Source of the DNA: Lentisphaerae bacterium GWF2_49_21 | GTDB lineage: Bacteria; Verrucomicrobiota; Lentisphaeria; Victivallales; GWF2-50-93 | Length of the DNA stretch: 64,000 nt | Reading direction: 5' to 3' | NCBI GenBank assembly: GCA_001804805.1 | Contig: MHBH01000061.1 | Span: 124,001 to 188,000 of the forward strand | Translations under genes and position numbers: made by a program | In this document: in pieces, positions 1 through 64,000 of the stretch | Position numbering within the stretch: the first letter of the stretch is position 1 | Layout of the letters: every line of letters begins with the position of its first letter | Notes under the pieces: model-generated | Seen by the model: only the letters and a program-made list of their open reading frames with translations | Told to the model about the DNA's origin: nothing | The model's database searches: none

Positions 1-556
1 CATCTTCCCATTCTATCCTTATCTGTATCGCTAGAGGTATGTTGACATTCTTGTCCTCGCCCCAGTCGTCCTTCCATACTATGTCCTGGTCCTTTTTATC
101 AGCATACATGAATGAGATGTCCTTCACTCTTTCAGAAATGATCTCCTTCTCGCAATTATCCAGCTTGTCCACCCAGGGAAGGATTGGCGTCCTGCTATAA
201 GCTGCAACAAGGCTGCCATTTTCAACATACAGGCAGATGAACCTTATCCCCCCTTCGGAAAAATCGTTTATCCGATGCAGGTAGGCAAGGATGACTTTCT
301 TGCTGTCGCCCAGAAAGACAAATTTCTGAACGTGGTTCGGATCCTCCCAGCTGAAAGGCACGGCATTCCTGAAAGAGGAGTCTATGATGTTGTCAAGGAC
401 AAGGCATCTATGCAGCCTGTCGTTCTGCTTTACAACCGAGGCCCAGGTCCTGTGAACAGAGTACATGCCCATGCTGGCGCCGAGCATCACCATTGAAAGT
501 ATCGCCACGGCGACGATCATTTCAAGAAGAGTGAATCCTGACTCGTTTTTTATCAT
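1..556 (-). CDS. gspJ: GspJ-like type II secretion minor pseudopilin (3' end beyond window edge)
   Basis: Reverse-strand translation starts MIKNESGFTLLEMIVAVAILSMVMLGASMG; ATG at 554-556 overlaps the gspI stop; last position of a GspL-J order. Confidence 0.75.
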   Translation of the reverse strand, partial: MIKNESGFTLLEMIVAVAILSMVMLGASMGMYSVHRTWASVVKQNDRLHRCLVLDNIIDSSFRNAVPFSWEDPNHVQKFVFLGDSKKVILAYLHRINDFSEGGIRFICLYVENGSLVAAYSRTPILPWVDKLDNCEKEIISERVKDISFMYADKKDQDIVWKDDWGEDKNVNIPLAIQIRIEWED

Positions 557-945
557 AGGTCTCCATCCTGCAGGATTTTTTCAATTTTTATCGATTCAGT
601 CTTCCTGTTGTTGTCATAGGAAATCTTGATTTCAAGAACTGCGAGCTTCCATTGTCCAAACTGGCTGTCAACGTCGGGTGGCAGGCCTTCCGGCTCGGAT
701 ACGGAGCATGAGGTGGAAGCTCCCTGATATGGGAAGAACTTGGAATCAGGATGCGCTTTCGGACCGGCAAGCAGGTAATATTCGGAAGCCTGCGCCAGCA
801 TGTGCTGGCTCTTCCACCTGTCAACAGCCTTCCGGGCTCTCATAGTGGCGCCTGCAGACATCTGGAGGGCTGCCGTCATGCCAAGCCCGAAGACGGCAAT
901 CGCGACAATCACTTCGATAAGAGTGAACTTCCTCTTCCTGATCAT
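553..945 (-). CDS. gspI: GspI-like type II secretion pseudopilin
   Basis: MIRKRKFTLIEVIVAIAVFGLGM prepilin leader; overlaps neighbours on both sides. Confidence 0.75.
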   Translation of the reverse strand: MIRKRKFTLIEVIVAIAVFGLGMTAALQMSAGATMRARKAVDRWKSQHMLAQASEYYLLAGPKAHPDSKFFPYQGASTSCSVSEPEGLPPDVDSQFGQWKLAVLEIKISYDNNRKTESIKIEKILQDGDL

Positions 946-1388
946 TTATCCCTCTCTATTCCCGCCATACCGGTCAACTTTGAAATTTTAATTCTGATCC
1001 TATGCCCTTTGAGTGAAAGCTCCAGGGTGGGTCCGCTTCCAGTTCCATCAGGAAAGAATCTGTAGCTCGTTCCATCCTGTCCACCCTCGATTTGCACGCA
1101 TGGCGGCAGCTTATATGACATAGTGCCTGCCTCGACGGATGAAACTTCAGAAGCTCCACCAATCACGAATACACCCGAAGAAGGCTCAGTGCTCACAATT
1201 ACTATCTTGCCCTGAGAAGTCGCCATCAAAGAAGCCCTCGAAAAAAACAGCTGCAGCTCCCGGGCGGTGTTCTCAAGTGATACAAACGCTGGAACACGGT
1301 TTCGCTGTCCGACCACAATCCCCGTAACCAGGGCGATGATCAGGACAACCGCTACAAGTTCAATGAGGGTGTAGGAGTTTTTCCGCAT
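942..1388 (-). CDS. gspH: GspH-like type II secretion pseudopilin
   Basis: MRKNSYTLIELVAVVLIIALVTG prepilin-like leader; operon position. Confidence 0.65.
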   Translation of the reverse strand: MRKNSYTLIELVAVVLIIALVTGIVVGQRNRVPAFVSLENTARELQLFFSRASLMATSQGKIVIVSTEPSSGVFVIGGASEVSSVEAGTMSYKLPPCVQIEGGQDGTSYRFFPDGTGSGPTLELSLKGHRIRIKISKLTGMAGIERDK

Positions 1389-1528
1389 AAGTCACAATAT
1401 CCAAATAGAATAATCCAGGAACAGCCCTTTCGGGCTTAACTACGAACATAATTCCAATTAGTGCTGCAATTTGCTTGTAGTTAATGCCGTAAGGCATGTT
1501 CTTCTGCTTTTTCTTTTAATTACTGGCA

Positions 1529-1960
1529 TCATTCAGCCGGGGGACCTATATTTGAAATGTCGGCAGCCTCACCGGTACCGCCGGACTGGCCGTCGCTTCC
1601 ATAGCTTATGATTTCAAATTCCCCGCTGGAGCCCGGCACCTTGAAGGAATAACTGTTCCCCCAGGGATCCTTAGGCACCGCACTTTTCAGATATGGTCCG
1701 TCCCATTTATCATCTCCTGTCTTCCTTGTAAGCTCATCGAGGGAAGTCGGCACCCTGCCCAGATCCATATTGAAGTCCAATATAGCCTGCTCGATCATCA
1801 GAATCTGGGTTCTTGCAGTACTGATCTTCGCCTTTCTCACATGGCGGAAATAGAGGGGCGTCACTATGGTTGCAAGTAATCCAAGTATTAAAATGACCAC
1901 GGCCATTTCCATAAGCGTGAAATACCTGACCGTCCTTCTTTCTTTCCTGTATGATTCCAT
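1529..1960 (-). CDS. gspG: GspG major pseudopilin
   Basis: RYFTLMEMAVVILILGLLATIVTPLYFRHVRKAKISTARTQI and GspG C-terminal pattern DKWDGPYLKSAVPKDPWGNSYSFKVPG; GGAGG upstream of the ATG at 1960. Confidence 0.88.
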   Translation of the reverse strand: MESYRKERRTVRYFTLMEMAVVILILGLLATIVTPLYFRHVRKAKISTARTQILMIEQAILDFNMDLGRVPTSLDELTRKTGDDKWDGPYLKSAVPKDPWGNSYSFKVPGSSGEFEIISYGSDGQSGGTGEAADISNIGPPAE

Positions 1961-2124
1961 AAGACCTCCAATCATTTTCGATTTTTGATTTCCAATTTCC
2001 GATTTCAAATCCCTAACTCACAATTGCCGGCCGGAGGCCGGCGCTCCTTTACAATTCACCAATTTTGATTTTCAAGTCATCTGTTTCGTATTTCGAGTTT
2101 CGGATTTCGTGCTTTCTTCTTGCC

Positions 2125-3324
2125 TTACATATTCTGCATTTCCAGTATCGCCATGAATATCGACAAAATCACCAGCATTATGATCAAGGCAAGGAACAGG
2201 ATCACTACGGGCTCGAAAAGAGCAAGAAGCCTTTTTATCCTAGTCTTCAAGTTGTCCTCATAGTTCGCCGCAACCTGGTTCAGCATTCCACCCATGTTGC
2301 CTGACTCCTCCCCTATGGCGAGCATCTGCAGGGCGTCCTTCGGCACAAACCTGCTCTTGCTGAGCGCGGCGGAAAGCTTCGCACCTCCCTTGAGCTCGGA
2401 ATTGACTCCGTGGAAGGTCCTGGCGATCTGCTTGTTGACAATAACATTTATCCCTATCTGGACGGTGCTCAGCAGATGAACATGGTTCTGGATCAGCACC
2501 GCGAGCGTCCTTATGAACCTGCTTATCTCGATCATGGATATGAGTTCCCCTAAAAGAGGCAGCTTGAGGATATTCTCCTCCCACCAGTCCGCCATCCTGC
2601 CGCCTGTCCTGATATTATACACGATGTAGCAGAAAACTCCGATGCAGATGATCCACAGCCACCAGAATCCGGTGGCGATATCGCTGATCCCAAGCATCAT
2701 CTTCGTCAGGAACGGAAGCTCCCTGCCCATGTCGGTGAAAATCTTCGAGAAGCGTGGTATCACGACGGTAAAAAGCACGATGATGACGACGAAGATGACA
2801 GCCATCACGAAAAGCGGATATATTGAGCTGGTGATCAGGAAATTCCTGAGATCCTTCCTGTCGTTCAGGAAACGCTGCAGTTCAGACATGATGTCCGGGA
2901 GGGAGCCGGTCTCCTCGCCCGCCTCCACGAGATTGGCATATATCCTTGGGAACCTGTTCCCATGATCGCGGATTATTGCAGAGAATTTCTTACCCTCGTG
3001 AAGCCCTTTCCTAAGCTCGTTCACTATTTCCGATGTTCCTGCCGGCGATCCCTGGGATATTATACCGAGGGCTCTTTCGAGAGGGATATGGGCCTTGAGC
3101 AGGGGAACAAGCCTGTTCGTGAATTCGCATGCGTCGAAGCTGTCCCTTTTCCAGAATTTCCAGCCATTGTCCTGTGACAGCGCATCGGCCTGCCCATAGC
3201 ATTCCAATGGAAGAAGTCCACGGTTCCTCAGCCTTGAAAGCGAATCCGGCTGGGAGTCCCCTTCAATCAGGATCTCGCTTGTCTTTCCATCGGTTCCCGC
3301 AACTTTGTATTTATAGAGAGGCAT
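2125..3324 (-). CDS. gspF: GspF type II secretion inner-membrane platform protein
   Basis: MPLYKYKVAGTDGK start, EAGEETGSLPDIMSELQRFL and IGEESGNMGGMLNQVAANYED motifs; ORF extends further upstream into a repeat, ATG at 3324 preferred. Confidence 0.88.
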   Translation of the reverse strand: MPLYKYKVAGTDGKTSEILIEGDSQPDSLSRLRNRGLLPLECYGQADALSQDNGWKFWKRDSFDACEFTNRLVPLLKAHIPLERALGIISQGSPAGTSEIVNELRKGLHEGKKFSAIIRDHGNRFPRIYANLVEAGEETGSLPDIMSELQRFLNDRKDLRNFLITSSIYPLFVMAVIFVVIIVLFTVVIPRFSKIFTDMGRELPFLTKMMLGISDIATGFWWLWIICIGVFCYIVYNIRTGGRMADWWEENILKLPLLGELISMIEISRFIRTLAVLIQNHVHLLSTVQIGINVIVNKQIARTFHGVNSELKGGAKLSAALSKSRFVPKDALQMLAIGEESGNMGGMLNQVAANYEDNLKTRIKRLLALFEPVVILFLALIIMLVILSIFMAILEMQNM

Positions 3325-3457
3325 CTTTAAACAAGCTCCAGATTTAAAAATCCGAAATCCGAATTTCGAGCTACAAGTTACAATTGCCGGCCGGAGGCCA
3401 GCGCTCCTATAAAATTCCAAAACCCAGTATCAAGTTTCAAGTATCAAATTTCCAGTT

Positions 3458-5077
3458 TTACACATTTATCGTCACTCTGGCGATTTCAGATTCAAGAGTG
3501 ATTCCGGCCGCGACCTTGTCCCTGCCGTCCTCAACAAGTTTTTTCATGCCATTCTTCTTTGCGAGTTTCGCAATCATTCCACTGTCGCTGTTCTTCGATA
3601 TCGCCGAGGCGATCTCTTCATTCACCAGAAGAAGCTCGAATATCCCGGTCCTGCCCCTGAATCCGGTACCGGAGCAGTTCCTGCACTTGTTGGAGTCCTT
3701 GTCGGAGCCCTTGCCTTTGCACTTGAGGCATAATTTCCTGACAAGCCTCTGAGAGAGCACGGCCTTCAGAGATGATGATATCAGAAATCCTTCCACTCCT
3801 ATGTCGAGGAGCCTGCTTATCGCGCCGACCGCGTCGTTCGTGTGGAGAGTACTGAGCACAAGGTGCCCGGTCAGAGACGCATGTACTGCAATTTCCGCCG
3901 TATCCTTGTCGCGGATCTCTCCTACGAGTATCACGTCCGGATCCTGCCTTACGATATGACGGAGGCTGTTTGCGAAATCAAGGCCTATCTTGGGATTGAC
4001 CTGCATCTGGGAAAGCCTTTCAATCCTGTATTCTATCGGATCCTCTACGGTGATAATCTTCTTTTCACGGCTGTTGAGCTTGGACATAGCCCCGTAGAGG
4101 GTCGTAGTCTTTCCGCTTCCTGTCGGTCCGACAACCAATATTATACCGTGGGGGAGCGATATGAGCTTTTCAAACTGTTCCCGCATATCATCATTCATAC
4201 CTATGCTCTTGAGATCGATGTTCATGGAGTCCTTGCGGAGGAGTCGGAGGACTACGCTCTCCCCGTTCATAGTCGGTATGGTGCTTATTCGTACGTCCAC
4301 GTCTCCCTTGCCGATCTTCATGTTGGTACGTCCGTCCTGCGGCAGACGACGCTCCGCGATGTTCAGCCCCCCGACCAGCTTGATCCTTGAAACTATCGCA
4401 GGATACTGCGATATCGGCGTGGTAAGGAACTCCTGCAGGAGTCCATCGATCCTGAAGCGCACAATCAGCTTGTTCTCCTCCGGCTCTATGTGGATGTCGC
4501 TCGCATCCATCTCGAGCGCCCGTGAAAACATTTCGTTTACAAGCCTGACGATTGTCGCTTCGCTCGCAAGATTCCTGAGCGTCTCCTCGTTGTCATCCGA
4601 CTTCAGGAACTGGTTCGGATCATTTTCAGGCGCCAGCGGTGATTTTTCATATATGGACTGTATCTTGCGCTCCAGGATGCTTCTTCTGGCGAGGAGGAAT
4701 TTCACTCTCCTGCCGTAGAGGCTCTTTATGAAATACGACGTCTTGCCAAGCGTGTATGGTTCGCTGACAAGCATCTCCATCTCCTCGTCGTTCCACGATA
4801 TCGGGAGGCAGACGGAGTTTATGAGATAATCGGCCGATATTCCCGGGAACTGCGCTATTTCCCTGTCCCTTATCTCCTCCTCGTCCTTGGCTTCAATTCC
4901 TGAAGATTTTGAATAGATGGAAATCAGATCGGCTTCTGAAATGGCGCCCTGGTTGCAGAGATCCCAGTCAAGCTTCTTCCGGTCGGGATTCTTCTTCATC
5001 CTTTCGGGATATTCAGGATACAGGGACGAGAGCTCCCTCTCTATGGCGTCAAGGATGTTTTTAGCGTCATTTGACAT
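3458..5077 (-). CDS. gspE: GspE type II secretion ATPase
   Basis: GPTGSGKTTTLYG Walker A, VRQDPDVILVGEIRD, CxxC zinc motif CLKCKGKG..CRNCSGTGF. Confidence 0.92.
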   Translation of the reverse strand: MSNDAKNILDAIERELSSLYPEYPERMKKNPDRKKLDWDLCNQGAISEADLISIYSKSSGIEAKDEEEIRDREIAQFPGISADYLINSVCLPISWNDEEMEMLVSEPYTLGKTSYFIKSLYGRRVKFLLARRSILERKIQSIYEKSPLAPENDPNQFLKSDDNEETLRNLASEATIVRLVNEMFSRALEMDASDIHIEPEENKLIVRFRIDGLLQEFLTTPISQYPAIVSRIKLVGGLNIAERRLPQDGRTNMKIGKGDVDVRISTIPTMNGESVVLRLLRKDSMNIDLKSIGMNDDMREQFEKLISLPHGIILVVGPTGSGKTTTLYGAMSKLNSREKKIITVEDPIEYRIERLSQMQVNPKIGLDFANSLRHIVRQDPDVILVGEIRDKDTAEIAVHASLTGHLVLSTLHTNDAVGAISRLLDIGVEGFLISSSLKAVLSQRLVRKLCLKCKGKGSDKDSNKCRNCSGTGFRGRTGIFELLLVNEEIASAISKNSDSGMIAKLAKKNGMKKLVEDGRDKVAAGITLESEIARVTINV

Positions 5078-7343
5078 TGTCTTCCTTGATTTCCTGTTTT
5101 TCCATGTCGCTTATCGCCTTCAAAGCCTGCTTATATCTTGCCGTGATTTCATCGAGATTGCTGTGCTCGTCAAGAATCCTGCCAGTTATAATCACAACCA
5201 TTTCAGTCCTTATGGAGGTGCTGGTGGTATTCCCAAAAAGCTTGGACAGCAGGTTTATTTCAGATACAAAGGGAATAGACTGGTTGTTCTCCTCGGTTTT
5301 TTCCTTGATGATTCCACCGACTATGACTGTTCCTCCATCGCGGATCGAAAGGGCGGTTTTCAGTATGCGCTCCGAAATGGTCGGGGAATCAATCGTGGAG
5401 GATGTGGTTTTTTGTGCATCCGATACTATCTGCTCAAGCTCCATCGTTATAAGTCCGCCTTCGGTGACATGCGGAGTTATGGTGAGGATTATCCCGGTGT
5501 CGACATACTCTATTGCACTGTTGAGAACCGTGCTGGTTGTTGTAACTGAAGCCGTATCGGTGATCTGATTGGTCACGATCGGAACCCTGTCACCCACTGA
5601 TATCTTGGCCTCGGAATGGCTTGCCACCAGGATCTGGGGGCTTGAAAGCACTTTTACTTTCCCTTTCCCTGCAATGGCTTTCAGGTAGGCGAACTTTTCA
5701 TCGGGATTATTCTTGTTTGTAAGCAGGTATTTGAATCCGTCAGACGCCTTCCCCGTACTTCCCTTGGCTAACGTTGTCCAGCTTGTTCCGAAAAGGCTCT
5801 CATTATTGCCATTCCCCCTTTTACTAGAAAATTCCAGACCGTACGCCGTATCGTCCGTTAGAGTCACTTCCGACACCAGCACCTGCAGAAGCACCTGCGC
5901 CGCAACCGTATCAAGCCTTTCAAGCACGGCCCTCAGCATGGCATAAGTCCTCGGAGTCGTCCTTATCACCATCCTGTTATGGACACCATCCGCAAATATT
6001 TTGACAGGCACGTCAAAGACGCTTGCCGGCCCCTTGTCATCCGGCCCCTTGGCGCTGCTGCTCGTGGTCGTGGTCGCGGCGGCAGGTTTATTGCTTGTTC
6101 CGGACGCCGACAATCTTGATGCGCCTCCGGTAGGTGACGCAGAGGACTTTGAAGTGGAACCTCCGGTCGAGGACGTCGAGGAGGTTGAGGATGAAGAAGA
6201 CGAATCGCCAGCTGTAAGAACCGTACTCTCAACCGGAAAGACGACCGATATCGCGCTCAGGAGCTGATCAGCCCTTGAGTTTACGACTTTATATATGAAA
6301 ACCTGCTCCTGCTCGCCGACATCGCTCCTGTCAAGGATCGCCGCCCATTTTTTTAGTTCCGTAAGCGCTTCCTCATTCGCAGCGGTCGCAACGACCACCT
6401 GCAGCCTGTCAAGGCTGATGAGAGTTATCGAGCCAGGCTCGGCCTGGATGTTCTCAGTAGAAACCGGGAAGCCAAGTACCGGCAGTATCGAAGCAAGCTC
6501 GTTCTTGATCCTGTCCGACGAAACATTCACACATTGTATCACCGCCTGCGGCCAGTTGTTCTTGTTCTTCTGGTCGAGAAGCTTGACCAGCGATTGGATT
6601 TTTGCGACATTCGCAGGAGCTTCTATGAGCAAAATTGAATTCTGGTGCGTTATGTCCATGGCGGTGGCACCGGGCGTAATGAAGGTCTTGATCTTCTCAA
6701 GAATGTCCTTTGACGCGGCATTGCGTATCGGAAGCAGCATCACCTCGACATTAGCCTGGGGCTCATGATCGGCGAGTATCCTCCTGTCCTGCGGCATCTT
6801 CGTGAAAGGAAGTATGTGGAGCACACCGCCTTCCGGGGAGCAGTAGGCCCCGCCAAGCCAGAGGATCTGTTCGAACATCTCCCAGACTTCCCTCTTTGTC
6901 ATTTTCGTCTTGGTAAGGACAATCGTAACAGATCCAGAGACCTGTGGATCTATGAGATAGTTGAATTTAAGATATTCTGCAAACTGACGTACGGCATATC
7001 TGATCTGCGTATCATTCTTCAGTACTACCTCGATCATCTCCTGCTTTTCTGCGTCGGTCATGAGCTTGTCATAGAAAGGTTCGCCTTTTTTAAGTTCAAT
7101 CTCCTGTTTCTTCTCAGCAACCTTGATGATGTCCTTCAAGTTCTCATCTGATTTGGGCACAGGAAGAGATTCGACGGTTTCATCCTTCATGTCCTCCCTT
7201 TTCTCCTCCTTGACAAGCCTGGTCTTCTTGTTGAGCCTCGAATCATCCCCGGCCACGTCCACCTTGTCTTCTGTCATAGTGCAGGATGTAAAAAGGAAAA
7301 GAACCATCAACATGAGCATGAATGCCGCGAATAAATTTTTCAT
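5067..7343 (-). CDS. gspD: GspD secretin (lipoprotein-type signal, Ser/Thr/Gly linker between N domains)
   Basis: LFTSCTM lipobox, secretin core VLSSPQILVASHSEAKISVGDRVPIV and IILTITPHVTEGG, 11-bp overlap with gspE. Confidence 0.9.
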   Translation of the reverse strand: MKNLFAAFMLMLMVLFLFTSCTMTEDKVDVAGDDSRLNKKTRLVKEEKREDMKDETVESLPVPKSDENLKDIIKVAEKKQEIELKKGEPFYDKLMTDAEKQEMIEVVLKNDTQIRYAVRQFAEYLKFNYLIDPQVSGSVTIVLTKTKMTKREVWEMFEQILWLGGAYCSPEGGVLHILPFTKMPQDRRILADHEPQANVEVMLLPIRNAASKDILEKIKTFITPGATAMDITHQNSILLIEAPANVAKIQSLVKLLDQKNKNNWPQAVIQCVNVSSDRIKNELASILPVLGFPVSTENIQAEPGSITLISLDRLQVVVATAANEEALTELKKWAAILDRSDVGEQEQVFIYKVVNSRADQLLSAISVVFPVESTVLTAGDSSSSSSTSSTSSTGGSTSKSSASPTGGASRLSASGTSNKPAAATTTTSSSAKGPDDKGPASVFDVPVKIFADGVHNRMVIRTTPRTYAMLRAVLERLDTVAAQVLLQVLVSEVTLTDDTAYGLEFSSKRGNGNNESLFGTSWTTLAKGSTGKASDGFKYLLTNKNNPDEKFAYLKAIAGKGKVKVLSSPQILVASHSEAKISVGDRVPIVTNQITDTASVTTTSTVLNSAIEYVDTGIILTITPHVTEGGLITMELEQIVSDAQKTTSSTIDSPTISERILKTALSIRDGGTVIVGGIIKEKTEENNQSIPFVSEINLLSKLFGNTTSTSIRTEMVVIITGRILDEHSNLDEITARYKQALKAISDMEKQEIKEDNVK

Positions 7344-7479
7344 AAACCACCTTCTTTAGTATCTTTGTTTTACATTATATGTTTTATTGTTTCGAATTTC
7401 GACCTGTCCGCCATAGCTTCTTTGCGACGGCGGATATTCGGATTCCGATATTGGTTTGCGGGTAAAGCCCGCCTAAAAC

Positions 7480-8274
7480 TCATTGATCCGGCCTTGGCGG
7501 CTGGGGTCCTCTGAATCTTGACGGCCTCTGGCCCGGCACCGGCTGAGGTTGTGTTCCGGATTCATCGGGCGTGACAGCTATGGGAACCCTTGTATTAGTC
7601 CTGTTTCCGGGAACACCCGGTATAACTGGCGATGGAACGGTTCCTGCAGGAGTCGCAGCCGCAGGGACTGTCCCTCCATCCTCAGGAGCCGTAGCTAACG
7701 GATTTTCCGGAACAGGAGGCGCTGCAACAGGCGAGGGTATGACATCATCATCAAAGTTCAAATTAAGCACAATCTGCTCCCTTCCCCTTGAAAGGACGAC
7801 AGAATCGGAATTTACCTCTATCAGCATGAATCCGTTTTCGAGTGTCGCGCCGAGTTTGTAGAAAGTCGGTACATTCTGAGGTGCGGCTGTTGACGAAGTG
7901 CGGACGCCCTTGGACCTGCTCAGTTGAGGCATCGCCGACACCGACTGCTTGTCAAGTATTATCGCTCCAGACACATCACCAAAAATACTGATGCCAAGAA
8001 GCTCCATTCCTGCGGGTTTGGCACCTCCGAGAAGTGAACCACCCTCCCCTGACCGGTATGGACTGAAAAGATTGTTCTCCCAGAGCCCGGCTATATCGGT
8101 TATTTCATCCCTGTCCTTTTTTATTTTCTGGGGAGCCGGAACAGCCCTGCCCAGATCCGGAGCCATTGAAAGTATCTTGTCCGGCAGATGTGACTTGAAG
8201 GTCAAATTAAGCGCCAGCAGCAGCACTGCGAGGATGAAGAGGAACAGGTTCAGCAATATGTAGAACAGCTTCAT
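7480..8274 (-). CDS. GspC-like inner-membrane protein with Pro-rich C-terminal tail
   Basis: N-terminal TM, then LWENNLFSPYRSG...ELLGISIFGDVSGAIILDKQ (HR-domain-like); position between M and D. Confidence 0.55.
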   Translation of the reverse strand: MKLFYILLNLFLFILAVLLLALNLTFKSHLPDKILSMAPDLGRAVPAPQKIKKDRDEITDIAGLWENNLFSPYRSGEGGSLLGGAKPAGMELLGISIFGDVSGAIILDKQSVSAMPQLSRSKGVRTSSTAAPQNVPTFYKLGATLENGFMLIEVNSDSVVLSRGREQIVLNLNFDDDVIPSPVAAPPVPENPLATAPEDGGTVPAAATPAGTVPSPVIPGVPGNRTNTRVPIAVTPDESGTQPQPVPGQRPSRFRGPQPPRPDQ

Positions 8275-8873
8275 TTTTCCTCACCCATGAGAACTTTGGC
8301 GATATAGTCGCTGTTGAGGGAAACCACGCTTATCGTCCCGCTGAGGACTATCTCCTTGGCATCACGCGGATTGAAGGGCCTGATGACGCACTTCCTCCAG
8401 TAGAAACATGGATTCGCCTTGTATAGATCACTTATGAACTTCGAAATCTCCTCCATCGTGGATTTAGCCTCTATGTTGACCTCCATGAAAGAGATGTCCT
8501 CATTTATTTTCGTGAGCCTTGAATTGCCTATGTTCTGGAGCTTGAGTCCAGATGATTTTGCGACATCCTCTATCTTCTTGATTATGCTGCTCTCAATGTC
8601 TCCATCCCTTTTCGAAATCCAGAAATCCTTCCCCTGCCTGACGAAGTTCTCCCTGATCAGCCTTATATCATGCACCTCCTTTATCTCCTTCTCAAGATCC
8701 TTGTGAAAGTCCCCAAGCGCCGTTATCCCGCTGCTAATCGTATCATGTCCGGGCCAGAGATTCATGATATCCTTCCAGTAGAGGATTAAAACTGCCATGA
8801 ACAGCAGGGATGCAATAATAAGGCCTATGACGGCCTTTGTGTTCGCACGTATTGCTGACTTGATCTTATCCAT
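8271..8873 (-). CDS. GspM/PilO-like type II secretion component
   Basis: Single N-terminal TM followed by coiled coil and ferredoxin-like size; overlaps gspL-like and gspC-like ORFs. Confidence 0.5.
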   Translation of the reverse strand: MDKIKSAIRANTKAVIGLIIASLLFMAVLILYWKDIMNLWPGHDTISSGITALGDFHKDLEKEIKEVHDIRLIRENFVRQGKDFWISKRDGDIESSIIKKIEDVAKSSGLKLQNIGNSRLTKINEDISFMEVNIEAKSTMEEISKFISDLYKANPCFYWRKCVIRPFNPRDAKEIVLSGTISVVSLNSDYIAKVLMGEEK

Positions 8874-10110
8874 TGGCCTTCCGCCTCTTGAATTTGCCCT
8901 GGTATACGATATGTACGAATATTGTCAGAGTGCCGTCGCTGTCTCTCCTCGTACTGCGGATGCTGAAACTTGAAAAAAGAGGGATTCCGTTCAATTTTGA
9001 AAGATCGGCCTGCGCGGTCTGGTCCTTCATAGTGCATATTGTAACGTCTATTTCATCGTCCCTGGAGCTGAACATCGAAATCCACATGTTGGACGGAAGC
9101 TTCTGCGAAAGAATCTGCAGGCACTGGAGCACTTCTGAATTTCCCGGATTGGTCTCCCCGATTTTCTTTATGAGCTCGTCTATTTTCTTGTTCCTGAGCC
9201 TTTCCTGTTTGAACTCGTCAATCTTGGAGCTTATCCTTTGTTTTTCCTTTGTTATCCGGCCGTATCTGGCCCTGGCGTCCAGCCAGTTCCTCGCAAGAAG
9301 GACCGTTCCGAGCATCAGCACCACCATGAAGAGAACTGCGGCCGAATATCTTATCGCCCTGAACCTCTGCGGACTCAGAATATCAGGAAGGCGTGACAGG
9401 CTGAGGCTCTCTGGAGATGAGATTCCCTGGAGGACATACTCTCCGATTATAAGGCAGATCAGAAGGCCAGTCCTTTGGTTCGAGGAAAGTCCTTCAAGCT
9501 TTTCCAGTCCTGTGAATTTCGAGGACATATCGCTTCCAGAGGCTGTTTCCACAGCAAGCAGCTTCAGAAGTTCATCAGGATTGTCAAGCATTGATTCAGG
9601 ATCTTCAGGAAGGTGGCTGAATACCATCAGGGGATGGATCACTGTATCCGCCTTTACCCCTGAAGCGACGATATCCGACAATACCGAATCCCAGGATTTC
9701 CGGTTCACGGCAAGTATCCTGACCTTCGAATGTAACTGATTCCTGTCCTCGCCAGGAATTTCCTCAAGCACCCTGTAATTCCATATGACTTCCTCCATGG
9801 GCACCGGAATATGCCTTGGCAGTTCAAAATCAAGCGCCTTCTGCATTTCAGAATGGTTAAGCTTTGGGAAATTCAGTTCAATGCAAATAGCCCCTTCAAA
9901 ACGTGATGCCAGGATGATCCTTTGGTTCTCGCCGGGCTCGAGCCGGTTGCATACATCAAGCAGCCTTCCCGGAAAATCAGGGATCCGGGAATCCGAACAG
10001 GCCGTCTGCAGAACCTTGATCTTGCCATCCTTGGACGACGAGATCCCGGTGCCAAAGACATTTTTATCCTTGTCCCAGTAAACTACTGCACAGCTGTGAT
10101 GCTTGAACAA
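8866..10110 (-). CDS. GspL/PilM-PilN-like type II secretion component
   Basis: KALDFELPRHIPVPMEEVIWNYRVL PilM/GspL-like segment, then TM and PilN-like C-terminus; head of operon. Confidence 0.6.
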   Translation of the reverse strand: MFKHHSCAVVYWDKDKNVFGTGISSSKDGKIKVLQTACSDSRIPDFPGRLLDVCNRLEPGENQRIILASRFEGAICIELNFPKLNHSEMQKALDFELPRHIPVPMEEVIWNYRVLEEIPGEDRNQLHSKVRILAVNRKSWDSVLSDIVASGVKADTVIHPLMVFSHLPEDPESMLDNPDELLKLLAVETASGSDMSSKFTGLEKLEGLSSNQRTGLLICLIIGEYVLQGISSPESLSLSRLPDILSPQRFRAIRYSAAVLFMVVLMLGTVLLARNWLDARARYGRITKEKQRISSKIDEFKQERLRNKKIDELIKKIGETNPGNSEVLQCLQILSQKLPSNMWISMFSSRDDEIDVTICTMKDQTAQADLSKLNGIPLFSSFSIRSTRRDSDGTLTIFVHIVYQGKFKRRKANG

Positions 10111-10289
10111 TTGCTAGCTCCTTTTCCTCAAAGACTTGCGCTTGGGCAAACGCTATCTGTAATCGAACGTATAATATAGTTTTGAATTCAAAAAAAGCAA
10201 AGTTCCCTGGGAGGAAAAGAGGCAAGGGCAATCCCTACCTAAATAATTAAAAAAAAGGGACCTTCAACTAGGTTCCGCGAAGGATTTTA

Positions 10290-10976
10290 TCAGTTTGCCG
10301 GTTTTATCTCACGGCAACGCTTCTTGAATTCGGCAAGGATCTTCCGCAATGTGTCCCGTTTGACTGAATCTACGGCATCCTGGGTATCGATCAGGAATGT
10401 AGGCTCGCTGATCTTCTTGGTCCCCTCCCCTTTCACTGTCAGGACGCAGTCCTTCTCCTTTACATTCCATAGATTCATGTACACAATGAGGAAAGCTTCC
10501 CGGTTCGAGCCCGGGAAAAGGCACGCACCGATAATTGTCAGGTCAAGGATTGCCGCAGGATTGAAATACTTGTTCACCTTGATAACCCCTCTCAGGGTGA
10601 GCAGCGCATCAGCATTGAGCGCCTGCGCCTTCTCAATCACGACATTAATGTCCTGCTGTGAAATATCATCATCAGGGATGATGACATATTCCGAGAGATA
10701 TTTCAACTCGACCAGATTGTCCAGATAGGATATTATCAGGTTCTTGTCGCCGCTGCTCCAGTCCCATGTCTCATCAAATTCGCCGGAAGAACTCATATTC
10801 TCCAGATCGGCGAACACCGCCACCTTCAAGGGCATCCTCATCAAATTCGGATTTGCATCCACATTGTCGAGATTGACATCGGCAAGCCTCCTTTCGGCGG
10901 CATCCCTGTCAAAGCCAATAATGCATCCGGACATGAGCAAGATGGTCAAAGCGAAAAGAAGATAGATTTTTTTCAT
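10290..10976 (-). CDS. Lipoprotein, unknown function
   Basis: MKKIYLLFALTILLMSGCIIG signal/lipobox; 228 aa. Confidence 0.7.
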   Translation of the reverse strand: MKKIYLLFALTILLMSGCIIGFDRDAAERRLADVNLDNVDANPNLMRMPLKVAVFADLENMSSSGEFDETWDWSSGDKNLIISYLDNLVELKYLSEYVIIPDDDISQQDINVVIEKAQALNADALLTLRGVIKVNKYFNPAAILDLTIIGACLFPGSNREAFLIVYMNLWNVKEKDCVLTVKGEGTKKISEPTFLIDTQDAVDSVKRDTLRKILAEFKKRCREIKPAN

Positions 10977-11164
10977 TGCAACTCCATTCTTGAGTGTTAT
11001 CCTGCCGATTATTTTTGTACTAAAAGCTGATTTTGTATCAAAAGAATACCCTGTAATATAAATTTATTCAAGTATAGCTTCAGTCCGCTCCTGGCGGCTT
11101 TACGCACAATTGATGGGTGTTCCCATAGCTTTACCTGCAAGAAAACAGCAATTCCGTTAACAGA

Positions 11165-12472
11165 TTAAGGTGCAAATCGGATGCAATATTTCCAGGCAGG
11201 AATGGCTGTTATCTCAACACCATCGGTTTTGAGATTTTCTTCTTCGGAATATGTGACAACAGTCGCTGTTTTTGAGCCTATCTCCCTCGATGCCTCTACA
11301 AGCGCAGATAATTCCCGCTTTCTTGTGCCCGGATCTGCAAGGCTGTAGCAGACTTGGACCGGCAAAAGCTTTTTGTCCTCTGATAGATAAACGAAGTCCG
11401 TCTCTTTGCCGTTCATCGTCCTGTGATACCAGATTTTATCGGTTTTTCTCCTCAAATGGCAGAATACCAGATTCTCAAGCAGGTGTCCTTTGTTGAGAAG
11501 CACGCTGGAACTCACCGACTTCACAAGGGAATGGTCTATGGCATATATCTTCTGTGGATTGGCGTTCTGCTTTGAAACCGAAGGCGAATTTATCTTGACA
11601 GGGAAGAAAAGGAAGGCATCGTTCGACCATTCAAGACAGTCCTTCACAAACGCCTTGCTCAACTTATATCCCGATGATTTGAGGTAGTCCGTCAGCCTGT
11701 TCAACGAATGCAGGGATGCTATATTGTTTACAAGCCTGTGCCCGAGCTGGACAACCGCCTTTGGATGTATGGCATCAAAACGCTCGATTATATCCCTGTG
11801 CAGTATTGAATTGAAATATTCCTGATGGGTCATTATCCTGAGCTTGTCAGCCATGTCCATGGCTTCAGGGAAACCACCAACGGTAAAATAATTGTCAAAG
11901 GCGTTCTGGACGAGATGCCTGTTCTTTGACGTCATTGCCTTATGTTCTATGCGGCGGTAATCCAGAAACTCGGTAAAGGAGAAGGGGAAAAGCTCCCAGG
12001 CCAGTGATCTTCCTCTCATCTGCGTGGATATTTCCCTTGAAAGAAGCTTGGCGGACGAACCCGATATGAAGACATCGCAGTTTTCCGTCCTGAGCAGGCG
12101 GTCAACATATTTCTCCCATCCCGCCATCTCCTGCAGTTCGTCAAAGAATAAGTATATGCGTTCCTTTGACTTCTTTTCCGGATAAAGCGAAAAAAAGGCT
12201 TCCGTGACAAGGCTCAACTTCCCTTCCTTGAGGGTATCAAGCCTGTCGTCAAAGAAGTTCAAATACAGGATGTTTTTCCTTGAAACCCCTTTGCTGGAAA
12301 GTTCGGACATTATCTGCGCCATAAGCGTTGACTTGCCGCATCTTCTCACCCCGATGCAGACAAAGGCCTTGCCCTTGACGCTCTGATGCTTCAAATGCCT
12401 CCGCGTCCCGAGGAACAGTTCCTCGTTCTGGGAATCAAGTATTATTTCCTTCAACAGTTCAAGCATTCTCAA
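11165..12472 (-). CDS. AAA ATPase with DUF4143-like C-terminus
   Basis: GVRRCGKSTLMAQIM Walker A, YLFFDELQEMAGWEKYVDRLLR, ISGSSAKLLSREISTQMRGRS, ETDFVYL. Confidence 0.8.
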   Translation of the reverse strand: MRMLELLKEIILDSQNEELFLGTRRHLKHQSVKGKAFVCIGVRRCGKSTLMAQIMSELSSKGVSRKNILYLNFFDDRLDTLKEGKLSLVTEAFFSLYPEKKSKERIYLFFDELQEMAGWEKYVDRLLRTENCDVFISGSSAKLLSREISTQMRGRSLAWELFPFSFTEFLDYRRIEHKAMTSKNRHLVQNAFDNYFTVGGFPEAMDMADKLRIMTHQEYFNSILHRDIIERFDAIHPKAVVQLGHRLVNNIASLHSLNRLTDYLKSSGYKLSKAFVKDCLEWSNDAFLFFPVKINSPSVSKQNANPQKIYAIDHSLVKSVSSSVLLNKGHLLENLVFCHLRRKTDKIWYHRTMNGKETDFVYLSEDKKLLPVQVCYSLADPGTRKRELSALVEASREIGSKTATVVTYSEEENLKTDGVEITAIPAWKYCIRFAP

Positions 12473-12604
12473 CCTGCCATCTGGTAATTATTATTGCCGA
12501 TATATTAATTAACTGGAAACATATCTTACCACTTTAATCTATTAGTTCAAACGAGAAAACTGATTTTTGAATAAATATCCACCACTGATAAAGATGATGA
12601 GGTG

Positions 12605-12694
12605 ATTTCAAAACTGCCGTATTTACGGGAACGCCGGCAACTTGCCGGCTCTTGGAGCCGCCGGGTCAGCTGCGATTCCAGGCAGTTTTGAAAT
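12605..12694. repeat. 90-bp element with perfect 14-bp terminal inverted repeats and internal hairpins
   Basis: ATTTCAAAACTGCC (12605-12618) and GGCAGTTTTGAAAT (12681-12694); inner GCCGGCAA-C-TTGCCGGC at 12633-12649. Confidence 0.7.
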
Positions 12695-12816
12695 TAGCTC
12701 AGATATTTGCCTGTGAAAGGAAGGAGTTTGGCCTGCCTGTAACCACTTGCACAGGCTCGGTTCAAAGCATGGCCGTGCCATGCGTAGCTGAGCCGGCTCC
12801 GCTGGCAAGCGGAGCA

Positions 12817-12902
12817 TGGTGCCGAAGGAGGGACTTGAACCCACACGGCCGTGAGGCCACCAGATTTTGAGTCTAGCGCGTCTGCCATTTCGCCACTTCG
12901 GC
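12817..12902 (-). tRNA. tRNA-Leu(CAA) with encoded CCA
   Basis: Reverse strand GCCGAAGTGGCGAAATGGCAGACGCGCTAGACTCAAAATCTGG...GGTTCAAGTCCCTCCTTCGGCACCA; acceptor GCCGAAG/CTTCGGC; loop CTCAAAA. Confidence 0.93.
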
Positions 12903-13012
12903 ATAAGGGAACTTCAACCCGGATAAGATAACGCAATGGAGAAGTTTTTCCATATTCTTGTTTTGATATCTTGAAGATATAAATTTGCACGGCTAGTTTA
13001 TCGTTATCTGAT

Positions 13013-13513
13013 ATGACAACGATAAAACATATGTTGATATGCTCTCTTGCAGCCTGTCTCGCTGCAAGTTTATCCTCCTGCAACTCCCTCCCGCCCGGCA
13101 ATCCTCCTGACGGGGCCATAGTCACTCCCGAAATCAAAATGAGCGTGATCGACAGGAAAAGCGCTGTGAACTTCATGATCACATCGATCGCCACCAGGTG
13201 CGAACCCATCTCCACGGCCGGAATAAACCTGCCTGTCATAGTCAACGACTTCACCGCATCGGACGGACTCGTCAACAACATGCCTCTCGAACTCTGGCAG
13301 AGCCTGATCAAGACGAAAATGATCATTCCCGCAGATGAAAATGACAGCCGCAGGCAATACAAGCTTCTCAGCGAGATTAAGGAGATCAGGTCCAGCCCCG
13401 GCAAGAAGGACTTCTCATGGGAGCTTCGCATGCTTTCCATAAAGGACAACTCCGAAGTCTGGAAGGATTCGGTGGAATTCGTAGTCATCACACAGAACCA
13501 GCCTAAAGAATGA
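13013..13513 (+). CDS. Small lipoprotein, possibly LpoB-like
   Basis: Lipobox SLSSCNS; ATGA overlap with folC; C-terminal pattern FSWELRMLSIKDNSEVWKDSVEF. Confidence 0.55.
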   Translation: MTTIKHMLICSLAACLAASLSSCNSLPPGNPPDGAIVTPEIKMSVIDRKSAVNFMITSIATRCEPISTAGINLPVIVNDFTASDGLVNNMPLELWQSLIKTKMIIPADENDSRRQYKLLSEIKEIRSSPGKKDFSWELRMLSIKDNSEVWKDSVEFVVITQNQPKE

Positions 13514-14739
13514 CCATGCCAGCCTATCAAGACTCCCTGAAATTCCTTTCCGACCTTGAAATATATGGAATAAAACTCGGGCTCGAACAGGTCTCGGAAC
13601 TTTTCTCCAGGACAGGGAATCCCCAGGAAAAACTCCGTTTCATCCATGTTGCCGGCACAAATGGCAAAGGCTCCGTATGTGCAATGCTCTCATCCTGCCT
13701 GAAGGCGGCGGGATTAAAGACAGGCTTCTACAGTTCCCCCCACCTCGTTTCCATCAGGGAGCGCTTCAGGATCAACGGTGCCGCAATCCCTGAAAAAGAA
13801 CTTTGCCGGTTGATTGACATGATAAGACCACATGTGCTTGAAATGAAGGCCTCCGGAAGATGTCCCACCTTTTTCGAAGTCACCACAGTGATCGCCGGCA
13901 TGTATTTCGCTGAGCAAAAAACTGATTTTGTAGTATGGGAGACAGGCATGGGCGGACGTTTCGACGCCACAAACATCGTCACTCCGGTCGCTTCAGTAAT
14001 AACAGGAATTGGCATTGACCATACTGCCTTTCTCGGTTCGACGCTGGAGGCGATAGCCTTCGAAAAGGCCGGCATCATAAAGCCCGGCATCCCCGTGTTC
14101 TGCGGAAAACTCGGGCGACATGCCATGAAAGTCATCGAAGACAAGGCCAGAACATGCAATTCACCTATTATATATCCTGAAGGAAATCTCAAAGGTATCA
14201 AGCTCTCACTGCGCGGAAAAATCCAGAAACAGAACGCCTGTCTGGCCCTCGCAGTCCTCAAGCGTGTCGCCAAAGATTTCAATTTCGACCTGAAAGATTC
14301 CATCAAAGGCTTTTCCAATACTGTCTGGCCCGCCAGATTCCAGATCCTCAAAGACGGAAGCATCCTCGACGGTTCCCATAATCCACAGGCTGTTTCAGTC
14401 CTGATTTCAAACCTGGAGGAATATTTCCCGGAGGAAAAATTCACTGTCATCTTCGGATGCCTTGCCGACAAGGATTCAGAATCAATTTTCAAACTCCTTG
14501 ACAAGGTCGCAGATGAATTTATCTTTGTGCCTATAAAAGGATCCAGAAAAAGCCTTTCCCCCGACGAGCTCGAGCAGTTCTGCATGAAAGTTTCTGACAA
14601 GGCCGCGCGCAAGGCGGCGTCCGTAAGGGAGGCGCTGGACATGGAGCACGGGAAAAGATTCCTGATAACAGGCTCTTTGTATCTGGCGGGACAGGTTCTT
14701 TCGGAGTATTTTACCGAAGAGGAAATAGTAAACATATAA
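13510..14739 (+). CDS. folC: Folylpolyglutamate/dihydrofolate synthase
   Basis: FIHVAGTNGKGSVCAMLSSCL, GMGGRFDATNIV, GIGIDHTAFLG, DGSHNPQAV. Confidence 0.93.
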   Translation: MTMPAYQDSLKFLSDLEIYGIKLGLEQVSELFSRTGNPQEKLRFIHVAGTNGKGSVCAMLSSCLKAAGLKTGFYSSPHLVSIRERFRINGAAIPEKELCRLIDMIRPHVLEMKASGRCPTFFEVTTVIAGMYFAEQKTDFVVWETGMGGRFDATNIVTPVASVITGIGIDHTAFLGSTLEAIAFEKAGIIKPGIPVFCGKLGRHAMKVIEDKARTCNSPIIYPEGNLKGIKLSLRGKIQKQNACLALAVLKRVAKDFNFDLKDSIKGFSNTVWPARFQILKDGSILDGSHNPQAVSVLISNLEEYFPEEKFTVIFGCLADKDSESIFKLLDKVADEFIFVPIKGSRKSLSPDELEQFCMKVSDKAARKAASVREALDMEHGKRFLITGSLYLAGQVLSEYFTEEEIVNI

Positions 14740-14763
14740 TTATTTCAGCTTCTGAAAAAATTA
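14737..14763. terminator. Stop-codon-anchored A/T-rich hairpin after folC
   Basis: TAATTATTTCAG-CTT-CTGAAAAAATTA (1 mismatch); left arm begins with the folC TAA. Confidence 0.5.
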
Positions 14764-14780
14764 TTATAAGGAGAAACCCT

Positions 14781-15149
14781 ATGAAGAAATATCTTTTGAT
14801 GACAGCAGGAGCATTCATCCTGTTCGGATTGTTCGTACTTGCCGAAACAGCATCCGAAAAGATCGACGGATTGAAGAAGAAGAGGGCTGAAGCCGCCATG
14901 CAGCTCTATAACCGTAGGATAAAGATCATCGAGGACGATCCGAAACTCAAGGAAATACACGACAAGATCATGTCCCTGCACAAGGAACTCGCCCTCAGGC
15001 TCGAGAATGACCGCGAGGTCATTGAACTCTCCACCCGGATCAGGGATATAGATGCCGAAGTTGAAAAACTTTCAGATCAGGCGAAAAAGGAAGAGAAGAA
15101 GGATGATAAGAAGGAAGAAGGGAACAAGGACAAAGACAAGAAAGATTAA
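14781..15149 (+). CDS. Secreted Lys/Glu-rich coiled-coil protein
   Basis: Signal peptide-like N-terminus; C-terminus KKEEKKDDKKEEGNKDKDKKD. Confidence 0.65.
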   Translation: MKKYLLMTAGAFILFGLFVLAETASEKIDGLKKKRAEAAMQLYNRRIKIIEDDPKLKEIHDKIMSLHKELALRLENDREVIELSTRIRDIDAEVEKLSDQAKKEEKKDDKKEEGNKDKDKKD

Positions 15150-15249
15150 TACCGTCGTCAGCTGTCAGTCTTCGGTCGTCAGCAGATAACTCCTGACAAG
15201 TTACCAACGACAGACGACTGACGACCGGCGACTTTTTTAAGGACAAACC

Positions 15250-16260
15250 ATGAAAACCATTTTAGTGACAGGTGGCGCAGGATTCATCGGAGCAAACTTC
15301 GTCAGGATGATCCTCTCTGAAAGGAAAAACATCAAGGTCGTCAACCTTGACGCCCTGACATATGCCGGCAACCTTGAAAACCTGTCCGGTTTCATGGAAA
15401 ACAAGAACCATGACTTCGTCCATGGCGATATCCGAAGTCACGAACTTGTTGAAAAGCTCCTGAAGGAACACAAGATCGACGGCATCATAAATTTCGCGGC
15501 TGAGAGCCATGTGGATCGCTCGATATCCAGCCCCGGTATTTTCATTGATACGAACATCTCCGGTGCCTTGAACCTCCTGCAGTGCGCAAAGGAACTCGGT
15601 GTGAAAAGATTCCTCCAGGTTTCCACTGACGAGGTCTATGGCTCGCTGTCGCCCGATGAGGACAAGTTTTCCGAGGAGACAAGCATGAAGCCAAATTCCC
15701 CCTACAGTGCAAGCAAGGCCGCTGCTGACCATCTCGTCAGGGCATTCCAGCATACATACCATATCGATACTGTGATCACCAGATGTTCCAACAACTACGG
15801 CCCGTATCAGTTTCCTGAAAAAATGATCCCTCTCTGCATCAACAATATCAGGAACGGCAAGCAAATCCCCGTCTATGGCGACGGCATGCAGATCCGCGAC
15901 TGGCTTTATGTCTATGACCACTGTACGGCAATAATGCAGGTCTTTGAAAAAGGGGAAAGTGGTGAAGTCTACAATATCGGCGGGAACAATGAGAAGACCA
16001 ACCTCGCTCTCGTGAAGACGCTCCTCAAACTCCTCGGCAAGGACGAGTCGCTGATCAAATTCATCAAGGACAGGCCCGGACATGACAGGCGCTACGCAAT
16101 CGACAATTCAAAGATCACCAATTCCCTCGGATGGAAGCCATCGGTCACCTTCGAGCAGGGAATCGCACGAACTGTCGACTGGTATCTCAAGAACAAAGCC
16201 TGGCTCGACCACGTCACCTCCGGCGAATACCAGAAATACTACGAGAAGATGTACAAATAA
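15250..16260 (+). CDS. rfbB: dTDP-glucose 4,6-dehydratase
   Basis: ILVTGGAGFIGANFVRMI, AAESHVDRSI, STDEVYGSL, YSASKAAADHLVRA. Confidence 0.93.
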   Translation: MKTILVTGGAGFIGANFVRMILSERKNIKVVNLDALTYAGNLENLSGFMENKNHDFVHGDIRSHELVEKLLKEHKIDGIINFAAESHVDRSISSPGIFIDTNISGALNLLQCAKELGVKRFLQVSTDEVYGSLSPDEDKFSEETSMKPNSPYSASKAAADHLVRAFQHTYHIDTVITRCSNNYGPYQFPEKMIPLCINNIRNGKQIPVYGDGMQIRDWLYVYDHCTAIMQVFEKGESGEVYNIGGNNEKTNLALVKTLLKLLGKDESLIKFIKDRPGHDRRYAIDNSKITNSLGWKPSVTFEQGIARTVDWYLKNKAWLDHVTSGEYQKYYEKMYK

Positions 16261-16280
16261 ATTTTTCACTGAAAAATTTA
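16258..16280. terminator. Stop-codon-anchored hairpin after rfbB
   Basis: TAAATTTTTC-ACT-GAAAAATTTA, perfect 10-bp stem beginning at the rfbB TAA. Confidence 0.55.
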
Positions 16281-16346
16281 TAATAAAATACCTTATATAT
16301 CGTCTATTGTAATATATCCTGTCATCATCACTTGGGGGTTAATGTA

Positions 16347-19300
16347 ATGAAAAAGATTATTTCCGGACTTGTTGGAATTGCGATGGCAGCTGTGCTGATC
16401 GCAGTAACGGCTTTTGAAAAGATTCCTGAGCCAGTTTCCATCGGACGGATCTCGGACAGCCAGGGGCTCGTAAGCATTCGCCCGCTGAACTGCGACCGCT
16501 GGACTCCGGTGGCCGAACCAATCCTTCTGGCTCCGGGCGACTGGCTGAGGACCGATGTCCGCGGCGCAAATGCAGCCCGGATCCATCTGGACAGCGGTTG
16601 TTCCCTGATTGTCGGCCCCGGCTCTTTGGTTGAATTTATGGATCCCTCGACATTGCGCGTGACACGCGGGGAACTCGACGTTGAAGGCACCGAAAAAACT
16701 CCTATCACGGTCGGATTGCCGGGAACGAAGGCGGACGAGACCGTCGGCAAACTCCCCTTCTCCAAGCCTTCAGTATTGAGAGTTCGCGACAGCAAGATTG
16801 AAAAGCTCGATTATGAACCGTCGTGGCTGAAGGGATTCAAGGGCGCAGTCGTAAAGGAATCCATGGGCGAGCTCCTTGTCAATGTGGACGGACGCGATGT
16901 AGCGCTCACCGTCGGCTATCACAAGGTGACCATTGACATCCGTGACCAGATAGTCCGCACCGTAATCGAGGAGTCTTTCGTCAACCATACCAACAGCCAG
17001 CTCGAGGGGATATTCCATTTCCCCCTGCCCGCCGACGCCTCGATATCGAATTTCGGAATGTGGATAGGCGACAACCTCGTCGAGGCCGATGTCGTCGAGA
17101 GGCAGAGGGCCCGCGAGATCTACGAGACGATCCTCCGCGAACAGCGCGATCCCGGACTTCTCGAGTGGTCCGGCGGCAACATCTTCAAGGCACGCGTATT
17201 TCCGATCTTCCCCAACTCCGAGAAACGCGTGACGATCACCTACACCCAGGTTCTGCCGATGCGCAACGGGATATGCAGATATTCCTATCCTCTCGCCAGC
17301 GAGATGCTCCGCCAGAAACCTCTGCGAGAACTTCAAATCATCGCGAACATCTTCAGTGCCGCCCCGCTGAAAAGCGTCGCGTGCCCCAACCATAAAGCCC
17401 GCCTGCGCCAGACTGCGAATTCCGCAAGCGTCGAGTTCTCGGCACAGGAATACTGTCCCACCAAGGATTTCGAGCTGACCATCGAACCGGATCTTGAAAA
17501 GCAGCCTCTTACCCTAATTCCGCACCGACGCGGCGAAGACGGATATTTTCTCGCACTCCTCAATCCGCCGGGCGTAAGCGGAGCCAGACCTCTCATAGGC
17601 GACGGAAATCCCCTGCGGCTGATCATCCTGGCCGACAGTTCCGGCAGCATGGATCCTGCACAGTGTGAAGCCCGGCAGGAATTCCTCCGCGCCCTGCTCT
17701 CCTCGCTTGGCAAACGGGATCAGTTCATGCTTGCCGCCTGCGACGTCGACTGCAACTGGCTCACGGCCGAATTCCAGCCTGCCGATGAAAAACATACGAC
17801 CAAGGTCCTGGACTCATTGTCATCGCGCCGTTCACTTGGCTGGAGCGATCTCGACAAGGCGTTCTCTACCGCCGCCACAAAGGCCGACGGCAACTGCCAG
17901 ATCCTCTACATCGGAGACGGAATCCAGGCGACATCGGAGGTGGATCCTGCGAACTTCGCAAAGCGTGTCGTGAATATTTTCAAGGCTGCGGTCTCAAAAG
18001 GCGCATCGTGCCATGCAGTCGCAACCGGCCCGTCCTACGAATCCTCAGTCATGAAGGCCATTGCGGCACAGGGCGGCGGATCGTTCCGACGGATCGAAGG
18101 GGATATGGGCGCAGAGAAAGCGGCCCCCGAACTTCTCGAGGAGCTGACACAGGCTCCCCTCCGGGACCTGTCTGTAGAGTTCAACGGGCTTCGCGCCGCA
18201 AGTGTCTATCCGGAAAATATGGCAAACCTTCCGGCCGGCTCCCAGCAGATCATAGTCGGACGCTATCTGCCATCGAGCCTCGTGAAGGACGCCTCCATCT
18301 TCCTCACCGGCAAACTCGGCAATAGGACGGTGAAGTTCAAGCAGCCGTTCAAAATGCCCGAGGGCGGCGCGGAAAACTCATTCATACCGAGGCTCTGGGC
18401 GCGTATGCATCTCGACAAGCTCCTCGAACAGGGATCGTCTCCGGAAATACGCGAACAGATCGTGGCGTTCAGCCAGGAATTCAGGATAATGACGCCATAC
18501 ACCTCATTCCTCGTCCTTGAAAGCGACTCCGACAGGGAACGCTTCGGGGTCAAACGACATTTCGCAATGCGCGACGGCGAGGCATTTTTCGCCGAAGGCC
18601 GTGAAAAGGGCAGCTACCAACTCGTCCAACAGCAGATGAAACTGGCCGCCACATGGCGTGCCGGACTGCGAGGAAAGGTATTACTCGAAATGGAAAATCT
18701 CGGACGCGAGGAAATCTATGTCCAAGCTCCACTGAATATCGACGCTCCATATACCTACAATTGCCTTACTTCCCCCTATAATTATGATCGGATTCCCTCG
18801 GAGACAAAATATTTATGGAAAGACAACGGTAGATCTCCAAGAGGCTACGCGGAAAAACTGGCAAAGGAAGATTTAAAGGGAAATGCAGATATAGCAGCTA
18901 AAAGAGGCCTCGATCTTGATTCCGTGGGCGAAGAAACTGCTGACGAGGAAGGAATTCCGGAAGGCCCAATTCCCAGAGATGAAGGATCTGAAATGCAACT
19001 TAGCGCACCATCAACGGAACCGGAAATGAAAAAGCTCGAGAAGATGGCACAAGCACCTGAACCACGCTATCCTTCTAAATCTAAAGAAATGGTCGCCAGA
19101 TATCTCTACGACAAAGCTTCGCAAGGCGGAAACTCATATCTGCGCCGCCAGGAATGGTCTCCCAGAGGAAGCCGAGTTGTCTGTGCCGCAGCACCGTCAT
19201 ACCGGGAAGAACCGGGGGCCTGGCTTAACTGGGTTCCGCAACTGCCCCAGATAGGACTGTCAAAACCGGACAAGGCAAAACCGGAAACCTGGACCGATGA

Positions 19301-22300
19301 AGCATTCAAGCTATCGCTTTCGCTGGATCGCAGAAAGTCCACCAGGGACAGCAAGACTGCGCTCCGGATCCTTTCGACTCAGCGCTGGCATGATCCGGAA
19401 AATGCCGGAGCGCTGACAGTGTTATCCACTACACTAACCGTCTCCTCCCCAGACCGCTGGATGACGCTGGAAGTTGGCGATTACGTCGTTCCTGAGATTG
19501 ACTGGTTCACTTCCGGACAATATGGCAGAATTGAGCTGGCGACACGTCTCGGCCGTGTAGCCAAGCCCGAGAAGGATACACCCGCGGTATGTCCCTTCAC
19601 GCTGGATGATTTTTCCACGAATCTTATTTCCGATATCTATCAGACCTTCAAGGCCAGCGTCGACATCAAGTCCAAAGACCGTGCGGAGATTGTCCTTGTC
19701 ACGCAGAATGAACGAAATAACAGCGTCCATTTCCTGATAGACACCAGCCGCAACGTTATTCTCGAACACTGGAACACTGCTGAAGGTAAAATCATCTGCA
19801 GGACAAAATTCGAAGAATTCAAGGAAGTCGCAGGTTCCTGGTGGGCGACCAGGATCACGAACTGCAACGCTGACGGCAGGACCAGTTCCGAAATCAAGCT
19901 TGAGATAGGCGCCATTGACGCCAACGAACTGCAGAAGGCCTGGAACCTGGTCGAACTTGCCAAAAAGGACTCGATACTGGTTCCGGATCCGTTACCGCCC
20001 GTCTCCGAGGCGAAAAAGTCGTTTTCCGCAGACAAGGCCGACGCGGACCAGCTGATTTCCCTGATATCCCATTTTGCCGCAACACAGAGATGGGACCGCA
20101 CAGTTCCGATCTTTGACGTACTCCGGAAGAAAACTGGACAGAAATACGGTTTCCTTTATCTCGAACTGGGATTCCTTTCTGTTTCCAGACGCAACGAGGA
20201 ACAGAGAAAACTTTCCATGGAACTCTGTGCCGAATTCGTGAAGAACGGTCTCGGCCTGGAAAAATACCTCGAACTCATACCAGCCGCGCAAATCCCGGAA
20301 AAATGCGGTGAACATGAATATCTGCGATCCCTGACAAACCGGTTACACAGCTTCCAGCCCAACGAGCAATTGGAATTTCTTGAACTTCTGAAACCTGTCT
20401 ACTACCGCCAGTCCGACCGCCTGAACTCCAAAATGTCCTGGCTCCAGGAGTATTCCGACAAGTTATATGGGGCCAACCAGTATGACGCCTCTCTCGAGAT
20501 CCTGAAAAAAATAGTGGCGGACAATCCGCAGGATTCAAACACCCTCATAAAATATGCCAGGAGGCTTGCGGACACTGGTGAAATCAAGACGGCTGTCGAG
20601 CTGCTTGAGAACGCCCTCAAAACTCCGCACAAGCGCTGGCAGCAGTATCAGCTTTCAAACATCCAAAACACTATGCTGGATATCTTTGAGAGAGCCGGAT
20701 GGCATGACCGCCAGATTCCCTTCCTCGTCGCCATTATTGGGGATAAGAAAGCAACTGCAGACCAGAACCTGTGCCAGAAATACCTGACTGTCCTGCTGAA
20801 AGCCGACCGCGAACCTGAAGCCGACAAGATCGCGATCGCCTGGCTCAACCCGGTGACCGCAGACGCAAAACTCAATCCGGCGGAACTCGCGAAGGCTCTC
20901 GCCGCGGCAAACTACATGCTCGGAAATATCCATCAATATCATTACTACTCCTCTAACTGGATAGATGAAAGATGGCTTGAGCTTCTCGGAAGGACCGTGG
21001 AATCTTCGGCAGAAAAGACCGGTTCGTCCCAAATCGCCAGGACCATCATGGGCGACCCCCGCTTTGGAAAAACGGACATCTGCCGGAAACTGCGTGCAAA
21101 ATTCGCAAATTACCTGCAGGGCGACATCTCGAAAACGGATTTCACCATTGTTCAGTCGTTCCTTGTCTGGATCGAGGCAAACGATCCGGCTGTCGAAGAA
21201 GACGCCTGGAAGAAGATCGCGGCAAATCTCGAAAAATGCTGGGCTCTCGAGATTGAGGCTTTCAAATCCAAAAACGATCCTATTGGCAACCCAAGCCTCA
21301 ACCAGTTCACCCAATGGGGATACCTGGCAACAGATGTCTACAGGAATCATCTCGATCCAGCCGAATATCTCCGTTTCTGCCGCAGGCAGTTCACCGAAGG
21401 GCCTGCCGCCTGCCGCGACACCTATGCGGAACAATTGTTCATGGCCTGCCTGTCTCAGGGCTGGAGCCAGGAAATCGAAACCGAAGCCTTTGTCATTCTC
21501 GACAAATTAGCCTGCGGAGATGGAGACACTGACAAGATTTATTCCCAGGCAAATGCCCTCATGTCACTGGTTGACTGGATGATCGAAGGACATAAATTCG
21601 CCATCGTCTTTGCATACACTTCTGAAAAAAGAGATCCCGGCCAGAAAGCCCTTATCGAAACCGCCATTGCCTTGACCCCGGAAATGAAAAGCCAGCTGTC
21701 AAAAGTTCCCGCAAAACCTATGCATGAGCTCACGCGGACAGAACGCATTCTACTCGACGCCATTGCATTAAAGCTCAGCCGCGAGGCCGCGGTGCTACGC
21801 CTGAAGAATGAACAAGGGCGCCAGCCCAAGGCGCTGCTCCCCTGGTTCGCAGTCGAACGCATGGACATCCAGACCCGCCTCGCAACATCGGAAAAAGGCG
21901 CAGACCTCGCAGTTCCGGCAATCAAGTCATTGGCGGAGGAGGCGCTTGGTCTTCTTGAAAAAACACTTCCTGATAAATTCGCCCAGGCATCCGACCTTCT
22001 GCTGTTCAACCGTCAGCTCTCACTGGCGAAATTCCTCATCATCAAGTCTGTTTCCGATACGAAGGATAAAAAAGGGAAACCTGCGAATTCCGCAGCACTC
22101 GACGCCCTGCTCGCATATTGCGGTGCCGGGGAGGACTGCACGGACAAAGAACGGCGCATTTTCTGGCGTAAACAGATTTATGAAATTCTCCTGGCCCTTG
22201 ATCGCCCGGCCGAACTCGAGACTTTTCTGCGGAAATGGATCAAGGCAGATGAGAGCTTCAGTCCCTGGCGAGTACCCCTGGCCTATCTGCTGGCCGAGAC

Positions 22301-25211
22301 CGACCGTATCCCCGAAGCCGTCACCATTCTCGAGACAGTCGAATCCGGTGATGAACTCGGAGCCTCCGAATACAAGGCATTGTCAGGCTGGTATATGGCC
22401 TTGGACAAAAAAGAGCAATACCATTCCGCAAAGATAAGCCAGTATGAGTCAATGGGAGATTATCCACTGCAGGAACTTCTTTATAATGAGCAGAATAAAT
22501 TGTCGCGTCACAGATACGATGACGATGATGGTGTTCCGGCAAACTTGGATCCTGATACTATCGACATACTCACTGTCTACCTGCGAAAATCGCAAAACCC
22601 TTCCAGCTGCATGTGGACTGTCCGGGATATATATGGGAAAACCCGTGATTTCCGCCTCTTGAAATGCCTGGTCGAGGGGATGCTCGGGCATAGTGCCCAG
22701 CAAATTTATCCTTTGTTCCTTAAAGAACTGCACAGCATCCTGAATGAGATCAGGGACGAGGCCACGGCGGATCAATTGCTCGCGGCCATCGGCGAAATCC
22801 GCAGGAAGAACCTGACTCCGGTTGATCGTCGCGCATTATTCCTGCTCGAGGCCGACGTCAAACGCCGCGCGAGCGAAGTATTGAACCAGCCCGGACAGCA
22901 TCTTTCCGGCGCACTAGCAGCGCTCAAGGCGGCCTTCCGCGAGTCATGGAGCCAAGGCGAGCCACGGTTAATGGCTGAATATCTTGCGGATCTCGGAAAA
23001 ATATCCCAGGAAAGCCTGGCTACGGAACAATTGAACCAGCTCGAGACCCTTTACAAACGGACTGAGGAAAGCGCGATTGACCGCCTTGAAATAGCCCAAG
23101 CCTACGCCCATATCCTCGGATATTATTCAAAGTATGACAAGGGCATCGCTGTCATGGTCGGGGCACTCGAAGAATATCGTCGGGCATCTGGCGGAACCCT
23201 CAACAGCAATTCAAATTCGCCTATGGAAACCCTTATATCGTTTTTTGAGAACCAGCGCCATTTCGTCCAGGGTGAAAAGTGGATGAGGACCGAACTTGGC
23301 CGGCCTACAAACGAAACACTGCGCGAATGGCTTCTGGAACGTTTGTTCAACCTTTACGAGAAAGCATTGCAGCAAGGTGCTGAGACTGCGCTGGGTTCCA
23401 GGCAGGCCTTGTATAAGGCTGTCAACATCGAAATCATCGGGGAACTGGGCGGCTCTGTTACGCCAAGACATCTGGCCGAATTGATTTCGCGATACTGCGG
23501 GATCGCCAACGATGCAAAGAATTTAAAACTTGAGGGAGTTGCGGACAATATAAAGTTATTCGCGGCGGAAGTGCTTCCGGCTGTCCTGCAGCGCCTGTCC
23601 CGTGACTCGCATTTCTACCAGCAGAGCGTCGGAACTGTGGCAACGGCCTTGCATAATCTGGTCAGTGCCCGCGACGGACTCGCCTTCCTGATCCTACGCG
23701 CTGAAAACGAACCCAAGTGGCTGCGCTTCTCCTATGATTCATTCTGGCAGAGACACAGTTCAAATCTGGCGCTTTGGCGGACTGAAGTGAAGGATCTGGG
23801 CGATCTCGAACCGAGGCTACTGGCGATCGTCCTCTGCGAACTTCGCTACGATCTCGAGCGTCAGCAGGCTCGAAGCCGTGAAATGTATGCCCATAACAGC
23901 GGGCATTTTTTCTGGCAGGAAAAGGCTGAAGATTTCGCAAAGGTGGCTGAAGAAGTATATGCGAAGAGGAGCGCTTCCGGCTTCACTGTGAATTATATAG
24001 CGTGGTACATGTTTGAGGGCCTTGATCTAAAGGCTCGCGCCATCAACATGCTGTTCGACGCCTGGCGCCGCGAATTACTCGATGAGACCGGACAATTCAC
24101 ACTCATCGAATTCCTGCACCGCTGCGAGAGATACAAGGAATCGATCCCTGTAGCTGAAAAACTCGTCAAATGGCGGCCGGATAATATCCAATATCGCCGT
24201 TATCTGATTGTCAGCTATGCCAGAAGCGGGCAGATGGATTCCTCCGAACAGGCACGACAGAGCGCCGAAGATCATTTCAAGAAAATCGGAATGTGGGATG
24301 AGAATGTCATCTCAGTTCTGGCCAACGCATGCCTGGACAGCGGAATCTTCAAATGGGCAGTGGCGTATTTCGACGAGGTCATAGCACTGCACAAGCGGAC
24401 CTTTCGGGCATCCGCCGGAGGAGATGGGACATTGTCGCAATATTATGCCTATCTGGCGAAGGCACATGCCGGACTGGGCAACACTCCCGAGGCGGTCGAT
24501 GCCGCCGCAGGCGCAGTTATAAGCTGGGGGCGTTCACTCGACAACCGCCGGGAATCAATCGGAACACTGGTACAAATCCTGAGCGAGTCGAAGAACCTCG
24601 ATGGATACGTTGAAACGCTAAACAGGCAAGTCGAAAAAACAAAGTTGGACAGCCCTATTGTCCGCAAGGCGCTCGGACAGGTTTATTCCGGCAGGAACGA
24701 GCATGAAAAAGCTGTTATTCAGTTCCGCCTCGCGATCAAGGGCCAGCCAAACGATATGGAGACGCATGAGGCGCTGATCGCATCCCTGGACGCACTAAAT
24801 CAGCCTGAGCAGGCCGTGGAACAGCTTCTCGATCTTGGGGAACTCCTTCCGCGTGAGATCTCCATCCGCCAGAAGGCCTATGACCGGCTGATCTCCCTGA
24901 AACAGCCCCTCATGGCCGAACGCGCCGCAACTTCGATAGTCGAAGCAGCCCCGACCGAAGCTGAAACCCATCAGGCCCTGGCCGAACTGCGCCAGAAACA
25001 GGACAGATGGGAGGCCGCTGCCAGCCATTGGAAACGCGTCTGCGAATTCCGCGCACTCGAACCGACCGGTCTGCTTGGATTGGCCAAGGCACAGGTCCGG
25101 CTCGGAAAGACTGCGGAGGCAAAGGATACTGTCAATAAAATCCTGGCGAAAAAATGGCCTGACCGTTTCCTCAATGTTCAAAACGAGGCAAGGGAACTTC
25201 TGAAAAAATAA
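16347..25211 (+). CDS. Giant FecR-like / VIT / VWA / TPR-like repeat protein
   Basis: FecR-like GDWLRTDVRGANAARIHLDSGCSLIVGPGSLVEF; VIT-like IVRTVIEESFVNHTNSQLEGIFHFPLP; VWA MIDAS LADSSGSMDP; long C-terminal helical TPR-like region; ATG at 16347 preferred over TTG at 16332. Confidence 0.85.
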   Translation: MKKIISGLVGIAMAAVLIAVTAFEKIPEPVSIGRISDSQGLVSIRPLNCDRWTPVAEPILLAPGDWLRTDVRGANAARIHLDSGCSLIVGPGSLVEFMDPSTLRVTRGELDVEGTEKTPITVGLPGTKADETVGKLPFSKPSVLRVRDSKIEKLDYEPSWLKGFKGAVVKESMGELLVNVDGRDVALTVGYHKVTIDIRDQIVRTVIEESFVNHTNSQLEGIFHFPLPADASISNFGMWIGDNLVEADVVERQRAREIYETILREQRDPGLLEWSGGNIFKARVFPIFPNSEKRVTITYTQVLPMRNGICRYSYPLASEMLRQKPLRELQIIANIFSAAPLKSVACPNHKARLRQTANSASVEFSAQEYCPTKDFELTIEPDLEKQPLTLIPHRRGEDGYFLALLNPPGVSGARPLIGDGNPLRLIILADSSGSMDPAQCEARQEFLRALLSSLGKRDQFMLAACDVDCNWLTAEFQPADEKHTTKVLDSLSSRRSLGWSDLDKAFSTAATKADGNCQILYIGDGIQATSEVDPANFAKRVVNIFKAAVSKGASCHAVATGPSYESSVMKAIAAQGGGSFRRIEGDMGAEKAAPELLEELTQAPLRDLSVEFNGLRAASVYPENMANLPAGSQQIIVGRYLPSSLVKDASIFLTGKLGNRTVKFKQPFKMPEGGAENSFIPRLWARMHLDKLLEQGSSPEIREQIVAFSQEFRIMTPYTSFLVLESDSDRERFGVKRHFAMRDGEAFFAEGREKGSYQLVQQQMKLAATWRAGLRGKVLLEMENLGREEIYVQAPLNIDAPYTYNCLTSPYNYDRIPSETKYLWKDNGRSPRGYAEKLAKEDLKGNADIAAKRGLDLDSVGEETADEEGIPEGPIPRDEGSEMQLSAPSTEPEMKKLEKMAQAPEPRYPSKSKEMVARYLYDKASQGGNSYLRRQEWSPRGSRVVCAAAPSYREEPGAWLNWVPQLPQIGLSKPDKAKPETWTDEAFKLSLSLDRRKSTRDSKTALRILSTQRWHDPENAGALTVLSTTLTVSSPDRWMTLEVGDYVVPEIDWFTSGQYGRIELATRLGRVAKPEKDTPAVCPFTLDDFSTNLISDIYQTFKASVDIKSKDRAEIVLVTQNERNNSVHFLIDTSRNVILEHWNTAEGKIICRTKFEEFKEVAGSWWATRITNCNADGRTSSEIKLEIGAIDANELQKAWNLVELAKKDSILVPDPLPPVSEAKKSFSADKADADQLISLISHFAATQRWDRTVPIFDVLRKKTGQKYGFLYLELGFLSVSRRNEEQRKLSMELCAEFVKNGLGLEKYLELIPAAQIPEKCGEHEYLRSLTNRLHSFQPNEQLEFLELLKPVYYRQSDRLNSKMSWLQEYSDKLYGANQYDASLEILKKIVADNPQDSNTLIKYARRLADTGEIKTAVELLENALKTPHKRWQQYQLSNIQNTMLDIFERAGWHDRQIPFLVAIIGDKKATADQNLCQKYLTVLLKADREPEADKIAIAWLNPVTADAKLNPAELAKALAAANYMLGNIHQYHYYSSNWIDERWLELLGRTVESSAEKTGSSQIARTIMGDPRFGKTDICRKLRAKFANYLQGDISKTDFTIVQSFLVWIEANDPAVEEDAWKKIAANLEKCWALEIEAFKSKNDPIGNPSLNQFTQWGYLATDVYRNHLDPAEYLRFCRRQFTEGPAACRDTYAEQLFMACLSQGWSQEIETEAFVILDKLACGDGDTDKIYSQANALMSLVDWMIEGHKFAIVFAYTSEKRDPGQKALIETAIALTPEMKSQLSKVPAKPMHELTRTERILLDAIALKLSREAAVLRLKNEQGRQPKALLPWFAVERMDIQTRLATSEKGADLAVPAIKSLAEEALGLLEKTLPDKFAQASDLLLFNRQLSLAKFLIIKSVSDTKDKKGKPANSAALDALLAYCGAGEDCTDKERRIFWRKQIYEILLALDRPAELETFLRKWIKADESFSPWRVPLAYLLAETDRIPEAVTILETVESGDELGASEYKALSGWYMALDKKEQYHSAKISQYESMGDYPLQELLYNEQNKLSRHRYDDDDGVPANLDPDTIDILTVYLRKSQNPSSCMWTVRDIYGKTRDFRLLKCLVEGMLGHSAQQIYPLFLKELHSILNEIRDEATADQLLAAIGEIRRKNLTPVDRRALFLLEADVKRRASEVLNQPGQHLSGALAALKAAFRESWSQGEPRLMAEYLADLGKISQESLATEQLNQLETLYKRTEESAIDRLEIAQAYAHILGYYSKYDKGIAVMVGALEEYRRASGGTLNSNSNSPMETLISFFENQRHFVQGEKWMRTELGRPTNETLREWLLERLFNLYEKALQQGAETALGSRQALYKAVNIEIIGELGGSVTPRHLAELISRYCGIANDAKNLKLEGVADNIKLFAAEVLPAVLQRLSRDSHFYQQSVGTVATALHNLVSARDGLAFLILRAENEPKWLRFSYDSFWQRHSSNLALWRTEVKDLGDLEPRLLAIVLCELRYDLERQQARSREMYAHNSGHFFWQEKAEDFAKVAEEVYAKRSASGFTVNYIAWYMFEGLDLKARAINMLFDAWRRELLDETGQFTLIEFLHRCERYKESIPVAEKLVKWRPDNIQYRRYLIVSYARSGQMDSSEQARQSAEDHFKKIGMWDENVISVLANACLDSGIFKWAVAYFDEVIALHKRTFRASAGGDGTLSQYYAYLAKAHAGLGNTPEAVDAAAGAVISWGRSLDNRRESIGTLVQILSESKNLDGYVETLNRQVEKTKLDSPIVRKALGQVYSGRNEHEKAVIQFRLAIKGQPNDMETHEALIASLDALNQPEQAVEQLLDLGELLPREISIRQKAYDRLISLKQPLMAERAATSIVEAAPTEAETHQALAELRQKQDRWEAAASHWKRVCEFRALEPTGLLGLAKAQVRLGKTAEAKDTVNKILAKKWPDRFLNVQNEARELLKK

Positions 25212-25235
25212 ATTTTTCACTGGGTGAAAAATTTA
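25209..25235. terminator. Perfect palindrome joining the stop codons of two convergent genes
   Basis: TAAATTTTTCAC-TGG-GTGAAAAATTTA; 12-bp stem whose ends are the two TAA stops. Confidence 0.65.
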
Positions 25236-26114
25236 TGACTTCCTGGAAAGCCATGAATCTCGGAGAGCTTTTGCCGTCTCGAGTTTTTTCTCAAGCTTGG
25301 AATATTCGGCTCTGCCAATGTTCCTTTTGAACTCCTGCAGGTTTCTCTCGAACTCACAGATAGTTTTTATGATCGGCTGAGAGTTGTTCTCAATGATCTC
25401 GCGCCACATCTGCGGGGCGGAAGAGGCGATACGCGTTGTGTCGCGGAATCCGCCGGCACATCCCTTTTCCCTTACAGATCTCGATTTTGCATCTCCAAGC
25501 GCGGTCAATGTCATGATCGCGGAAATGATATGGGGGACATGGCTCGTGTGGGCAACTGTCATGTCGTGTGTTTTCGCATCTATCTTTATGACTTCGGCTC
25601 CGGCCGTCCTCCACATTCCAGCAACTTCATTCACAAGCCGTGGTGGAGTCTTCGGGTCAGGAGTCAGGAAAACTATCGCTCTGTTATACATATCCACCCG
25701 TGCGGCATCTGCCCCGCTCTGTTCGGAACCGGCCATCGGATGGCTTCCGATGAAATGGACCTTTTTTCTGGCAAGGACAGGAGTGACGGCCTTTACAATC
25801 TTTTCCTTAACACTTCCGACATCCGTGACTATGGCGCCTTTCTTCCAGCATTTTGCGAACTTCGCACAAAACTCGATGATCATCGGGACAGGAAGGCAGA
25901 TCACGGTGATGTCAGCATCTGCAACAGCTTCTTCAGGAGTTTCAAAAACCTTGTCGACGACTTTGTTCTTCAAGGCCTGCACGCGCGATTCCGGACGACG
26001 GCTCCAGCCGACGCGTACGAAATTTTTGCCTTTGAGAGCCATCCCCAGCGAGGTCCCGAGAAGTCCGAAACCGATTATCGCAACAGTTTTTCTAATAGGA
26101 TTTTTGCTTTTCAT
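25233..26114 (-). CDS. tyrA: Prephenate/arogenate dehydrogenase
   Basis: VAIIGFGLLGTSLGMALKG, HFIGSHPMAGSEQSGADAA. Confidence 0.9.
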   Translation of the reverse strand: MKSKNPIRKTVAIIGFGLLGTSLGMALKGKNFVRVGWSRRPESRVQALKNKVVDKVFETPEEAVADADITVICLPVPMIIEFCAKFAKCWKKGAIVTDVGSVKEKIVKAVTPVLARKKVHFIGSHPMAGSEQSGADAARVDMYNRAIVFLTPDPKTPPRLVNEVAGMWRTAGAEVIKIDAKTHDMTVAHTSHVPHIISAIMTLTALGDAKSRSVREKGCAGGFRDTTRIASSAPQMWREIIENNSQPIIKTICEFERNLQEFKRNIGRAEYSKLEKKLETAKALRDSWLSRKS

Positions 26115-26188
26115 AATCTTTCAAGATAATCCGGAGTTGCTGAAGAATCAAGACAAATAAAGGGAACCGCTAAAGAATCTCCTGTTGT

Positions 26189-27787
26189 TCATCTGGCAAT
26201 CCTGAAGGGGATATCTCCCGTGGAGTTGTCAGGGAACCCTCCTTCATCCGTAAGATTTCCGCCCAGGCTGTATATCATATATCCATTGCGACGCAGAAAG
26301 CATGCCTCCTTCTCATAAGAATCAGCTTTTTCTCCAAAGCTTTTCACCTTATGCAATACGATGTTTTTCTTTTCCATCCCGGGATATTCCGCATCCTTCT
26401 GGAGGAAATAATCATAACCCCCTTTTTTATACTGGAAATTACCGCCTGTAAAAGGATCCTGCGGCAATACAGGAAGGAATTCAGGCACAAGCATGTCCAG
26501 CGATTCAGGCAAAGCACGGTTCTTCAGCCTGTAGCGTTCGATTGCAAGCGCGGTCATGGCGGCCCTATGCATGGCAAGGATCTGTGCTTTTTTGCTTATG
26601 GCTGTCGACAACCCCGGCATCATCATGCCGACAGGAATAAAAGCCAGTTTATCATAAGGGCTTAAAGACGACCTCTCCTTTCCTGCACGTTCATAGAAGG
26701 CATTGTCATTGACGGCGGTGTCTTTCAAAGCCTTTGGGAAAGGTTTTTTACTGTCCTCCATCGCCGGAGTGATAAATTCCATCCATATTATTTTGCTTTT
26801 CATGGAAATCCCCGAAATTTTCTGGAACTTGATCAATGCAGATGTTCCCGCTGAACTCCCTTCGCCTGATAATACTTCACTGGCCCAGAACTTGCTCCAA
26901 TCCATATCTATGAAGAATACATTTTCGCCCGCGAGCGCGCGGTTCAGCCCATATGGATTTTCAGTATTTTGAATAGCGTTCATGATCCGCTGGAGCTGCG
27001 CTTCATCAAGTTCAACACGGCTCAGAAGATTTTCAACGGCATTTATAGCAATGGCATTACATGCATTCCGGACAAGAAAAGATATGAGCACGGGTTCACG
27101 ATCGAGGGAGCGTGCAATCCCGAATATGTACTCAATGTCTTCCAGGCAGGTCTCCAGATCGCCTTTTTCAGACGCCAGAAGTGATTCAAGGGCCAGCAGA
27201 CGCACCCCGTTCCGGAGACGGGAAAGGTGAGGAAGAAAGATCATATAGCCTTCCTTCAGGTCTATTTTAAACCGGCATTTCTCCATCTTGGCGGCCATTT
27301 TGAAGAACTGCAGGCTCTCCTTGTTTGTTTCTAGATAGATGGCAGACATCTTCCTTTCCCGTTCTGAAAGCATATCCGGAGGCACAGGAGTCCTGCATGT
27401 CCCGGCAATTGGAATGTTCTTCATCGGCTCCCAGGCGCCATCCTCTGCTTTTTTTCCTGCCAGCTCAGGGACTTTTCCTGCAAAATCGCATTTCCCAATT
27501 TCAATAAAGCTATCAAATCCCCTCTGGTAGACAAGGACCGCGTTATCCTCGTCCTTCACAGCAGTATACCAGGAGTCAAGTTCGGAAAGGGTTACAGGAT
27601 ATCCGGCCTCGCGGAGAACCTTCAGCTTTGCATCAAGCTTTGTTTTCAGCCCGTTCATGTAGCTGCCGTACACGAAATAGACAAAAAGAAAGAATATTAT
27701 CGCAAGTACAAATATCAGGCCTAGGAACAACATCAGCATCTTGAATACATTATTCCTGCCGGCAACAGCATCCTGTTTGTCTTCCAT
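26189..27787 (-). CDS. Membrane-anchored protein with pseudopilin-like C-terminus
   Basis: N-terminal TM; C-terminus ALAIERYRLKNRALPESLDMLVPEFLPVLPQDPFTGGNFQYKK...YMIYSLGGN. Confidence 0.65.
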   Translation of the reverse strand: MEDKQDAVAGRNNVFKMLMLFLGLIFVLAIIFFLFVYFVYGSYMNGLKTKLDAKLKVLREAGYPVTLSELDSWYTAVKDEDNAVLVYQRGFDSFIEIGKCDFAGKVPELAGKKAEDGAWEPMKNIPIAGTCRTPVPPDMLSERERKMSAIYLETNKESLQFFKMAAKMEKCRFKIDLKEGYMIFLPHLSRLRNGVRLLALESLLASEKGDLETCLEDIEYIFGIARSLDREPVLISFLVRNACNAIAINAVENLLSRVELDEAQLQRIMNAIQNTENPYGLNRALAGENVFFIDMDWSKFWASEVLSGEGSSAGTSALIKFQKISGISMKSKIIWMEFITPAMEDSKKPFPKALKDTAVNDNAFYERAGKERSSLSPYDKLAFIPVGMMMPGLSTAISKKAQILAMHRAAMTALAIERYRLKNRALPESLDMLVPEFLPVLPQDPFTGGNFQYKKGGYDYFLQKDAEYPGMEKKNIVLHKVKSFGEKADSYEKEACFLRRNGYMIYSLGGNLTDEGGFPDNSTGDIPFRIAR

Positions 27788-27879
27788 GAAACCAGTATCC
27801 TTTTAAAGTCATGATTTCTAAGAAATATTTTCACTTCCAACTGCAAGAATATTTGATTTTCATAATGTATGGAGAGGAA

Positions 27880-28977
27880 TCAGGAAGAAACCACCGTCTT
27901 CAAGGCTGAAAGGAAACGAATGTTTTCATTTTCCTTTCCTATGGAAACCCTTATCCATTCAGGAAGATTGTATGGCCCCATAGGACGGACGATCACGCCT
28001 TTCTTCTGGAGCTCGTTGAAGACTTCAAATCCATTGCCGACTTTTATCAAGATGAAATTGGCGACAGGAGGCTCGAATACCAGTTTCATATCGGAACATG
28101 CCTTCATGATCAGATGTGCGCCTTTCTTGTAGGTCCTGCGGGAACGTCTGACAAAACTCTGGTCGTCGAGGGCTGCAGTCGCTGCGATCTGAGCCATCCT
28201 GCTCAAGTTGAAAGGCTGACGCGGCTTTTCCAGAGCATGTATGATCTCAGGTTTCGCTATTCCATATCCCACCCTGAGTCCGGCAAGGCCGTAGGCCTTC
28301 GAAAAACTCCTTAAGACAATGACATTGCGATTTTCCCTCACAAAGGACAGCGTGTCCGGCATCCTCTTGTAGGTAATTTCCGCATACGCCTCGTCGAAGA
28401 CCACGAGGACATCGTCAGGCACTTTCTCCATGAATTTCCTGACTTCCCTGTCCCTGACCATGGTTCCGGTAGGATTGTTCGGATTGCATATGAAGACTAC
28501 GCGTGTGTTGTCCTTTATCGCCTTACGAATGGCCCTGAGGTTGTGTGTCAGCCCTTTCATCGGGGCTTCAATGACTTCCGCGCCGAACATGCCGCAGATG
28601 ATCTTGTAGATCACGAACGCCTTCTCGCTCATCACGGCCGAAACTCCGGGATAGAGGAAGCTGTGGCCGATGAACTCTATCAGTTCATTGGATCCACAGC
28701 CGAATATAAAATGATCAGGAGGAAATCCATAATGCTCGGATATTCTTTTCCGCAGGTAATATGCCCCTCCATCGGGATACAGGTGCATTTCCGAACATGC
28801 CTTCTTCATCGCCCTCATTGCCTTCGGAGAAGGACCGAGAGGAGATTCGTTCGAGGCCAGCTTTATGATGTCATCAGGATCAAGCCCGAGTTCGCGCGCA
28901 ACCTCCTCTATCGGTCTTCCCGGCTGATAGGGTGAAACTTTCATAACATGCGGATTGACGTGTTTTAAAACAGACAT
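27880..28977 (-). CDS. hisC: Histidinol-phosphate / aromatic aminotransferase
   Basis: FIFGCGSNELIEFIGHSFLYPG, NPNNPTGTM, LRSFSKAYGLAGLRVGYG. Confidence 0.88.
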   Translation of the reverse strand: MSVLKHVNPHVMKVSPYQPGRPIEEVARELGLDPDDIIKLASNESPLGPSPKAMRAMKKACSEMHLYPDGGAYYLRKRISEHYGFPPDHFIFGCGSNELIEFIGHSFLYPGVSAVMSEKAFVIYKIICGMFGAEVIEAPMKGLTHNLRAIRKAIKDNTRVVFICNPNNPTGTMVRDREVRKFMEKVPDDVLVVFDEAYAEITYKRMPDTLSFVRENRNVIVLRSFSKAYGLAGLRVGYGIAKPEIIHALEKPRQPFNLSRMAQIAATAALDDQSFVRRSRRTYKKGAHLIMKACSDMKLVFEPPVANFILIKVGNGFEVFNELQKKGVIVRPMGPYNLPEWIRVSIGKENENIRFLSALKTVVSS

Positions 28978-29039
28978 GGTTTATTTTCGATTTTTAATTT
29001 TTGATTTAAAAGCATTTAAACAACAGAACAAAATACTAA

Positions 29040-29065
29040 GACACGCTAAAGCTGTGAACTCCAAC
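29040..29065. repeat. 26-nt dispersed repeat, copy 1
   Basis: GACACGCTAAAGCTGTGAACTCCAAC, identical to 47242-47267. Confidence 0.85.
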
Positions 29066-29124
29066 TAATTTCCAATCACAAATTTCCAGTTACAAGTTAC
29101 GAGTTTCCAGTATCAAGTATCAAG

Positions 29125-30192
29125 TTACAAAATATCTCTTGAACGCGGATAACTTCCCAGTATCCTGACAAACTGGCACATGTACTTGAGCTTCTTTAAA
29201 GCCTTCTGCGGAGCGGGATCCTCATGGTGCCCGTGGAAATCCAGGAAGAAATAGTATTCCCAGTTCCTCCGTTTGGACGGACGGCTCTCGATCATCGTCA
29301 GAGTCACTTTCTCGTTCTTGAACGGCAGCAGCGAATCATAGAGCGCCCCTACCCTGTCCTTTATTGCATAGCAGATGGAGGTCTTGTCATCACCGGTCGG
29401 ACGCGGTTCCTGCCATCCGAGCACTAGGAACCTTGTCGTATTGTCGGCATTGTCCTCGATGTTGTCGGCTACAATGTCGAGCTTGTAGAGTTCTGCGGCA
29501 AGCGTGCTTGAGATTGCGGCGGAATATTTCTCCTCTGCAGCGACCTTTGAAGCCTTGGTTGAGCTCGATGATTCAATTGTCTCGACTCCGGGCAGATGCT
29601 CCTGCAGCCAGCTTCTGCACTGGCCGAAGATCTGCGCGTGGCTGTAGACTTTCCGGATCTTGCTCATCGGGCATTTCGCCAGAAGGTTGTGATGGATCCT
29701 GGTATTGATCTCGGCGCATATCTTCGCGGAGGAATTCACAAGCATGTCGAGGGTATGGTTCACCGCCCCTTCGGTGGAGTTCTCGATCGGGACAACCCCG
29801 TAGTCTATGCGTTCGGTCTCCACATCATTGAAAACGTCGGATATCCCGGATTTCGGGACATACTTTGCGCAATGGCCGAACTTGCTGAGAGCCGCAAGAT
29901 GCGTGAACGAGGCTTCCGGACCGAAGAAACCGATCGTCAGAGGCTTCTCGAGTGAAATAGCCCCGGACATAACTTCCCTGTAGATGGCCCTGAGGGCCTG
30001 TGGTGACATCGGTCCTTTGTTGAGCTTTTCAAGCCTTCCGAGCAGCGCCTTCTCACGTTCGGGAACATAGATTTCGCGTGAGGTCCTTTGTTTCAGATGC
30101 CCTATCTCGATGACGTGCTTGTAGCGCTCATTTATGAGCTTGACTATCTTTTCGTCAATCTGGTCTATCTCTTTCCTGAGTTCGTTAAGCAT
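29125..30192 (-). CDS. pheA: Bifunctional chorismate mutase / prephenate dehydratase
   Basis: N-terminal LRKEIDQIDEKIVKLINERYKHVIEIGHLK; TIGFFGPEASFTHLAA; PIENSTEGAVNHTLD. Confidence 0.92.
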   Translation of the reverse strand: MLNELRKEIDQIDEKIVKLINERYKHVIEIGHLKQRTSREIYVPEREKALLGRLEKLNKGPMSPQALRAIYREVMSGAISLEKPLTIGFFGPEASFTHLAALSKFGHCAKYVPKSGISDVFNDVETERIDYGVVPIENSTEGAVNHTLDMLVNSSAKICAEINTRIHHNLLAKCPMSKIRKVYSHAQIFGQCRSWLQEHLPGVETIESSSSTKASKVAAEEKYSAAISSTLAAELYKLDIVADNIEDNADNTTRFLVLGWQEPRPTGDDKTSICYAIKDRVGALYDSLLPFKNEKVTLTMIESRPSKRRNWEYYFFLDFHGHHEDPAPQKALKKLKYMCQFVRILGSYPRSRDIL

Positions 30193-30423
30193 GGGAGCCC
30201 CGCTGTTTTATTCTGATTTATCTCAAACCATTAAAATAACACCTTTTAAGGGTAAAGAAAAGGGGAGTTTGAAAAGTAGGGATGGGCTTTAGCCTGTCCC
30301 TGTCTTTGAATTATTTAGAGACTGTCAATAATGTCGCAAGGCAGCTTCCATATGTTTTTACTGTTGAATGCAAAATGCTGCAAGGATTGATTTAGGAAGT
30401 TAGAATGATAATCTTATGTCCAA

Positions 30424-31419
30424 TTGAAAATAAAAATGAAAATCCATTTCAAACTGTCAATTATCCTAATCTCTCTCATGCTGATAGTTTTTTCCTCGCT
30501 GGGCGAGGAAAAAGCCCCCGAGGCGAAGCCGAAGGTGCAGGAAACCGGATTCTGGGAAGGCATAGGCAATCTCTTCCTGCCGCATGCCGAGAAACGAAAT
30601 GTTCTGTATGAAAAGCAGACCCAGTATTTCCTTGTGACCGTCGAGGAGGACAGCAAAGGTCTCAGGCATATGGTGTTCAATCCCAACAAGGGCTCCCAGG
30701 GGATATGGAATCCGAAGATGCCGGATGAACTGATCTCCAACTACTGCAGGTTTTCAACGATATTCCTGCCCGCCCTGAAAATCCCTCCTAAAAGAGTACT
30801 GTTCATCGGCCTCGGTGCAGGTATTGTGCCTAGGTTCGTAAGGAAGAACTTCCCGGATGCTGTCATCGACATCGTCGAAATAGATCCGGAAATAACAATC
30901 ATCGCGGAAAATTATTTCGGATTCAAGAAGGATGACAAGATCAAGATCACGATCGGGGACGGCCGGGACTTCATCAACCGCAACAAGGAAAAATACGATG
31001 TCATCTTCATCGACGCCTACACCGCCGACCGGATCCCGTTCCAGCTCACGACCATCGAATTTTACCAGACAGTCCGCGACTCTTTGGCTCCGGACGGCAT
31101 AATGACTGCGAACATCGCAAACCTCGGGAAACCAACGTTCATAGCGAGCGAGATAAAAACTGTCCGGTCCGTTTTCCCGGACCTTGCAGTTTTTATAACG
31201 GAGAACAACTCGAATTATATCCCGTTTTCGTCGTATGGCAGGAAACTCGACAATGCAGAGCTGAAGGAGAAGGCCTTGAAAATAGAAGCGGAGAAAAGGC
31301 TCAGCCTGAACATCGGTGAAATGCTCGACACGAGGATGCCAGAGGACGAGATCGGAAAAATGATTGAAAAGGTGGATATACTGAAGGATGATTTCGCACC
31401 CATCGAAACAATGAAGTAG
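30424..31419 (+). CDS. Secreted or anchored spermidine-synthase-like SAM-fold protein
   Basis: LFIGLGAGIVPRFVRKNFPDAVIDIVEIDPEI, YDVIFIDAYTADRIPFQLTT. Confidence 0.8.
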   Translation: MKIKMKIHFKLSIILISLMLIVFSSLGEEKAPEAKPKVQETGFWEGIGNLFLPHAEKRNVLYEKQTQYFLVTVEEDSKGLRHMVFNPNKGSQGIWNPKMPDELISNYCRFSTIFLPALKIPPKRVLFIGLGAGIVPRFVRKNFPDAVIDIVEIDPEITIIAENYFGFKKDDKIKITIGDGRDFINRNKEKYDVIFIDAYTADRIPFQLTTIEFYQTVRDSLAPDGIMTANIANLGKPTFIASEIKTVRSVFPDLAVFITENNSNYIPFSSYGRKLDNAELKEKALKIEAEKRLSLNIGEMLDTRMPEDEIGKMIEKVDILKDDFAPIETMK

Positions 31420-31543
31420 GTTGACAGGATAACAGGATTTTCAGGATAATAATTAAATACAGACTCTAAAAGTGCAATTCAACTTTTCCATCATCCTTAT
31501 AATATCTTGTTAATCCCGTAATCCTGTCTATAATATTGTCTCT

Positions 31544-32155
31544 ATGTCAAAAACAATTCTATATTCAATCGCTTTCCTGACGGGTTTCGCCGTTATGGGA
31601 TATGAGATACTGGGCACTAGGATACTTGCCCCGGTATATGGAAGCGAAATTTTTGTCTGGGGGGCGATCATTTCCGTCTTCCTCGCCGGACTATGCATCG
31701 GATATGCAGCCGGCGGAAGGATTGCCGACAAAAGATCGGACATCCACATTCTTTCAAGGATCATCCTGGTCCCTTCGGTGCTCATAGTCCTGACACCCTA
31801 CTACGCTCCTTGGATGTGCAATATTTTCAAGGCGATGAATCTTGACACAAGGCTTGGCGCACTGCTTCTTTCAATTGTTCTTTTTTTGGTCCCCTGCATC
31901 TTCATGGGGGCTGTCATACCCATCATTGTAAAAGCCATTGCCACCAATATTGAAAAAGTCGGATCTTCGGCGGGAAATGTGTATTCTATCTCCACAGCAG
32001 GCAGCATTGCAGGAACACTGTTCACATCCTTTTATCTAATAAGCTGGATGGGCGTCCTGAAGGGAATCCAGATGATCGGAATAATCGTCGCGGCATGCTG
32101 GTTTTTATGCCTTTATTATCATTACAGGAATAAGAAAAGGAAGGGACAGCCTTAA
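31544..32155 (+). CDS. Stand-alone membrane domain of the spermidine synthase-like family
   Basis: LTGFAVMGYEILGTRILAPVYGSEIFVWGAIISVFLAGLCIGYAAGGRIADK. Confidence 0.75.
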   Translation: MSKTILYSIAFLTGFAVMGYEILGTRILAPVYGSEIFVWGAIISVFLAGLCIGYAAGGRIADKRSDIHILSRIILVPSVLIVLTPYYAPWMCNIFKAMNLDTRLGALLLSIVLFLVPCIFMGAVIPIIVKAIATNIEKVGSSAGNVYSISTAGSIAGTLFTSFYLISWMGVLKGIQMIGIIVAACWFLCLYYHYRNKKRKGQP

Positions 32156-32197
32156 GTCCGTCCCTTCTTTTTCTTATAACATTTAAATTTGTGGAAA

Positions 32198-34066
32198 ATG
32201 AGTTTCAACGGAATATTAACTATTGCCTTCCTCTCGGTCCTCTCCGTAAACGGAGCGGAGCCCGCAGACAAACAACAAAAGGAAAATACAATCATGGAAA
32301 TATCTTCTTATCTCGATGACAAGCCCGTCGGTCCTGGAATCAGGATCTCCGACAGGGAGAAATGGGACAAGCTAAAAGAAGCCGCGGCTTTCAAAAAGGC
32401 TGTCCCTAACGCCGAAAAACTCCTGAAGGAGCCGATGCCTGAAACCTCGGACGATGTTTATCTCGATTTCAGCAGGACAGGCAACCGCACAAGATGGCAG
32501 GACGTAAACTTCAAAAGGCGGAGCAGGATCAAGACGCTCACACTTGCCGAATGCCTGGAGAACAAAGGCCGTTTCATCCCGGCACTGGAGGAATCTATAA
32601 GTGAGATATGCAGGGAGAAGACCTGGGTAATGCCGGCTCATGACCGCAAGCTTGACAATTTCAACGGAAAAGTCCTGGAAATAGATCTTGCCTCAAGCAT
32701 GCTCGGACTCAGTCTGGCGACTTCATATTTCGTCCTTGGAGACAAACTAAGCCAAGGCTGCCGGACAATGATCGAAGAGAACATCAGAAGGAGAATTGTC
32801 ACCCCCTATAAGAACATGCTCTCAGGAAAACAGCCGATGTGGTGGCTCAAGGGGGAAAGCAATTGGAACGCCGTATGCCTCGGCTGCGTTACCGCCACAG
32901 GACTCACCATGCTTGAATCAAAGGAGGAGCGAGCCTTGTTCATCTCTGAAGGTATCAAGTATTCGAAATATTATGTGGCGGGCTTCACGGATGACGGCTA
33001 CTGCAGCGAAGGACTGGGTTACTGGAATTATGGGTTCGGCCATTATGCCATACTTACCGAAGCCATACTGAAGGCTACACACGGGAAGATGAATCTTTTC
33101 AATGACAAGAAAATAAAGGTCATGTCTGAATTCCCCGTAAATATCGAGATCATCAATGGAGTGTATCCCGCCTTCGCAGACTGCGACATCAAAGCCAGGC
33201 CCAGGGATTCACTGGTCAAATACATAGCCTACAGATATGGGCTGACGGATGGATATGACAACTTCAACTGCGATGATGATCTGTTCCACTGTCTCGCCGC
33301 CTCATTCCCGGAAAAGACCGAAGTCCCTGAGCTTCCCGGGAAAGCTGATGACAAGCTAAGGTCATGGTTCAACAATGCCGGAGTACTGATATGCCGTCCT
33401 GCAAAAGACAGCTCCTGCAAGATCGGAGTCGCACTGAAAGGCGGCCACAATGGTGAACAGCACAACCACAACGATGTCGGCTCCTACGTAATCGTACTCG
33501 GCAAGGAACCGATCGTCCTTGATCCCGGCGGCGAGGTATACACTGCCAGGACTTTCAGCGCCAAACGTTATGACAGCAATCTCCTCAACTCGTTCGGACA
33601 TCCGGTGCCAGTCGTCGCAGGACAGCTCCAGAAGACCGGCAAGGAGGCGAAGGCGATAATACTGAAGACAGAATTCTCCGATGTGTGCGACACCTTTGAA
33701 ATGGACATAAGCTCGCTTTACGATGTCAAAGAACTGAAATCCCTGAAAAGATCCTTCGTGTATTCGAGAAAAGGGGACGGTTCCTTGACGGTGACGGACG
33801 AAGTGGCCTTTTCAAAACCCATGGCCTTTGAAACCGCAATAGTGACTTTTGGCTCCTTTGAGAAGAAAACAGGTTCGTCGCTGGTGATCAGTTCAGGGAA
33901 GGAGAAGATACTTGCGGAATTCTCCACCGACGGCGGTGAAATTGAAATCACATCCGAGGAGATAAAGGAGGAAAGGCACAGCAAGCTCGACCCTACCCGT
34001 ATCGCCCTGACGCTGAAAGGTCCTGTGGAAAAGGCCAAGATAACGGTGAAATACAGCCCGTTATGA
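32198..34066 (+). CDS. Heparinase II/III-like protein
   Basis: GLGYWNYGFGHYAILTEAIL, GGHNGEQHNHNDVGSYVIVLGKEPIVLDPGG. Confidence 0.8.
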   Translation: MSFNGILTIAFLSVLSVNGAEPADKQQKENTIMEISSYLDDKPVGPGIRISDREKWDKLKEAAAFKKAVPNAEKLLKEPMPETSDDVYLDFSRTGNRTRWQDVNFKRRSRIKTLTLAECLENKGRFIPALEESISEICREKTWVMPAHDRKLDNFNGKVLEIDLASSMLGLSLATSYFVLGDKLSQGCRTMIEENIRRRIVTPYKNMLSGKQPMWWLKGESNWNAVCLGCVTATGLTMLESKEERALFISEGIKYSKYYVAGFTDDGYCSEGLGYWNYGFGHYAILTEAILKATHGKMNLFNDKKIKVMSEFPVNIEIINGVYPAFADCDIKARPRDSLVKYIAYRYGLTDGYDNFNCDDDLFHCLAASFPEKTEVPELPGKADDKLRSWFNNAGVLICRPAKDSSCKIGVALKGGHNGEQHNHNDVGSYVIVLGKEPIVLDPGGEVYTARTFSAKRYDSNLLNSFGHPVPVVAGQLQKTGKEAKAIILKTEFSDVCDTFEMDISSLYDVKELKSLKRSFVYSRKGDGSLTVTDEVAFSKPMAFETAIVTFGSFEKKTGSSLVISSGKEKILAEFSTDGGEIEITSEEIKEERHSKLDPTRIALTLKGPVEKAKITVKYSPL

Positions 34067-34086
34067 GAATCTGAATCTGTGCTGGT

Positions 34087-34223
34087 AGTTACTAATAGTC
34101 TCGAAATAGAATGGAGTTCCAAAATAAAGGAGGGCGGGTTTTCCAACCCGCCATATACGGGTAACGCGGGTTGGAAAACCCGCGCTCCTTTGAAGAGGAA
34201 ATGCATCGAGACTATTAGTAACT
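34087..34223. repeat. Nested palindrome element
   Basis: Outer perfect 18-bp IR AGTTACTAATAGTCTCGA (34087-34104)/TCGAGACTATTAGTAACT (34206-34223); inner 24-bp IR (1 mismatch) between 34128 and 34189. Confidence 0.85.
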
Positions 34224-34331
34224 GCAAACAAAGACGTTCCGTACTAGAAAGTTTCATTTGCATATCCTGAAAGACCAGCGGGAATTGACAGCATCTGGAA
34301 TTTTTCAATCTTTTTTACTTTTTCCACTTGC

Positions 34332-34375
34332 ATACCTCGTGCTCCGATGTATTATAGCCTCGGAACACGAGGTAT
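34332..34375. promoter_or_regulatory. Candidate promoter/operator of the padR operon
   Basis: ATACCTCGTGCTCCGA...TCGGAACACGAGGTAT, 16-bp arms with 1 mismatch; TTGCAT (34328)-16 bp-TATTAT (34350) lies across it. Confidence 0.6.
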
Positions 34376-34432
34376 ATGGGAAATGGCATAAGGCGCCTAT
34401 GGCCAAAGCCGCAAAATGGAGGCTGGAAAACT

Positions 34433-34768
34433 ATGGATTTCTCTCCCGATCTTGTAAAAGGAAGCATCGAGCCGGTCATTCTCCAACTGCTGAGCGAGCA
34501 GGAACGGTACGGCTATGAGATCATCAAGACTGTAAATCTGCGTACTGGCAATGTATTCGACTGGAAGGAAGGAACCCTGTATCCCTGGCTGCACAGATTG
34601 GAAGGCGACAAATTGATCCAGAGCCGCTGGGTTGAGGCTGACTCTGGGCGGCAGCGCAAGTACTACCGGATAACGAAACGCGGGCTTGCCTCCCTTGCCG
34701 AACGCAAGGACGAGTGGAACAGTTTCTCAAAGGCGGTAAACGCGCTTCTCCTTGTCCAACCTGCATGA
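34433..34768 (+). CDS. PadR-family transcriptional regulator
   Basis: LVKGSIEPVILQLLSEQERYGYEIIKTV...GTLYPWLHRLEGDKLIQSRW...RKYYRITKRG. Confidence 0.9.
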   Translation: MDFSPDLVKGSIEPVILQLLSEQERYGYEIIKTVNLRTGNVFDWKEGTLYPWLHRLEGDKLIQSRWVEADSGRQRKYYRITKRGLASLAERKDEWNSFSKAVNALLLVQPA

Positions 34769-34783
34769 ACTGGAGGTGGAGCC

Positions 34784-36961
34784 ATGAATGGAAACAGTAA
34801 AACCGATGAATTCCTTGATGCAGCAACATCCGGACTAAGAAAAGACGTTGAACTCCAACTCGATGTAAAGGCTGAACTGCGTTCGCATCTCGAGGAATAC
34901 CAGCACGAAGCCGAATCCAGAGGGCTTGCTCCTGAAGCCGCTGCCGACGAGGCAGTGCGTGCCATGGGCACTCCTGTTGAAATCGCCGACGGCCTTGAAC
35001 GCGCCAACCGACACCGCATGCGGCTGCGGACACTTGTAAGAATAGCGGTCCAATGGCTTCTTGCGCCTTTGGCAATCGCTATAGCTTTCCTGACAACCGA
35101 CTGGGGATCTCTCATGATCATTCAAACGGCACAAGTTTTCGGATGTGGATTTCAAGTACCTGACATCCTCATGGTGCAAAGGAAATTCTCTCCTGATGAA
35201 AACCTTATACTGAATGGTGATACAACAAAACCGACTCCACTCGCCCAGCAGAAGGCGATCTTCGATAAATGTCCCCAGAACAAGGTCTACATGCACAACT
35301 ATATGACACATCTGCTAAACAAAAGTTATGAATTTGGCCCAACGCCTGAAACTCGTAACAAAAAACTGTCTGAGGAGATTATAAAACTCCGTTCTCTGGA
35401 TCCGGACAACGCACGTTTCGACTACATCCTTGCCAGCCTTTTGCTTGAACAGGCTGCAGAAATTAAGTCCGTCCGGACAACTGGAACAAATGGCAAACCA
35501 AAAGATACATACGACGTGTTGATAAAAGACCGTGCAAAGCTGGATGAGGCGATGTCCCATTTCAAGGCAGGTCTTGCCAAACCGGAATGGCGGCGCTATA
35601 CCCGCGAAATGGCCGTAGAACAACTGAATATAATGGGCGAACCGACTTCGTTCCTAGAGCAGATCTCCCAGATCGACCTGCTTGCCGGCCTAATGCTGCC
35701 AGACATGCAACACCTCCGTAATTTGGAGCGCGCAACAATATTCTACAGCGAACTAATGGCAAAGGAAGGGCATCGCGATGAAGCTGACCTTTTCCTGAAC
35801 GCACACCGAAAATTAGTTCCTCAGATCAACAAGGACTCTTTCACTCTTATAGATATTTTCGTGGTCTCTGCGATTGCGAACCTTGCAGCAGAGCGCGTGC
35901 CCGAAATTTATGAATCAATTGGAGATAAGGTTGCGGCTGAGAAGGCACGCAAGGAAGCCACAGCCCTTGCTGCGCCCGTCAAGAACTGGAAGGATAAGAA
36001 AGACAAGGATGCCAAGGTCCCGGCAGGGACTTTGAAGACCTTTGACATGGATCTGAAACTCCATGGCGGAATCCTCGCTGGAATGCTCCTCCCCGCACTG
36101 GGAGAATATCCAACACGCGAAGAGCTGGCTCCAGGCCGTCATCTGGACTATGTGGTGGCCGAAGGCTTCGCTCTTATATTTCTGTCTTTAGTCCTCTTCA
36201 TCCTGATCCTGTTTTCAGTGCTGGCGGGAATGCACTATCGCTGGATCCGTGGAGGAGGCGCTGGCATACTCCTGCTGCTGCCTGGGATAGGCGAAGTTGT
36301 ACGCATGATGGTGTACGGAGTACTTCTGCCTCTAACAGGTTACTATCTCATCACTCGCTGGCTTCCCTGGTGTGGATGGGATCTGAACATTTTCATGAGA
36401 TTTTCCTCTTTTATCTCGCAAATCCTCGCCTTGTTTCTGGTCATGCTGGTTTCTATTGTCGCTACCGCAAGAAGTATTGTACGTAGGCGCTGCCAGGAAC
36501 TTCTCCTGCCAGTTCCCCCTCCTATGACCAGTTTTTGGAAAATCGCCTGGTGCAGCCTCATAAGCTTTTTTGCCATTGTCTCTATAATGCCGGATCTCTG
36601 TATAAATAACGACACATACGGTCTTATACAGATCTTGACGACAACAGGTCTTGCTGTACTAACCGTCCTGGCATTGATCGTCCACGGCATATACTGTGAT
36701 ATACGCAGGGGCAAAACATTTGCGGCCTACTACGGAAGTCTGTTCAGAACTCTTCTTCCGGTCCTGGCTCTGTCTCTGATCCTCGTCAACATATGTTCCA
36801 GACCCTATCTGCGCATGGAGGAAAAACGACTGCTTGCCAGAGACACACTCATGCGTCCGAATGCCAATGCTGGTTTCACGTCTCTGGAATTACGCGTGAC
36901 GCAACGGCTCAAGGGAGAGATACAACAGGCTTCAGAATCAATATCCCATGACGCCAAATGA
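34784..36961 (+). CDS. HAAS/permease-prefix-like N-terminus with large multi-TM C-terminus
   Basis: QLDVKAELRSHLEEYQHEAESRGLAPEAAADEAVRAMGTPVEIADGLERANRHRMR; several C-terminal hydrophobic segments; directly after padR. Confidence 0.7.
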   Translation: MNGNSKTDEFLDAATSGLRKDVELQLDVKAELRSHLEEYQHEAESRGLAPEAAADEAVRAMGTPVEIADGLERANRHRMRLRTLVRIAVQWLLAPLAIAIAFLTTDWGSLMIIQTAQVFGCGFQVPDILMVQRKFSPDENLILNGDTTKPTPLAQQKAIFDKCPQNKVYMHNYMTHLLNKSYEFGPTPETRNKKLSEEIIKLRSLDPDNARFDYILASLLLEQAAEIKSVRTTGTNGKPKDTYDVLIKDRAKLDEAMSHFKAGLAKPEWRRYTREMAVEQLNIMGEPTSFLEQISQIDLLAGLMLPDMQHLRNLERATIFYSELMAKEGHRDEADLFLNAHRKLVPQINKDSFTLIDIFVVSAIANLAAERVPEIYESIGDKVAAEKARKEATALAAPVKNWKDKKDKDAKVPAGTLKTFDMDLKLHGGILAGMLLPALGEYPTREELAPGRHLDYVVAEGFALIFLSLVLFILILFSVLAGMHYRWIRGGGAGILLLLPGIGEVVRMMVYGVLLPLTGYYLITRWLPWCGWDLNIFMRFSSFISQILALFLVMLVSIVATARSIVRRRCQELLLPVPPPMTSFWKIAWCSLISFFAIVSIMPDLCINNDTYGLIQILTTTGLAVLTVLALIVHGIYCDIRRGKTFAAYYGSLFRTLLPVLALSLILVNICSRPYLRMEEKRLLARDTLMRPNANAGFTSLELRVTQRLKGEIQQASESISHDAK

Positions 36962-37162
36962 TTGCATTGTGAATTCCAAATCTTGTTAATCCTGCAATCC
37001 TGTCTATATATCTCCTTGTTCTAATCTGTAATACTATCCTTCACCTTCTTGTTTTTTTGCACATTTGTCACAAAATCAATTGTTAAGTTTTTGCATAGCA
37101 AAAAGTTGACAATTAGGAGTTTTTCGTGTGATTAGTGTGTTTCGTGGTTTATATTTTCTGTC

Positions 37163-37192
37163 TGTCCGACATAGCTTCTTAGCGACGGCGGA
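37163..37192. repeat. REP-like palindrome, family A
   Basis: TGTCCGACATAGCTTCTTAGCGACGGCGGA; other copies 7405-7434, 41480-41509, 55096-55125, 55775-55804. Confidence 0.8.
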
Positions 37193-37243
37193 TGTATTCC
37201 GTGTGCTCTGTGGTTATAAAATTACTCTGTGAAAGTCTGTGGC

Positions 37244-39463
37244 ATGAAAATCGCGAAAATAATACTCGGCCTGTCTTTGGACAGGTCCTTTGACTACCTG
37301 ATCCCGGAGGAGATGGAATCCCAGGTCCATACCGGAGTGCAGGTCTATATTCCTTTTGGCAAGACCCAGAGGCGCGGTTATGTCGTAGGAGTTAAAAATG
37401 AATCTTCCTATCCCCTGGACAAGCTCAAGAAGATCGACAGCGTCTGCGAAGTCCACCCGAAGATCCCCGACACCCTCCTCAGGCTTGGAAAATGGATCTC
37501 CGAATACTACTGCTGTTCGCAGGAACAGGCAGTACGTGCCCTCCTCCCGAGCGCGGTCAGAAGCGGAAAGATCAAACGCAAGAGAATAAAGCTTTATTAC
37601 CTGGTGTCGCCGGAAGAAGCCCAGAAATACATATTTGAAAAAGGAAAAAAATCCCCCGCCAGAACAAAAGTGATCCAACTCCTCCTCCAGCACCCCGGCG
37701 CTTCTTCGGAATTCATTAAACGCGAGACTTCCGCTGGAAAAAGCATCCTCACGGCATTGGTAAAAGGAAAAATGCTGATTGAAGAGGACAAGGAAGTCTA
37801 CCGCAATCCGTTCGCCAATACTGAATACGTGAAATCCGCTCCTCCGGAACTGACAACCGAACAGAAGGCGGCGGTCGACAAGATAAGCGGAATGATGGGC
37901 TCCCCTGCAGCGAAACCACATGCTTTGCTGCTTTACGGCGTCACCGGCAGCGGAAAGACCGAAGTCTATCTCCGCGCCATTTCCGTCGCCCTCCAGCAGG
38001 GAAAGGATTCAATAGTGCTCGTTCCGGAAATCTCCCTGACTCCCCAGACGACCGAAAGATTCCGTTCGCGGTTCGGAGACATGGTGAGCGTCCTGCACAG
38101 CTCGCTGAGCGACGGTGAAAGGTTCGACGAATGGACAAGGATCCACCGCGGACAGGTGAAAATTGTCGTCGGCGCGAGATCCGCTCTGTTCGCACCGTTC
38201 AAGAATCTCGGTTTGATCATCGTCGACGAGGAACATGAGAATTCCTATAAGCAGGACGAAGCACCCCGCTACCACGCCAGGGACGTGGCTGTCATGCGCG
38301 GTTTCATGGAAAAGGCAGTTGTCATACTCGGTTCCGCCACTCCTTCATTCGAATCATATCACAATGCCTATACTGGCAAATACGCGATGGCTGAGCTGAC
38401 GAAGCGCATAGACAACTGCGTCATGCCGAAGATCAAGATCGTCGACATGCAGATCGAATTCATGAAGGGAGCAGGGAAGATTTTCTCCGGCGAGCTCGTG
38501 GACGAGATCAGGGGCCGTCTTGAAAAGGGGGAACAGACAATAATTTTCCTGAACCGGAAGGGTTTCGCCACTAGGATGATCTGCACCAAGTGCGGATACG
38601 TGGCGTCATGTTCCGAATGTTCGATGACATATACATATTCGAAAAAGCGCGAGAGCCTCTCCTGCCATCTCTGCGGCGCTGTCATCCCCGCACACAAAAG
38701 CTGTCCTCAATGCGGTGATCCCGAGATCAGATACAAGGGACTCGGCACTGAAAGGCTCGATAACATCGCAGAGGAGCTTTTCCCTCATGCGAAGATCGCA
38801 AGGATGGACCATGACACGATGACCCACAAGGATTCCTATGAGAAAGTCCTGCGCGAATTCCGCAACCGGAAGATCGACATCCTGATCGGTACACAGATGA
38901 TCGCCAAGGGACTGGATTTCCCGAACGTCACTCTTGTCGGGATAATAAACGCAGATCTCAGCCTCTACTTTTCAGATTTCAGGGCCGAGGAGCGGACTTT
39001 CCAGCTTCTTACGCAGGTGGCTGGACGTTCCGGACGCGGTGACATACCCGGCGAAGTGCTGATACAGTCGTTCAAGTCGCAGAACACGGCGATCCAGTGT
39101 TCCAAGAACAATGACTACCTGAAATTCTACAATGAACAATTGGTTTTCAGGAAGAAGCTCAACTTCCCTCCGTTCTCACATCTCATCATAGTACATTTCC
39201 GCGGACCCGACGAGAAACAGCTTGCGAAGTTCGCAGATGAATTCCTCGAAAAGCTGCGTCCTCACCTTTCCAAGGAGATCAAGGTCGCAGGACCTCAGCC
39301 GTCCCCCATGACCAGGATAAAAGCAAAATACCGCTACATGATCATGTTCCGCGGCGATCGGATGAAGGAATTCCGCGAGGCGCTCCGTGAACTCACCCTC
39401 CATTCCAAGCGCCCCACTGACATCGACTGCTACGTAGACGTCGACGCCGTAAACCTGATGTAA
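37244..39463 (+). CDS. priA: Primosomal helicase PriA
   Basis: LLYGVTGSGKTEVYLRAI, VDEEHENSYKQDEAPRYHARDVA, zinc motifs CTKCGYVASCSEC...CHLCG...CPQCG. Confidence 0.94.
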   Translation: MKIAKIILGLSLDRSFDYLIPEEMESQVHTGVQVYIPFGKTQRRGYVVGVKNESSYPLDKLKKIDSVCEVHPKIPDTLLRLGKWISEYYCCSQEQAVRALLPSAVRSGKIKRKRIKLYYLVSPEEAQKYIFEKGKKSPARTKVIQLLLQHPGASSEFIKRETSAGKSILTALVKGKMLIEEDKEVYRNPFANTEYVKSAPPELTTEQKAAVDKISGMMGSPAAKPHALLLYGVTGSGKTEVYLRAISVALQQGKDSIVLVPEISLTPQTTERFRSRFGDMVSVLHSSLSDGERFDEWTRIHRGQVKIVVGARSALFAPFKNLGLIIVDEEHENSYKQDEAPRYHARDVAVMRGFMEKAVVILGSATPSFESYHNAYTGKYAMAELTKRIDNCVMPKIKIVDMQIEFMKGAGKIFSGELVDEIRGRLEKGEQTIIFLNRKGFATRMICTKCGYVASCSECSMTYTYSKKRESLSCHLCGAVIPAHKSCPQCGDPEIRYKGLGTERLDNIAEELFPHAKIARMDHDTMTHKDSYEKVLREFRNRKIDILIGTQMIAKGLDFPNVTLVGIINADLSLYFSDFRAEERTFQLLTQVAGRSGRGDIPGEVLIQSFKSQNTAIQCSKNNDYLKFYNEQLVFRKKLNFPPFSHLIIVHFRGPDEKQLAKFADEFLEKLRPHLSKEIKVAGPQPSPMTRIKAKYRYMIMFRGDRMKEFREALRELTLHSKRPTDIDCYVDVDAVNLM

Positions 39464-39464
39464 A

Positions 39465-39501
39465 ATTCAGAATTTTGCCTGAAGCAGTCAAAATTCTGAA
39501 T
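39465..39501. terminator. Hairpin immediately after the priA stop
   Basis: ATTCAGAATTTTG...CAAAATTCTGAAT, perfect 13-bp stem, 11-nt loop, 1 nt after TAA. Confidence 0.55.
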
Positions 39502-39594
39502 AACTATTGCAAACTTGGATTTGGATAGCAAATTATGGGGCGAGTGTTGAGTTTTACAACTTGAGGTCAATAAGGATTTTTACGACAAAAGCAG

Positions 39595-39654
39595 GTTGGG
39601 CTTCAGCCCGACATTTCTTATCTTAAGTTTAAGATTGTCGGGCTGAAGCCCAAC
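39595..39654. repeat. Perfect 19-bp inverted repeat element
   Basis: GTTGGGCTTCAGCCCGACA...TGTCGGGCTGAAGCCCAAC with inner TCTTAAgtTTAAGA. Confidence 0.85.
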
Positions 39655-39690
39655 ATACTTTGTTTGAACAATATATAACCGGGGTATGAC

Positions 39691-40173
39691 ATGAAAAAAG
39701 ACATCATCAGGATCTTGAGGGAGAACGCCAGACTTTCAGACAAGGCGATAGCGGCCCGTCTGGGCAAAAAAGAAAAACTTGTTTCAGATACCATAAAGAG
39801 TCTTGAGAAGGACGGCACGATAAAAGGCTATCAGGCGATAATAGACGAATCGGTACTGCCTGAACTGGCCGTAAAGGCCATCATACAGGTGAAGGTAAGG
39901 CCCGAACGCGAAGGCGGATTCGACAAGATCGCGAAACGCCTCTGCAAGTTCCCGGAAGTCTCATCCCTCTCCCTCATGTCCGGCGGATATGACCTCGGAC
40001 TTGAAGTGGACGGGAAGACGCTCCAGGAAGTAGCAACGTTCGTCTCGAGCAAACTCGCGCCGATCGACGGAATAATTTCAACTGAAACTCATTTCCTCCT
40101 GAAAAAATACAAGGTCTCAGGAAAGACCATGGAGAACGATGAGACGTTTGAAAGGCTCAAAGTCAGCCCGTGA
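39691..40173 (+). CDS. Lrp/AsnC-family regulator
   Basis: IIRILRENARLSDKAIAARLGKKEKLVSDTIKSLEKDGTIKGYQAIID and C-terminal RAM-like domain. Confidence 0.88.
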   Translation: MKKDIIRILRENARLSDKAIAARLGKKEKLVSDTIKSLEKDGTIKGYQAIIDESVLPELAVKAIIQVKVRPEREGGFDKIAKRLCKFPEVSSLSLMSGGYDLGLEVDGKTLQEVATFVSSKLAPIDGIISTETHFLLKKYKVSGKTMENDETFERLKVSP

Positions 40174-40200
40174 TAAAATTTTTCAGGCGAAAAATTTTAT
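40173..40200. terminator. Stop-adjacent A/T-rich hairpin after the lrp-like gene
   Basis: ATAAAATTTTTC-AGGC-GAAAAATTTTAT, perfect 12-bp stem. Confidence 0.55.
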
Positions 40201-40216
40201 AACTTAAGGAATATCG

Positions 40217-41386
40217 ATGAACATGAAGAACCGTATAGCACAACATATAGCTGTCCTGCCAAAGAGCGGGATACGCGATTTCTTTGAACTTGTAAATACC
40301 ATGGGGAATGATGTCATCTCCCTGGGAATTGGCGAACCTGACTTCGTCACACCCTGGCACATCCGCGAATCTGCGATATTCGCAATGGAGAAGGGACACA
40401 CGAGCTACACTTCAAACCTCGGACTGCTTTCCATGAGGAAGGAAGTCTGCAAGTACGTAGAGAAGAACTACAAGGTCAGGTACAATCCCGTCAACGAATG
40501 CATCATAACCGTTGGCGTCAGCGAGGCTCTCGACCTGATTTTTCGAGCGATAACTACGCCCGGGGACGAGATAATATATCATGAGCCCTGTTATGTCTCC
40601 TACTCTCCGGAAATCAAGATGGCGCATGGCGTACCAGTGGCCGTGGTCACCAAGGAGAAGAACAAGTTCGCTCTCGATCCTAAGGATTTCGAGAAGGCTG
40701 TCACGCCTAAGACAAAGGCGATCCTTCTGAATTTCCCATGCAATCCGACGGGTGCGTCACTTACGCCCGAAGATGTCCGCGAAATTGCGAGGATCGCAAT
40801 AAAGCACGATCTCATTGTCATCACGGACGAAATCTATTCCGAGCTGACCTATGACGCGAAACATGTCTCCATCGCTTCAATGCCCGGCATGAAGCAGAGG
40901 ACGATCTTCCTGCACGGCTTCTCGAAGGCTTATGCGATGACAGGATTCCGCATGGGATATGCGTGCGGTCCTGCGGACCTGATCGACGCGATGATGAAGA
41001 TCCACCAGTATTCTATGCTCTGCGCTTCTATTCTTGCGCAGGAGGCAGCGATCGAGGCGCTCAGGAACGGCAGGCCCGAGATGGAGAGGATGAAGACAGA
41101 ATACTGCAGGCGCAGGAACATGATCGTCAAAAGGCTCAACCAGATCGGGCTGAAATGCGTCATGCCCAAGGGTGCCTTCTACGTATTTCCGAACATAAGT
41201 TCCAGCGGACTCAGCTCCAAGGAATTCGCGACGCGACTGCTCCAGGAGGAGAAGGTGGCGGTAGTTCCGGGAACAGCTTTCGGCGAATGCGGCGAAGGTT
41301 ACGTCCGCTGCGCCTATGCGACCTCCTTCGAGGACATAGAGGAAGCAATGCGGAGGATCGAGAAGTTCATGAAGAAAATAAAATGA
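40217..41386 (+). CDS. Class I PLP-dependent aminotransferase
   Basis: ISLGIGEPDFVTPWHI, NFPCNPTGASL, FLHGFSKAYAMTGFRMGYA. Confidence 0.92.
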   Translation: MNMKNRIAQHIAVLPKSGIRDFFELVNTMGNDVISLGIGEPDFVTPWHIRESAIFAMEKGHTSYTSNLGLLSMRKEVCKYVEKNYKVRYNPVNECIITVGVSEALDLIFRAITTPGDEIIYHEPCYVSYSPEIKMAHGVPVAVVTKEKNKFALDPKDFEKAVTPKTKAILLNFPCNPTGASLTPEDVREIARIAIKHDLIVITDEIYSELTYDAKHVSIASMPGMKQRTIFLHGFSKAYAMTGFRMGYACGPADLIDAMMKIHQYSMLCASILAQEAAIEALRNGRPEMERMKTEYCRRRNMIVKRLNQIGLKCVMPKGAFYVFPNISSSGLSSKEFATRLLQEEKVAVVPGTAFGECGEGYVRCAYATSFEDIEEAMRRIEKFMKKIK

Positions 41387-41414
41387 GCAGACGCTCGCTT
41401 TATTCTATCATTCA

Positions 41415-41665
41415 ACAAACAGCCCTTGCGGGCTTAACTCCTTTGAAACTTGCCTCTGAAGTAGGTCGGGCTTTCCCTTGTCCCGCCGTAGCATCTTAGC
41501 GAAGGCGGAAGCCCGACAAGATGGCGGCCAGGAATGACCGCCCTACTTAACCGGTAAAGGTTTCTTATTGATAAAACTGCGACCTCCGCAGTAGGCCGCT
41601 ACGAACAAATTCCATCTTGTATTTAATAAGTTTGTAGTTAATGCCGCAAGGCATGTTCTTGCTTT
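41415..41665. repeat. Composite hairpin element, copy 2, split by REP-like insertions
   Basis: AACAGCCCTTGCGGGCTTAACT ... CTACGAACAAATTCC...TTTGTAGTTAATGCCGCAAGGCATGTTCTT; undivided copy near 1420-1505. Confidence 0.7.
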
Positions 41666-41780
41666 TTTCTTCTCTATTCCTAATTACAGCCGAGACCACA
41701 GTCATTCGACGTGGCAAACGGCTGTACCACATTCCTAAGCCCCAACTGTTGTCATTTGCTGATGGAATTGATCCTAAGGG

Positions 41781-44700
41781 TTATTTACTTCCGAACCTGC
41801 GCAGTCGAACTATTGTACCTCGTGTTCTGGACTCCCGGAGTTTTCTGAAATGCAGCTTTTCGAGCAACGGAAGAAATTTCACGCCCTCCTCGAGCTGGTC
41901 ATCGAAACACCAGAACAGAGCGCTAAGGCAGCTTTCGGTTTCATCTGGAGGACGACCCGTGTTCCTCTCCAGTATTTTCCTGAAGGTTTCAATGGTCTTT
42001 TCGCTGTAGGGTGTTTTAACCATTCCATAGATGACCTGATCGTGCGCATAGCTGCATTTGCCTTCATCTGCGAAGAGCACCCGGTTCAGTTCCGGCTCTA
42101 TGACATCTTCAAATTCCTTCACACGTCCCAGCATTCGCACGAACCGCCATTTTTCTTCTCCGTTGTCTTCCACCTTGGAAATAAGGCTTTTCACGTATTG
42201 GAGCCTTTTCTCCTTTTCCGGAGATATGCGGCTCAATGCGAAGATGCAGTATTCGCTGTATGAAGGATCCTCCATCCTCCGCTCGATAAGCGGAACCATG
42301 CCGGAGGCCGGGAGTCCAACCTTGGCAATGGCCCAGAGCAAGGATTTAAGGCAGTCATCGCCCTTCTCCTTTTCCAAAAACCGTGGAAGCAGATCGATAT
42401 GCCTGGCGAGTTCATCTTCACAGCCGCACAACTCCTCGAAGGCCATCTTCCGCATCTTCATATCATTGCTTCCAGCAAGCTCCAGGAGCACGGGCACAAG
42501 CATTTTCTGCGCTTCACTTTTCTTCCACAGTATATTCCCGAGCGGATTGTAGGCACCTGCAAAGAGATTGAGATTCCTGATGATCACCGGCAGGGCATTT
42601 TTCAGGTTTTCCGGTCTCGTATTCACAAAATCGTTGAATGTGGCAGGATACGCAGATTTCTTATACAGGTATTCCCATCTTTCAGCTGGTATCTCCGGGA
42701 TTCTTCCAAAATCCCTCAACGCCCTTAGCGCTTCATCAGAATATTTTACATCCGGATCCTTCAAGACCAGCTCGCAGAGATACTCGTTCGCCTCCTTGTC
42801 CTCCAAATCCGCCTCCAGGACATATCTCGCAACAATACAGGCATCTTTATGCCGGGATCCATCCTTGAGCTTCATTAAAACCTTCTTCAGAAGAGGGAGA
42901 TAATTCCGATCGGCAATCGGGAGACCGTTCAAGATTTCCTCCAGATCATGCCCCCCCTCCTGTTCGAGCAATATCTCAGCCGCAAGATCATTGATCCCCT
43001 CAACGTTGCATTCCGAAAGAAACATCATATGGAGAAGTTTTTTCCGTACACTCTTGCCCTGGGAAGTCTTTCCAAGCTCGAAAAGAGTTTTGTGCAAAAT
43101 CGCATCCTGGGATCCGCCCAGGCCCAGAATCCAGGCGGCGACAAACCGGATTTTCTCGCTGTTATCCTTGAGATATGGCAGTAGCAGGGAGCGATGTTGA
43201 GGATTGCCATATAGGAAATTCCCGAGCTTGATGATGTTGCCGTTTCCGTGCTGGCATATTCTTTCCATGTCTGCAGCAGATGACTTTTTCAGTCCGCCCA
43301 TGTAGGCGTTCAGGATAGCCGGATAGAAATCAGGAGCTTCCCTAAGAACATCCTTGAAAAACAAGTCTTCAGAATAGTCGTGTTCAATGGGATTCTTCAA
43401 AGCCTCCAGCATCTTTTCAAGGAATTCACCCTTCAACCCGCTTTTCATGAACTTTTCAGGGAGGTGGTTGCCATATCCCAGACAGGCCATGTCCAGATGG
43501 GGAAAAATTATCTCCGGCTTGATATTCAAGTTGTCGGCAGCCTGCAGAAGCTTGCGGGTCTTCCACTGCCGATCTTTGATTTCCACTTCGGCAGCAAGAT
43601 CCTCCGCAATCTTCTTCCACCAGGCATCGAAATCGACGTCGTCACACTTTATTTTCTCTTTAAGAGTCTTTGAAAGTGAAACTATCTTGTCCATGTCGCG
43701 GTGACTGCATTTCTTCAGGAGCTCGACAAGATATTTTTTGACCACATCGCTCTTCCCTGGATTCTTTTCTAGGATCGACTTTATAATCTGTCCAGTATAA
43801 TATTCGTTGTCCTGTGGCATCGCCTTGAGGAATTTATCCATGTAAAGAGCCAAATCCTTTCCGGTGACATCAACTGCAAACTTCAATGCCGCCGGATCCT
43901 TCGATTTCAGGAATTCGTCCAAATACGGGAGGAAGATTTCCTTGCGTGAGACCTTCTCGAGTACTCTGAAAAAATGAAAGTAGTTTCCGCCCTGGCTGCC
44001 CTTTTCCTGTGATTTCCTGACCGTCCCCATGATCGTGTCAATGTATGGCTCGGGATCTTCCCTGATCAGCCTGAGCCCCATGCCCTGGACATCAGGCCGG
44101 GGTGAACCTAGGAAGACCTTCGCATCATCCTTGTAGATTTCCTCGAAATTCGGGATGTTCCAGAGGCTGTTGGCGAATGGACTGTTGATGCTGCTGTTCT
44201 TCTTCACCCTCTCAAGGACAATATTTCTAGCCTCCTTTGTCCTGAGAAGCCTCGTCTCCAGTTCATCAACACTGAAATTACCTTCCTCAATCCGTTTTAA
44301 AATTTCCGGAACCGAAGAAGGATCGGCTACAAAAAGCGCATTCGCAATAAGCTCAAAGGATTCCTTGTCCTTGATCTCCGGAAGCGCCTTCCTGAGCAAA
44401 GGAAGGTATTTCGCCTCTGTCCCTAGCTGCTTAAGCGCGCTCCGAAGAAGAACATCCTTTCCGGAAGGCAGAAGAGAAAAGGACCCGAAGAACTCTTCAT
44501 AGAAGGGAAGTGCCTTTTCAACCGGGATTCCATCGCGGAAGACGATTTTATATGCATTGAACAGGGAGGGGTGTCCATCGGAAACCTTATCCTTAAAAGA
44601 GGACAGTATTTCACGGCAGCGCTCTCTGACTTCGGGATCCTTGCTTTCTTCAAAGCGCTTTCTGATCTTGTCCGCACAGATCCTGCCACGCTGCTTGAGC

Positions 44701-44993
44701 AAATCCGTGGCCTTTTTGCGGACTATGAAATCATCATGCCCAAGGTCGGCGATGGCTTGTTCCATGTCAGGATAGAAATAAGCAAGCAATTCTGGCAGTA
44801 CGTCCACCCCCTTGGATGAAATGAACTCAACTGCGCTCTTCTGCCTGTCTGGCTCAACCGCCCCCAGATCCTCAATCGCCCTCTGAATGGACATATCCTG
44901 TCCTTGCAGGCCCGACGACAACGTAATCAGCAGAAAAAATCCGATCCAGAATACCTTGAGCTTTTTCTTCCTGCTTTTCACTTGACCCTCCAT
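41781..44993 (-). CDS. Large secreted HEAT-like repeat protein
   Basis: Signal-like N-terminus; repeated helical motifs such as EQAIADLGHDDFIVRKKATDLLKQRG and ALRALRDFGRIPEIP. Confidence 0.7.
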   Translation of the reverse strand: MEGQVKSRKKKLKVFWIGFFLLITLSSGLQGQDMSIQRAIEDLGAVEPDRQKSAVEFISSKGVDVLPELLAYFYPDMEQAIADLGHDDFIVRKKATDLLKQRGRICADKIRKRFEESKDPEVRERCREILSSFKDKVSDGHPSLFNAYKIVFRDGIPVEKALPFYEEFFGSFSLLPSGKDVLLRSALKQLGTEAKYLPLLRKALPEIKDKESFELIANALFVADPSSVPEILKRIEEGNFSVDELETRLLRTKEARNIVLERVKKNSSINSPFANSLWNIPNFEEIYKDDAKVFLGSPRPDVQGMGLRLIREDPEPYIDTIMGTVRKSQEKGSQGGNYFHFFRVLEKVSRKEIFLPYLDEFLKSKDPAALKFAVDVTGKDLALYMDKFLKAMPQDNEYYTGQIIKSILEKNPGKSDVVKKYLVELLKKCSHRDMDKIVSLSKTLKEKIKCDDVDFDAWWKKIAEDLAAEVEIKDRQWKTRKLLQAADNLNIKPEIIFPHLDMACLGYGNHLPEKFMKSGLKGEFLEKMLEALKNPIEHDYSEDLFFKDVLREAPDFYPAILNAYMGGLKKSSAADMERICQHGNGNIIKLGNFLYGNPQHRSLLLPYLKDNSEKIRFVAAWILGLGGSQDAILHKTLFELGKTSQGKSVRKKLLHMMFLSECNVEGINDLAAEILLEQEGGHDLEEILNGLPIADRNYLPLLKKVLMKLKDGSRHKDACIVARYVLEADLEDKEANEYLCELVLKDPDVKYSDEALRALRDFGRIPEIPAERWEYLYKKSAYPATFNDFVNTRPENLKNALPVIIRNLNLFAGAYNPLGNILWKKSEAQKMLVPVLLELAGSNDMKMRKMAFEELCGCEDELARHIDLLPRFLEKEKGDDCLKSLLWAIAKVGLPASGMVPLIERRMEDPSYSEYCIFALSRISPEKEKRLQYVKSLISKVEDNGEEKWRFVRMLGRVKEFEDVIEPELNRVLFADEGKCSYAHDQVIYGMVKTPYSEKTIETFRKILERNTGRPPDETESCLSALFWCFDDQLEEGVKFLPLLEKLHFRKLRESRTRGTIVRLRRFGSK

Positions 44994-45087
44994 TTATCCA
45001 TTCCTCCGGCGTTTAGATTCCTGTCTTCCGTCGGATGATAGGAATTTAGATTCCCATGATGCCTGAAGATCATGTTATCCCCGGACT

Positions 45088-47193
45088 TTATAATTTTTCA
45101 CTGATTTGCATTAGCTCCTCGAAGACCTTTTTCTCTTCAGTGGTGAGGAGGCTGAAGAGCCTGTCTTTCTGAGCCTGTGAAAATTTCATTTTCTTGTTTT
45201 GAAGGAGTAACAGCAGGAAATAGCCTCGTCCGACATAATCCTTGTATTCGCCGGATTCATTGAAGCCTTCCGCGTGTTTTTTGGTAAGGACTTCGAATTC
45301 AGACAGCATTCCGTCAAGGTTTCTCCCGGTGCCTTCACGGGCCATATCGAGAAGCATGCTCCCAGCCTTTTTGTCATCAAGTTCTCCAATCACATCAATA
45401 TAGATTTCCTCGGTTTCATCCGGATACAATATATATAAGTCTCTCAGCCTAATCTCCTTGCCTGCAACAAGCGATTCTTTCAGACACTTCATTGTTTCTT
45501 CCTTCTGATACTTCATCATATATGCAAGGATTTCTCCCGCATCAAAAGAAGAATTATTCTTGTCGGCAAGCTTTTTTTCCAGTAATTCGACAACATCGGG
45601 AAGTATTTTTGAAGTCGCATATCTTCTTATCAGCATTGAAGCCCTGCCATCCATATTCTTTCTTATATTCTGCAGCAGTATATCATCCAACTCAGGCAGC
45701 GTTTCATCTTTAAGCGAAAGCAGGATTTCCCTGTTGAAATCTGGACTTGGCTTCTTCATGTATTCTATTATCATTTCCCTGAGTTCTTTTCCCTTCCCTT
45801 GCAACTGCAGCAGTCTTATCCGGGCAAATTCAAGGATTTCCCGCATTCCTCGTTCGTCAAAGGATTCCGATTCATGTTTTTCATTATAGGCAAGCTTATC
45901 CTTGCAGTCCTGAATGAGATCCTTCAGGACAGGCTCAAATTCCTTGCAGCTTATGTTCTGCCAGGATTCTCCAAGAAGGTCAGATTTCTGATTGTTATTA
46001 AGAAGACTGAAAGAAACCGCTATTTTCCTCCTGAGACTCTCATCTTGTGCATATTTATTTTCCCTGGGGGTTCCGTTGAAGAACAAAATTTCATAATGAG
46101 TATCGTGCAGGAGCAAGAAACATACATCTGCCAATTTCTTTCCTGAATAGTTCTTGAGATTTTCAAACATGATATCCAGGCATTGCATCTCTGCCTTATT
46201 CCTGGACTCACTAATCTTCTCAAAGGCAAAACTCCACCTGAGAGATTCTGCAGTACTTTGGCCATTCAATACTTTTTTCATCTCATCGAGCATATCCTGG
46301 GGAAGTGAGACGAGGCCAAAAGTAAAAAGATATCCATCACTGACTTCTATGTCCGAAGTCGTCAGACCAGAAAGCATGACTTTTTTCGTATATTCCAGAT
46401 CTCTTGAACCGACAAGCCCTCTGGCAGACTCAAAACCGCCAGCTTCCCTTGTGCCGACAAATTTAATAAATATGTGCATTGCCTTATGGCTGGAGAGATA
46501 TCTAAGTTTTTTGAAGGAATAAGCCCGTATCTTGTCATTTGGTGCACATGTCATAAGCCCGAATATATGTGACTTAAGATAAGTATTCAGACATCTTGGT
46601 TCAGAAACACAAATTTTTAAAGGAAGTGATACCATATGCATATTGGGAGACTGGCGGGTTGTTACCAAAGATGTCTTGCAGTATATATGATAAGTTCCCA
46701 GTTTATCAAATCTGACATAGTCGTTCAGGGAATAATCCTTATCTGCCATTGTTAGGTCTTCAGAGCCGCCTTGTCCTAATCCTCCGCCCATGGAAAAATA
46801 CTGCCATCTTTCCAAGGGATCTGCCCAGCCTTTTTCAGGTCCGTCAATTATATACTCGCTTGTATTGAATCTTCCCGACCTGTCATATGTGCTGTTGTCA
46901 ATGAAATATTTCCCCATAGCCCTGCTTTTGAAATGAAGCTTGATTCTTATCTCCTCCCCAATGAAATACCTGCTTTTGTCCGTGGTGATCCAGAATTCGA
47001 CATCGGGGACGTTCTTCTTGACTGCTTCGGCATTCTCAGCAAGGAACCTTTGAGATGGTTCCCTGTTTTCAGGATATGAAACAAAAAGGTTTGTAAAGGG
47101 AAAGGCAAATACGAGGATTATGACGATAGCGCCAAGGAGATGATACTTATACTTTTTTATCCTGTCCTTGATCTTCATGAGCCCCCATCTCAA
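45088..47193 (-). CDS. Membrane-anchored large protein, possibly HEAT-like
   Basis: N-terminal TM YHLLGAIVIILVFAFPF; helical repeat-like C-terminal half. Confidence 0.6.
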   Translation of the reverse strand: MRWGLMKIKDRIKKYKYHLLGAIVIILVFAFPFTNLFVSYPENREPSQRFLAENAEAVKKNVPDVEFWITTDKSRYFIGEEIRIKLHFKSRAMGKYFIDNSTYDRSGRFNTSEYIIDGPEKGWADPLERWQYFSMGGGLGQGGSEDLTMADKDYSLNDYVRFDKLGTYHIYCKTSLVTTRQSPNMHMVSLPLKICVSEPRCLNTYLKSHIFGLMTCAPNDKIRAYSFKKLRYLSSHKAMHIFIKFVGTREAGGFESARGLVGSRDLEYTKKVMLSGLTTSDIEVSDGYLFTFGLVSLPQDMLDEMKKVLNGQSTAESLRWSFAFEKISESRNKAEMQCLDIMFENLKNYSGKKLADVCFLLLHDTHYEILFFNGTPRENKYAQDESLRRKIAVSFSLLNNNQKSDLLGESWQNISCKEFEPVLKDLIQDCKDKLAYNEKHESESFDERGMREILEFARIRLLQLQGKGKELREMIIEYMKKPSPDFNREILLSLKDETLPELDDILLQNIRKNMDGRASMLIRRYATSKILPDVVELLEKKLADKNNSSFDAGEILAYMMKYQKEETMKCLKESLVAGKEIRLRDLYILYPDETEEIYIDVIGELDDKKAGSMLLDMAREGTGRNLDGMLSEFEVLTKKHAEGFNESGEYKDYVGRGYFLLLLLQNKKMKFSQAQKDRLFSLLTTEEKKVFEELMQISEKL

Positions 47194-47241
47194 TTCGATT
47201 GCAGAATAGCAGCTTCAATCTAAACAAAGTTTAAACATCAT

Positions 47242-47267
47242 GACACGCTAAAGCTGTGAACTCCAAC
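47242..47267. repeat. 26-nt dispersed repeat, copy 2
   Basis: GACACGCTAAAGCTGTGAACTCCAAC, identical to 29040-29065. Confidence 0.85.
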
Positions 47268-47294
47268 AAAAATACTTAAACAATCAATCCTGTC

Positions 47295-49712
47295 TTATTT
47301 TGTAAGTTTCTGGACGAGGCGGACGGCCTCTACTGAATCGGGGGCATAGCCATCGGCGCCGATCTCGTCGGCATAGTCCTGGGTGACTACCGCGCCGCCG
47401 ATGATGTATTTCGACTTCTTGAAACCGGCCTTCCGGCATTTGTCGATGATCGTCTTCATCTGGGTCATCGTGGTCGTCATCAGGGCGGAAAGGCCGACTA
47501 TTCCGGCATTGGACTTCTTCAATGCCTGGATGACGGCGTCCGCATCGACATCCTTGCCGAGATCGATCACTTCAAACCCATAGTTCTTCAGCATCAGGAC
47601 GACTATGTTCTTGCCGATGTCGTGGATATCGCCCTTGACGGTGGCGAGAATGATCTTATGTTTCTTTTCTGCCTTGCCCTCCTTTTCATTTTTCTTGAGA
47701 TGCGGTTCGAGATAATCGAACGCGGCCTTCATTGCTTCGGCGCTCATTATGAGCTGAGGAAGGAAATATTCCCTCTTGTCGAAAAGTTCGCCGACCTTGT
47801 TGATGGCAGAGATAAGATGATCGTCTATTATTTTCTGTGAAGATATGCCTTCCCCAAGAGCCTTCTCAACATATCCGCAGACATGATCCTTGTCCCCGTG
47901 AAGGACTGAATTGTAGATGTGCTCGACAGTCGAAATAATCTGCGCTCCCTGCTTCTCAGGAGACATTGCGGATTCCGATGAAACCTGGAATTTTCCGATA
48001 TAGAGACGGCATCCCTTGTCACGGACAGTAAGTACATCGGACGCAAATTTAACCGACATAAGTTCCGCGCTGTCAGGATTGGCGATCGCAAAAGTCAGCC
48101 CTCTTGAAACGGCCATTGCGAGGAACGCGGAGTTGACCCATTTCCTTTCGGGAAGACCAAAAGATACATTTGAAAGCCCGAGTACGGTATTGAAGCCGTT
48201 ATGGGCGCCCCATTCGACCATCTTAAGCGTTTCCCTCGCGGCCTGCTGGTTCGCGGAAACCGTCATGACAAGTCCGTCAAGGACCACATCCTTTTCAGTG
48301 AATCCGTATTTGCCGGCTTCGAGCATAATCTTCTTCACGTATTCCGTGCGTCCTTCGGCAGTCTCAGGAATGTTGTTGTCTCCGAGCGGCAGCAATATAA
48401 ACATCGCCCCGTATTTTGCCGCGATCGGAAGGAGTTTCTGAAGTTTTTCCTTTTCGCCTGAAATTGAATTTATCAGTGCGCGGCCCGGATAAATCCTCAG
48501 TGCGGCCTCAATTGCCTCTGGCTTCGACGAATCTACGCACAGCGGAAGATCAGACACATGTGAAAGGAGTCTTACGACAGAAAAGAGCGTGGATTTTTCA
48601 TCTATCCCCGGCATGCCGGCATTCACATCGAGGATGTCAGCGCCTTTCTGTTTCTGTTCGACGGCGAAACGGCGGACTTCCTTGAATATTCCGGCCTTCA
48701 ATTCCTCCTGGAGCGTTTTCTTGCCAGTGGGATTGATGCGCTCACCGATTATCTTGAGAGGCTGCCCTTCGGAAATGAAAATTGTCCTTCTCTGGCTGCT
48801 GAGAGCGCTGATGGATGAAAGAAGCGGTTTTACCGGCTTCAAGCCTTTCAGGGAGTCCTTGAGTTTCCCAATATATTCAGGATTTGTCCCACAGCATCCG
48901 CCGATGATGTTCACACCTGCCTTTACCAGCTGAGGTCCGAACGATGCGAATTCATCAGGGCCCATGTCGAACACTGTTTTGCCGTTCACAAGTTTTGGAA
49001 GTCCTGCATTGGGCTTTGCAAGAAGCGGGACGGTTGCAAAAGGCTTCATCGCCATCACGAGGGACAGCATAGCCTGCGGCCCGACGGAACAGTTGCATCC
49101 GACGGCGGAAGCACCGAGGCTCTGGAGCGTGACAAGTGCAGTCTCTGGCGGTGTTCCAGTGAGTGTCTGTCCCTGTTCAGTATAAGTCATTGAGACGATC
49201 ACCGGAAGATCGCAGAGTTCCTTTACAGCAATCAGGGCTGCCCTCGCCTCCTGGATATCCATCATCGTCTCTATTACAAAAAGATCTACTCCTCCTTTGA
49301 GAAGTCCCTGTGCCTGTTCGCGGAATATCTTGACGGCCTCATCAAAGACAAGATCGCCGAACGGTTCGACAAAGCTTCCGGTAGGACCGATGTCACCTAT
49401 CACAAGCTTTTTCTTCCCAGCAGCCTTGCGCGAGATCTGCGCGAGCCTGGTGTTGATCTCAATGGCTTTTGCGGAGGCTCCGAATTCCTTGAGCTTCAGC
49501 CTGTTCGCGCCGAAACTGCAGGTGTAGACGGCATCAGAGCCGGCTTCGAGATATTTTTTCTGGATGGCGATGAACTTGTCAGGATTCTCCAGTACCCAGA
49601 GTTCCGGGCAGGCTCCATGGGGCAGTCCGGCCTTCTGGAGTTCGGTGCCGGTGGCACCGTCCAGTACCAGGACTTTCTTCTGGATCAAACTGTGGAATTC
49701 TTTATTTTTCAT
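47295..49712 (-). CDS. metH: Cobalamin-dependent methionine synthase-like (Hcy, pterin and B12 domains)
   Basis: VLDGATGTELQKAGLP; IGERINPTGKKTLQEEL; DIHDIGKNIVVLMLKNYGFEVIDLGKDV; ends after the B12-binding domain. Confidence 0.88.
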   Translation of the reverse strand: MKNKEFHSLIQKKVLVLDGATGTELQKAGLPHGACPELWVLENPDKFIAIQKKYLEAGSDAVYTCSFGANRLKLKEFGASAKAIEINTRLAQISRKAAGKKKLVIGDIGPTGSFVEPFGDLVFDEAVKIFREQAQGLLKGGVDLFVIETMMDIQEARAALIAVKELCDLPVIVSMTYTEQGQTLTGTPPETALVTLQSLGASAVGCNCSVGPQAMLSLVMAMKPFATVPLLAKPNAGLPKLVNGKTVFDMGPDEFASFGPQLVKAGVNIIGGCCGTNPEYIGKLKDSLKGLKPVKPLLSSISALSSQRRTIFISEGQPLKIIGERINPTGKKTLQEELKAGIFKEVRRFAVEQKQKGADILDVNAGMPGIDEKSTLFSVVRLLSHVSDLPLCVDSSKPEAIEAALRIYPGRALINSISGEKEKLQKLLPIAAKYGAMFILLPLGDNNIPETAEGRTEYVKKIMLEAGKYGFTEKDVVLDGLVMTVSANQQAARETLKMVEWGAHNGFNTVLGLSNVSFGLPERKWVNSAFLAMAVSRGLTFAIANPDSAELMSVKFASDVLTVRDKGCRLYIGKFQVSSESAMSPEKQGAQIISTVEHIYNSVLHGDKDHVCGYVEKALGEGISSQKIIDDHLISAINKVGELFDKREYFLPQLIMSAEAMKAAFDYLEPHLKKNEKEGKAEKKHKIILATVKGDIHDIGKNIVVLMLKNYGFEVIDLGKDVDADAVIQALKKSNAGIVGLSALMTTTMTQMKTIIDKCRKAGFKKSKYIIGGAVVTQDYADEIGADGYAPDSVEAVRLVQKLTK

Positions 49713-49819
49713 TTAAAAACTATAATCTGTATTTATCAACTGGCAAATAAGCATTCATACAATAAATTTATAAGCTCAGTTTTGCATGATGACACTGTTC
49801 AATTTAAAAGGCGTTTTTC

Positions 49820-51178
49820 ATGGAAGAAAATGGAAAAACAGCAGATCTGGAAAATAATCTCAACAGTTTCAAACTGAAAGAGAGGGAAGCCGCCCTGCAT
49901 TCGCTGAGGCTGATGACAGGGGCCGGAGAACTCTCATTTTCCGCCGATAAAAGGGAGTTAAATCTCCACTGCCATACATTTTTTTCCTATAACGGCTACG
50001 GGTATTCACCGACCTACATTGCCTGGTGGGCCAGGAAGAATGGTCTTTTCGCGGCGGCCACCGTTGACTTCGACGTCCTCGACGGCGTCGATGAATTCCT
50101 GAAGGCGTCCTGGAGCTTGAACCTCCGTTCCGCCGCCGGCATCGAGACAAGGGTATTCATCCCCGAACTTTCCGCGAAGGAAATAAACTCCCCCGGCGAA
50201 CCCGGGATCGCATATCACTGTGGAATGGGCTTCATCTGTACTGCAGTCCCAAAGAAATCAACTCCTTTCTTAGAGAGAATGCGTTCGAGCGCTTCGGCGC
50301 GGACACGCGATATCGTAATCATGGTCAATTCGTATCTTGCAACTGTAACTGTTGATTTCGACAAGGATGTCCTTCCTCTGACACCTGCAGGAAACGTTAC
50401 TGAACGGCATGTATGCTCTGCATACTATGCAAAAGCCGAACAGACCTTCCCAGATGCCGCAGAACGGACTGCGTTCTGGTCGGAGAAGCTCCAGACTCCC
50501 GCAGACAAGCTCTCAAAGATCATAAATGATCCCGTACAGCTCCAGAACCTGATCCGTTCGAAGACGATGAAGATGGGAGGGGCAGGATATGTCAAACCGG
50601 ATCCGAAATCATTCCCGGAGCTTCTGGCGATGAACAAGTTCATCAAGGAATGCGGTGCGATACCGGTAGTAGCCTGGCTGAACGGTGAATCCGCCGGCGA
50701 AAAGGATCCGGACGCGCTCATCGACCTCCATATGAAATCGGGTGCCGCCGCAGTGAACATCATTCCCGACAGGAACTGGAATTTCCCCGACGCCGAGGTA
50801 AGGAAGAAGAAGATCGCGGAACTTCACAGGTTCATCGAGTCCTCGAAAAAGAAAAACCTTCCTATCCTCGTCGGAACAGAAATGAATGCTCCGGGGCAGT
50901 GCCTTATCGACAATTTCGCATCTGAAGCCCTGAAACCTTATATTGACGACTTCATAGAGGGAGCGGAAATAGTATTTGCCCACACCCTCCTCCAGCATGC
51001 TGGAATGGGCTACCTGAGCGAATGGGCCTCTTCGAATTTTGTAACCTCCAAGGAGAAAAACGCGTATTTCTCGGAAATAGGGAAAAGGTGCCTGCCGTCC
51101 GCACTCGACAAGGTCGCGTTCTGCGGACCTGAAATGTCAAAGGATAAAGTAAAAGAAATAATTTTTGGAAAAACATAA
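49820..51178 (+). CDS. PHP-domain protein
   Basis: RELNLHCHTFFSYNGYGYSPTYIAWWARKNGLFAAATVDFD; AAGIETRVF; LVGTEMNAPG. Confidence 0.75.
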   Translation: MEENGKTADLENNLNSFKLKEREAALHSLRLMTGAGELSFSADKRELNLHCHTFFSYNGYGYSPTYIAWWARKNGLFAAATVDFDVLDGVDEFLKASWSLNLRSAAGIETRVFIPELSAKEINSPGEPGIAYHCGMGFICTAVPKKSTPFLERMRSSASARTRDIVIMVNSYLATVTVDFDKDVLPLTPAGNVTERHVCSAYYAKAEQTFPDAAERTAFWSEKLQTPADKLSKIINDPVQLQNLIRSKTMKMGGAGYVKPDPKSFPELLAMNKFIKECGAIPVVAWLNGESAGEKDPDALIDLHMKSGAAAVNIIPDRNWNFPDAEVRKKKIAELHRFIESSKKKNLPILVGTEMNAPGQCLIDNFASEALKPYIDDFIEGAEIVFAHTLLQHAGMGYLSEWASSNFVTSKEKNAYFSEIGKRCLPSALDKVAFCGPEMSKDKVKEIIFGKT

Positions 51179-51194
51179 AACAAAGGTGGTTGAA

Positions 51195-52259
51195 ATGAAA
51201 AGACTGCTGATTCTGATTTCGATGTTCGTGCTGTCCGCCGTGCTCTGCGCCCAGAGCGAGGATCTCATGAAGTATGTACCTGCCGACGTAGACGGTTTCG
51301 CCTGCGTAAACATGAAGGAGTTGTCGGCCTATCCTAAATTCAAGGAGATGATCGATACGAATCCTGACCCTGAAATGGCCCAGTTCAAAGATGATCTGAC
51401 CCAGGCTGGAATAGACATCTATGACGCCTTCGGGAACGGAGTCATCTTCTACAATTCAAAGACCAGGATTGGCGGTGGAGTAATGAAGACAAAGATAGAG
51501 GAGGCGACCTTCAGCAAGCTTCTCGACAACAGGGCCCAGGGAGCCACCCCTGTAAAGAAAACTGCAATCGACGGGAAAACATACTACGTTTTTGAAAAAG
51601 GCGGCCAGAAGACCACGATGGTCTACCTGAAACCGGACACGATCGGCTTCACGGACAAGCCAGAGAACGCAACTAAATTCTCCTCTCTGGCGGCGACTGA
51701 GAATGTGACTTCCAATTCAAAGCTCATGGGCTATGCGGCAAAGGTCGACAAGAAAGCTCCTCTATGGGCTGTTTTCGTGACTGATATCAAACTTCCGAAT
51801 TCCGGGCAAAACCAGGAAGGCGGGGACAATAATCCAGTGCAGCAGATGTTCCCTGTCGACAACATCCAGGGCGGACTACTGAGCATAAACTTCACAGGGG
51901 AGACCAAGGACACCGTCAATCTCAATCTCCGCGTGAACTGCAAGGAGAAGATGAAGGCCCAGATCCTTACTCTTCAGGTTCAGACGTTGACAGTCACATA
52001 TATTCCGATGCTCTCCAAGGGAAACGAGGCGCTTTCCGGCCAGCTTATGAAGGCCATTAACTTTGCCAACGAGGAAAATGACATTGTGATCAAGGTTGAG
52101 GTAACACCCGCCTTGCAGGCGGAGCTGAGCAAGATGGCGGAAAACAATTCCTTTAATTTAAATGACCTGCAGCCTCCTGCTCCTGGCCAGAAAAAAAGAA
52201 AAGGCCCCAAGGCGCCTGCTCCAAATGAGCCAGCCCAGCCCCCGCAGCCGGCGAACTGA
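51195..52259 (+). CDS. Secreted protein of unknown function with Pro-rich tail
   Basis: Signal peptide MKRLLILISMFVLSAVLCAQ; tail KKRKGPKAPAPNEPAQPPQPAN. Confidence 0.7.
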   Translation: MKRLLILISMFVLSAVLCAQSEDLMKYVPADVDGFACVNMKELSAYPKFKEMIDTNPDPEMAQFKDDLTQAGIDIYDAFGNGVIFYNSKTRIGGGVMKTKIEEATFSKLLDNRAQGATPVKKTAIDGKTYYVFEKGGQKTTMVYLKPDTIGFTDKPENATKFSSLAATENVTSNSKLMGYAAKVDKKAPLWAVFVTDIKLPNSGQNQEGGDNNPVQQMFPVDNIQGGLLSINFTGETKDTVNLNLRVNCKEKMKAQILTLQVQTLTVTYIPMLSKGNEALSGQLMKAINFANEENDIVIKVEVTPALQAELSKMAENNSFNLNDLQPPAPGQKKRKGPKAPAPNEPAQPPQPAN

Positions 52260-52301
52260 TAAGGATCATATAGGACTCCGGCGTTTTATTTCATCGATAG
52301 C

Positions 52302-52360
52302 TTGACATGGAATAAATGAAGCGTACGTTATTACGGACGCATGAAAGGATTTATTCCATG
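52302..52360. promoter_or_regulatory. Candidate autoregulatory operator/promoter of the toxin-antitoxin operon
   Basis: TTGACA at 52302; 12-bp perfect IR CATGGAATAAAT (52306-52317)/ATTTATTCCATG (52349-52360), right arm includes the antitoxin ATG. Confidence 0.55.
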
Positions 52361-52600
52361 ACAACAATTACAGCGACAAACGCAAGGGCAAATCTCTATT
52401 CCCTGCTTGACGAAGCGGCGGAATCGCACATGCCCATACAGATCACTGGAAAAAGGCATTCCGGTGTCCTTATCTCTGAAGAAGACTGGAGGGCGATCCA
52501 GGAAACCTTGTATCTCAGCTCCATTCCAGGGATGAAGGAATCAATCATCAAGGGAATGAAAATACCTGTCAAGAAATGCCGCAAGGAGCTTGACTGGTGA
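52358..52600 (+). CDS. YefM/Phd-family antitoxin
   Basis: MTTITATNARANLYSLLDEAAESHMPIQITGKRHSGVLISEEDWRAIQETLYL. Confidence 0.9.
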   Translation: MTTITATNARANLYSLLDEAAESHMPIQITGKRHSGVLISEEDWRAIQETLYLSSIPGMKESIIKGMKIPVKKCRKELDW

Positions 52601-52860
52601 GTTGGAAACTGATTTATACGAACCAATCTCAGAAAGACGCCAAAAAACTTTCATATTCGGGATTACGCCCAAAAGCGGAACACATTCTTGAAATTTTGGA
52701 GATGAATCCCTTTCAAAAACCACCTCCCTATGAAAAACTGGTCGGGGATCTGTCCGGAGCATATTCAAGGCGGATCAACATAAAGCACAGGATCGTCTAT
52801 CAGGTCCTTGTGGAAACAAAGACCGTGAAAGTCATCCGCATGTGGACGCATTACGAGTGA
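52597..52860 (+). CDS. YoeB-family toxin (mRNA interferase)
   Basis: GTG start overlapping the antitoxin stop; KLIYTNQSQKDAKKL...NPFQKPPPYEKLVGDLSGAYSRRINIKHRIVYQV...VIRMWTHYE. Confidence 0.92.
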   Translation: MSWKLIYTNQSQKDAKKLSYSGLRPKAEHILEILEMNPFQKPPPYEKLVGDLSGAYSRRINIKHRIVYQVLVETKTVKVIRMWTHYE

Positions 52861-52885
52861 TAAATTTCCCATCCGGGAAATTTAT
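52860..52885. terminator. Hairpin between convergent toxin and fic stop codons
   Basis: ATAAATTTCCC-ATCC-GGGAAATTTAT, perfect 11-bp stem. Confidence 0.6.
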
Positions 52886-53973
52886 TGTTTCGAGAGCAAT
52901 TTCACGAGTTCGGTGTTGAGATAGACGGTCTCCTTGCCGCACTTCTGGGATTTCAGGACGCCTATCTCCTCGAGATCCTTGAGATATTTCGAGGCGGTCT
53001 GGCGGACGGCGATATCCTTGCTGACAAGGGATTCTATTTTAGTGTAAGGTTTTTCAAAGAGCGTCTCGACGAGTTCTTTGGAGTAGATGACGGGAAGTTC
53101 CTGTTTAACTTTCTCGCACGTGACATCCATAAGTTGCCTGATCTCGACAATACGGTCGATCGTCTGGAGCGCGGTCTCTTCGACTCCCTGCAGCATGTAG
53201 AGCACCCAGCTTTCCCAGTCGTTCTTCTCGGTTATGCCCCTCAGCAATAAATAGTATGCCGCCTTCTTCCTGATGATGTAGCTGCTCAGGTAGAGCACGG
53301 GAAGGTCAAGGAGTCCCTTGCTTGCGAGATAAAGGACATTGATTATCCTTCCCGTCCTGCCGTTGCCGTCGAAGAACGGGTGTATCGCCTCGAACTGGTA
53401 ATGAGCAATCGCCATTTTGACCAGGGGATCAAAATCGCAGAACGCCTCGTCATTCAAAAACGTTTCGAGATTCTTGAGTTTCTCCCGGATGAGATGCTCC
53501 CCGTCAGGCGGTGTATATACGACTTCCCCAGTTTTCCTGCTCTGGACCTTTGTCCCTGGTTCGTTCCTTATTGCGGTATCAGACTCTTTGAGTTGCTGGG
53601 CGATCTTTATGAAAAGAGCTGTTGTGAACTTCTTAGTCTCCTGAAGCTCGGTATGTGCCGCCCATAGGGCTTCACGGTAGCTCAATACTTCTTTCGTGGC
53701 CGGATCGGTGTTCTTCATACTGGCGGAAAAAGCTCTGAAAAGATTGTCGCTGGTCGTAAAGACATTCTCGATCTCCGAACTATCCTTGGCTTCCTGAAGG
53801 GTGATGTTGTTGATGAGGATGTCCTGGTTCGGGATGATGAGGGCCTTGCCGTTGAGTTCAGCAAGAGCCGCCCGGGATTTTATGACCTGCTTGAGTATGG
53901 TCCTTGACTCTATTTCCGCCTTGGGTGGAAGCAGAGGCAGTTCGTTGTATGGTTTTTGTGGATTAAAGGACAT
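52882..53973 (-). CDS. Fic-domain protein
   Basis: Fic motif HPFFDGNGRTGR; possible N-terminal inhibitory motif SSEIEN; start MSFNPQKPYNELPLLPP. Confidence 0.9.
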   Translation of the reverse strand: MSFNPQKPYNELPLLPPKAEIESRTILKQVIKSRAALAELNGKALIIPNQDILINNITLQEAKDSSEIENVFTTSDNLFRAFSASMKNTDPATKEVLSYREALWAAHTELQETKKFTTALFIKIAQQLKESDTAIRNEPGTKVQSRKTGEVVYTPPDGEHLIREKLKNLETFLNDEAFCDFDPLVKMAIAHYQFEAIHPFFDGNGRTGRIINVLYLASKGLLDLPVLYLSSYIIRKKAAYYLLLRGITEKNDWESWVLYMLQGVEETALQTIDRIVEIRQLMDVTCEKVKQELPVIYSKELVETLFEKPYTKIESLVSKDIAVRQTASKYLKDLEEIGVLKSQKCGKETVYLNTELVKLLSKQ

Positions 53974-54001
53974 TGCATTATTTCCGATTGCCAATTTAGA
54001 T

Positions 54002-54110
54002 TTAATTATTTTTACCCTCGTGACACGGTGACTTCGTGACACCGGGCATCATTCCTCCAATTCGGAGTCACCGCGGCACGAAGTCAACCGTTTTCCGTCA
54101 TCTGCCGGAT
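54002..54110. repeat. ~100-bp repeat J, left copy
   Basis: CGTGACACGGTGACTTCGTGACACCGGGC...CCAATTCGGAGTCACCGCGGCACGAAGTCAACCGTTTTCCG; near-copy at 54909-55013. Confidence 0.8.
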
Positions 54111-54815
54111 ACCTTTGCATTGGGGGTAATTGCCGCAGCCCCAGAAGAAACCCTTGGCCGACTGTCTGCGTTTCATCGGAGTACCGCAATCAGGGCAGCC
54201 CGGAGTATCGGGTTCAATTCGTGCCTCCATACGGGCACTGAACATCTTCTCTTTGATACCACCCTGCGCAACGAACGCCCGCTCAAGCTGCTCCAATTGT
54301 CGTCCCAGCAGTCCTGTCGTCCGTTGGATCAATACGATCAGGGCATTGGCCGCAGTAAGGTCGTCACGGCCCTCCAACCAGGGATCGAATTTCTTCTTCT
54401 CCGCAAGCAGGAAAGTCCAGTAATCATGCAGAAGGTCATCCGTATAGGCGAACTCACCCAGCATGATGGCCATGATTGCCCGATAATCCGGCTCGTGGAT
54501 ACTCCAGGGAATGCTGCCTTTCTGAATGAGGTAATCTTCAAGATCGCCCTGCAGCTCGCTCAGGCTGGCCTTTGCAACATCAGTCAGCTTGATTTCGGTT
54601 TCGGAAGAGGTTTTTGCACGTTCGGAGCCCTCAATGATGTTCTGCTTGCCGGATCTGGAAGCGCCAATCATCTGACCAAGAGTCTTACCCAGCGGATCAT
54701 TCTTCCAGGTGATATAGCGTTTGCAGAAACTGATCGTGCCAAGGTGAATGATCGTGGCAAAATTGAACGCATGCAGTCGCCGATAACCACCGCTGTGATT
54801 GTATATCCGGCTCAT
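54084..54815 (-). CDS. Four-helix-bundle protein with topoisomerase-like C4 zinc ribbon
   Basis: GKTLGQMIGASRSGKQNIIEGSERAKTSSETEIKLTDVAKASLSELQGDLEDYL; CPDCGTPMKRRQSAKGFFWGCGNYPQCKG. Confidence 0.8.
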   Translation of the reverse strand: MSRIYNHSGGYRRLHAFNFATIIHLGTISFCKRYITWKNDPLGKTLGQMIGASRSGKQNIIEGSERAKTSSETEIKLTDVAKASLSELQGDLEDYLIQKGSIPWSIHEPDYRAIMAIMLGEFAYTDDLLHDYWTFLLAEKKKFDPWLEGRDDLTAANALIVLIQRTTGLLGRQLEQLERAFVAQGGIKEKMFSARMEARIEPDTPGCPDCGTPMKRRQSAKGFFWGCGNYPQCKGIRQMTENG

Positions 54816-54908
54816 CTATCTTCCTTTCACTATAGATATTTTCTCCATGGTTGCCCCTTTTGGATAATATAACAGTTTCTTCTTCTCCAGCATAGCACCG
54901 CTTTCTTT

Positions 54909-55013
54909 TTAATTTTGTATTTCGTGACACGGTGACTTAGTGACGTCGGGCGTCGTTCTTCCAATTCGGCGTCACCGCGTCACGAACTCAGCCGTTTTCC
55001 GCATCTGCAGGAT
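54909..55013. repeat. ~100-bp repeat J, right copy
   Basis: CGTGACACGGTGACTTAGTGACGTCGGGC...CCAATTCGGCGTCACCGCGTCACGAACTCAGCCGTTTTCCG. Confidence 0.8.
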
Positions 55014-55144
55014 CCATGAAACTGGCTTGCAGGGCTTTTATGGGCTATATTACTGTCTTTAACCATAACTAATCAAGGATATCCGGTCAATCCTGCCTGC
55101 CTCGCCGTAGTCAGATGAAGGCGGGTTATCCTGTCAGAAAAATT

Positions 55145-55771
55145 ATGAAACCACCAAGACTTGGAATAGCGCTTATCGTGTCGGGGCCCAGCGGTGCCGG
55201 CAAATCGACCGTCTGCAACATGCTCCGGGAAAAGCATCCTGAACTGTGCTTCTCCGTATCCTGCGCCACCCGCAAACCCCGGAAAACAGAAGTCGAAGGG
55301 AAAGACTATTATTTCCTGACTAAAAATGAATTCCAGCAGAAGATCAAGAACAACGAGTTCCTTGAATACGCCGAAGTACATGGCAACATGTATGGCACTC
55401 TGAAAACCGAGATCCTGGAAAGGGTTAGGGCTGGGAAGGACATCCTTCTCGACATCGATGTCCAGGGCGCATTCCAGATAAGGGAATCTTCAAAGAAATA
55501 CTCGCTTCTTGCGAAATGCACTGAATTCATATTCCTCGGCCCTCCGAGTTTCGAAGAACTCGAACGCCGGCTCCGTTCAAGGGCATCCGACAGCGAAGAA
55601 GCCATCCGGAAAAGGCTTGACGATGCAAAGTCCGAACTTGACCATTGGCGGGACTACGACTACCTCATCATCAACAAGGACGTCGAAGAGACCGTAAAGG
55701 ACATGGAGAAACTTATCGACATGCTCCACAAAAGCACTAAACGGCTGGAAGATTCGGGATTCTATACTTAA
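55145..55771 (+). CDS. gmk: Guanylate kinase
   Basis: LIVSGPSGAGKSTVCNML, SVSCATRKPRKTEVEGKDYYFL, DIDVQGAFQI. Confidence 0.94.
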   Translation: MKPPRLGIALIVSGPSGAGKSTVCNMLREKHPELCFSVSCATRKPRKTEVEGKDYYFLTKNEFQQKIKNNEFLEYAEVHGNMYGTLKTEILERVRAGKDILLDIDVQGAFQIRESSKKYSLLAKCTEFIFLGPPSFEELERRLRSRASDSEEAIRKRLDDAKSELDHWRDYDYLIINKDVEETVKDMEKLIDMLHKSTKRLEDSGFYT

Positions 55772-55774
55772 CCA

Positions 55775-55938
55775 TCCGCCGTCGCTGAGAAGCTATGGCG
55801 GACAAGCAGAACACGCAGAGAAAGATTGACCACGAAACACACGAATGACACGAAAAAGATAATTGTTAAGTTTTTGCTGCGCAAAAAATTAACAATTGAT
55901 TGACGAATAAAATCATGTAAATCCTGTTATCCTGTCAA
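55775..55938. repeat. Repeat island of families A, C, I and B
   Basis: A 55775-55804, C 55829-55858 (ACCACGAAACACACGAATGACACGAAA), I 55861-55897 (AATTGTTAAGTTTTTGC-TGC-GCAAAAAATTAACAATT), B 55915-55938 (GTAAATCCTGTTATCCTGTC). Confidence 0.75.
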
Positions 55939-55951
55939 AAATGAGGAAAAT

Positions 55952-56479
55952 ATGAAAAATACAATAGTTCTCGGAGTGACCGGATCGATAGCGGCATACA
56001 AGGCGGCGGATCTGACAAGCCAGCTCGTCAAAAAGGGTAAGGATGTAGTTGTCATAATGACGGCCGCGGCCCAGAAACTCGTCTGTCCGCAGACATTCCT
56101 GACACTCTCACGCAATCCTGTGATCACGGATCTGTGGTCCATGCCCGACTGGCAGCCCGGGCACATCGAGCTTGCTGATCGTGCCAAGCTGCTTGTTATC
56201 GTCCCCTGCTCTGCAAATTTCATAGGGAAATATGCCAACGGGATAGCAGATGACGCCCTTACGACCTATGCCATCTCCCATACAGGCAAGGTAATGATAG
56301 TGCCTGCAATGAATCCGAAGATGTGGAAGCATCCTGCAGTGCAGCAGAATGTAAAGATCCTGAAAAGCAGAGGCGTCGAATTCATAGGTCCGGTGTCAGG
56401 CAGGGTTGCATGCGGCGACGATGGCGAAGGCCGCATGGAGGAAGTTCCCGCGATACTATCGAAGATACTAAGATACTGA
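55952..56479 (+). CDS. coaC: Phosphopantothenoylcysteine decarboxylase (CoaC half)
   Basis: IVLGVTGSIAAYKAADLTSQLVKKGKDVVVIMTAAAQKLV; PAMNPKMWKHPAVQQN; GPVSGRVACGDDGEGRM. Confidence 0.88.
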   Translation: MKNTIVLGVTGSIAAYKAADLTSQLVKKGKDVVVIMTAAAQKLVCPQTFLTLSRNPVITDLWSMPDWQPGHIELADRAKLLVIVPCSANFIGKYANGIADDALTTYAISHTGKVMIVPAMNPKMWKHPAVQQNVKILKSRGVEFIGPVSGRVACGDDGEGRMEEVPAILSKILRY

Positions 56480-56537
56480 ATATCCAATATCGAACAAGGA
56501 ATTCGAATAACGAAGTAAATCCCTTGGGAAAAGCCAT

Positions 56538-56993
56538 ATGCATGAAAGCAACACCAAGGCTAAAGGCAGATACGACCTGTTCATGGATGAAGTAAGTACC
56601 TGGCATGGTTGTATTGGAATTCTTATCTTGCTTTTCGTGAGTTTAAATATCCTTGTCTTTGGCATAATATTGTTAGGCGGCCCAGGTGTAGTTAATCAGT
56701 CTGTCGATGAACCTTTGCCCTGCCCTAAACCTTTATCCATATTATTGACAGCCTATTCTATCTCTTCATTCTTCACGATTTATCTGGTTATACCCTCAAA
56801 TTCAAGCCTATCAAAAGTAATTTTCATCATATGGTCTTTCACTGGCATAGCGTTATGCATATTGATAATGTATCTAGATAATTACTTAGGCATACATGCA
56901 ATTCAAGAACTTTCCAAATATGCAATTGTCCTATATGCCTATTATCTTATTATCTCTATTTATCGACTATGGCGTAAAAAAAGCCAATCGTAA
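56538..56993 (+). CDS. Small multi-TM protein, unknown
   Basis: 151 aa with about four hydrophobic segments; lies between the coaC and coaB halves. Confidence 0.45.
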   Translation: MHESNTKAKGRYDLFMDEVSTWHGCIGILILLFVSLNILVFGIILLGGPGVVNQSVDEPLPCPKPLSILLTAYSISSFFTIYLVIPSNSSLSKVIFIIWSFTGIALCILIMYLDNYLGIHAIQELSKYAIVLYAYYLIISIYRLWRKKSQS

Positions 56994-57059
56994 GATTTTG
57001 GTTATAAATTTTATATGTTTTCGTGTGTTTTGTGTGTTTCGTGGTAAAGTTTTAATCTT

Positions 57060-57710
57060 ATGAAAATATTAATCACAGCAGGGCCGACCCGCGAGAAGAT
57101 CGATCCGGTCAGATACATATCGAACTATTCCAGCGGAAAGATGGGCTACGCTCTGGCGGAAGCCGCTGTCAGGAAAGGTCACAAGGTGACCCTTGTCAGC
57201 GGTCCTGTCTCTCTTGTCCCTCCAAAATCCGTCAAACTAATCAGTGTTGAAAGTGCCGCCGAGATGGCGTGCGAAGTCCGCAGGCTTGCGAAATCCGCAG
57301 ATTTGATCATCATGGCGGCGGCGGTCGCCGACTACACCTCTGCGAAATTCGCAAAGGACAAGATAAAGAAAAAGAAGGCAGTTCTCTCGATAAAACTTAA
57401 AAAGACCGAAGACATCCTCGCCGGCCTTGGAAAATCAAAGAAAAAAGGGCAGATGCTCGTTGGATTTGCCGCAGAAACATCCGATCTGCTTAGAAACGCC
57501 AAACTGAAGATTGAGAAGAAGAATCTTGACTGGATAGTTGCAAACGAAGTCGGCAGGAAAGACAGAGGGTTTTCTTCGGACAACAATGCTGCGACCTTGA
57601 TATCGCGTGAGGGAAAGAAAATAGTTCTTCCACTACAGAGCAAGAAATTGCTAGCAGAAGAGATATTGAAGATAATAGTACGACAGGCTTTCCAGCCTGT
57701 TATAAATTAA
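57060..57710 (+). CDS. coaB: Phosphopantothenate-cysteine ligase (CoaB half)
   Basis: MKILITAGPTREKIDPVRYISNYSSGKMGYALAEAA; VGFAAET; C-terminal residues overlap a repeat. Confidence 0.88.
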   Translation: MKILITAGPTREKIDPVRYISNYSSGKMGYALAEAAVRKGHKVTLVSGPVSLVPPKSVKLISVESAAEMACEVRRLAKSADLIIMAAAVADYTSAKFAKDKIKKKKAVLSIKLKKTEDILAGLGKSKKKGQMLVGFAAETSDLLRNAKLKIEKKNLDWIVANEVGRKDRGFSSDNNAATLISREGKKIVLPLQSKKLLAEEILKIIVRQAFQPVIN

Positions 57711-57742
57711 AGAAGTAACGGGCTGGAAAGCCCGCCTTACTT
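57682..57742. repeat. Dispersed double-hairpin repeat D, copy 1
   Basis: GACAGGCTTTCCAGCCTGTTA...TAACGGGCTGGAAAGCCCGCCTTAC; near-copy 61527-61588. Confidence 0.85.
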
Positions 57743-57759
57743 AAATAGAAAGGGGAGTT

Positions 57760-59805
57760 ATGAGAAAGAGTCTTTTGGGAATCTTGTTTGGAGCCGCTTT
57801 GCTGGCGTTGAACTGTCTTGCCGCAGAAGAGGCTGCGGCGCCGGCGGAACTGAAGGTCCATACGATGTTCTCTAACAACATGGTGCTCCAGAGGGGCATT
57901 CCCGTAAAGATATGGGGCGTGGCGAAGCCGGGTTCGGAAGTGACCGTCAAGTTCGCTTCACAGGAAAAGAAGGCGAAGGCAGATGACAAGGGCAACTGGA
58001 TGGCGACTCTGGACACAATGAAGGAAAATTCCACCCCTGCCGTTCTCGAGGTCTCTTCAGAAATCGAAAATCGAAAATCGAAATTTGAAAATGTCCTCGT
58101 CGGCGACGTCTGGATCTGTTCCGGACAGTCGAACATGGAATTTGTCGTAAACAGCTCCATCAACTCACAGCAGGAGATAGCGGAGGCGAAATATCCTGAG
58201 ATCAGGCTTTTCACCGTAGCCAAGAAACCTGTCGGCGAGCCGATTAAGACACTCAACGGGGAATGGAAGGTATGCGCGCCGGAGACGGTAGGCAACTTCT
58301 CGGCGGTGGGATATTTCTTTGGACGTGATCTGAACAAGGATCTTAAGATTCCGATCGGCCTGATTAACACGTCCTGGGGTGGCACGCCTGCTGAAACTTG
58401 GACGACCTTTAAGACTCTTGAGAGTGATCCCGACTTTTCCGCGATGATCGAAAGGTATAAGGCCGCCCTTTCAAGTGATGCGATGGAAAACTACAAGAAG
58501 GCGCTGGCCGACTGGGAAAAGGAAAAAGGTTCCCGCAAGGAAGATGACAGGATAAAGGATCCCGGCAACAAAGGATTCGAACAGGGATGGGCGAAGTCTG
58601 ACTTCAATGATTCCGACTGGAAGACGATGAAGCTTCCGTGCATGTGGGAGTCGCAGGGCATGAACATAGACGGCGCTGTATGGTTCAGGAAGAACGTTGA
58701 AATTCCTGAAAAACTCGCAGGCAAGGATCTTACGATCACCCTCGGTTCCATCGATGATTTCGATGTGACTTATTTCAATGGCACCCAGATTGGAACAACT
58801 GGGGAGGACACTCCTAATTTCTGGTCGTTCCCGCGCAAATACACAATTCCCGCAAATCTCGTGAAGTCCGGCAAAAACTGTCTTGCGGTAAGGGCATTCG
58901 ACCATTTCGGCGGCGGCGGATTCGGCGGACAGGCCAAGGACATGAGGATAATTCTTGGAGAAGAGAACGTAGACATATCAGGAGAATGGAAATACAAGGT
59001 CGAATATTCCGTCGTGTCGAGCATGAGGCCGCAGGCTCCAATGGGGCCGAACAATCCGAATGCCCCCGCGACTCTCTTCAACGGCATGATAAACCCAGTT
59101 ATCCCTTACACCATCAAAGGTGCGATCTGGTACCAGGGATGTTCCAATGCCGGGCGTGCATACCAGTACAGGAAGCTTCTTCCTGCGATGATCAACGACT
59201 GGCGGAAGGAATGGGCCCAGCCCGAACCTGGAAAGGATTTTCCGTTCTTCATCGTCCAGCTTGCGAACTTCATGGCTCCAGCCACCAAGCCTGAGGATTC
59301 GGCATGGGCCGAGCTCCGTGAGGCGCAGGCAATGACCGCATCTGGCTTAAAAAACTGCGGGCTCGCACTTGCGATCGACATCGGCGATGCGAAGGACATA
59401 CATCCTAAGAACAAGCAGGATGTCGGCAAACGCCTCGAACTTGCCGCACTGAAAGTCGCCTATGGCAAGGACATCGTATTCTCCGGCCCGACATATGATT
59501 CCATGAAGGTCGACGGGGATAAGATCGTACTCAGCTTCAAGAATGTCGGAGGCGGCCTTATTGCCAAGGATGGGGATCTCAAGCACTTCTCAATTGCTGG
59601 CGACGATAAGGCTTTTGTCTGGGCAAAGGCCAAGATCGATGGTGACAAGATCATCGTTTCGAGCGATGACATGAAGAAGCCTGTAGCCGTCAGGTATGCC
59701 TGGGCGAACAATCCCGAAGGATGCAACCTTTATAACAAGGAGGGATTGCCTGCGGTTCCGTTCCGGACCGACACCTGGGATGGAGTGACAATCAACAACC
59801 GCTGA
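57760..59805 (+). CDS. Sialate O-acetylesterase-like (SGNH/DUF303) secreted protein
   Basis: HTMFSNNMVLQRGIPVKIWGVAKPGSEV, VGDVWICSGQSNMEF, GLINTSWGGTPAETW, GAIWYQGCSNAGRAYQYRKLLPAMINDWRKEW. Confidence 0.88.
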   Translation: MRKSLLGILFGAALLALNCLAAEEAAAPAELKVHTMFSNNMVLQRGIPVKIWGVAKPGSEVTVKFASQEKKAKADDKGNWMATLDTMKENSTPAVLEVSSEIENRKSKFENVLVGDVWICSGQSNMEFVVNSSINSQQEIAEAKYPEIRLFTVAKKPVGEPIKTLNGEWKVCAPETVGNFSAVGYFFGRDLNKDLKIPIGLINTSWGGTPAETWTTFKTLESDPDFSAMIERYKAALSSDAMENYKKALADWEKEKGSRKEDDRIKDPGNKGFEQGWAKSDFNDSDWKTMKLPCMWESQGMNIDGAVWFRKNVEIPEKLAGKDLTITLGSIDDFDVTYFNGTQIGTTGEDTPNFWSFPRKYTIPANLVKSGKNCLAVRAFDHFGGGGFGGQAKDMRIILGEENVDISGEWKYKVEYSVVSSMRPQAPMGPNNPNAPATLFNGMINPVIPYTIKGAIWYQGCSNAGRAYQYRKLLPAMINDWRKEWAQPEPGKDFPFFIVQLANFMAPATKPEDSAWAELREAQAMTASGLKNCGLALAIDIGDAKDIHPKNKQDVGKRLELAALKVAYGKDIVFSGPTYDSMKVDGDKIVLSFKNVGGGLIAKDGDLKHFSIAGDDKAFVWAKAKIDGDKIIVSSDDMKKPVAVRYAWANNPEGCNLYNKEGLPAVPFRTDTWDGVTINNR

Positions 59806-59823
59806 GCAAAAATCAACATCAGC

Positions 59824-59853
59824 AAAAGCCCCGCGTGTGCGGGGCTTTTTTTT
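59824..59853. terminator. Rho-independent bidirectional terminator
   Basis: AAAAGCCCCGC-GTGT-GCGGGGCTTTTTTTT between convergent genes. Confidence 0.9.
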
Positions 59854-59866
59854 AAGAGGCAATCCC

Positions 59867-60721
59867 TCAGGACATCTGGGGAAGTACGCCCATCTTCCTG
59901 AAATGGCTTGGCGTCATTTTGAACTCCTTCTTGAACATGCGTACGAAATGCTGGTGGGTGATTCCGCCGATACGTTCACATATGACTTTTCCACTGAGGT
60001 TTGAATCTTTCAGCAGCCGGCAGGCAAGCAACAGCTTGCGCCTGGCGATGTAATCATGGGGGGTCTGTCCGAGTTCGGCCTTGAACAGCCGTGTGATGTG
60101 CTCGCGGGAGATTTCCATTTTTCCGGCAAGGCTTGTAACTGAAATCCCGTTTGCGATCTCATCGTCGATCATGGTGCATGCCTCCGAGACAATGCGGTTT
60201 GAGGAAGACTGTTCATGGAAAGATTCCCTGGATCCGTCCAAGGTCATCAGCAGTTCGAAGACCAGGGAGGCTCCGGCAGAGGCAGATATCCTGACCGAGG
60301 TGCCGTCATACACGCTGAACGCCTTGAGCTGCTTGATCAGCTTGCATTCCAGATCGAGCTCGAAGATGGCACCGTGCCGCTTTACGATATCTTTTACTAT
60401 TCCTGTGGCGGCTCCGTAGAATGTGATGTATATGAATTCCCATGGGCGCATCGAGCCCGGGGGATAGAAGTATGAGACGGCGGGATCATAGACTTCACAG
60501 AGGAAACCCTTTCCCGGTCCGATACGGTGTTCGCCCGACGCATCCTTAAAGCGTCCCTCCCCCGAAAGCGAGTATTGGAAAACCATGAGCCTCTCCACCC
60601 TCCTTGTCCTCCCCTCGAAATGATATGAGGGATCGTCATATCTCTCGCAGGAGACCGCGCTCAGCCTGGGCAGGGAGTCCATGGGTCTTACAGTAGTGAA
60701 ATATGTGAGCCAGACTATCAT
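59867..60721 (-). CDS. AraC-family transcriptional regulator
   Basis: SVTSLAGKMEISREHITRLFKAELGQTPHDYIARRKLLLACRLLKDSNLSGKVICERIGGITHQHFVRMFKKEFKMTPSHFRK. Confidence 0.9.
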   Translation of the reverse strand: MIVWLTYFTTVRPMDSLPRLSAVSCERYDDPSYHFEGRTRRVERLMVFQYSLSGEGRFKDASGEHRIGPGKGFLCEVYDPAVSYFYPPGSMRPWEFIYITFYGAATGIVKDIVKRHGAIFELDLECKLIKQLKAFSVYDGTSVRISASAGASLVFELLMTLDGSRESFHEQSSSNRIVSEACTMIDDEIANGISVTSLAGKMEISREHITRLFKAELGQTPHDYIARRKLLLACRLLKDSNLSGKVICERIGGITHQHFVRMFKKEFKMTPSHFRKMGVLPQMS

Positions 60722-60751
60722 AATCTACCCGTTCTCATTTTGTCTTCCATC

Positions 60752-60784
60752 ATATAAATCCTGCACTATGCGCAGGATTTATAT
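60752..60784. promoter_or_regulatory. Hairpin/operator candidate in the divergent araC-pseudopilin promoter region
   Basis: ATATAAATCCTGC-ACTATGC-GCAGGATTTATAT, perfect 13-bp arms. Confidence 0.5.
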
Positions 60785-60940
60785 CACAATATGTTAAATA
60801 ATATCAAATTCAAGCATCTTGCAGGGATTCATGTCATATAGTATTATAGATGACAGGAAAAGATGCTGGCATTAGCTGATGACACAATATGTTCATATAA
60901 ATATTTACGGACGAAAATATTTATATATGGAGGAATCAAG

Positions 60941-61525
60941 ATGAGGACAAAGGGGAATTTTACGTTGATAGAATTACTTGTCGTCATTGCGATCATCGCA
61001 ATCCTTGTGGCGCTCATGCTTCCGGCCCTGAAGGGGGCGAAGGATTCCGCAAAGGTTGTCATGTGCATGAGCAATCTAAAGCAGATGGGATCAGGGGCCA
61101 TCAATTATTCTCTTGACTGGGACGGCGCATTCCCGACAAGGCTCCACGGCACAGGAGGTTTCGTGCGTTTCTGGTTCTATCAGCTCTGCCTTGCGACAAC
61201 TGGTGAATACAAGGGGAACGGAAAAGATCCGATTCTCATATGTCCCGCGAGGACGGAAGCTTCGGGTCCGAGGATCGGTACCTATACCTGGGTCGACTAC
61301 AGGATCTGCGGAACCCTCTGGCAGAACTTCCACTATCTCACTGAAATCCAAAGTCCGGCGAACACTTTCTATATTGGTGAAACATCGGCAAACGCCGACG
61401 GCGTCGGTCCATACAGCGTCGACTGGCTCAGACATTACAAGAAGGCGAACTTCCTGTTCATCGACGGGCATGTGCAGTCGATTCGGATGGGGGAGCAGAC
61501 GAATACGAATTACTTATGGTACTGA
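60941..61525 (+). CDS. H-X9-DG pseudopilin (prepilin-type cleavage/methylation N-terminus)
   Basis: [44 protein letters not shown] matches H-X9-DG; GGAGG upstream. Confidence 0.9.
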
Positions 61526-61526
61526 A

Positions 61527-61588
61527 GTAGGACAGGCTTTCCAGCCTGTTCGCAGAAAAATACAACGGGCTGGAAAGCCCGCCTTACT
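61527..61588. repeat. Dispersed double-hairpin repeat D, copy 2
   Basis: GTAGGACAGGCTTTCCAGCCTGTT...AACGGGCTGGAAAGCCCGCCTTAC. Confidence 0.85.
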
Positions 61589-61607
61589 TAAAACAAAGAG
61601 GGGTAAG

Positions 61608-62378
61608 ATGAAAACAATGATGTCCAAACCTGTAAGAGTGATTGTGCTTGCCTTTTCCGTATTTGCAACGTTCAACGCGAAATCCGCTGAATCTTTTGGC
61701 GGCGGGGATGTCAAAAAGGGGAATCTCTCCATCTCGGTATCCGACAAGGGTGTAATCGATGCCGTGTCCGTGAACGGTATAAGGATACTTGGCACGAACG
61801 GCGGGATCAGCACTTCCGGTTCACCTAAGGACGAATGGCAGCCCTGGTGTCCGCAGATGTGGGGCAGAGACATCAAAGTCGAAAAAACAGATACGGCGGA
61901 CTGCACGACCATCACCACCACCGGTGTTATGAAACCCAAGGATGTCGAGGGGCAGAACAACTTCAAGACAGTCATCAAGGTCTATGCCGACAAGATAGTC
62001 TTCACCGCCAAGATTGATACTTCCGTAAAGGATCTCTGGAAGCGCTGTGGCGGATCCTTCAGGCTGGATGCTGCGAACTTCGCAAACGCCAAGTTCCGCG
62101 CGGATGGGGGCGAATGGAAGGATGTCCCGGAAGCACGTGGCAACAGGAATCTTCTCTGGCCAGAAAATGCAGCTGTGCTCGACGTAAAAGGGGGCAAATA
62201 TCTGGCGACCTTCAAGTTCGACGGGATAAAAACCCATTTCTTCGATGAAAGGAAGGGCGAGAAACCGGTTCTGATGCTAGAGTACAACAGTCCGCAGCAG
62301 GAATTCAGCGACGAACGCGGGAACAAGAACTATGGGGCTGAGTTCAGCGTGACGGTTTCACTGAAAGAGGACAAGTAA
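61608..62378 (+). CDS. Secreted protein of unknown function, paralogous to the N-terminus of the next gene
   Basis: ATG at 61608 after repeat D; GGGDVKKGNLSISVSDKGVIDAVSVNGIRIL... aligns with the 62430 ORF. Confidence 0.75.
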   Translation: MKTMMSKPVRVIVLAFSVFATFNAKSAESFGGGDVKKGNLSISVSDKGVIDAVSVNGIRILGTNGGISTSGSPKDEWQPWCPQMWGRDIKVEKTDTADCTTITTTGVMKPKDVEGQNNFKTVIKVYADKIVFTAKIDTSVKDLWKRCGGSFRLDAANFANAKFRADGGEWKDVPEARGNRNLLWPENAAVLDVKGGKYLATFKFDGIKTHFFDERKGEKPVLMLEYNSPQQEFSDERGNKNYGAEFSVTVSLKEDK

Positions 62379-62429
62379 TTTAACCACAGAACACACGGAT
62401 TACACAGAATATATTTCAAAGGAGAAGAC

Positions 62430-64000
62430 ATGATAAAACTAAAGCAGATACAAGTATTGGGCATATATGCCACAATGCTTTCCGCATTTTTTACGTCTTT
62501 GACAGGGAATCTTTCCGCGGCAGACAAGTTCTCCGGGGGCGAGGTGAAGAAGGGATCCATTTCGGTCAGCTTCTCGGGCAAGGGATGCATTGACGCGATC
62601 TCATTCGACGGGCAGAAGCTGATGCGCACCAACAACGGCATCACCACCACCGGCTCGAAAGACAACGAATGGGAGCCCTGGATGCCGCAGATGTATATGA
62701 AGGATGTCGTGCAGGAGAAGGAGGATTCTGCGGAATTCGCAACTGTCAGATCCTCCGGAATACTTAAGCCGAAGGGTTCGGACTCCTCAAGCAAGATCAC
62801 CTCAACGACAAAAATATATGCCGACAGGATAGTCCAGGAATGTTCGATACGGACTTCCGACAAGACTCTCTGGCGGAGGGGAGGCGAATCGTTCAGGATG
62901 GACACATCGGCATTTGGTCCGATGAACTATAGGATCGAAGGAGGAGAATGGAAGGAGATACCAGAAGTGAAGGGCGACAGGAACCTTGTGTGGCCGGACG
63001 GCACAGCAATACTGGAATTCATCTCGGAGAAATATCTCATTACATTCAAGTACGAAGGCATCAAGACAAATCTTTTCGACGACCGCAAGGACAATTCCCC
63101 CTATCTCAATCTTGAAGCCAACGTGTCGCCTGCCGAAATCAAGGAACAGGACGGTTCAGCCAGCTATGGAGGGAATTTCACTGTGACAATAACTTTCACG
63201 CAGAACAAGGCAGGCACGCTTCCTGTAAAGCCAAAACCGGATCCGAACGCCGGTTCCCCTACCCCCACCTCCTCATTTGACCTTTCAGAGAAGTCACGTC
63301 TGCTAAGCTCAGATTCCTTCAGGCGGAGATATTCACTCGACGGTCAATGGGATCTCATGCCTCTCGGGACGGCCACGGATTTCGCGTCGGATCTCTTCAA
63401 ATATCCGGCGCCCGCCGGAAAATGGAAGAAGACCGCCGTGCCGATGCCGAAATATATGTTCAACGAGTGGAACGGGCCGCAACATGCCGCCTGGTATAGG
63501 ACTCAGTTTACAGCGCCGGATTCACTTAAGGGCAGCAGGATATATCTCCATTTCGAGGAGATCAGTTTCGACACGAAGGCCTATCTGAACGGCAAGGAGA
63601 TCGGAAAGCATTTTGGCGGATATATCCCTCTGGACTTCGATGCTACCGACAGCATCGTATTCGACAAGCCAAACGTACTTGAGGTCTTCACCGGCGACAA
63701 CACTTCCGCGCTCAACAAGGACAAATATCCCCAGGGTGCGCCGAAGGGCGCCGACTGGTCGGTGACCAAGGCCGCGTCAATGTTCGCTCTCACGTTCTGC
63801 TCACACAAGGGAATCATCCAGAATGTTTATCTCGATGCGGTCCAGCAGTCCTATATCAGCGACGTCTTCGTAAAGACCTCCGTCCGTAAATGGAAGATCG
63901 ATGCCGATGTGGAAATCACTAATACAGGCAAGGAAGCAAAGAAGTTTACGATCAAATCCTCGGTTCTCGAAGGCGACAAGGTCGTCAAGGAGCTTCCTGC
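62430..64000 (+). CDS. Secreted protein: unknown N-terminal domain fused to GH2-like sugar-binding module (3' end beyond window)
   Basis: GGEVKKGSISVSFSGKGCIDAISFDGQKLMRTNNG..., then RRYSLDGQWDLMPLG...AAWYRTQFTAPDSLKGSRIYLHFEEISFDTKAYLNGKEIGKHFGGYIPLDFD. Confidence 0.75.
   Translation, partial: MIKLKQIQVLGIYATMLSAFFTSLTGNLSAADKFSGGEVKKGSISVSFSGKGCIDAISFDGQKLMRTNNGITTTGSKDNEWEPWMPQMYMKDVVQEKEDSAEFATVRSSGILKPKGSDSSSKITSTTKIYADRIVQECSIRTSDKTLWRRGGESFRMDTSAFGPMNYRIEGGEWKEIPEVKGDRNLVWPDGTAILEFISEKYLITFKYEGIKTNLFDDRKDNSPYLNLEANVSPAEIKEQDGSASYGGNFTVTITFTQNKAGTLPVKPKPDPNAGSPTPTSSFDLSEKSRLLSSDSFRRRYSLDGQWDLMPLGTATDFASDLFKYPAPAGKWKKTAVPMPKYMFNEWNGPQHAAWYRTQFTAPDSLKGSRIYLHFEEISFDTKAYLNGKEIGKHFGGYIPLDFDATDSIVFDKPNVLEVFTGDNTSALNKDKYPQGAPKGADWSVTKAASMFALTFCSHKGIIQNVYLDAVQQSYISDVFVKTSVRKWKIDADVEITNTGKEAKKFTIKSSVLEGDKVVKELP

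Follow-up and report, generated by a model that had tools for sequence, protein, structure and literature searches.

A four-helix-bundle gene between hairpin-forming repeats: apparent member of a widespread and previously undescribed class of jumping units in bacteria

Introduction

Between fic and gmk in the genome of Lentisphaerae bacterium GWF2_49_21 lies a gene for a four-helix-bundle protein enclosed by two direct repeats, one of which takes in the end of the gene itself. This arrangement raises the question of what kind of unit the gene and its repeats form, and how they came to stand together. A sequence-only reading of the locus had proposed a non-autonomous mobile unit with a cargo protein, related to the proteins of intervening sequences (IVSs) in 23S rRNA. 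Both the function of these IVP/S23 four-helix proteins and the origin of the rRNA IVSs are described as unclear in the open-access literature. Here we report on the locus within its window, the whole stretch of 64,000 nucleotides that was analysed, and on loci of the same protein family and its sister family in many bacterial phyla. The window element appears to be a member of a widespread class of bacterial jumping units, so far undescribed, which is related to the inserts of rRNA genes.

Results

The protein encoded at the window locus scores 59.8 bits against the TIGR04258 'four helix bundle suffix' profile, for which the cut-off is 40, and also matches the Topo-I zinc ribbon of PF01396, in agreement with the domain make-up first read from the sequence (Table 1). 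An AlphaFold2 model has a mean pLDDT of 94.3, and the closest solved structure is the IVP-type protein XCC0516 (2gsc), which comes first both by structure (Foldseek) and by profile; this match has a TM score, by target length, of 0.76 and a weak Foldseek E-value of 0.12, and the profile match to the IVP/S23 superfamily has an E-value of 0.015. Many TIGR04258 genes also give TIGR02436 matches, which fall around the conserved RSGxxN..EG motif, the published IVP motif (PMC3936711). The predicted fold, that of XCC0516 and BT_0352, together with the IVP motif region places the window protein in the IVP/S23 four-helix superfamily, and the proposed kinship to the proteins of 23S rRNA IVSs holds. The protein has no recognised catalytic domain. 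In homologous gene pairs dN/dS is 0.05-0.11, and the protein is therefore under purifying selection. The source genome has six TIGR04258 matches, and at least one is present in 34 of 60 relatives. Directly adjoining the window element are a probable YefM/YoeB-type toxin-antitoxin pair (52316-52860) and a SoFic-like Fic gene (52882-53973).

Table 1. Features of the window element and its right border (window positions)
Feature	Position	Strand	Basis or remark
Left repeat copy: hairpin and last codons of the window gene	54018..54110		self-BLAST, folding
Period-8 array (GTGAC-NNN x3), 5' arm of left hairpin	54020..54043	+	
Inverted arm of left hairpin (GTCACCGCGGCACGAAGTCA)	54067..54086	+	
Four-helix-bundle protein gene, 243 aa	54084..54815	-	IVP-type four-helix domain, TIGR04258 suffix domain and Topo-I-type C4 zinc ribbon
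C4 zinc ribbon (residues 207-239)	54099..54197	-	PF01396, 39.3 bits
TIGR04258 suffix domain (residues 154-199)	54219..54356	-	profile match
Right repeat copy: same hairpin and 1-nt-shifted remnant of the gene's C-terminal codons	54922..55013		self-BLAST
Period-8 array (GTGAC-NNN x3), arm of right hairpin	54924..54947	+	
Inverted arm of right hairpin (GTCAC at 54971 and 54979)	54971..54990	+	
Conserved sequence upstream of gmk, right bound of element; probable gmk promoter	55020..55060	+	read by eye

Self-BLAST aligns the two repeat copies with 87% identity over 93 nt (E 3e-25). The left copy holds the end of the gene (...IRQMTENG*, with the stop codon at 54084-54086); this tail recurs in the right copy, where 1 nt is deleted, as the sequence-only reading had described. 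Both copies are predicted to fold into RNA hairpins, another of its claims, with z-scores against shuffled sequences of -1.9 to -3.6 depending on the strand. The pentamer GTGAC recurs exactly every 8 nt at 54020, 54028 and 54036 on the left and at 54924, 54932 and 54940 on the right, followed by inverted GTCAC at 54067 on the left and at 54971 and 54979 on the right. With up to three mismatches allowed, two matches to the motif GTGACACGGTGACTTCGTGAC are present in the window, both in the repeat pair, as against an expectation of 0 from 100 shuffles. A repeat spread widely and independently of four-helix genes would have spoken against the proposed mobile unit; in the whole 5.9-Mb genome this repeat (repeat J) has two copies above chance, both flanking the window gene. 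The expectation that it would also flank other four-helix genes failed, because the repeat dialect differs from element to element. Since the duplicated stretch consists of a hairpin and a four-helix gene tail, an earlier copy of the element was probably once present at this site and has mostly been lost.

We looked for such repeats at other loci as degenerate tandem arrays, detected by self-match at a fixed lag; the detector is home-made, its thresholds were not tuned on independent data, and related loci within the order make the rows of the array statistics not fully independent. At 45 of 58 TIGR04258 loci in the same order at least one array lies in or near the gene, with lags of 9 (55) and 10 (20), and 103 kb of background loci held 8 arrays, one of lag 9 and none of lag 10. 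Across many phyla, among them Chloroflexi, Acidobacteria, Planctomycetota, Bacteroidota, Nitrospirae, Desulfobacterota and Gammaproteobacteria, 39 of 80 TIGR04258 loci carry arrays, and the period is 9 in 57 of the 63 arrays; at the detector threshold, arrays are missing from about half of these loci and from a fifth of the loci in the order. The sister family TIGR02436, which lacks the suffix domain, has arrays at 20 of 30 loci in the same order and at all 23 in other phyla, mostly of period 7 and less often of period 8. Because arrays lie mostly between genes, their density was recounted per intergenic base: arrays of period 9 and 10 number 2.36 per intergenic kb near TIGR04258 genes versus 0.062 far from them (about 38-fold), and those of period 7 and 8 number 5.5 near TIGR02436 genes versus 0.79 far from them (about 7-fold) and 0.27 in the background. 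We found no published report of this association of four-helix genes with arrays in the open-access literature.

Period-7 solo arrays, with no four-helix gene beside them, are fairly common. The window itself contains degenerate ones at 1974-2006, 3348-3383, 3412-3458, 15207-15232, 29067-29130 and 58061-58090, the last within a long ORF (57760-59805), and these resemble the arrays beside TIGR02436 genes. Two further short-period sequences, CCACGAAACACACGAATGACACGAAAA (55833-55866) and ATCCTGTTATCCTGTC (55926-55941), lie downstream of gmk, where the four-helix gene is absent, and similar sequences are found at the corresponding place downstream of gmk in a congener (L092).

The arrays have a characteristic placement. 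Many lie within 100 bp upstream of the gene and others directly after its stop codon; those of TIGR04258 stand at the element ends or in an internal linker, and in some genes this is the coding linker by which the suffix domain is joined to the four-helix domain. The reverse complement of the best array occurs near the gene in 77% of elements, versus 24% in a reversed-only control. Upstream and downstream flanks match each other in inverted orientation in 35 of 53 TIGR02436 elements and in direct orientation in 26 of 132 TIGR04258 elements, as against 0.24% and 0.19%, respectively, when flanks of different elements are paired. At L111, L165, L120, L168 and L035 a whole hairpin lies within the direct repeat, as in the window. 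A unit made of a core and a spacer is supported for period 9, where the two weakest phases are adjacent in 23 of 54 cases (25% by chance), and is not significant for period 7.

Array and protein vary together. Array sequence differs between elements even inside one genome, and elements with similar proteins in different phyla have a common array sequence; the share of common 6-mers is 0.02 for proteins 30-40% identical and climbs to 0.28 for those with more than 70% identity, and over cross-set pairs the correlation with protein identity is r=0.50, with a permutation maximum of 0.28 (2000 permutations). The period likewise follows the subfamily, being 9 or 10 nt in TIGR04258 and mostly 7, sometimes 8, in TIGR02436. 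On a protein tree it changes 13 times versus 33.9 with shuffled labels (0 of 200 shuffles as low), a result that is strong rather than exact, since the tree was made quickly and tests of this kind are inflated by related rows. A sister element in the source genome has the dialect GTCNGAC, which is found there at that element's two flanks and at one solo site only; the solo site (L193, C77:95893) is a period-9 array between two unrelated genes, with no four-helix gene.

The generic signature of a mobile element, a filled against an empty site with a target duplication, is found in this family at two places. In genome G058 a TIGR02436 element (L241) stands between two exact 40-bp copies of AGAGATGAGAGATGAGAGATGAGAGATGAGATAAAAAACG, the added unit being 378 bp long and lying in a heptamer array, and a paralogous locus of the same genome (L303) is similar on both sides, has AGAGATGAGAGATGAGAGATGAGAGATGAGATAAAAAACG once and has no four-helix gene; this exact case concerns a TIGR02436 element, which is not a close relative of the window gene. 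The second place is the 3' end of gloA, a hot spot in one genus, where a four-helix gene directly follows gloA in four genomes (truncated in one) and a RhuM-like gene does so in four others. In G043 and G067 the four-helix gene is followed by a copy of the gloA tail, which in G067 encodes the host's own gloA ending; the tail copies have diverged, and the insertions may share ancestry. More generally, four-helix genes that are 84-88% identical between genomes lose their DNA similarity close to the ORF ends. The pair L018/L077 is conserved vertically, and pairs of this kind indicate that not all copies move often.

Several further arrangements were seen at these sites. In G043 (L067) a RhuM-like gene stands in tandem with two four-helix genes, with a gloA tail copy behind each, and a CRISPR-like array with repeats of ~36 nt lies just downstream. 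In three genomes (L202, L203 and L219) gloA breaks off after about codon 113, and an identical foreign sequence, GGCTGTGYTGCCTAAACGAATA, takes over; we read this as an insertion or recombination of a further kind at this hot spot. At L157 a 66-bp direct repeat around a four-helix gene resembles the 3' end of a host coding sequence, a possible further case of gene-tail duplication.

For the window copy the evidence is presence and absence at the fic-gmk interval, with an approximate insertion boundary: in two congeners fic adjoins gmk and the four-helix gene is absent, and the sequence upstream of gmk resembles that of a congener (L091) from about 55020 in a by-eye reading of the two sequences rather than a computed alignment.

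The element-carrying draft genomes G043, G045, G056, G057 and G058 gave no detectable reverse transcriptase (RT) or Y1 transposase; drafts do not make such an absence absolute, and G058, home of the exact filled and empty pair, is 97% complete. Over 60 genomes RT and element were not associated (18 with both, 16 with the element only, 11 with RT only and 15 with neither), and the four RT matches of the source genome are all on contigs other than that of the window. On this evidence we rejected an RT acting in trans, and we rejected a Y1 transposase in trans on its absence from the matches in carriers such as G043 and G058. A scan of element loci gave no match to rRNA probes, and insertion in rRNA was set aside for these loci. 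Carriage by phages or plasmids was also rejected, as the elements were found in 0 phage records, 1 plasmid (Prevotella) and 1 viral contig.

Discussion

Our analysis suggests that the element in the window is a member of a broad family of bacterial mobile elements of small size, some 0.4-1 kb, each with a single IVP/Avd-like four-helix gene (TIGR04258 or its sister TIGR02436) bordered by hairpin-forming short-period arrays, and we regard this as the probable explanation of the locus. It builds on direct observations: the association of gene and array, the dependence of array period and sequence on the subfamily, the inverted or hairpin geometry, the scarcity of the window's repeat dialect in the rest of its genome, the very wide taxonomic spread of similar proteins, the purifying selection, and the filled and empty sites with target duplication. 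The earlier proposal of a mobile unit with a cargo protein is supported in its first part by the behaviour of the element, which is that of a small mobile unit; its gene fits the description of a hallmark gene with cognate repeats better than that of cargo.

From these data we propose a model for the movement of the element. The four-helix protein, probably as an oligomer, would recognise the hairpin array as RNA or single-stranded DNA by reading its units of 7-10 nt, and would steer insertion into or beside hairpin arrays. Where an arm or a whole hairpin is duplicated in the process, direct flanking repeats such as those of the window would result, and landing in a hairpin loop would leave the arrays as terminal inverted repeats. 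Cutting and joining of the strands would fall to a trans-acting or host enzyme, which we infer because RT and Y1 transposase were undetected in several carrier genomes.

For the window alone, the repeats could instead be what is left after the gene and its 3' hairpin were duplicated in tandem and one of the copies was largely deleted, with no mobility at all. The upstream repeat does contain a four-helix gene tail in the same order as the downstream copy, and tandem gene copies are known elsewhere (L067). We nevertheless consider this unlikely as a full account, as it leaves unexplained both the cognate arrays found family-wide and the absence of the gene from the fic-gmk interval of two congeners; such a duplication could have happened in the window as one episode in the history of a mobile element.

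Similarly unlikely, in our judgement, is an element that acts at the level of RNA, in which RNase III would excise the unit from transcripts at its hairpins, as in the ORF-bearing 23S rRNA IVSs, so that insertion does no harm, and the unit would spread by reverse transcription in trans. The homology to IVP proteins fits this account, as do the terminal inverted arrays around the ORF, which recall the stem of the Coxiella IVS (PMC4990558), and the role of the related protein Avd as partner of the RTs of diversity-generating retroelements (DGRs) (PMC10053308). Against it stand the distribution of RT, undetected in several carriers and unassociated with the element, and the probe scan, which found no array element in rRNA.

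We also weighed the possibility that the arrays are operators through which the four-helix protein regulates itself, in the manner of ParR, which binds repeats surrounding the promoter of its own gene, and that gene and operator spread passively by horizontal transfer. The cognate relation of array and protein, the dependence on period, the strong purifying selection and the frequent position of arrays within 100 bp upstream of the gene would all be expected of an operator. We find it improbable all the same, for arrays are also found within the coding linker and immediately behind the stop codon, where those of TIGR02436 mostly run inverted to their upstream counterpart, and neither the filled and empty pair with its exact 40-bp duplication nor the loss of DNA similarity near the ORF follows from self-regulation. 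That the arrays are mere low-complexity noise gathering in intergenic DNA, as the solo period-7 arrays in the window and in far intergenic DNA might suggest, is hardly credible and already contradicted by the 7- to 38-fold enrichment after intergenic normalisation, the subfamily periods, the cognate sequences and the inverted geometry.

Returning to the mobile elements with cognate arrays, we tentatively extend the proposal, with somewhat more reserve than hope, to a mobile class that crosses phyla without a transposase or RT of its own, in which an IVP-type protein recognises hairpin arrays whose period (7/8 or 9/10 nt) is specific to the subfamily and guides host enzymes in inserting the element into such arrays; the 23S rRNA IVSs, as well as the heptamer and nonamer arrays scattered through many bacterial genomes, would then belong to this class as further forms or remnants. 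If true, this would mean a further class of transposition, one that works without any recognised transposase. A cognate code between protein and array, with a period set by the subfamily, makes the function of IVP proteins, the origin of the IVSs and the spread of heptamer arrays testable at the bench.

Of the known systems, the 23S rRNA IVSs with IVP/S23p genes are comparable in being small selfish units with one four-helix gene of the IVP superfamily and stem-forming ends. In the ORF-bearing IVS of Coxiella the gene lies inside the stem formed by the element's ends, and an origin by transposition was proposed, not shown (PMC4990558); IVP genes also occur at scattered rRNA sites in CPR bacteria (PMC11270868). 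The elements described here differ in lying outside rRNA, in the way array sequence and period follow the protein subfamily, in inserting at gene ends and in pre-existing arrays with a long target duplication, and in having a suffix domain and, in some copies, a zinc ribbon.

TAACTGA heptamer arrays of Beggiatoaceae, Cyanobacteria and Bacteroidetes are intergenic and patchily distributed, and their author suggests horizontal transfer with no evident mechanism (PMC4679880). They share with the arrays of our elements the intergenic position, the period of 7 and the patchy distribution, but no link to four-helix genes was reported for them; the 12 genomes that we scanned for TAACTGA arrays had none.

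REPIN/REP sequences with their RAYT genes (PMC3116915) offer another parallel, with a lone gene, flanking hairpin repeats that co-vary with the protein, and solo repeats elsewhere; the four-helix gene, however, does not code for a Y1 transposase or for any recognised catalytic domain, its repeats are periodic arrays of 7-10 nt, and Y1 is undetected in several carrier genomes. Avd of the DGRs (PF05635-like; PMC10053308) is a four-helix bundle of the same superfamily, but RT and template and variable repeats are absent beside the window gene. The features compared set the window element apart from rRNA IVSs, RAYT systems and DGRs, and we file it as a variant, itself new, of the IVP-element kind.
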